A program made the translations under genes and the position numbers. The notes beneath the pieces are model-generated. The model ran no database searches. It was not told the DNA's origin and saw only the letters and a list, made by a program, of their open reading frames with translations. A stretch of 33,239 bases of DNA from Thermodesulfovibrionia bacterium (GTDB taxonomy: Bacteria; Nitrospirota; Thermodesulfovibrionia; UBA6902). The DNA is taken from the NCBI GenBank assembly GCA_020053105.1, contig JAGVNU010000104.1, positions 1 to 33,239 of the forward strand, in the 5' to 3' direction. Below are positions 1 to 33,239 of this stretch, one piece after another; within the stretch, counting starts at the first letter, position 1; every line of letters starts with the position of its first letter.

Positions 1-183
1 TGGTTTCTTAACCTGTTGGGTGATATTTTATATCATCCCAATCCCTTTAACCAGAAGGGGGTTTTGCTTCTTTTTCCGTTTCTATATCTGTTTTAGGGTG
101 TTTCTTCCGTACTGTTAAGAGGGCAGCGTCTCCCGGGAAATAAGATACGCTTTTAACTGATACAGGAAAATTAATTATGAAAT

Positions 184-1251
184 TTAAATGCAACAGCCCT
201 TCAAAATATCCTCAACAGCCTTAACATCAGCGGCTACCCTGACAGGTGGCCTGGATAATTTCAGCGCATTGTCAGGATCTTTCAGGCCGTTGCCGGTGAG
301 AGTACAGACAATCGTCGAATCTTCGGAAAAGTAATTTTGTCTTGACAGCTTTATCACTCCTGCAAGCGATGCTGCAGATGCAGGCTCGCAGAAGATCCCT
401 TCCCGTCGAGCTATAAATTTATAAGCCTCAAGGATTTCATCATCAGTGACGGCATCTATTAATCCGCCTGATTCATCTCTGGCCGCCACAGCGCCTTTCC
501 AGCTCGCGGGATTTCCAATCCGTATAGCGGTGGCGACTGTTTCCGGATTTTCTACAGGTCTCCCCAGTACGATAGGCGCTGCTCCGGCTGCCTGAAAGCC
601 AAGCATTTTGGGCAGTGAATTGATTTTACCGGCATCATGATATTCTTTATACCCTTTCCAGTAAGCGGTTATATTACCGGCGTTTCCCACCGGCAATGCA
701 TGATACACCGGGGCATGTCCGAGATGGTCACAAATTTCAAAGGCCGCTGTTTTCTGGCCTTCAATTCTGAATGGGTTCAGTGAGTTTACAAGGGTGATGG
801 GATGTTTCGTTACAATTTCTTTTACAATTCTTAATGCATGGTCAAAATTGCCGTCTATCTGCAAGACCATCGCGCCATGTATCATGGCCTGTGCAAGCTT
901 GCCCAGCGCTATCTGTCCTTCGGGAATAAGCACCACCGTTGAAACACCCGCTTTTGCCGCATAGGCAGATGCTGAAGCTGATGTATTTCCTGTGGATGCG
1001 CATATAACCGCCTTTGAGCCCGCCTCTACAGCCTTGGTAATAGCGAGGGTCATCCCGCGGTCTTTGAATGAACCGCTTGGATTAGATCCCTCATATTTAA
1101 AATAGAGCGTTATCCCTGATTGAATTACTTCTCCAACGTGGAAGGCCTTTATTAAAGGGGTGTTTCCTTCGTTAAGGGTTATAACGGGTGTCTTGTCTGA
1201 TACCGGAAGAAAGTGTCTGTATTGCTCAATCAGTCCACGCCAGGCTCCCAT
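184..1251 (-). CDS. thrC: Threonine synthase (canonical, no zinc ribbon)
   Basis: A 355-aa fold-type II PLP enzyme that should convert O-phosphohomoserine to threonine in the cytoplasm. The PLP lysine lies in the canonical motif [12 protein letters not shown] (K63), and the phosphate-binding loop STGNTSAS follows near residue 86. It lacks the N-terminal zinc ribbon of the other ThrC-like protein in this operon and matches the short ThrC class in length. It is the last gene of the hom operon: its ATG lies 2 nt after the NIL gene stop, with no good Shine-Dalgarno site, so translation is probably coupled. The 183 nt downstream show no gene. Family assignment is firm. That this copy, rather than the second, is the true threonine synthase is inferred from its canonical active-site motif. 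Confidence 0.93.
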
Positions 1252-1253
1252 AG

Positions 1254-1490
1254 TTATTCGAGAATATCACCCTCCACAAGCTCCACTTCAATGCCCTGCA
1301 GCTTAAGTGTCTCTATCCCGCTGTTAATGTTCTTCTCCTCGCCTTCAAGCTCCAGCACCATCTCTCCTGCTGTCTCTGTAACACGGGCCCTTCTAATGTT
1401 GGGGATAATGTCGTACTTTTTGGCCATTGTGAAAATAACCGGTTCCTTTATGAGATGCTGTGGAAAGGTTAATTTTACCCTGGTTTTCAT
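1254..1490 (-). CDS. NIL-domain protein (small ferredoxin-like fold)
   Basis: A 78-aa protein that is essentially a single NIL domain: an N-terminal strand with KLTFP, a central [21 protein letters not shown] core and a C-terminal strand [16 protein letters not shown] domains occur at the C-terminus of MetN methionine transporters and, fused to a ferredoxin, in the homocysteine pathway that starts from aspartate semialdehyde in methanogens. Here the domain stands alone: no [4Fe-4S] cysteines and no ATPase. The start has a purine-rich site (AGGGAGAAAG) just before ATG. It sits between the sulfur carrier and thrC, which suggests a role in sulfur amino acid synthesis or its sensing. The exact role is unknown. 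Confidence 0.85.
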
Positions 1491-1562
1491 CTTTCTCCCT
1501 TCAATTTGTTCGTTGTTCTGATTTTTCCAGTTTGTGTTATGTCCTTTTCACTATGCAATTAC

Positions 1563-1838
1563 TTAAATTCCTCCTGCAATTGCAGGGACAATGGAAACTT
1601 CATCGCCATCACTGACTTCAGTTTCTTCATTCTTTTTAAATCTTACATCTTCTTCATTGACGTAGATGTTTACAAATCTTCTCAGCTTTCCGCCTTCGGA
1701 TATCCTCTCCGCAAGTCCCGGATATTTCTGGTCCAGACTTTTAATGAGTGAAATTATTGTTCCTGGTTCACCTTCAACCTCTTCCTTCCCCTGGGTAAGC
1801 CTTTGAAGTGGTACCGGGATCTTTACTGTTACTGGCAT
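1563..1838 (-). CDS. MoaD/ThiS-family sulfur carrier protein, C-terminus GGI
   Basis: A 91-aa beta-grasp protein of the MoaD/ThiS/CysO type, with VKIPVPLQRLTQG at the N-terminus and DGDEVSIVPAIAGG at the C-terminus. Such proteins are adenylated on the terminal glycine by a MoeB/ThiF E1 and then carry sulfur as a thiocarboxylate. The reading frame does not stop after the diglycine: it ends Gly-Gly-Ile, so one residue would have to be removed, as in HcyS or QbsE systems, unless the extra residue is tolerated. A strong AAAGGAGG site lies 7 nt before ATG. The E1 gene is two genes upstream, and no JAMM or other peptidase gene is seen nearby. Length and neighbours resemble CysO-type carriers of amino acid synthesis more than molybdopterin synthase, since no MoaE is present. 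Confidence 0.92.
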   Translation of the reverse strand: MPVTVKIPVPLQRLTQGKEEVEGEPGTIISLIKSLDQKYPGLAERISEGGKLRRFVNIYVNEEDVRFKKNEETEVSDGDEVSIVPAIAGGI

Positions 1839-1903
1839 TTATATTCCTCCTTTAATAAGCAAGAAGCGGGAAGTACTATGCTTTTCTCTGCTTCTCACTC
1901 TCT

Positions 1904-3142
1904 TTATTTACTATTAATCTTTTCGAGCGCTTCTTCAAACGATTTCAGGTTGGGGTTGATATGATATGGTTCACCTGTGTGTCCAACTATTGCTTCTTTT
2001 GTCTTCAGACCATTGCCTGTTATGCAAAGTACGGTCAGAGCTTCCCTGTCAATATGCCCGCTTTCTATAAGCCGTATAGCAGAGGCAAGTGTTACCCCGC
2101 CTGCTGTCTCACCAAAAATCCCTTCAGTTCGTGCAAGAAGTTTTATTGCTTCTATTATTTCCTTGTCCGAGACATCCGCTCCATATCCGCCGGTTTCTTT
2201 TATGACCTGCGTAGCGTAATACCCATCTGCCGGATTGCCGATAGCCAGTGACTTTGCGATTGTATTGGGCTTCACAGGCTTTATTACATCAACACCCGCT
2301 TTTATTGCGGCAACTATCGGTGAACAACCGGTCGCCTGAGCTGCAAAAACTTTTGTATTCACATCATTAATCAAGCCAACCTCTTTCATCTCTTTAAAAC
2401 TCTTCCATATCTTAGTCAGTAAAGAACCACTTGCGCAGGGCACAACAACCGCATCAGGGGACCGCCATCCGAGCTGTTCAACAATCTCATACCCGTGGGT
2501 CTTTGATCCTTCCGCGTAAAAAGGCCTGATGTTAATATTCACAAAGGCCCACTTGTATTTGTTTGCTACTTCACTACAAAGCCTGTTTACATCATCATAA
2601 TTGCCGTCAACAGCTATAAGATTCGGTCCGTATACAAGGGACGCAATGATTTTACTTTTTTCAAGGGTTGCAGGGATAAAAATAAATCTCTTGAACCCCC
2701 CTGCAGCTCCATGGGCCGAGACAGAATGAGCAAGGTTTCCGGTAGATGCGCATGCAACAGTGTTGAACCCAAACTCCCTGGCCTTGGTCAGCGCAACTGC
2801 TACGACCCTGTCCTTAAATGAAAGCGTTGGATGAGTTACGGTATCATCCTTAATATAAAGCCTTTTCATCCCCAGATGGGCACCGAGTTTGTCCGCCCTG
2901 ACAAGGGGGGTAAATCCGGAATTAAGCCCGCTTGTCGGTTCGCCGTCTATGGGCAGCAGTTCCTTGTAACGCCATAAATTCTGAGGTCTGGATAATATCT
3001 TCTCCCTGGTCAAAACCCCTTTGATCCCATCGTAATCGTAAGCAACTTCCAGCGGGCCAAAACAGAACTCGCAGACATATATGGGGTCAACGCTGTATTC
3101 CCTTCCACATTCCCTGCATTTAAGTCCTTTTACAAAACCCAT
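1904..3142 (-). CDS. Threonine-synthase-like PLP enzyme with zinc ribbon
   Basis: A 412-aa fold-type II PLP enzyme. It begins with a four-cysteine zinc ribbon (C9, C12, C24, C27), followed by the catalytic domain with PLP lysine K110 in HPTLSFKDRVV and the loop STGNLAHSVSAHGAAGG. The segment before the lysine differs from the [11 protein letters not shown] of the canonical ThrC in the same operon. Related family members include threonine synthase, cysteate synthase and the carrier-dependent cysteine synthases. Together with the adjacent MoaD-like carrier and E1, it is a candidate beta- or gamma-replacement enzyme that takes sulfur from the carrier thiocarboxylate. It could equally be a second threonine synthase. 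The start has GGAGG 9 nt upstream. Confidence 0.85.
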   Translation of the reverse strand: MGFVKGLKCRECGREYSVDPIYVCEFCFGPLEVAYDYDGIKGVLTREKILSRPQNLWRYKELLPIDGEPTSGLNSGFTPLVRADKLGAHLGMKRLYIKDDTVTHPTLSFKDRVVAVALTKAREFGFNTVACASTGNLAHSVSAHGAAGGFKRFIFIPATLEKSKIIASLVYGPNLIAVDGNYDDVNRLCSEVANKYKWAFVNINIRPFYAEGSKTHGYEIVEQLGWRSPDAVVVPCASGSLLTKIWKSFKEMKEVGLINDVNTKVFAAQATGCSPIVAAIKAGVDVIKPVKPNTIAKSLAIGNPADGYYATQVIKETGGYGADVSDKEIIEAIKLLARTEGIFGETAGGVTLASAIRLIESGHIDREALTVLCITGNGLKTKEAIVGHTGEPYHINPNLKSFEEALEKINSK

Positions 3143-3165
3143 TTACTTATGCCTCCATGAGAGTT

Positions 3166-3189
3166 GTAAGGGCGGCGTTACGCCCCTAC
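3166..3189. repeat. Short palindromic repeat, GTA...TAC type
   Basis: An imperfect inverted repeat with 9-nt arms: left GTAAGGGCG, right CGCCCCTAC, one mismatch, 6-nt centre. It fills most of the 49-nt gap between the E1 gene and the zinc-ribbon PLP enzyme gene. The same outline (GTA-x-GGGCG ... CCC-TAC) recurs at the bioF start, which suggests a dispersed REP-like family. In RNA it would form a hairpin between the two cistrons. No T-tract follows, so it is not an obvious terminator. Confidence 0.6.
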
Positions 3190-3191
3190 AT

Positions 3192-3992
3192 TTAAATCGA
3201 ACAATACTCTTCCGACAGATCGGTCAGCTCTTTAATACTGGGATTCTTGCCGCAAACCGGGCAGTCTTCATTTTTAGGTATCTTCACCTTCCTGAAGTTT
3301 ACCCCCAGCGCATCATATATTAACAGATTTCCATTAAGCGGTTTCCCTTTGCCGATAATTAACTTTAAAACCTCAGTTGCCTGCAGTGCGCCGATAACAC
3401 CCGGCAAAACTCCAAGCACCCCGGCTTCCTGACAGGATGGGACCAGACCGGCAGGCGGCGGTTCCTCAAAAAGGCAGCGGTAACAAGGTCCATCTCCCGG
3501 AAGAATGGTAGTGACCTGTCCTTCGAACCTGAGTATGGCCCCGCTCACGAGGGGTTTCTTAAGCATTACGCAGGCATCATTAATAAGATACCTTGTAGGG
3601 AAATTATCTGTGCCGTCAACGATAATGTCATAGTCTTTAAACAGGCCAAGTATATTCTTGCTGTTTAATCTTTCTTTGATTGCAATTACATTCACATCAG
3701 GGTTCAACGCCTCAAATGTCTGTTTCGCCGAATCAGCCTTATACATATCAAGGGTCTTCACACTATGGGCAATCTGCCGTTGAAGGTTACTCAATTCAAC
3801 CCTGTCATTATCTACAATCGCAATAGTCCCGACCCCGGCTGCTGCAAGGTAATAACCAACAGGACAGCCAAGCCCGCCGGCTCCGACTATCAGCACCTTT
3901 GCTCCTGAAATTTTCTTCTGCCCTTTGCCGCCGACTTCAGGCAGTATTATATGTCTGCTGTATCTTTTTAACTGTTCCTCTGTAAATTCCAT
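3192..3992 (-). CDS. moeB: MoeB/ThiF/HesA-family E1-like adenylyltransferase
   Basis: A 266-aa E1-like enzyme that adenylates the C-terminal glycine of a ubiquitin-like sulfur carrier. The nucleotide-binding motif GAGGLG is at residues 37-42, then DNDRVELSNLQRQ (61-73), the catalytic Asp segment DGTDNFPTRYLIND (126-139), zinc ligands C170/C173 and C244/C247, and C187 in PSCQEAGVLG, the position of the thiol-transfer cysteine in ThiF. The start at 3992 is preferred over an in-frame ATG 36 nt upstream: it has AGAGGTGG at the right distance and family-typical MEFTEEQLKRYSRH. It overlaps the upstream TusA-like stop by one base (TGATG). The likely partner is the MoaD-like carrier encoded at 1563-1838. 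There is no rhodanese domain. Confidence 0.93.
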   Translation of the reverse strand: MEFTEEQLKRYSRHIILPEVGGKGQKKISGAKVLIVGAGGLGCPVGYYLAAAGVGTIAIVDNDRVELSNLQRQIAHSVKTLDMYKADSAKQTFEALNPDVNVIAIKERLNSKNILGLFKDYDIIVDGTDNFPTRYLINDACVMLKKPLVSGAILRFEGQVTTILPGDGPCYRCLFEEPPPAGLVPSCQEAGVLGVLPGVIGALQATEVLKLIIGKGKPLNGNLLIYDALGVNFRKVKIPKNEDCPVCGKNPSIKELTDLSEEYCSI

Positions 3993-4240
3993 CAGTCTTC
4001 CACCTCTTTTTTGACCTGAATAACCCACTCCTTCGGATTGATTTTTTCAACCTTCAGGACTGAATGCCCGTAATTCAGCATTGCCTTGGGAATACTGTCG
4101 GCTGCCTCGGGATAATCGAGCAGGATCTCAATGATCTGCCCCACCTCGATGCTTTCAACGCCGAGTTTTGATTTAACCAGCGTATATGGGCACACCTGGC
4201 CCCTTATGTCAAGCTTTTTATCTATTTTCATGTTGTCCAT
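3992..4240 (-). CDS. TusA-family sulfurtransferase-like protein
   Basis: An 82-aa TusA/SirA-fold protein. The sulfur-carrying cysteine C17 lies in LDIRGQVCPYTLVKSK. The family motif is CPxP; here it reads C-P-Y-T, so the second proline is missing. TusA proteins pass persulfide sulfur to thiolation or cofactor pathways, and in this operon the protein is a plausible sulfur donor to the E1/carrier pair. It begins 2 nt after the homoserine dehydrogenase gene and its stop overlaps the E1 start codon. A second possible start is the Met at residue 4. Family is clear; its partner is inferred from order only. Confidence 0.88.
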   Translation of the reverse strand: MDNMKIDKKLDIRGQVCPYTLVKSKLGVESIEVGQIIEILLDYPEAADSIPKAMLNYGHSVLKVEKINPKEWVIQVKKEVED

Positions 4241-4242
4241 TT

Positions 4243-5553
4243 TTAATCGTCATCTCCTTCCACTCTTAAATACATGGTCCTTCCAGATACAATCGAGAGT
4301 TTATCAATTTCCTTCAATGCCAGGACCATATCCTTTTCTCTTGCTTCGTGGGTCATCATAACTATGGGCACCGCCTTTTCCTTCTCTCTTACCTTCTGTA
4401 TCATTGACTTAATGCTTATGTTATGACTTCCCAGTATACCGGAAATTTTTGACATAACGCCGGGCTTGTCAATAGCTGAGAACCTGAGGTAATAGCTTGT
4501 CCTTATGTCCTCCATCTTTTTGATATTCAAGCCGGGATTTCCGCTAACATTAATTCCCTTAATTCTTACGCCGGCGCCGGTCATTATATTTCGCGCTATA
4601 TCAACAATATCGCTTACTACAGCGCTGCCGGTCGGCATCTCCCCTGCTCCCCTTCCATAATAAAGAGCTTCACCGGTCGCATCTGCTTCCACAAAAATCG
4701 CATTAAAGACACCACTGACACTTGAAATCAGGTCATCTTCAGGCAGCATCGTAGGATGGACCCTCAATTCAATGTCCTTCCCTGTCCGTTTCGCTATTGC
4801 CAGCAATTTTATCCTGTAGCCGAATTCCGATGCAAACTGAATATCCAAAGGAGTTATCCTGGTGATACCCTCAGTGTAAACCTTTTTAAATGAAAATGGT
4901 ATTCCAAACGCAAGTGACGCAAGGATCGTGAGCTTATGCGCGGAGTCAATTCCTTCTATATCGAAGGTCGGGTCTGCTTCAGCATATCCCAGCGCCTGAG
5001 CTTCCTTTAACACGGTTTCAAAATCCACGCCTTCGTCCGTCATCTTTGTCAGGATATAATTGGCGGTCCCGTTGATGATTCCATATATATTATTGATGCT
5101 GTTCCCGATAAGTGACTCTCTGACTATCTTTATTATGGGGATACTGCCCGCAACCGAGGCCTCGAAGCCGACATCCACCTTGTTTTTTTCAGCCGCTGTA
5201 AAAATCTGGCTTCCCTCTTCTGCAAGAAGCGCCTTATTGGCAGTTACAACATGCTTCCCATTTTTAATTGCCTCAATAATGATTTCCTTTGCAGGACGGA
5301 TCCCCCCTATGAGTTCGACAATGATATCAATATCCGGATCGTTCAATACTGCTTGAGCGTTGGTAGTAAGTATATCCGCGGGGAGTTTAATGCCCCTGTC
5401 TCTTTTTATGTCAAGGTCCGCAATTTTCTTAAGCACAATCGGGAACCCTGATTTCATTTCCAGATCATTGCGCTTCTTCAGAAGAATTTTGGCAGTTCCG
5501 GCCCCAACTGTGCCGAATCCAATGATCCCTACCTTGATTGCTTTGTTCTTCAA
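4243..5553 (-). CDS. hom: Homoserine dehydrogenase with C-terminal ACT domain
   Basis: A 436-aa enzyme that reduces aspartate semialdehyde to homoserine with NAD(P)H. The N-terminal Rossmann motif is VGIIGFGTVGAG. NKALLAEEG and GIINGTANYILTKM mark the catalytic domain, and a C-terminal ACT domain begins near YYLRFSAIDKPGVMSKI, the usual site of threonine feedback control. The start codon is TTG, with AGAGGA four nt upstream; no in-frame ATG fits. It is the first gene of the seven-gene operon, so it feeds homoserine into whatever the two ThrC-like enzymes make. No homoserine kinase or acetyltransferase lies in the window. Confidence 0.96.
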   Translation of the reverse strand: MKNKAIKVGIIGFGTVGAGTAKILLKKRNDLEMKSGFPIVLKKIADLDIKRDRGIKLPADILTTNAQAVLNDPDIDIIVELIGGIRPAKEIIIEAIKNGKHVVTANKALLAEEGSQIFTAAEKNKVDVGFEASVAGSIPIIKIVRESLIGNSINNIYGIINGTANYILTKMTDEGVDFETVLKEAQALGYAEADPTFDIEGIDSAHKLTILASLAFGIPFSFKKVYTEGITRITPLDIQFASEFGYRIKLLAIAKRTGKDIELRVHPTMLPEDDLISSVSGVFNAIFVEADATGEALYYGRGAGEMPTGSAVVSDIVDIARNIMTGAGVRIKGINVSGNPGLNIKKMEDIRTSYYLRFSAIDKPGVMSKISGILGSHNISIKSMIQKVREKEKAVPIVMMTHEAREKDMVLALKEIDKLSIVSGRTMYLRVEGDDD

Positions 5554-5608
5554 TGTGTCCTCTTGCTATTAAACGTTATTTGCAATCGCACTATTTACCT
5601 GAACAGTT

Positions 5609-5638
5609 ATTATGCTCAAACATGTTAAATTTATTCAA
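5609..5638 (-). promoter_or_regulatory. Candidate sigma70-type promoter of the hom operon
   Basis: On the minus strand TTGAAT (5638-5633) and CATAAT (5614-5609) are separated by 18 nt. Transcription would start near 5602, leaving a leader of about 50 nt before the TTG start of hom. No riboswitch fold was recognised in that leader. Confidence 0.4.
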
Positions 5639-5672
5639 GAGTTACAGAAAGAAAAGCGCGTGCAGGCTGTCA

Positions 5673-6539
5673 TTATCCGGCAAACATAGCAGATGCGCCC
5701 ATTGAACTTCGAGTTAACGGGGATGACGCTACTGCCCTGAATCCCATCTCAATGCCTTTCAGCCGGTACTCATCAAATACTTCAGGTCTGATATATTCCA
5801 CAACCGGGATGTTAATTCTTCGCGGCCTCAGATATTGGCCTATTGTCAGGAAATCACAGTCAGCATCTCTGAGATCATTCATGACTGCTATTACCTCTGG
5901 TACACTTTCCCCTAGCCCAAGCATTATGCCGGATTTTGTTTTCATATCAGGATACAATTGTTTGGCTGTCTTAATTATATTAATTGATGTCCTGTAATCT
6001 GCCATAGGCCTGACAGCAGAATACAGCCTCGGAACAGTTTCCACATTATGATTGAACACATCAGGCCCGGCATCAAGAACGGTCTTCAGCGCCTCCGGAT
6101 CTCCTTTAAAGTCCGGTGTCAATATCTCTATGTTAATAGCATTTATTTTATTCCTGACAGATTTAACGGTATTTGCGAACTGCCCGGCCCCTCCGTCATA
6201 TAAATCATCTCTGGTGACTGAAGTGATAACGACAAATTTAAGCCCGAGTTCATGCGCGGCATTTGCTACCCTTTCTGGTTCATGAGGATCAGACGGCAAT
6301 GGTTTGGAAGATGCTACCGCGCAGAACGAACAGTTCCTTGTACACCTGTCGCCAAGTATCAGAAAAGTTGCAGTGCCCTGCGAAAAGCACACCCCCTGAT
6401 TAGGGCACATGGCCTCCTCACAAACAGTCAAGACCCCATGATGCCGGAGTACTTTTTTGGTTTCATGAGTACCAGTAGATTTGACTTTTATCCATTCCGG
6501 ATGCCGCATAAAATCCATACTCCCTCTGACTTTTTGCAT
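5673..6539 (-). CDS. lipA: Lipoyl synthase
   Basis: A 288-aa radical SAM enzyme that inserts two sulfur atoms into octanoyl groups on lipoyl domains. Both [4Fe-4S] cysteine sets are visible: auxiliary CEEAMCPNQGVC and radical-SAM CTRNCSFC. The conserved C-terminal serine region reads RSSMGASAMF, where the usual residue after RSS is Tyr. The start is uncertain. The ATG at 6539 has no Shine-Dalgarno but lies 5 nt after TATAAT, fitting leaderless translation. Internal ATGs at 6518 and 6509 follow AGAGGGAG, and the last gives a family-like MRHPEWIKVK. No lipB is present in the window. Confidence 0.95.
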   Translation of the reverse strand: MQKVRGSMDFMRHPEWIKVKSTGTHETKKVLRHHGVLTVCEEAMCPNQGVCFSQGTATFLILGDRCTRNCSFCAVASSKPLPSDPHEPERVANAAHELGLKFVVITSVTRDDLYDGGAGQFANTVKSVRNKINAINIEILTPDFKGDPEALKTVLDAGPDVFNHNVETVPRLYSAVRPMADYRTSINIIKTAKQLYPDMKTKSGIMLGLGESVPEVIAVMNDLRDADCDFLTIGQYLRPRRINIPVVEYIRPEVFDEYRLKGIEMGFRAVASSPLTRSSMGASAMFAG

Positions 6540-6544
6540 ATCGC

Positions 6545-6553
6545 ATTATATCA
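6545..6553 (-). promoter_or_regulatory. Extended -10 promoter of lipA
   Basis: On the minus strand TGATATAAT is a perfect extended -10 element (TG-n-TATAAT). It ends exactly 5 nt before the first lipA ATG. The -35 region is poor (TGTAAG at 17 nt). The expected transcription start falls on or next to the ATG. Confidence 0.5.
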
Positions 6554-6640
6554 TTTCATTGGAGATACTTACATCTATATGAGGACAAAATGTTCTGCTA
6601 TAATATTTAGTGCTATCCTAATAAACACGTCACTTATTAT

Positions 6641-8239
6641 ATGGATAAAATGAACAACAGATTTTTCCGCGTATACCGGTCTGAATCAGGGGACCGTCAC
6701 TATCTGGGGAAAATCTCTGCATTCCTTGCAGACCGACCGGGTTCGCTGGCCGAACTTGCGGTCATTTTCAAACAGTACTCCATAAATATCATTTTTTTCT
6801 ATTATGACCGTTCTGTACATCCAAACCGTGTGCTCCTTGAAGTAAAAAGCAGCACAGACACTGCGCTGAGTCAGGTTTACGATGAACTATCCACTCATAA
6901 TCTCTTGGACGCCGGACTGAAGGCCGATACTTCCGCGCTAGGCGTATTCGATACACGGAACATTCTCAAGATCGAGGTCGGGCTCGAGCATAAGCCTGGG
7001 ACCCTGGGGGATTTTGCCGGCCTTCTGGCCAGGCATGACGCCAATGTCATACACATGGAATACAATGAAGAGCTTTCTGACACTTCCGCAAAGATAGCCC
7101 TTTTCACGCAGGACCCTGAGGAAGTCGACAAGCTCCTAAAAGATATAAATGCTCACGGATATTATTACAGTATTATTTATAAGGGCGCAGGCCATAAGGA
7201 AATCGAGGATGTTATAGGTCTGAATCTCACGGAACGCTTCTTCTTCAAGTTAAAGTCGCTTCTTAAAACAGAAGACATCAGCAGGCTGAAAAAACTCATC
7301 GACTCATCCCATAAAATGACAGACACCCTTTTGAAATTCAGCAATGAAGCGGGCAAACATTACGAGGAAGGCAACATCATTACTAATGTCTTGACCTTTG
7401 CATCAGTCTCCCTGATGAACACAGGGACCAATTTCTCTTATCGCAGACTGCCTTCACTTACTTTTGATAATGTAATATTTCATGCCTTCAGGATGCCGAC
7501 CGGGGGCAATATATATATTCTTCAGGGCGGTGGAGATATGGTGATGATCGACAGCTCTTATGGATTATATTATGAAGATGTTAAGACCATGCTAAGGGGA
7601 AATTGCCTGGACCCTTCTCTCATTGGAAAGATATACCTTACACATGCCGACGCGGACCATTCAGGATTAAGCGGCTATTTTTCCGGGGAATTCGGCAGCC
7701 GGGTTTATCTGCATAAAGACACTAGGGGGATTATTGAAAACGAAAACCGTGCCTGGGGAAGCGGCTCGCCGATTTCCGACCTGAACCATTATTTCACGGT
7801 GCTCGTTAATGAATTCACAAAGCTCAGCATCCCCGGCAACTGGATTGAATACAGAAACAATTTCATCCCGCATGAAAGCGGTTTTGTCCTCATCGATGAA
7901 TTTACATTCTGCGGTCAGACATACAAGATACTTGAAAGCCTGGGAGGGCATACCCCCGGACAGGTATTTATATTCAGCCATGATTCCGGACTTATATTTA
8001 CCGGGGACTATCTCCTTAATATCGAAAGTCTGGGCCCGGAGGAAAGAGACATACTGAACTATCCCAAATTCATGATGACCAGCACTAATGTAAACAGCCT
8101 TTTATTCCGCCGTGAAATGGACATGCTGAAGGAATTCATCGGCAGGTTCGATGCAGAAGTGGGCAAGTCCGGCAAAGATGCCATCGTTGTTCCCGGGCAT
8201 GGCGATTATTATTCCTTCAGGACTGTCTTCCAACCCTGA
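6641..8239 (+). CDS. ACT-ACT-metallo-beta-lactamase fold fusion protein
   Basis: A 532-aa protein with two N-terminal ACT-like domains (about 20-95 with FLADRPGSLAELAVIF, and 109-180 with LEHKPGTLGDFAGLL), a helical linker (about 190-265) and a C-terminal metallo-beta-lactamase domain (about 270-530). Metal ligands appear as H335-A-D337-A-D339-H340, H437, D456 and H520; the usual HxHxDH motif has Asp in place of its second His. ACT domains normally bind amino acids, so this is probably an amino-acid-gated hydrolase or oxygen/thiol-chemistry enzyme. The substrate is unknown. It is divergent from lipA. No clear Shine-Dalgarno precedes ATG 6641 or the in-frame ATG at 6650. Confidence 0.88.
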   Translation: MDKMNNRFFRVYRSESGDRHYLGKISAFLADRPGSLAELAVIFKQYSINIIFFYYDRSVHPNRVLLEVKSSTDTALSQVYDELSTHNLLDAGLKADTSALGVFDTRNILKIEVGLEHKPGTLGDFAGLLARHDANVIHMEYNEELSDTSAKIALFTQDPEEVDKLLKDINAHGYYYSIIYKGAGHKEIEDVIGLNLTERFFFKLKSLLKTEDISRLKKLIDSSHKMTDTLLKFSNEAGKHYEEGNIITNVLTFASVSLMNTGTNFSYRRLPSLTFDNVIFHAFRMPTGGNIYILQGGGDMVMIDSSYGLYYEDVKTMLRGNCLDPSLIGKIYLTHADADHSGLSGYFSGEFGSRVYLHKDTRGIIENENRAWGSGSPISDLNHYFTVLVNEFTKLSIPGNWIEYRNNFIPHESGFVLIDEFTFCGQTYKILESLGGHTPGQVFIFSHDSGLIFTGDYLLNIESLGPEERDILNYPKFMMTSTNVNSLLFRREMDMLKEFIGRFDAEVGKSGKDAIVVPGHGDYYSFRTVFQP

Positions 8240-8270
8240 CCGTCAAGATTTTTTGCTTCATCCGACCTGT

Positions 8271-8969
8271 TCATAATTTCCGGATAATCTGTTCTGCAAT
8301 ACTATTGAATACGTTTTGGACGTGGTGGCCGGAGGAATCTTTCATGTACTGTATAATGCCTAACAGGGGCACGCCTCCAAGCTTCTCAATAACATCAGGA
8401 TTGGTCCTGACCGACAAATCGTTTTTAATTTTTACTGAATGATTGAATATCACGCCCAGAATTCTCAATCCCTTATTCCTTGCGGCTTCGATTGTAAGCA
8501 GTGTATGGTTTATTGTTCCAAGCCCTGGCCGGGCAACAATTATTACCGGCAAGTTGAGGTCTTTGATAAGGTCAAGGAAAAGATATTTCTTGTAAACCGG
8601 CACCATGATCCCCCCTGCCCCTTCGACAATTGTGAGGTCGTATTTTTTTGATAGTTGTTTGTATACTGAAAATATATCTTGCTTCCTGATCACCGCGCCT
8701 TCAAGTTCTGCCGCAACTGCAGGGGCGAGAGGTTGTTTGAATCGGTAAGGATTAATGAGTTTAAGCGGCTCGTCTGCTTCAATGGCACAGACAAGTTTCA
8801 GCGCGTCCGCGGGAACAAGTCTTCCATTAAAGGTCCCGCAGCCTGTCTCAACAGGTTTCATCGGGCAGACGTTATACCCCATTTCTTTCATAGCCTTCAG
8901 AAGACCAATTGCTACAAAAGTCTTGCCGACCCCGGTGTCGGTACCGGTTATGAATATACCTTTATGCAT
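8271..8969 (-). CDS. bioD: Dethiobiotin synthetase
   Basis: A 232-aa ATP-dependent carboxylase that closes the ureido ring of dethiobiotin from 7,8-diaminopelargonate. The P-loop GTDTGVGKT is at residues 9-17, with MKPVETGC, EGAGGIMVPV and the C-terminal LGVIFNH region following. The start at 8969 gives the standard MHKGIFITGTDTG; an in-frame ATG 99 nt upstream would add residues read from inside fabG and is rejected. It follows fabG after 16 nt with a weak AAGAG site. It is the last gene of the biotin-related operon. bioA, bioB, bioC and bioH are not in the window. Confidence 0.95.
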   Translation of the reverse strand: MHKGIFITGTDTGVGKTFVAIGLLKAMKEMGYNVCPMKPVETGCGTFNGRLVPADALKLVCAIEADEPLKLINPYRFKQPLAPAVAAELEGAVIRKQDIFSVYKQLSKKYDLTIVEGAGGIMVPVYKKYLFLDLIKDLNLPVIIVARPGLGTINHTLLTIEAARNKGLRILGVIFNHSVKIKNDLSVRTNPDVIEKLGGVPLLGIIQYMKDSSGHHVQNVFNSIAEQIIRKL

Positions 8970-8985
8970 ACTCTTGTTTCGCCAT

Positions 8986-9693
8986 TTATAATATCCTGCC
9001 GTCAAGATTAAACACCTGCCCGGTAATCCCGGTTGTTCCCGCGAGATAGCAGATAAACTCCGCGACATTACCGGGATTGGAGTATTCGTTCACAAGGCTG
9101 TCCTTAAGAGCAGACTCTTTTGCCTTGTCAGTTGCCTCCATCCCCATGTCAGTGAGCATGTATCCGGGGAGAACGGCGTTTACCATTATATTATATCTGC
9201 TGAATTCCCGGGCTGCGGTCTTTGTCAAACCTATAAGTCCCGCCTTTGATGCTGAATAGGCTGACAGGCCTTCCCTGCCTTTAACACCAGCGTAAGAAGA
9301 GATATTTATTATGTGCCCGGATTTTTGCTTCATCATATGGCGGCCCACAGCACGGGTAAAATTAAACGGACCCTTGAGGTTCGTATTTACTATCTCATCA
9401 AAAGCCTCTTCCGATGTCTTAATCAGCAGGGACTCTTTTGTTATGCCGGCATTATTGACAAGCACATCGATCCTGCCCCATTTTTTTATGATTTCATTAA
9501 CAAGTCTGTTAGCTTCATTAGGATATCCAGCATCAGCTTTTAGCGCCATTGATTCATTAATCATTGAAGCTACGGCCTCTGCTTCAGTCTTATTTCCCCT
9601 GTAGTGAACAATAACCTGATGCCCCCTCTTTCCAAAGGCAAGCGCAACATCCTTACCGAGACCTCTGGATGAACCTGTGACCAAAGCGATCAT
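8986..9693 (-). CDS. fabG: FabG-type 3-oxoacyl-ACP reductase (SDR)
   Basis: A 235-aa classical short-chain dehydrogenase/reductase. The cofactor motif TGSSRGLG is at residues 6-13, NNAG at 80-83, and the catalytic S133, Y146 and K150 are in ISSYAG...YSASK. Family members reduce 3-oxoacyl-ACP in fatty acid synthesis. Placed between bioF and bioD, it may be dedicated to pimeloyl-thioester synthesis; this is inferred from position. Its ATG overlaps the stop of the preceding lipoprotein gene (TAATG), so the two are translationally coupled. Confidence 0.9.
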   Translation of the reverse strand: MIALVTGSSRGLGKDVALAFGKRGHQVIVHYRGNKTEAEAVASMINESMALKADAGYPNEANRLVNEIIKKWGRIDVLVNNAGITKESLLIKTSEEAFDEIVNTNLKGPFNFTRAVGRHMMKQKSGHIINISSYAGVKGREGLSAYSASKAGLIGLTKTAAREFSRYNIMVNAVLPGYMLTDMGMEATDKAKESALKDSLVNEYSNPGNVAEFICYLAGTTGITGQVFNLDGRIL

Positions 9694-9917
9694 TATTTAT
9701 TTGCCTTTAATACAGCCAATCTCTCTTTGGCCTTATCAATAAATTCGCTTTGAGGATGCTTCGTAATAATCTCTTCATATAATTGCACTGCATGCTCTTT
9801 GTTGTTTTGCAGCTCCTCGAATTTCGCTGTCTCGAATAGTTGAGATACATTGTTTTCTGAACAGCCTGACAGAGCGACAAAAGCAACTATCATTACAACT
9901 TGCGCTATTTTTCTCAT
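9693..9917 (-). CDS. Small TPR-like lipoprotein
   Basis: A 74-aa predicted lipoprotein. A hydrophobic signal with lipobox LSGC (C19) is followed by about 55 residues that look like one and a half tetratricopeptide units (FEELQNNKEHAVQLYEEIITKHPQSEFIDKAKERLAVL), resembling part of a YbgF/CpoB or BamD repeat. It is embedded between bioF (13 nt upstream) and fabG (1-base overlap), an odd place for an envelope protein. Its role is unknown; it may anchor or tether a partner in the envelope. Confidence 0.82.
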   Translation of the reverse strand: MRKIAQVVMIVAFVALSGCSENNVSQLFETAKFEELQNNKEHAVQLYEEIITKHPQSEFIDKAKERLAVLKANK

Positions 9918-9930
9918 AAAAACTCTCCAG

Positions 9931-11145
9931 TCATTTACGATCTAATTTTAATACCTCCAGTACCCTATCAATATCTTCATCCGTATGCCCCGCATTGACT
10001 GAAAACCTTATCCTGCACCTGTCCTCCGGTACTGTGGGAGGTCTTATCGCAGGCGCAAATATCCTATTCTCATAAAGATACGCACCCAGTTTCAGGGCAT
10101 TTTTTGCGTCGCCTGTCAATACAGGAATAATCGGAGTCTCTGAACCGAGCGTATCAAAGCCCATATATTCAAGTCCGGTATAAAGACGCTTCCTGTTTTT
10201 CCATAATCTTTCTCTTAATCTGACCGACTTGCTGTCAATAATATCCATTGCCTTGCAGCCTGCTGCGGCCACTGCCGGAGGAAGCGACGTTGAATAAATA
10301 AAACTCCTTGCCCGGCTAATCAGCAGATCGATCAGATCTTTTCTGCCGGCAACAAATGCGCCGTAACATCCGGCAGCCTTGCTCAGCGTCCCCATCTGAA
10401 TAATGTTGTCCGCCTTGATTCCGAAGTGCTCCAGTGCGCCCCTGCCCGTTTTGCCGAGCACCCCCGTACCATGGGCATCGTCAATCATTAATATTGCACC
10501 GTATCTTTCACACATTAACGTCAAATCATTCAGCGGCGCTATGTCTCCGTCCATGCTGAACACCGTATCGGAAATCACAAGTCTTCGCCTTGCTGATTTA
10601 CTATTAAGCGACTTCCTCAACAGAGACTCAAGGTGATTTATATCCCTGTGCCTGTATACCATCACACCTGCATTTGCCAGCCTTGTACCGTCTACTATGC
10701 TCGCGTGATTGAGTTCATCACTGAAGATAACCGTATCTGCCCCTGCTATGACAGGTATAATGCCGGTATTGGCTGCATAGCCGGTGTTGAATACAAGGGC
10801 TGCTTCTGTTTTTTTGAACTTCGCAATTCGTTCCTCAAGATCAGCATGGGGAGGGAATGTCCCGCTCAACAGCCTTGATGAGCCGGAACCGAAGCCATAT
10901 TTCTTTAAGGCCGCAACTGCTGCTCTTACAATTTCAGGATGATTTGATAATCCGAGATAATCGTTTGAGGAAAAATTTGTATAGACCTGATGTTTTATAT
11001 TTATATTTGCATTGCCTGAAGGTTCGACACAAGTCAATTTCCGGAGGAGGTTTTTATTTCTTAACTGTTTGAGGTCTTCAACAAACTCACTTTTTTGTAC
11101 GGGCGGGGACACCCCGACCCTACCGCCCTTTTCAGACCCCTTCAC
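9931..11145 (-). CDS. bioF: 8-amino-7-oxononanoate synthase
   Basis: A 404-aa PLP-dependent alpha-oxoamine synthase that condenses pimeloyl-thioester with alanine. Motifs include FSSNDYLGLSNHPE, IDDAHGTGVLG and the PLP lysine in MGTLSKAAGCYGAF. The likely start is GTG at 11145, inside the end of queE (14-nt overlap). Residues about 5-17 (EKGGRVGVSPPVQ) are encoded by a palindromic repeat and precede the normal family start region (FVEDLKQLRNKNLLRKL), so the first about 18 residues are probably a non-conserved tail. No better start lies downstream of the repeat. Confidence 0.94.
   Translation of the reverse strand: MKGSEKGGRVGVSPPVQKSEFVEDLKQLRNKNLLRKLTCVEPSGNANINIKHQVYTNFSSNDYLGLSNHPEIVRAAVAALKKYGFGSGSSRLLSGTFPPHADLEERIAKFKKTEAALVFNTGYAANTGIIPVIAGADTVIFSDELNHASIVDGTRLANAGVMVYRHRDINHLESLLRKSLNSKSARRRLVISDTVFSMDGDIAPLNDLTLMCERYGAILMIDDAHGTGVLGKTGRGALEHFGIKADNIIQMGTLSKAAGCYGAFVAGRKDLIDLLISRARSFIYSTSLPPAVAAAGCKAMDIIDSKSVRLRERLWKNRKRLYTGLEYMGFDTLGSETPIIPVLTGDAKNALKLGAYLYENRIFAPAIRPPTVPEDRCRIRFSVNAGHTDEDIDRVLEVLKLDRK
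11097..11123. repeat. Palindromic repeat inside the 5' end of bioF
   Basis: Imperfect inverted repeat on the plus strand: 12-nt arms GTACGGGCGGGG and CCCCGACCCTAC, two mismatches, loop ACA. It shares the GTA...GGGCG...CCC-TAC outline with the repeat at 3166-3189. It lies in frame at the bioF N-terminus, next to the queE stop, and would form a strong hairpin at the translation start of bioF. Confidence 0.6.
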
Positions 11146-11776
11146 GTTCGTCAGGCGCCCAGATGTATTTATGGATCTGCAACTGGACCCTTATCGGGAG
11201 ATTGTCCCGCAATACCCACTCCACAAGAGACTTGGGAGAAAGCTCTCCGTAGGCCGGAGAAAAGAGGATGTTTTCGAATTTATCGAGAAGGTTATGCTCA
11301 GCTATTATGCCCTTTGCCCAGTTATAATCCGACTCATCCATCAGGACAAATTTTATCTGATCGGTGGGCTTAAGGAACTCAAAGTTCTTGGGCCTCATCC
11401 TTTCGCTCATCCCGCTCTTCGGGGTTTTGAAGTCCATTATAAGAGTAAGCCTTTTATCGAGGCAGCCGATACAGATAGAGCCATTGGTCTCGACGAGGAC
11501 GTTGTAACCCTTGTCCAGAAGGGTCTTCAGTAATTTGGGGGTTTCTTCCTGCAGCAGCGGTTCGCCGCCGGTGAATTCAACACACTTTACACCGTATTCT
11601 TCTATCTTCTTTATTATTTCTTCATCGGAAGTTTCCTTACCGTTATAGTAAGCATAATTTGTATCACAGTAGGTGCATCTGAGATTGCAGCCGGCGAGCC
11701 TTACAAAGGTGCAGGGCAGCCCCGCATATGTAGATTCCCCCTGGATACTCTTGAAGATTTCGTTGATTTTCAGCAT
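11132..11776 (-). CDS. queE: 7-carboxy-7-deazaguanine synthase
   Basis: A 214-aa radical SAM enzyme that converts 6-carboxytetrahydropterin to 7-carboxy-7-deazaguanine, on the route to queuosine. The cluster motif is C30-x3-C34-x2-C37 in AGCNLRCTYCDT, and the N-terminal IFKSIQGEST and FTGGEPLLQ segments are typical. It heads the biotin-related operon and overlaps bioF by 14 nt. The Shine-Dalgarno is weak (TAGAAG). The partner gene queD is at 24360-24728 in another operon; queC and queF were not seen. Confidence 0.95.
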   Translation of the reverse strand: MLKINEIFKSIQGESTYAGLPCTFVRLAGCNLRCTYCDTNYAYYNGKETSDEEIIKKIEEYGVKCVEFTGGEPLLQEETPKLLKTLLDKGYNVLVETNGSICIGCLDKRLTLIMDFKTPKSGMSERMRPKNFEFLKPTDQIKFVLMDESDYNWAKGIIAEHNLLDKFENILFSPAYGELSPKSLVEWVLRDNLPIRVQLQIHKYIWAPDEREGV

Positions 11777-11845
11777 AAAAAATGCTTCTAATTTGTTAAC
11801 GATACAATTTTAAAAATAAGAATAGTAATATCATAATGAAACTCC

Positions 11846-11876
11846 TTGACAATTGCAAGGCGGCTAACGTTATAAT
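11846..11876 (+). promoter_or_regulatory. Consensus promoter directly before nfeD
   Basis: TTGACA (11846-11851) and TATAAT (11871-11876) both match the sigma70 consensus perfectly, but the spacer is 19 nt rather than 17. TATAAT ends 5 nt before the nfeD ATG at 11882, so transcription should begin at or within the start codon. Confidence 0.55.
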
Positions 11877-11881
11877 TGCCA

Positions 11882-13159
11882 ATGATAAAGAATATTCTTC
11901 TCCTTCTTTTCTTCCTTTTTGTCCCCGTCTTCTCTGCTGAGAACCTGAATGCTGAAATTCTTGTGATCAATGTTGAAGGAGTTGTTAATCCGGTCATGTC
12001 GGAGTTTATAACAAAAAGCATTGATGAAGCAGAAATGGAAAAGGCGAATGTGCTTGTAATTGAACTTGATACGCCGGGCGGGCTCGATACCTCAATGAGG
12101 TCCATAGTTAAAAAGATCATTGCAAGTGAAGTCCCCGTTGTTGTGTACGTCTCTCCCAGCGGCGCAAGGGCTGCTTCAGCAGGTGTTTTCATCACCATCG
12201 CCGCACATGTTGCCGCCATGGCCCCGGGGACTAACATCGGGGCGGCCCATCCGGTCGGGGTCGGGGGTAAAATGGACAAGACCATGGCGGAAAAAGCCGT
12301 CAACGATGCTTCCGCCTATATAAAATCCCTGGCCGAGAAAAGAGGCAGAAATGCCGAGTGGGCTGAAAAAGCAGTACGGGAAAGCGTATCTGTGACTGAA
12401 CAGGAGGCCCTTAAACTGAATGTCATAGACATCGTGGCCCCGGACATCAAATCATTACTGGAAACTATCGACCAGAGAGAAGTACAGGGTCCCGCCGGCA
12501 AACAAATCATCCAGACCAAGGGAGTCAAAATCCGCTACAAGGAAATGGGCCTCAGACATAAGGTCCTCGATATCATCAGCGATCCCAATATAGCGTATCT
12601 GCTTATGCTGCTAGGTTTTTACGGCCTTTTCTTTGAACTCACAAATCCGGGAGTTATCTTACCGGGTGTGCTCGGCGCTTTCTCTCTGATATTGGCGTTA
12701 TATTCCTTTCAGACCCTGCCGGTCAATTACGCCGGGCTTCTGTTAATAATCCTGGCGATTGTATTGTTCATTCTCGAAATCAAAGTCACTTCATACGGCA
12801 TGCTGACAATTGCCGGCCTGGTTTCCATGACCATAGGCTCAATTATGCTCTTTGATTCTCCCCTGCCGTTTTTCCAGCTTTCACTGAAGGTCATTCTCCC
12901 TGCCGTCATGATCACCACTTTATTTTTCAGTCTGACGGTTTATCTTGCGGTAAAAGCATATAAACGAAAACCGGTGACCGGCGCTGAAGGACTTATAGGG
13001 CTTGCAGGAGAGACGAGGACAGACGTTCATCATAAGGGCCAGGTTTTTGTTAACGGAGAACTATGGCAGGCGTGGAGTGACGAGCCTGTCAAGACCGGAG
13101 AGAAAATAATAGTTGAAAAAGTGGAGAACTTAAAATTAAAAGTCAGAAAGGCAACATAA
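11882..13159 (+). CDS. NfeD-family membrane-bound serine protease
   Basis: A 425-aa long-form NfeD protein. A signal peptide (residues 1-18) leads into a ClpP/SppA-like protease domain with nucleophile S99 in ARAASAGVF and general base K138 in KAVNDASAYIKS. Several membrane helices follow (about 235-355), then a C-terminal OB-fold NfeD domain ending in KVENLKLKVRK. The family pairs with stomatin-type SPFH proteins and can cleave their hydrophobic C-termini; an SPFH gene follows 31 nt downstream. The ATG at 11882 is preferred to an in-frame TTG at 11876, which lies within the -10 box. No Shine-Dalgarno is present, suggesting leaderless translation. Confidence 0.93.
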   Translation: MIKNILLLLFFLFVPVFSAENLNAEILVINVEGVVNPVMSEFITKSIDEAEMEKANVLVIELDTPGGLDTSMRSIVKKIIASEVPVVVYVSPSGARAASAGVFITIAAHVAAMAPGTNIGAAHPVGVGGKMDKTMAEKAVNDASAYIKSLAEKRGRNAEWAEKAVRESVSVTEQEALKLNVIDIVAPDIKSLLETIDQREVQGPAGKQIIQTKGVKIRYKEMGLRHKVLDIISDPNIAYLLMLLGFYGLFFELTNPGVILPGVLGAFSLILALYSFQTLPVNYAGLLLIILAIVLFILEIKVTSYGMLTIAGLVSMTIGSIMLFDSPLPFFQLSLKVILPAVMITTLFFSLTVYLAVKAYKRKPVTGAEGLIGLAGETRTDVHHKGQVFVNGELWQAWSDEPVKTGEKIIVEKVENLKLKVRKAT

Positions 13160-13190
13160 GTCAGCGGACTTATAAAAAAGGAGGGGCAAA

Positions 13191-13970
13191 ATGTACCAGT
13201 TTGGTTTTCCGGGATTAATATTCGCAATTCTGTTGGTTGTATATTTTGTTAGCAGTTCAATCAAGATTCTCCGTGAATATGAAAGAGGGGTTGTTTTCAG
13301 ACTCGGCAGACTGATACCGATTAAAGGCCCCGGTCTTGTAATAATCTGGCCTGTAATCGATAAGCTTGTAAAGGTGGACCTCAGAACAGTCACCTTTGAC
13401 GTGCCTGCCCAGGACATAATCACCAAAGACAACATCTCTGTTAAAGTTAACGCTGTTGTTTATTTCAGGGTCATTGACCCCACAAAGGCCATTACCGCAG
13501 TTGAAGATTTTCATTATGCAACGTCACAGATTTCCCAGACAACATTGAGAAGCGTCCTGGGCCAAAGCTCACTTGACGAACTCCTGGCAAAAAGGGATGA
13601 ATTAAATGCAGAGCTTCAAAAAATCATCGATGAACAGACAGAGCCATGGGGAATCAAGGTTGCCACGGTAGAAGTAAAGAACGTTGATCTGCCTGTTGAA
13701 ATGCAAAGGGCAATTGCAAAGCAGGCAGAAGCTGAACGGGAAAGAAGGGCAAAAATCATCCATGCGGAAGGTGAGTTCCAGGCAGCGCAGAAACTGTCGG
13801 AGGCGGCGGCAATTATAGGTTTACAGCCTACGGCGATTCAGCTCAGATTTCTCCAGACTTTAACAGAAATAGCAACTGAAAAGAACTCAACAATTATTTT
13901 CCCTGTTCCCATAGATCTCTTAGAGCCTTTTATGAATAAATTAAAGAAAGATGCGGCGCAGATAAAATAA
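13191..13970 (+). CDS. SPFH/stomatin-like (slipin) membrane protein
   Basis: A 259-aa slipin. One N-terminal membrane segment (about residues 7-23) is followed by the Band 7 domain starting at [15 protein letters not shown], then an Ala/Glu-rich helix ([27 protein letters not shown]), typical of the oligomerising part of the family. It should assemble in the inner membrane with the NfeD protein encoded just upstream. The start has AAAGGAGG before ATG. Length matches prokaryotic p-stomatins. Confidence 0.95.
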
Positions 13971-14093
13971 TAATTGATGCGCGTTGTATGATATAAAGTA
14001 GTTTGTCGCAACATGTAACCTGATCTGCGTAATTTGCATCTTACACACTGACGGCCTTCTTGCGATAACTATTAACTCCGCAATTAGAAGATA

Positions 14094-14363
14094 ATGATTC
14101 GTAAAGATAAAAAAAAAGGCCCCATAATCACAACGATCGAGCAGGCCAAACGTCTTATTAAAATTGTAATCGGTTTTACAATTCTTTTAGGTGGTTTCAT
14201 CATGCTTTTCATCCCCGGCCCCGGCATACCAACTATTGTCGGGGGACTCGCAATCCTGGCTACTGAGTTTGTATGGGCAAAAAGGCTTATGAATCGATTC
14301 AAGGACGGCGCGAATCATTTGAAAAACTCTATTTTGAACAATTCAAAAAATAAAACCGGCTGA
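14094..14363 (+). CDS. Small PGPGW-type membrane protein
   Basis: An 89-aa protein with two hydrophobic segments around FIPGPGIPTIVGGLAILATEF, which fits the PGPGW family of putative transmembrane proteins, although the motif here is PGPGI rather than PGPGW. The N-terminus is basic (MIRKDKKKG) and a charged tail follows the second helix. It lies 123 nt after the SPFH gene on the same strand, so it may have its own promoter. The function of the family is not known. Confidence 0.75.
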   Translation: MIRKDKKKGPIITTIEQAKRLIKIVIGFTILLGGFIMLFIPGPGIPTIVGGLAILATEFVWAKRLMNRFKDGANHLKNSILNNSKNKTG

Positions 14364-14435
14364 TTTATCAGGCGCAAAGGGCCAAATATAAAGAAACACC
14401 ATGTCCTCCACCGACACTTTATCGCTATAAATCAA

Positions 14436-15803
14436 CTACGCACTAATATCCATATCCCCTATCAATAAACTCGGCGATCCGGCGCTTCCGTAAAACCGGA
14501 GGTCAGGTCCAACCGCTTCCACTTTGTTAAACATGTCGAGTATATTCCCTGACATAACGGCCTCCTTGACCGGATATGCCGCTTCACCATTTTCAATCCA
14601 CAGTCCCGATATCCCGATGGAAAAATCACCGGAGATAGGATTTGCGGTGTGTACTCCCATTGCGCCGAGTATCAATATTCCCTTTGACATTGATTTCAAC
14701 AATGAGTTGTTTTTTACTGTCATCTTTTCTGACTCGTGACTCCCGGCTTCTGACTTCTCATCCCGGGCCGGTTTGATAAACATATTTGTCACACCAACAC
14801 CCGGCAGGCTCTTAAATCCTCTCACTGCATTGCCTGTGGAAAAGACGCCGTCCTTTTTCGCAGTATATGTATTATAAAGGTAGCTCTTGAGAATACCTTC
14901 GGACACCAAGGTCTTATTGAGTACAGGGACCCCTTCATCATCAACCGGTTTTGTGCCGGTGCCCCATGCCAAGGTCCCGTCATCGACAATGTCCACAAGG
15001 CCGCTTATTATTTTCTGTCCTATCTTTCCTGTAAGGAATGACCGCTGTTTCTGTACCGACTCTGAGGACAAAGAAGCGCTGAGTATCTCGAGAAAGTCAA
15101 CGGCAACTGCGGTACTGAGAACTACCGGCACCCTGACCGCGGACATCTTTCTTGAGCCAAGCAGTTCTATGGCCCTTCTCGACGCCTCTTTTCCAACTGC
15201 CTTTATATCGACATCGCCCCTTCTCCTGCTTCCTGCATAATCCCAGCCCATCTGGCTGTCACCCCCTTTATCCTGTGCCAGAGTCGTTACATGGGCAGAA
15301 TAATAAGTGCTTTTATATGAGGCGTTGAGCCCCTTTGAGTTTATGATTGCGGTGCTTCCTACAGCCGCGCTGACTTCTGCTTTTCTTACCTTCTTTATTC
15401 TTTCATCAAATGCAAGGGAGCTTTCTTCCAGTAATATCGCATCCCTTATAATGTCTTCGTCTTTCAATGCCTCAATTTGCTTATCAAATATCGAAACCTC
15501 TCCTGAATGCATACAGTCCGGAATGCCGGCAAATTGATCCTCATATGTCCATTCCGCACCCTCCAGTGCTTCGTCTATTATCTTCGCGATGCCTTCAGGA
15601 CTTGTCGTAAAGGAGAAGCCGGTCTTATGTTTTTTTATGACACGTAGGGCAATGCCAAAGTCAAGGGACGCCTCCAATGCCTCCACCTTACCATTCTTAG
15701 CTTCCACCGATATGCCTCTGGATCTCTTAATAAATACCTCTGCTGCATCACACCCTTTATTAATGGCTTTTTTAATAATGTCTTCAGCAAAACTCTTATC
15801 CAT
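14436..15803 (-). CDS. pmbA: PmbA/TldE-family protein
   Basis: A 455-aa member of the PmbA/TldD family. The TldD-TldE complex degrades or processes small peptides, with the metal site on the TldD subunit. This protein has the TldE outline: AEVFIKRSRGISVEAKNGKVE at the N-terminus, TKPVDDEGVPVLNKTLVSEGIL in the middle and VHTANPISGDFSIGISGLWIENGE near the C-terminus. No TldD gene is in the window. Residues about 345-362 (PARDEKSEAGSHESEKMT) look like a low-complexity insertion coded by a repeat tract. The start has GAGGAA upstream, and a perfect palindrome lies just before that. Confidence 0.92.
   Translation of the reverse strand: MDKSFAEDIIKKAINKGCDAAEVFIKRSRGISVEAKNGKVEALEASLDFGIALRVIKKHKTGFSFTTSPEGIAKIIDEALEGAEWTYEDQFAGIPDCMHSGEVSIFDKQIEALKDEDIIRDAILLEESSLAFDERIKKVRKAEVSAAVGSTAIINSKGLNASYKSTYYSAHVTTLAQDKGGDSQMGWDYAGSRRRGDVDIKAVGKEASRRAIELLGSRKMSAVRVPVVLSTAVAVDFLEILSASLSSESVQKQRSFLTGKIGQKIISGLVDIVDDGTLAWGTGTKPVDDEGVPVLNKTLVSEGILKSYLYNTYTAKKDGVFSTGNAVRGFKSLPGVGVTNMFIKPARDEKSEAGSHESEKMTVKNNSLLKSMSKGILILGAMGVHTANPISGDFSIGISGLWIENGEAAYPVKEAVMSGNILDMFNKVEAVGPDLRFYGSAGSPSLLIGDMDISA
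14728..14766. repeat. Pentamer-type tract inserted in pmbA
   Basis: The plus strand shows degenerate repeats of a TGACTC/TGACTTC-like unit (GACTCGTGACTC ... TTCTGACTTCTCA). It codes for a charged, low-complexity stretch of PmbA. It shares the 11-mer ACTCGTGACTC with a tract inside kdsB. Confidence 0.5.
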
Positions 15804-15822
15804 ATTCGTTCCTCGTTTAATC

Positions 15823-15855
15823 TTTAAGCTGTTAACTGCCGGTTAACAGCTTAAA
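15823..15855. promoter_or_regulatory. Perfect 14-bp palindrome upstream of pmbA
   Basis: Left arm TTTAAGCTGTTAAC, loop TGCCG, right arm GTTAACAGCTTAAA, without a mismatch. It lies 20-52 nt before the pmbA start, just upstream of its ribosome site. There is no T-tract on either side of note, so an operator or 5' leader hairpin is more likely than a terminator. Confidence 0.6.
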
Positions 15856-16023
15856 GTATACAACAAAGTTCGCCGATAAATATAACTGTGTAGCCGGTTA
15901 TATGTTCTTATGAAAACAATTACTCAAACACGAAAAACAGAATGTCTAAGACATTGAAATATCAGAACCTTCATTTAGCATCATAATTGCTATAAAAGAA
16001 TCTGAAGAAAGAATGGAGGTATC

Positions 16024-16371
16024 ATGAGAAAACGAAAAAAGCTTGCCTTATTAGTGTCGGTGTTTTCTATATTGATAGTTTCTGCATTTATAGACAGCTT
16101 TGATGCCCTTGCCGACGTCCCAAAAGTTAAGGCAGCCGGGACACTGACCTCAATAGACGATGAGGGAAGGGTTGTTATTGATGAAAAAGGATTTGAGCTT
16201 GACCCCTCTGTGATAGTTGTAAACCGCAAAGGGGAGAGCGTTTCTCTACGCAGTCTTTCACTTCCTGCACGAGTCAGCTTTGAATATAGATATGAAAAAA
16301 CAGGGTTTATCATCGTGTTTATAGAGGAAGTGAAAAGCAAGGCAGTTAAAAATAAAAGGGGGAAGCGATGA
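16024..16371 (+). CDS. Small exported protein preceding pilY1
   Basis: A 115-aa protein with a basic N-terminus and a hydrophobic segment (signal peptide about residues 1-31, or a membrane anchor), then a beta-rich part (AAGTLTSIDDEGRVVIDEKGFELDPSVIVVNRKGESVSLRSL split by turns) and a Lys-rich tail. I recognise no named family. Its stop overlaps the pilY1 start (ATGA) and its ribosome site is strong (ATGGAGG), so it is co-translated with PilY1 and may act as a periplasmic accessory of it. Confidence 0.8.
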   Translation: MRKRKKLALLVSVFSILIVSAFIDSFDALADVPKVKAAGTLTSIDDEGRVVIDEKGFELDPSVIVVNRKGESVSLRSLSLPARVSFEYRYEKTGFIIVFIEEVKSKAVKNKRGKR

Positions 16372-19300
16372 AAGACCATCATGGGAATATGCACAGGATA
16401 TTATTCTTCCTGATTTTTATAATTACGCTGCTCCCTTTAGCTTCTATCGAAGGCGCAATGAACGATTATTGCGTCATCCCGCCGTTTCTGTCCCAGAGCA
16501 TTCCGCCGAACGTCCTTATTGTGATGGACAATTCGGGAAGCATGTGCGACCAGGCATATGCAGGTTCTTATAACCCAGCCCAGTTTGCCAATGGGCTTTA
16601 TTATGGATATTTCGACGGCTCAAAGAATTATAAATATACCGGCAACAACAGGTGGGAGGAGACCACAGATGCGATGAACACAGGCACTGCTGCGAACCCG
16701 ATTGCCAGTGGGAGTTTTCTGAACTGGGCGACAATGCGAAGGATTGAGGTAGCAAAAAAACTCTTAATAGGCGGAAAGGCAAACCCCCGTTCTCCCAGCG
16801 GCGCGGTCACCGTAAAACTCGACGGCGAGACCGGCTGCGTGTCTTCGTGGAATTTCTATAAGGATTATGACACCAGCGCAGGAAACCTTATATACCCATT
16901 TGCAGGGAATTATCGTTTTTCAAGGTCAAGTGATGATTTGAGACTAAGTCCTATTAGCGGTGGATCTGATACATTCTATACATATCCCTCTTCTGACATC
17001 TCTGTCCCAACGGGGTGGAGCGAGTTTCCAGTCTCAGGAACTCTCATCGCCTGGACTAAAGTCGATGAGACCCCCACAGACAATGATTCGACTTATATCC
17101 AAAACAGCAATACAACAAACCCGGTTATAGTGGGTTTTAATTACACACAGGCTGAACCTGCCGGAGCTATTACTGTTACAGTAAAGGTACGGGCAAAAAA
17201 GACAGCCAGCGGGTCTACAAGAAGAATAAAAGGGGTGCTCAGAGTAGACGGCGCGGATTATGAGTCAAACACTTCCAGTATCGGCACATCATATTCCAAC
17301 TATTCTTTTACATGGACAAACAACCCTGCAACAGCTTTGCCGTGGACTTGGAATGAGATTAAAGGAATAGCCGGCTCAGGGAATTTACAGGGCTTTGGGG
17401 TCAAGGCTGCCAACAATTATACATCCAGATATCCGCGTATAACACAGGTCTACCTCGATGTATCAGTTACCGTTCCTACCGGCGGACCTTTTAATACGAT
17501 TGTTGACCAGGGCATGGTACAGGCCGAAGGGATTATAGACACGCTCACCGACGATGTCAGGTTCGGGCTGGCCCATTACGCAGGCAGCAGCGGCGACAAT
17601 GGAGGAAAGATAGATACTTATGTAGGGTTTGGCATGGTTACGAACATGATCACCTCTATTCATAATTTGGTTCCAGACACATGGACGCCGCTGGCAGAGA
17701 CCCTTTATGAATCGGTCAGGTATTTCAGGCAGGATGACCCATATTATGCCAATTCTCCTGCTGACTACATCAAGGGGGCAGGTGGCGCTAACATGATTCG
17801 CGATCCGTACTGGTACAAGTTCACTGATCTGGATGCCAGCCTGACTGACATGTATGTTCCCTGCGCTAAGTCATTTGTTCTTTTCCTGACAGACGGAGAA
17901 TCCACTCACGACCAGAACATTCCCGGAGCAGGTTCAGGCGCCTGTTCCCTTACAAATATAAAAGGTTGTTCCAGCGGCTATAGATTTGCAGGGACCACTG
18001 TTGGACAGACCTATCCAAGCAGTGGGACGGATTATATGATTGATGTTGCGTTCTGGGCAAGGACAAATGACATGCGTCCAGGCATAGAAACTGATGTGCC
18101 TACAACATGGCGACAGGGCCTGCCGGTAACCCAGAATGTGACTACTTATCCCGTATTTATGTTTGGGACGGGCTCGACTCTGCTTAAGGATACTGCGATC
18201 ACCGGCGGGTTTGCTGATCTGAACAGCAATGGGTTACCTGACTGCAACACAATCCCCGCTGAATGTTACAGAGACACTGACAGTGACGGAGTTATCAGAT
18301 CTGACGGCACCGATGACCCTCTCACATATTATGAAGGAGATGACGGCTATTCCCTTGAGACCAGTATCTTAAACGCAATAAATGCTATCCTGAAAAGATC
18401 ATCTTCCGGCACAGCAGCGTCAGTGCTTGCCTCAGGCGAAGGGAAAGGCGCAAACATTGTGCAGGCAATCTTTTATCCGAAAAAGACCTCTGATAATTCA
18501 GAAGAGATTAACTGGATAGGCACACTTCAGACCTTCTGGTATTACATTGATCCATTCTTCAACAAAAGCAGCATAAGGGAGGAGACTGACGACAACGGGG
18601 AGCTAAACCTTGTCAATGACCGTATAGTACAGTTCTACTTCGATTCTAAAACCATGGCAAGGCGCTCTGTGGACACTGATGGAGACGGAGATGCTGATAC
18701 TTCACTTGAGCCTGTTGAATTCGAACAGGTTAAGACCCTTTGGGAAGCTGGACGGCTTTTATGGAACACTTCAGCCGCCGACAGGACTATTTATACGCTG
18801 GATCCTTCTGACAGCACACCTCCACTTTCGAGATTATCATTCGACACAGTCAACAAAACAGCACTCATAGACTATTTACAGGCAGGGTCCCAGGACGAGG
18901 CTGAGGCGATCATACGCTATATACGGGGCGAAGATGACCCTGTTGTTGCAGGCATCGCCTATGACTACAGGCAGAGGACAGTCGCTCTTGACCTGAACCA
19001 TGATGGGGACGTAACAGATACAGTAACTATAAACGGCGCCTCAATCAGTGAAAGCGCTAAGGTCTGGAAACTCGGAGATATCGTTAATTCCACTCCCAAG
19101 ATCCTGTCATGGACCTATTTAAACAACTATGACCAGGTCTACTTTGACACATCCTACGGGGACTTCCTTGATACTGCGGGCTATAAGGACAGGGGAATGG
19201 TCTTCGTCGGGGCCAACGACGGCATGCTCCACGCCTTTAAACTCGGTAGCCTGGAGATCCTCTGCAGAGATTGCCAAACTCCGGCAAGACTGTCGGGTAT

Positions 19301-20687
19301 AGACCTCGGCAAAGAGGTGTGGGCTTTTATCCCGAAAAATGTCCTGCCCTATCTTAAATACAACGCAGACCCGAACTACTGCCATATCTATAATGTGGAC
19401 CTTAGCCCGTACATCTTTGACGCAAGCATAAACGGCAACCCGGATGGCCTGAAAGACGTCAATAGCTGGAGGACTGTATTAATCGGCGGCATGCGTCTCG
19501 GCGGCGCGTGCAAGGATGCGGCAAGCACAAATGGAGTTCAGGTCCCTGCAGCAGGCAAGGGCTATTCCTCATATTTTGCAATTGATGTCACTGACCAGAA
19601 CAATCCCACGCTTCTTTGGGAATTCTCTGATCCGGCGCTCGGTTTTGCAACAACAGGCCCGTCAGTTGTCAGAATAGGCGATGGCGATAAGACAAAAAAT
19701 GGCAAGTGGTTTGTCGTCTTCGGTTCAGGACCGACAGGCCCGATAGACACAGCAACGCATCAGTTTAGAGGATACTCCGATCAGAACCTCAAGCTGTTTG
19801 TGCTTGATTTAGTGACCGGCAATCTCCAAAGAACCATTGACACCGGAATCGCCGAAGCCTTTGCAGGTTCCATGATCAATACTACCAATGATCCTGACCT
19901 GGACTATAATGACGACGCGGTCTATATTCCTTTTGTGAAGCGCAATGCCGCAGGCTTGTGGGAAGATGGCGGCATCGGCAGTATCTTTACAAAAGAAAGT
20001 CAGGACCCTGCCAACTGGGTCTGGAGAAAGGTAATTGACGGGGCCGGGCCTGTTACCTCTTCGGTACAAAGGTTGCAGCATAAGAACAAAGGGCAGCTCT
20101 GGCTTTATTTTGGCGCAGGGAGATATTATTCAACACTGGATACAGGCGCAGGCGATCTGACAAAACGGTGGAAAATCTTCGGCTTTAAGGACCCATGCTT
20201 CTCCGCTTCAGGATATGACACTGCCTGTATTACTGAAATATCACTGGGCAATCTTGATAATGTCACTGCTATAGCTGATGTTAAGGATAACCCTGATGAC
20301 GTAGTCACTGGATGGTATATAAATCTTGATACTGCTGGAACAGGCTACGGAGCCGAGCGCGTAATTACAGACCCTCTGGCAACCACATTAGGAGTTGTAT
20401 TTTACACAACTTATAAACCGTACACTGACATATGCGCATACGGCGGCAAGACTGTTCTCTGGGCCGTACAATATGCAACAGGAGATGCTCCCTCCTCCTT
20501 GAAAGGAATTGCGCTGATACAGGTTTCTACAGGCGCTATTGAACAGGTAGATCTTTCATCAGCCCTGACAGAGCATGGAGGCAGAAGCTCTGTGGAAATA
20601 GAAGGAGTCCCCCCGACTGCGCAGGGTTTGTCAATTATGATACCCCCTCCGCCCGTCAAGAGGACGTTACATATAAAGGAAAGATGA
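16368..20687 (+). CDS. pilY1: PilY1-type pilus tip adhesin with von Willebrand A domain
   Basis: A 1439-aa exported protein. A signal peptide covers residues 1-29. A VWA domain has MIDAS residues D54, S56, S58 (DNSGS), T440 and D509 (FLTDGES), and is interrupted by an inserted beta-sandwich at about 212-368. The C-terminal PilY1 beta-propeller starts near 850, with hallmark segments YIRGEDDP, KLGDIVNSTP and VFVGANDGMLHAF. Possible calcium loops are D769-D777 (DTDGDGDADT) and D875-D884 (DLNHDGDVTD). PilY1 sits at the type IV pilus tip, controls extension and retraction, binds surfaces and can act in surface sensing. It starts inside the stop of the preceding gene and is followed by four minor prepilins. 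Confidence 0.95.
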   Translation: MKDHHGNMHRILFFLIFIITLLPLASIEGAMNDYCVIPPFLSQSIPPNVLIVMDNSGSMCDQAYAGSYNPAQFANGLYYGYFDGSKNYKYTGNNRWEETTDAMNTGTAANPIASGSFLNWATMRRIEVAKKLLIGGKANPRSPSGAVTVKLDGETGCVSSWNFYKDYDTSAGNLIYPFAGNYRFSRSSDDLRLSPISGGSDTFYTYPSSDISVPTGWSEFPVSGTLIAWTKVDETPTDNDSTYIQNSNTTNPVIVGFNYTQAEPAGAITVTVKVRAKKTASGSTRRIKGVLRVDGADYESNTSSIGTSYSNYSFTWTNNPATALPWTWNEIKGIAGSGNLQGFGVKAANNYTSRYPRITQVYLDVSVTVPTGGPFNTIVDQGMVQAEGIIDTLTDDVRFGLAHYAGSSGDNGGKIDTYVGFGMVTNMITSIHNLVPDTWTPLAETLYESVRYFRQDDPYYANSPADYIKGAGGANMIRDPYWYKFTDLDASLTDMYVPCAKSFVLFLTDGESTHDQNIPGAGSGACSLTNIKGCSSGYRFAGTTVGQTYPSSGTDYMIDVAFWARTNDMRPGIETDVPTTWRQGLPVTQNVTTYPVFMFGTGSTLLKDTAITGGFADLNSNGLPDCNTIPAECYRDTDSDGVIRSDGTDDPLTYYEGDDGYSLETSILNAINAILKRSSSGTAASVLASGEGKGANIVQAIFYPKKTSDNSEEINWIGTLQTFWYYIDPFFNKSSIREETDDNGELNLVNDRIVQFYFDSKTMARRSVDTDGDGDADTSLEPVEFEQVKTLWEAGRLLWNTSAADRTIYTLDPSDSTPPLSRLSFDTVNKTALIDYLQAGSQDEAEAIIRYIRGEDDPVVAGIAYDYRQRTVALDLNHDGDVTDTVTINGASISESAKVWKLGDIVNSTPKILSWTYLNNYDQVYFDTSYGDFLDTAGYKDRGMVFVGANDGMLHAFKLGSLEILCRDCQTPARLSGIDLGKEVWAFIPKNVLPYLKYNADPNYCHIYNVDLSPYIFDASINGNPDGLKDVNSWRTVLIGGMRLGGACKDAASTNGVQVPAAGKGYSSYFAIDVTDQNNPTLLWEFSDPALGFATTGPSVVRIGDGDKTKNGKWFVVFGSGPTGPIDTATHQFRGYSDQNLKLFVLDLVTGNLQRTIDTGIAEAFAGSMINTTNDPDLDYNDDAVYIPFVKRNAAGLWEDGGIGSIFTKESQDPANWVWRKVIDGAGPVTSSVQRLQHKNKGQLWLYFGAGRYYSTLDTGAGDLTKRWKIFGFKDPCFSASGYDTACITEISLGNLDNVTAIADVKDNPDDVVTGWYINLDTAGTGYGAERVITDPLATTLGVVFYTTYKPYTDICAYGGKTVLWAVQYATGDAPSSLKGIALIQVSTGAIEQVDLSSALTEHGGRSSVEIEGVPPTAQGLSIMIPPPPVKRTLHIKER
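17001..17471 (+). other. Inserted beta-sandwich module within the PilY1 VWA domain
   Basis: Residues about 212-368 of PilY1 read like an independent domain: W-x-x-VDETPTDNDSTYIQ, then VTVKVRAKKTASGSTRRIKGVLRVDG, SIGTSYSNYSFTWTNNPATALPW and a closing strand YPRITQVYLDVSV. This pattern is reminiscent of beta-sandwich repeats in phage tail and surface proteins. It separates the MIDAS DxSxS from the rest of the VWA fold, so it would project as a loop-inserted ligand-binding unit. Confidence 0.6.
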
Positions 20688-20713
20688 ATATGAGTTTGGA
20701 GGAGTAAGTAAAA

Positions 20714-21283
20714 ATGAGTTTCTTTAGAAAAACAGGTCAGACACCTTGCCTGACAGGGAATGACATGATAAATATTAAAGGATTTACATTAATAGAACTT
20801 TTAACAGTCATATCCACTATCGGCGTCCTTGTCAGCGTCCTTGTATTTTCATTTCAGCGATGGAACAGCGGTTATATTGTAGAAAGTCAGATAAAAGAGA
20901 TGCATATGGATTTGATGAATACACGCATCAGGGCAATGCAAAGGAATAGAATGCACTTTGTTGATTTATCAGCAACGCAATATGCCCTCTATGAAGACAC
21001 TGACCCGGCGCCTGACGGCGACGGAATACCTGCCCCTGCAGCGGATACCCTGGTGTCTCAACAGGCATTGAATACCCGCTATCCGGTCATATTTACGAAC
21101 GCCCAGGTTGAATTTAATAATAGCGGAATTTCAAACGCTAACAATATCATATGCAGCAGCGCAATTGCTGATGCGGATTATGACTGCATTGAAATATCAG
21201 CGACAAGAATAAACATGGGCCAACTAACAACCCCTGTCTCAGATGGAGGAACATGCGATGCTGCAAACTGCATTGAAAAATAA
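20714..21283 (+). CDS. FimT/GspH-type minor prepilin
   Basis: A 189-aa type IV pilin-like protein. Prepilin peptidase would cut after G23 in INIKG/FTLIELLTVI, leaving Phe1 and Glu5 of the mature protein, followed by the hydrophobic helix. The start at 20714 has a strong GGAGGAG site but gives a 23-residue leader. An internal ATG at 20765 would give a normal 6-residue leader (MINIKG) with a weaker AGGGA site. The C-terminal half has cysteines (IICSSAIADADYDCIEI; TCDAANCIEK) that may form disulfides. It starts the prepilin series FimT-PilV-PilW-PilX after pilY1. Confidence 0.9.
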   Translation: MSFFRKTGQTPCLTGNDMINIKGFTLIELLTVISTIGVLVSVLVFSFQRWNSGYIVESQIKEMHMDLMNTRIRAMQRNRMHFVDLSATQYALYEDTDPAPDGDGIPAPAADTLVSQQALNTRYPVIFTNAQVEFNNSGISNANNIICSSAIADADYDCIEISATRINMGQLTTPVSDGGTCDAANCIEK

Positions 21284-21668
21284 TAGAGGGTTAACGCTTG
21301 TTGAAGTCACCATTTCCCTTGTAGTGTTGCTACTGGTAATGCTTGCGCTCATGCAGACCGCGCTTTTGAGTATTGATTCAAACATGTTAAACGTCCTGAG
21401 AGACAACGCGGTAAATATTGCAGAGGAGCAAATGAAAGAGGCAAGGAGTACTGCCTTTGATAGTGTAACGTCATCGGCTGCCGCTCCTGTACTCAGGAAC
21501 ATCAGAAACATTTCTGATTTTTCTTACTCCGCGGCAACAGCAGTTACTAATATAAATATAGATACTAAACAAATTGTCGTAACTGTTTCCTGGGACTGGA
21601 AGCAAAGAACAGCGGCCAACGGGGACCCATATACGCATACAATTTCGTCTATATTGAGCAGGTCATGA
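21258..21668 (+). CDS. pilV: PilV-type minor prepilin
   Basis: A 136-aa minor prepilin. The cleavage site is NNRG/LTLVEVTISL (after G11, Glu at +5), followed by a hydrophobic helix and a short globular part with the typical ISDFSYSAATAVTNINIDTKQIVVTVSW. The start at 21258 is preferred to an ATG 15 nt upstream because GGAGGA lies 8 nt before it. The gene overlaps the end of the FimT/GspH gene by 26 nt and the PilW start by 4 nt (ATGA). Such proteins prime pilus assembly with PilW, PilX and PilY1. Confidence 0.9.
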   Translation: MLQTALKNNRGLTLVEVTISLVVLLLVMLALMQTALLSIDSNMLNVLRDNAVNIAEEQMKEARSTAFDSVTSSAAAPVLRNIRNISDFSYSAATAVTNINIDTKQIVVTVSWDWKQRTAANGDPYTHTISSILSRS

Positions 21669-22903
21669 TGCATAAGAAGATAACATACGGAGCCCGGCAA
21701 TTGAATCTCTCTGTCCCTCCTTTCCCAAAGGGAGGCGAAGGGATATCCGGGGCAGGATTTACTCTGGTAGAGCTTATGGTAACGATGGTTGCCTTTGTAT
21801 TTGTCATTGCGGCCGCCTCCCAAATGTTCACCGGACTTTTGACCCAGTTCAAACAGCAGAGCAAGATAGCTGAAACCAATATCGAAGGGATTGTCGGGCT
21901 TAATATATTACGGCAGGACATTGCATATGCGGGAATGGGACTGCCATGGAATGTAACAGGCATAGCTGACAGTAACGCTGACGGTAACATTGACTTTTTG
22001 GATGACGTACCCGGATATACTGAGACAGCAGATGCCGCCTATTCTCCCTATAACGATGCGCCGCATAATCCTCCAAGCGCCTTCATGAGCGATGATAACT
22101 CAGGATTTGGGGGATCTGATTACATGGTTATCAAATCAGCGAGTGCTTCAACAGATATTGCCGCGGGAAAGAATACACGACTATCGTCAGCCCTCCCCCC
22201 AGATCACGTAAGGGACTGGAATTCGTACACAGAGGACCTGAATAACACCGACAGGGTAATTGTCCTGTCACCCGGGAGCACCGATGCGAACTCACGTTCT
22301 TTGGTGGTCACCAACGGATCATATCACACGTCATATAGTTCAGTCTCCTCCTACGCACCTGTTGACAATACCGATGTCCGCTTGGTATATGGCATCTCTT
22401 CTGCTAATGCCGGAGGTTTCATCAGGGCTCCTTTTAACAGGTCGGATTACTTCATATCGACAGTTAATGTGCCGCGATGCGCAACCGGCACTGGGGTCCT
22501 TGTTAAGGCGACTCTCGATCATTCCACAGGAACCTTTACCGAGATGCCGGTCCTCGATTGCGTTGCCGACATGCAGGTGATATATGCTATGGACAACGAT
22601 GAAGACGGTGATTTTGAAAATGGTATCGGAGGCGATGCCTATACAAACAGTGTGGCAGGACTTGCATCCGACGTGATAAGGACAAGGGTCAAAGAGGTGC
22701 AGGTCTACATTCTTGCCCATGAAGGCCAGCAGGACCCAAATTTCACCTTCAATAATTTTACTGCCGGCGCCTGCGCTACGTGTTTCAGGGTCGGAAGGTC
22801 GGCAGCATTCGGGCGCGATTTTGACCTTTCTGCCGTGACTGATTTCCTTAATTACAGATGGAAACTATATACCATAACCGCACAAACCGACAATTTGAGG
22901 TAA
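21665..22903 (+). CDS. pilW: PilW-type minor prepilin
   Basis: A 412-aa minor prepilin, in the usual size range for PilW. The cleavage site is GISGAG/FTLVELMVTM (after G31, Glu at +5). The 31-residue leader is unusually long because residues about 16-26 (SVPPFPKGGEG) are encoded by a palindromic repeat. The globular region includes YAGMGLPWNVTG and DRVIVLSPGS, with a late cysteine pair in ACATCFRVG. The start at 21665 overlaps the PilV stop (ATGA). Once the leader is cleaved, the repeat-derived peptide is lost, which explains why it is tolerated. Confidence 0.9.
   Translation: MMHKKITYGARQLNLSVPPFPKGGEGISGAGFTLVELMVTMVAFVFVIAAASQMFTGLLTQFKQQSKIAETNIEGIVGLNILRQDIAYAGMGLPWNVTGIADSNADGNIDFLDDVPGYTETADAAYSPYNDAPHNPPSAFMSDDNSGFGGSDYMVIKSASASTDIAAGKNTRLSSALPPDHVRDWNSYTEDLNNTDRVIVLSPGSTDANSRSLVVTNGSYHTSYSSVSSYAPVDNTDVRLVYGISSANAGGFIRAPFNRSDYFISTVNVPRCATGTGVLVKATLDHSTGTFTEMPVLDCVADMQVIYAMDNDEDGDFENGIGGDAYTNSVAGLASDVIRTRVKEVQVYILAHEGQQDPNFTFNNFTAGACATCFRVGRSAAFGRDFDLSAVTDFLNYRWKLYTITAQTDNLR
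21716..21735. repeat. CCTCC/GGAGG palindromic repeat in the pilW leader
   Basis: Inverted repeat CCTCCTTT - CCC - AAAGGGAGG with a single bulged base. It codes for PPFPKGG, a peptide signature typical of dispersed CCCTCCTTT...AAAGGAGGG repeats in several environmental genomes. It lies wholly within the cleaved prepilin leader of PilW. Confidence 0.5.
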
Positions 22904-22905
22904 TA

Positions 22906-23550
22906 ATGAAATTATTTTCAATACATAAATCAGGAATACGGGCGTTTGAACTTTGCACACATAGTGTCCTGCGCAATGATAAGGGAATCGCCCTGGTCAT
23001 GGTAATGATATTATCATTGATCTCCCTTGTTACCATGTCAGGTCTTATTTATATGATAACCTCAGGGACGCAGGTATCAGGCATCGAGAAGAGATACAGT
23101 ACCGCGCTTGAAGCCGGCAAAAGCGGCAGAGATATTGCCTCTCAGGTCTTTTCCTCAAGAGGGAACCCCTATAGCGCTGCCCAGGCTGCACTGATTAATT
23201 TCAACATTACTGCTTCAAGCACATGCCTGGACGACAAACTTAATAAAGCGACAATTGACTGGGGCACCTGTGACAGTTCCCTGACTATCGATCCCAGTTC
23301 AGCAAGTACATACGATATGACCTTTCAGCTCGGGAACAACCCTACATATTCAGTATATGCAAAGATCGTTGATACAGTTGAGGGTAACTCCAGCGCAGAT
23401 GAAGGTCTGATAAAAACCGGTGTTGTTGCATCACATCCCGGCGAGGTAACTGTTATGAAAATCGCTTATTTATATACAATTGAAATCGACTCTGAAAATA
23501 TTGCCAATCCGGCGGAGCGGACCAAGCTATCAGTCTTATACCAGTACTGA
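22906..23550 (+). CDS. pilX: PilX-type minor pilin
   Basis: A 214-aa protein with the PilX N-terminal signature KGIALVMVMILSLISLVTMSGLIYMI. Cleavage after G27 would leave a mature N-terminus without Glu5, as is usual for PilX. The start at 22906 has GAGGT upstream and follows the PilW stop by 2 nt; an in-frame ATG at 22858 lies inside pilW and is rejected. The leader (26-27 residues) is again long. The globular part has one cysteine pair candidate (STCLDDKLNKATIDWGTC). Confidence 0.87.
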   Translation: MKLFSIHKSGIRAFELCTHSVLRNDKGIALVMVMILSLISLVTMSGLIYMITSGTQVSGIEKRYSTALEAGKSGRDIASQVFSSRGNPYSAAQAALINFNITASSTCLDDKLNKATIDWGTCDSSLTIDPSSASTYDMTFQLGNNPTYSVYAKIVDTVEGNSSADEGLIKTGVVASHPGEVTVMKIAYLYTIEIDSENIANPAERTKLSVLYQY

Positions 23551-23566
23551 CCTTTTGAATACTATC

Positions 23567-24292
23567 ATGAATAAACTGTTATTGCTCTTTTCTCTTTTTC
23601 TTATAATCACCTGCTCTTCAGAAAAACCTTCTGATATTAACAGACAAAAAGGGGAGAATGAAAAGAGCGCTTCCGCGACGTCGGGACTGCCTGCTTCTGA
23701 TTCCCCGTCGATTGGTAAGTCCCCCTCAGAGGCAGCACGCAATACCGTAGAAAACAATCCGCCTGAACTGGGCAGAGTCAAGATCATGCCTGAGGTCTTC
23801 AAGCCTGACGACAGACTATACATCGATGCTTCAGGCAGCGATGTTGACGGCGATGATGTAACCATAATCTATGACTGGAGCATAAATGGCGAGTCGGCAG
23901 GTGACAGCAAAGAGATTGGCGCTCAGATCAAAAGGGGCGACAAGATATCTGTTAAAATAACTCCTTATGACGGTGAAACATACGGCAGTTCTATTACATT
24001 AAATAGAGATATAGGCAATATGCCGCCTGTGATTACTGAAGACAAACTATTTGTTTTTGACGGTAAGACCTATACCAGTAAGATTAAGGCCTCAGACCCC
24101 GACGGTGACGATTTATCCTATTCTCTCAAGACAGCTCCTGACGGCATGACTATTGATTCTTCAGGTTTGATAAGATGGGATGTCCCCCCTGAGTTCGAGG
24201 GGAAGGCGCCTGTAGTTGTCTCTGTCCTTGACGGCAATGGCGGTCAGGCAACATTAAATTTCGACGTTAAAATAAAGGCTGCGAAAAGATAA
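23567..24292 (+). CDS. Lipoprotein with two Ig/cadherin-like domains
   Basis: A 241-aa protein. The signal peptide ends at a lipobox-like IITC (C16; Thr at -1 is less usual than Gly/Ala/Ser), followed by a Ser/Glu-rich linker (17-65) and two beta-sandwich domains. Domain 1 has DDRLYIDASGSDVDGDDVTIIYDWSINGE split by a turn; domain 2 has ASDPDGDDLSYSLKTAPDGMTID and WDVPPEFEG. The DxDGDD loops suggest calcium binding, as in cadherin-like and PKD repeats. It follows pilX by 16 nt with no clear ribosome site, so it is likely translated by coupling as part of the pilus operon. I know no fixed function. Confidence 0.8.
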   Translation: MNKLLLLFSLFLIITCSSEKPSDINRQKGENEKSASATSGLPASDSPSIGKSPSEAARNTVENNPPELGRVKIMPEVFKPDDRLYIDASGSDVDGDDVTIIYDWSINGESAGDSKEIGAQIKRGDKISVKITPYDGETYGSSITLNRDIGNMPPVITEDKLFVFDGKTYTSKIKASDPDGDDLSYSLKTAPDGMTIDSSGLIRWDVPPEFEGKAPVVVSVLDGNGGQATLNFDVKIKAAKR

Positions 24293-24359
24293 ACCTGAAA
24301 AGGCCGCTAAATTTACCACAGAAAAACAAGCGGACATTTGAGGGAAAAATTCTGTCTCA

Positions 24360-24728
24360 CTATTCATAATAAGTCGCTGACGACGTCTCATTCTCCCACA
24401 CGGTAATTGAAGAGATAGTGCAATTCTTTTTCAGGACCTTTTTCCTTATCGATTCATATATCCATTTGGCCATATTTTCCGAAGACGGGTTTATTTCTGT
24501 AAACGGAAAAACATCATTTAAAAAAGAATGGTCCAGTGACGCAAGGACCTCCCCGGTTATGGCCTTTAATTCGTGGAAGTCCAGCACCATCCCGAGGTCA
24601 TCAAGCTTCTCGGAAGAGACAGTGACCTGGACCCTCCAGTTGTGCCCGTGCAGGGCTTCACACTTGCCTTTATATCCTCTGAGCTGATGCGCTGCTGCAA
24701 ACTGTGACTCTATTGTAAGATCAAACAT
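24360..24728 (-). CDS. queD: 6-carboxytetrahydropterin synthase
   Basis: A 122-aa QueD/PTPS-family enzyme that makes 6-carboxy-5,6,7,8-tetrahydropterin from dihydroneopterin triphosphate, the substrate of QueE. Zinc-binding histidines are visible in AAHQLRG and LHGHNW, the catalytic cysteine in GKCEALHGHN, and further catalytic motifs in LGMVLDFHELK and LDHSFLND. A GGGAGG site precedes ATG. The gene lies about 180 nt downstream of ftsB on the same strand and convergent with the pilus operon. Confidence 0.95.
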   Translation of the reverse strand: MFDLTIESQFAAAHQLRGYKGKCEALHGHNWRVQVTVSSEKLDDLGMVLDFHELKAITGEVLASLDHSFLNDVFPFTEINPSSENMAKWIYESIRKKVLKKNCTISSITVWENETSSATYYE

Positions 24729-24846
24729 GCAACCTCCCGGGAAAAAATAAAATACAAATTACAGGCACCAATAATTAAACAATGTTCAGCGAATAAATCA
24801 TGATAATTCAGGACCGGGTCTCAGAAGACTTTTTTAAAGGTTTAAA

Positions 24847-24892
24847 GATTTGATATTTGGAATTTAATTGGAATTTGTAATTTGAGATTTGG
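24847..24892. repeat. AT-rich degenerate tandem repeat
   Basis: Between queD and ftsB the plus strand runs through degenerate ATTTGGAATTT-like units (GATTTGATATTTGG, AATTTAATTGG, AATTTGTAATTTGAG, ATTTGG). It encodes nothing and has no clear hairpin. It resembles the short-period tracts found elsewhere in the window but has a different unit. Confidence 0.45.
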
Positions 24893-24909
24893 TCATTGTC
24901 TTTCAGAAT

Positions 24910-25230
24910 TTATTGCTTGCTTTCAAACTTGAATATCAACTCTCCTTTTTTTGTGAGCCCGTATTCCCTGGCCAGCTCTTCGACACGGTCCGGTTCTTTT
25001 CTGAGGCCCTCTATATGGCGATTGGCGTCTTCATTCTGCTTCCTGATTGCCAGTGTCTCCGACTGCATTCTGCTTCTCAAGGCCTTAAGTTTCATATACT
25101 TCACCAGCCCGTTTTCGCCGATAATCATATTCAGCGTCAGATATATAACCAGCAGTATCCCTGAAGTTACATAAACAAGCCGTCTCTTTTTACTGTTGTC
25201 CTGAACGGTATTGCGCCGAATGTTTCTCAT
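24910..25230 (-). CDS. ftsB: FtsB/DivIC-type septum formation initiator
   Basis: A 106-aa bitopic protein. A basic N-terminus is followed by one membrane segment (about residues 19-38, LVYVTSGILLVIYLTLNMII) and a coiled-coil periplasmic part (KLKALRSRMQSETLAIRKQNEDANRHI), ending with the conserved DRVEELAREYGLTKKGE. FtsB links FtsL and FtsQ in the divisome. Its place after eno is typical. There is no Shine-Dalgarno; instead TATAGT lies 5 nt before the ATG, raising the possibility of an internal promoter and a leaderless mRNA. Confidence 0.88.
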   Translation of the reverse strand: MRNIRRNTVQDNSKKRRLVYVTSGILLVIYLTLNMIIGENGLVKYMKLKALRSRMQSETLAIRKQNEDANRHIEGLRKEPDRVEELAREYGLTKKGELIFKFESKQ

Positions 25231-25235
25231 TAATG

Positions 25236-25241
25236 ACTATA
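25236..25241 (-). promoter_or_regulatory. Possible -10 box directly before ftsB
   Basis: TATAGT on the minus strand, one mismatch from consensus, ending 5 nt before the ftsB ATG. The -35 region is weak (TTCATT at 16 nt). Listed mainly because the spacing equals that at lipA, nfeD and kdsB. Confidence 0.3.
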
Positions 25242-25301
25242 GTACCAGATTTACGATAATGAACATATAATATGAGTCCTTAAGGTTTCCAGGTCCCCAG
25301 A

Positions 25302-29009
<3,708 letters not shown>

Positions 29010-29014
29010 GAAAT

Positions 29015-29043
29015 ACTTTACTACAGATGATTTATTAGTTCAA
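29015..29043 (-). promoter_or_regulatory. Promoter of the kdsB-pyrG-eno operon
   Basis: Minus strand TTGAAC (29043-29038), 17-nt spacer, TAAAGT (29020-29015). The -10 box ends 5 nt before the kdsB ATG, so the transcript should start at or next to the start codon. Confidence 0.45.
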
Positions 29044-29114
29044 GAGGAAACGGGCTTTTTAATATATTTATTTAATACTGTAAGTTCACTGTTCTAAATA
29101 ATATGCGCATTACT

Positions 29115-30371
29115 TCATTTTGTATTTCCATACATGTCCGTTTTAATGACATACACGTCATAATTTGACCCGTTATTTGTACTTCCTGTAATGATGTAAC
29201 CGCCATCTCTGGTTTGAACGACGGACAACCCCAAATCATTATTTACCCCGCCGAAGGTATGAGGCGCAGGCCATATCTCATTGCCATTTGCGTCCGTCTT
29301 AATAAGACATATGTCAAATTGGTATACATCAGGTCCTTTTTCAATTGCAATTACTCCGGCAATAATATAACCTCCATCTGTTGTTTGACTAACTGCGTAA
29401 CCATGATCTGAACCCGGCCCGCCAAAATTATTATTCCATAACTCATTGCCGTCTGCGTCCGTCTTAATGAGGTATACATCGCCATTTGCCGGATCAATGG
29501 ATTTGCGTCCTGTAATGATAAATCCTCCATCTGTAGTCTGCTGGACCGACTCTCCGAAATCATGCTCATTACCACCAAAGACATGAGGTGTAGGCCATGT
29601 TTCATTGCCATTTGCGTCTGTTTTTATAAGATATATGTCGCCTGGTCCGCTACCGTAAGATGATGTATGCCCCGCAATGATATAACCTCCGTCCAAAGTC
29701 TGATGGACCGACTCACCCCAGTCAATCCCATCTCCACCATAGTAACCATTCCATTGCATTTCTCCGTTTGTATTTGGTTTTATTTTTACGAGATAAACAT
29801 CCCCACCTTTACCAAAGGATGTAGTCGATCCTGCAATGATATACCCACCGTCTGTGGTTTGCTGTACGGATTTACCCTCTTCATCCGCTGTTCCGCCATA
29901 ATGATTTTCCCATTCCTTCTCTCCATTCTTGTCTGTCTTTACCAGATAAACGTCCTGACTATTGGCGATAGAGATAGTCGATCCTGCAATGATAAAACCT
30001 CCGTCTGAGGTCTGGAATACCGATTCTCCCGATTCATTCCCGGCCGAACCAAATATCCTCTCCCATTTTACCTCGCCCTTTGCGTCCATCTTTATCAGGT
30101 ATATATCATCATTTATTTCATCAGAGAATGCGGTTCCGGCAGTGGTCCCGACAATTATGTACTCCCCATCCAAAGTCTGCAGCACGGCAGATCCGCTATC
30201 GTAATCTCCGCCCCCGGCTGTTATTTTAAAAGTTATTGCAGTATCAGTATTACCGACCGGAGCAGAATCACCGCCGCCGCCGCCACCGCTGCTGCTGCCA
30301 CAAGCTTTTAATAAAACTGTTACAAAGAGAACATAAATAACAGCCATTGATTTTATACTGACTACCTTCAT
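29115..30371 (-). CDS. Seven-repeat beta-propeller lipoprotein
   Basis: A 418-aa predicted lipoprotein. The lipobox is LKAC (C24), followed by a Ser/Gly-rich linker with a run of six glycines. From about residue 55 there are seven copies of a roughly 50-residue unit, SVxQTxDGGYIIAGxT...DVYLIKTDxNGxxxWxxxFGG, the last truncated after the KTD strand. Seven such units fit a closed seven-bladed propeller. The unit resembles delta-60-type or PQQ-like repeats; no catalytic motif was seen, so binding or scaffolding at the outer membrane is likely. GGAGG precedes ATG. It is divergent from the riboswitch-controlled locus. Confidence 0.88.
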   Translation of the reverse strand: MKVVSIKSMAVIYVLFVTVLLKACGSSSGGGGGGDSAPVGNTDTAITFKITAGGGDYDSGSAVLQTLDGEYIIVGTTAGTAFSDEINDDIYLIKMDAKGEVKWERIFGSAGNESGESVFQTSDGGFIIAGSTISIANSQDVYLVKTDKNGEKEWENHYGGTADEEGKSVQQTTDGGYIIAGSTTSFGKGGDVYLVKIKPNTNGEMQWNGYYGGDGIDWGESVHQTLDGGYIIAGHTSSYGSGPGDIYLIKTDANGNETWPTPHVFGGNEHDFGESVQQTTDGGFIITGRKSIDPANGDVYLIKTDADGNELWNNNFGGPGSDHGYAVSQTTDGGYIIAGVIAIEKGPDVYQFDICLIKTDANGNEIWPAPHTFGGVNNDLGLSVVQTRDGGYIITGSTNNGSNYDVYVIKTDMYGNTK

Positions 30372-30616
30372 GCTATTGCCTCCAATGGTGATTGTTAGTA
30401 CGGACTCCAGTGGACAGATTGCAATTAGTTTCTCTAACCCGTGGGTCTATTAACTGTCATGCATCCCCCTCTATTAAGTAGAAATTAGCATTGATTGGCC
30501 CACCTGTCAAATAAAATGGAGAATCGGGCAATCAAATATATTATTGCAATCGGCTGAGAGGGAATCATACATCTGATAATTCCGTTTAACTATGAGATAA
30601 ATCATAAAACCGTTTT
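30372..30616. other. Non-coding stretch between divergent loci
   Basis: Together with the regulatory elements that follow, this gene-free region is 442 nt long. In this first part I see only the ribosome site of the propeller gene and no further gene or RNA. A 128-aa minus-strand frame across 30507-30893 reads through the riboswitch and is not credible. Confidence 0.5.
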
Positions 30617-30647
30617 TTGAAACATGATAAGGTTTTAACCATATATA
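30617..30647 (+). promoter_or_regulatory. Candidate promoter of the riboswitch transcript
   Basis: TTGAAA (30617-30622) lies 17-19 nt before CATATA/TATATA (30640-30647). Transcription would begin around 30653-30656, immediately before the first pairing element of the riboswitch. Confidence 0.4.
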
Positions 30648-30658
30648 TTTGACTATGA

Positions 30659-30742
30659 TTCCCGACAAGGCCAAACCTTCATGGAAGGGGCGGAAAGCAG
30701 CGGGTCTTCTATAAGCTAAAGACAGCCGGGCTGCCGAAGGAA
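30659..30742 (+). ncRNA. GEMM-I (cyclic di-GMP-I) riboswitch aptamer
   Basis: The conserved core is clear: GACAAGGCCAAACC, hairpin CCUUC-AUG-GAAGG, GGGGCGGAAAGC, then P3 (GCAGC with GCUGC; distal GUCUU with AAGAC) and closing AGCCGGGCUGCCG. P1 is UUCC (30659-30662) with GGAA (30739-30742). Against the Vibrio Vc2 aptamer as I recall its numbering, the G20 and C92 ligand contacts are kept, which favours cyclic di-GMP over cGAMP, while the G21-C46 pair appears swapped to C-G. The GAAA tetraloop of Vc2 P2 is absent. It lies about 70 nt before an exported protein gene. Confidence 0.87.
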
Positions 30743-30777
30743 ACAAAGCCTTTGGAAAGTTCGGCTTTTTTATTTTT
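30733..30777 (+). terminator. Riboswitch-associated intrinsic terminator
   Basis: GCCGAA (30733-30738, the 3' end of the aptamer) pairs perfectly with UUCGGC (30760-30765), followed by UUUUUU-A-UUUUU. A nested alternative pairs AAAGCC (30745-30750) with GGCUUU (30763-30768). The first form uses aptamer bases, so ligand binding and termination would exclude each other, which predicts an ON switch. The second form would not compete. A GGAGG site and the start codon follow 35 nt downstream. Confidence 0.65.
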
Positions 30778-30813
30778 CCAGATATAAAAGGATAAAAGGG
30801 CACGGAGGAATAT

Positions 30814-31437
30814 ATGAATAAATTAAAATCACTAATCAAAAGAAACAGAAAAGTTTCACACGGGTTAGTCCCCATATTTTTGTGGTTTGCCATGCTCGCA
30901 GGGATAGCTGCAATAAATATAACCGCCGTACAGGCCGGACCAATAGTCCATGCTGCAGAAGGAGACGATTGGCGCTATTTTAAAGGGACAATAAAGCCGC
31001 CGTATAAATGGACCCAAGTTGATTTTGACGACAGCAATTGGCTGAAGGGCTTGACCGGCTTCGGGTATGGCAATAGCAGAAGCAGGACTTACCTGGATGA
31101 TATGAAGGGCAATTACTCCACTGTCTATGCCCGCCGTCAGTTTACTATTAACAATATGTATGCAGTTTCCAGGATAAACCTTTCAATATTGTGTGACGGG
31201 GCTTTTATCGCATACCTCAATAGCGTAGAAATTATTCGTAATGATGCGATCAACAAATCCGCTTCAACACAAACTCCGCCGGCAGAACAATTAGATATCA
31301 GCGGTTTTATACATGAGCTTTTCCCCGGTAAAAACGTTTTGTCTGTAGAGTGCAATAACGATGATATAAGCAGTGAGGATTTTTTATTTATCCCTGTCTT
31401 CGAAGTTCTTGAACATAAAGGAGGCCAAATACAATGA
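30814..31437 (+). CDS. Exported stand-alone jelly-roll-like domain protein
   Basis: A 207-aa secreted protein. A basic N-terminus and hydrophobic segment end in AVQA at about residue 42. The mature part has DDWRYFKGT, then VDFDDSNWLKGLTGFGYGNSRSR, a strand YARRQFTINN and LSILCDGAFIAYLNSVEI, a pattern of galactose-binding-like beta-sandwich domains. The same pattern (DTWKYNG ... YDDSGWSTGSGIFGYG) occurs at the C-terminus of the next gene product. GGAGGA precedes ATG, and its stop overlaps the phosphatase start (ATGA). It is the first gene under the riboswitch. The ligand and exact family are not identified. Confidence 0.82.
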   Translation: MNKLKSLIKRNRKVSHGLVPIFLWFAMLAGIAAINITAVQAGPIVHAAEGDDWRYFKGTIKPPYKWTQVDFDDSNWLKGLTGFGYGNSRSRTYLDDMKGNYSTVYARRQFTINNMYAVSRINLSILCDGAFIAYLNSVEIIRNDAINKSASTQTPPAEQLDISGFIHELFPGKNVLSVECNNDDISSEDFLFIPVFEVLEHKGGQIQ

Positions 31438-33239
31438 AAAACAATAAATGGCCAAATATAAATAAGAAATGGATACATCGGTGTTTACGTTCAACAATAA
31501 ATATCTTTCTCGTTTTTATTTTGTTCCTCTTGATACCCGGCAAGGCAGAGGTCTATGGAGAGAATGCAAAGTATATTATTCTGATGATATCAGACGGATG
31601 GGGAGCTAAACATATCGAGGCAACGAACACGTATACCGGGACAATTCCACTCTATCAGGGCGGACCGAATTGGACCAGACACTGGATGTCAACGTTTTCT
31701 CATGGGGGCAGTTATAATACTGCCCAAGCATGGTCGGATTTTAATTATGCAATGACAGGTTATGGAGACAGCGCGGCTTGCGGGACTTCTCTTTATACCG
31801 GCTTCAAAACTGCTAACGGCCGAATCACCGTCTCGGCAGATGGGTCAACCGCCTTCTTATCGATAGGGGAACGGGCAAAAGAATTTGGCAAGGCTGTAGG
31901 AGCTGTCAGCACGGTCCCTGTTTCACATGCCACTCCGGGAGCATGGGTAGCCCATAACGATGATCGCGGCAATACCTTTGCCATTGCAGACGAGGGCCTT
32001 TTTGGGGACCCAAACACCACGGGGACCATTGCAACAGACATAAAGTATGGCGGAGGACATGGACCGACAATTCCGCCGGTGGATGTCCTTATCGGCGCAA
32101 GCGGTACGGGTTATGTAAGCAGTCAGATCCTCACTAAATTGAGAAACGAAACCAGCCAGCCGGGCAAGCATGCTCTTGTCGAACGGCAGGCAGGAGTTGA
32201 TGGCGGAGACGCACTGATGGCTGAAGCCAATGATCCGGCCACCAGCAAATTAGCAGGATTATTTGATCAGGTCTATCATAATGCCAACGATGCAGGATAC
32301 AACCCTGAAAATCCAACCCTTTCTGAAAGCGCACTGGCAGCATTAAAGGTACTGAGCAAAAACCCAAACGGTTTTGTACTCATGATTGAAGGCGGCGCTG
32401 TTGACTGGGCCTCCCATGCAAATAATATGAACCAGATGATAGGAGAACAGAGAGACTATGATAATGCTGTCCAAACTGTAATCCAGTGGGTAGACGACCC
32501 TGCTAACGACAGTAACTGGAATAATACCCTCGTTATTGTGACCGGTGATCACGAGTGCGGCTATCTTACTAAAGCTCCCGGCGTATTTCCAAACCAGTCA
32601 CTAGGCGTTGTAAACAGTACAACCCTCGCTAAAGAGATAATAGTGTCCGGCACCGGGGGCCGTCGTGCAAGCTGGGAGGACACCAATAGTAACAATATTA
32701 TTGACGCGGGTGAAACAGTATACTGGCAATGGAACAGTGGAGGACATTCCAACACACTGATCCCTCTGTATGCACGAGGTGCAGGATCTGAACTGATATC
32801 AGACTACGTCACAAGAGGGCCGGATTCTATACGCGGGTATTATCTTGATAATACAGATGTGTTTCTGGTCATGGCCAGCGCCATTTCCGGCCAGAGCTGC
32901 ACTGAAACTGGTACTGTTTCGATAAGCCCGGGGCAGACACTTTCCGGTAACCCGATTGATCTTACGTCAATAGTTCAAACAGGCAATGCTGCAAATGTAA
33001 ACTACACAGTTACTGAAACCGGCGGATGTCCAGTCCAGACCAATGCTTCAATCATCACTAAACGGGACACATGGAAATATAACGGGGCCGACAACGGCAA
33101 CATCGGGACCACATGGAAAAATACCGGATATGATGACAGTGGGTGGAGTACAGGCAGCGGAATTTTCGGATATGGAGAAACCTATATTAATACTCCCATC
33201 GGCGCACCCGGTCAGATGTCAGTATACTTCCGTAAAACA
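31434..33239 (+). CDS. Alkaline phosphatase with C-terminal jelly-roll, partial at window end
   Basis: 602 codons are open from ATG to the window edge; the 3' end is missing. A signal segment (about residues 20-42) precedes an alkaline phosphatase domain: metal ligand D54 in ISDGWG, nucleophile S113 in GYGDSAACGTS, E319/D324/H328 in IEGGAVDWASHANN, D372/H373 in TGDHECG, and H438 in SGGHSNTL. After about residue 480 comes a linker domain (TVSISPGQTLSG ... NYTVTETGG), then from residue 545 a copy of the jelly-roll domain found in the preceding protein. It should release phosphate from organic esters outside the inner membrane. GGAGG lies upstream of ATG. Confidence 0.92.
   Translation, partial: MKNNKWPNINKKWIHRCLRSTINIFLVFILFLLIPGKAEVYGENAKYIILMISDGWGAKHIEATNTYTGTIPLYQGGPNWTRHWMSTFSHGGSYNTAQAWSDFNYAMTGYGDSAACGTSLYTGFKTANGRITVSADGSTAFLSIGERAKEFGKAVGAVSTVPVSHATPGAWVAHNDDRGNTFAIADEGLFGDPNTTGTIATDIKYGGGHGPTIPPVDVLIGASGTGYVSSQILTKLRNETSQPGKHALVERQAGVDGGDALMAEANDPATSKLAGLFDQVYHNANDAGYNPENPTLSESALAALKVLSKNPNGFVLMIEGGAVDWASHANNMNQMIGEQRDYDNAVQTVIQWVDDPANDSNWNNTLVIVTGDHECGYLTKAPGVFPNQSLGVVNSTTLAKEIIVSGTGGRRASWEDTNSNNIIDAGETVYWQWNSGGHSNTLIPLYARGAGSELISDYVTRGPDSIRGYYLDNTDVFLVMASAISGQSCTETGTVSISPGQTLSGNPIDLTSIVQTGNAANVNYTVTETGGCPVQTNASIITKRDTWKYNGADNGNIGTTWKNTGYDDSGWSTGSGIFGYGETYINTPIGAPGQMSVYFRKT

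Follow-up and report, generated by a model that had tools for sequence, protein, structure and literature searches.

A GEMM-I riboswitch with a swapped 21–46 pair in a Thermodesulfovibrionia bacterium is an ordinary member of a common C21–G46 subfamily

Upstream of a putative secreted-protein gene in a Thermodesulfovibrionia bacterium lies an RNA element resembling the GEMM-I (c-di-GMP-I) riboswitch, in which positions 21 and 46 beside the ligand pocket read C and G where Vc2 has G and C. A first-pass annotation proposed that the swap may mark a natural variant whose affinity or choice of ligand is shifted. A search of the whole 33,239-nucleotide stretch of DNA analysed (the window) with Rfam model RF01051 gave a match covering the whole model at 30660–30738 on the forward strand (48.6 bits against a cut-off of 35, E-value 9.9e-7; 73.1 bits with our custom model R1), the sole RNA match at gathering level in the window. 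In Vc2 numbering, the Rfam alignment places the conserved G20 at 30670, C21 and C22 on the 5' side of the P2 base at 30671 and 30672 (paired with 30693 and 30692, respectively), G45, G46 and A47 at 30692, 30693 and 30694, and the conserved C92 and C93 at 30734–30735, with the P3 helix spanning 30696–30732 (Rfam match and fold). The GEMM-I pocket residues G20, A47 and C92 are all present, A47 being the conserved intercalating adenine (371 of 372 aptamers have A immediately 3' of position 46), the standard pair that closes P2 beside the pocket is present as C–G, and the set of core nucleotides is complete, as are both P2 base pairs. The element is a genuine GEMM-I riboswitch, with the strong core and the retained G20 and C92 that had been read from its sequence at first sight, and an ordinary member of a common subfamily.

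The Rfam alignment contains no gaps across AAGGCCAAACC and GGCGGAAAGC, the two strands of the P2 base, and the swap is therefore real. Among relatives, AAAGCCAAACC occurs with CGGAAAG and is equal in length to AAAGGCAAACC, which occurs with CGCAAAG, and positions 21 and 46 covary perfectly in a 32-sequence alignment (19 C–G, 13 G–C, no mismatches). An inserted C with G retained at position 21, which the first-pass annotation had named as a case that would undo its claim of a compensatory change, is ruled out by the covariance alignment and the same-length relatives, since G21 would then face G46; the RF01051 alignment of positions 20, 21, 46 and 92 that it had called for returned G20, C21, G46 and C92.

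The pair 21–46 is C–G in 175, G–C in 120 and non-standard in 2 of 297 distinct GEMM-I aptamers, drawn from the element's own genome with its relatives, a Geobacterales-rich set and a set of other groups, so that C21–G46 is the more frequent orientation in the surveyed set, with some sampling bias towards it. The own genome and relatives (61 genomes), selected independently of the C21–G46 pattern, contributed 136 distinct aptamers (71 G–C, 63 C–G, 2 others). The Geobacterales-rich set (14 genomes; 39 C–G, 24 G–C) and the other-groups set (32 genomes, 29 with a match; 73 C–G, 25 G–C) were reached by that pattern and sampled in favour of higher-scoring matches, and their proportions are biased as a result. 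Six GEMM-I RNAs, three of them with C21–G46, occur in the element's own genome, which comprises 3.27 Mb in 124 contigs and is 83% complete. A scan for C21–G46 across 84,980 species genomes found at least 116 stretches in records of widely differing names, which among the matches listed included Desulfobacterota, Geobacteraceae, Nitrospirae, Campylobacterota, gammaproteobacteria and others; in viral contigs the two orientations accounted for just 4 and 1 stretches, and these contigs were left out of the survey. At such frequencies, both in the survey and in its own genome, the swap does not set the element apart as a special variant. Alignments of the relatives (A2, A3) also contain a C22·A45 mismatch beside the pocket, possibly a protonated wobble, in 9 of 63 C21–G46 and none of 71 G21–C46 aptamers.

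A FastTree phylogeny of 277 aptamers, inferred with positions 21 and 46 masked, required 7 changes of 21–46 orientation, against a mean of 68 and a minimum of 60 after shuffling, and one split parted the two orientations with 88% accuracy. The 16 tips closest to the window aptamer are all C21–G46 and all have an overlapping terminator. As the masked tree still groups the RNAs by orientation, C21–G46 marks an old subfamily, and the swapped pair is most likely a trait of that subfamily which keeps the base of P2 paired, not an oddity. The known cGAMP-sensing riboswitches belong to the same large subfamily, and we take the Geobacter cGAMP riboswitch crystal structure to have the same C–G pair at 21–46. 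All 24 A20/C21–G46 RNAs sit in a clade with 137 G20/C21–G46 RNAs and one G21–C46 RNA; the GEMM-Ib type of the Geobacterales set, nested inside the C21–G46 clade, combines A20, C21–G46 and U22·G45 in 20 of 20 sequences, consistent with the lower P2 GU pair U15–G38 of pilM (PMC9262584).

The fold of 30660–30775 contains an intrinsic terminator at 30724–30771 on the forward strand, whose 5' arm includes the 3' strand of P3 (30724–30732) together with C92 and C93, whose 3' arm ends at 30766 and whose U-tract spans 30766–30771, so that terminator and aptamer overlap in sequence. This fold has a free energy of −39.9 kcal/mol, against −28.8 kcal/mol with the aptamer enforced, and in the predicted structures the two are mutually exclusive and C92 is sequestered. 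The same exclusivity characterises pilM, in which ligand switches expression ON, whereas in Cd1 terminator and aptamer can coexist and ligand switches expression OFF (PMC9262584). A probable ribosome-binding site (GGAGGA, 30804–30809) precedes two putative regulated genes on the same strand, the first (30814–31437) encoding a 207-residue protein with an N-terminal signal-like stretch and no match in a Pfam search, and the second (31434–33239) an alkaline phosphatase (PF00245, E-value 5.3e-48) cut off at the contig end at 33239. From this layout we infer that in the unliganded RNA C92/C93 and the P3 3' strand would enter the terminator and transcription would stop, and that ligand, by stabilising the aptamer, would block the terminator and allow the secreted protein and the alkaline phosphatase to be made. 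With both G20 and C92 retained, the ligand is more likely to be c-di-GMP. To this reading, a C21–G46 GEMM-I member acting as a transcriptional ON switch for the secreted protein and alkaline phosphatase with c-di-GMP as the likelier ligand, we assign a probability of roughly 0.8.

The gene pair recurs in the same genome on contig C61 (phosphatase fragment 81% identical), preceded there by a decayed GEMM-I element (L486, 1293–1374; 25.8 bits with R1) whose 3' half is intact and whose core is degraded, and which gave no match at E ≤ 1 in an Rfam search. This relic supports the view that riboswitch and operon were already associated in an ancestor; no riboswitch was detected next to the other homologues examined. 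Two further GEMM-I RNAs of this genome (L004 and L005) precede CxxCH-rich (cytochrome-like) genes, with a start codon 20–33 nt past the aptamer and no terminator, and translational control is possible there.

Terminator layout was compared among G20 RNAs with a terminator called by a simple heuristic caller, which erred, for example, at L003, where the 'separate' terminator falls within a coding region. Terminators overlap the aptamer in 105 and are separate in 15 of the C21–G46 RNAs, against 8 and 55 for G21–C46 (Fisher p = 4e-24; p = 1e-16, 7e-6 and 2e-4 within three groups), values that overstate independence because the tree offers few independent contrasts (3 concordant, 1 reverse, 3 equal), for which reason shared ancestry is the conservative reading. 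Among the relatives, 48 of the 50 C21–G46/G20 RNAs for which a terminator was called show the overlap. Random exchange of platforms mostly removed the contrast (71 vs 35 and 37 vs 36). The tree suggests that the link between orientation and layout largely reflects shared ancestry, not cause. Orientation nonetheless predicts terminator layout, and hence the probable switch direction, from the aptamer alone, and this correlation is the most interesting by-product of the survey, the window element by itself being ordinary. We did not meet the link in the literature searched, outside which key papers of 2008–2017 lie, and it may already be known.

Among the host's 28 GGDEF matches is L303 (contig C92, 1480–2397), an apparently single-copy protein of 305 residues with REC-like and GGDEF domains and Ser at the GGDEF selectivity position (Hypr type). 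Its best PDB match is 6d9m, the GGDEF domain of G. metallireducens GacA (E-value 1e-46; next match 2.4e-33), with which it shares a GHLxGS motif, making it a candidate GacA-like cGAMP synthase. The L303-type DNA motif is present in 40 of the 61 genomes, a spread that, together with L303, makes cGAMP plausible in the cell and, as far as sequence can tell, suggests cGAMP signalling in this class. A second GGDEF match (L314, contig C11, 48028–48279) combines GS with GGDDF, the motif of the active GSU1937 (PMC8835794), and is possibly a second Hypr enzyme. As a predictor of C21–G46 riboswitches across the 61 genomes, presence of a Hypr cyclase performed weakly (p = 0.06).

One broad scheme would have two old GEMM-I lineages distinguished by 21–46 orientation, C21–G46 mostly ON and G21–C46 mostly OFF; GEMM-Ib would have arisen within the former, and members with G20, the window element among them, might read both messengers in hosts with a Hypr cyclase; we offer it tentatively and consider it unlikely as a whole. 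A narrower proposal, that the element's preferred ligand is 3',3'-cGAMP or that it responds to both cyclic dinucleotides, with C21–G46/G20 RNAs in a cGAMP regulon, could appeal to the GacA-like and GGDDF-bearing cyclases, to the position of every GEMM-Ib-type Geobacterales aptamer within the C21–G46 clade and to a published account in which position 20 contributes to selectivity without acting as a hard filter (PMC9262584), but it is quite improbable given the retained G20, the weak association with the Hypr motif and the behaviour of A20 across the survey. The GEMM-Ib (cGAMP) class is recognised by A at position 20, which is G in the window aptamer. Among the relatives, A20 is depleted in C21–G46 aptamers (2 of 63, against 11 of 71 with G21–C46; p = 0.02), 11 of 13 A20 RNAs thus having G21–C46, while in the Geobacterales set it is enriched (20 of 39 against 6 of 24; p = 0.06). 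With A20 found in both orientations and the association running in opposite directions in the two groups, the swap is not a marker of ligand specificity; the suggested shift in affinity or ligand preference is not supported, and 21–46 orientation should not be taken as a sign of altered specificity. Elsewhere in the survey, L163, L165, L166, L175 and L212 (G054) and L030 and L210 (G051), several of them clustered on one contig, have A20, G21–C46 and G48, that is, AGA instead of AAA at 47–49; lying outside the C21–G46 lineage, they are candidates for an independent change of ligand preference.

The less usual feature of the window aptamer is the loss of its GNRA loop, not the swap. Folding shows that the upper P2 stem (CCUUC/GAAGG, 30676–30688) carries an AUG triloop (30681–30683) in place of the GNRA tetraloop that docks on P3, as the first-pass annotation had seen in noting a missing GAAA. 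Such loops are common without being universal, occurring in 66 of 80 C21–G46/G20 aptamers by folding, and were for that reason not treated as defining GEMM-I. The triloop probably removes the tetraloop–receptor contact and may lower affinity; in Cd1, the tetraloop mutant A24-26U abolished binding (PMC9262584). The aptamer-length fragment alone folds no better than shuffled sequences (z 0.67). The lost loop, an A·G mismatch in P3 (30699–30729) and the clear relic at the paralogous locus could together indicate an element in decay that has lost ligand binding. We consider this very improbable, as the core nucleotides, both P2 base pairs and the overlapping terminator are all intact, P3 pair 44–82 is frequently left unpaired across the family (in 14 of 32 aptamers), and L242 (G032), the nearest neighbour on the tree, also lacks GNRA but keeps its core and overlapping terminator; L242 and the window aptamer may form a minor branch from which the tetraloop was lost.

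Least credible is the idea that 21–46 orientation itself tunes ON versus OFF and so explains its link to terminator layout: this pair is the most informative on layout among 20 aptamer pairs (excess MI 0.352 bits, next 0.243), still predicts layout inside the classes of the next-best pair and is associated with it in each of the three groups, but orientation changed just ~7 times on the tree, the independent contrasts give no support to the swap as a cause of switch direction, an overlapping terminator can form with either aptamer type in the swapped-platform controls, and shared ancestry is the simplest reading.

An ordinary C21–G46 GEMM-I member, probably an ON switch, can be set beside the known systems. 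The c-di-GMP-I-GGC model (RF03167) scores the window aptamer above RF01051 (56.9 vs 48.6 bits, under permissive filters and short of its own cut-off of 59), but that model has G21–C46 and a GNRA loop, whereas the window aptamer has C21–G46 and lacks GNRA. It resembles Vc2 and Cd1 of RF01051 in its core, G20, A47, C92, P2/P3 architecture and location upstream of a secreted-protein operon, and differs in having C21–G46 instead of G21–C46, an AUG triloop and a terminator that overlaps the aptamer, where the Cd1-like terminator is separate. From GEMM-Ib (Geobacter pilM, Gm0970) it differs in G20 instead of A20, C22–G45 instead of U22·G45 and the absence of GNRA, while sharing with it the C21–G46 pair present in all 20 GEMM-Ib-type sequences found, the overlapping-terminator ON layout and a very similar 3' half.
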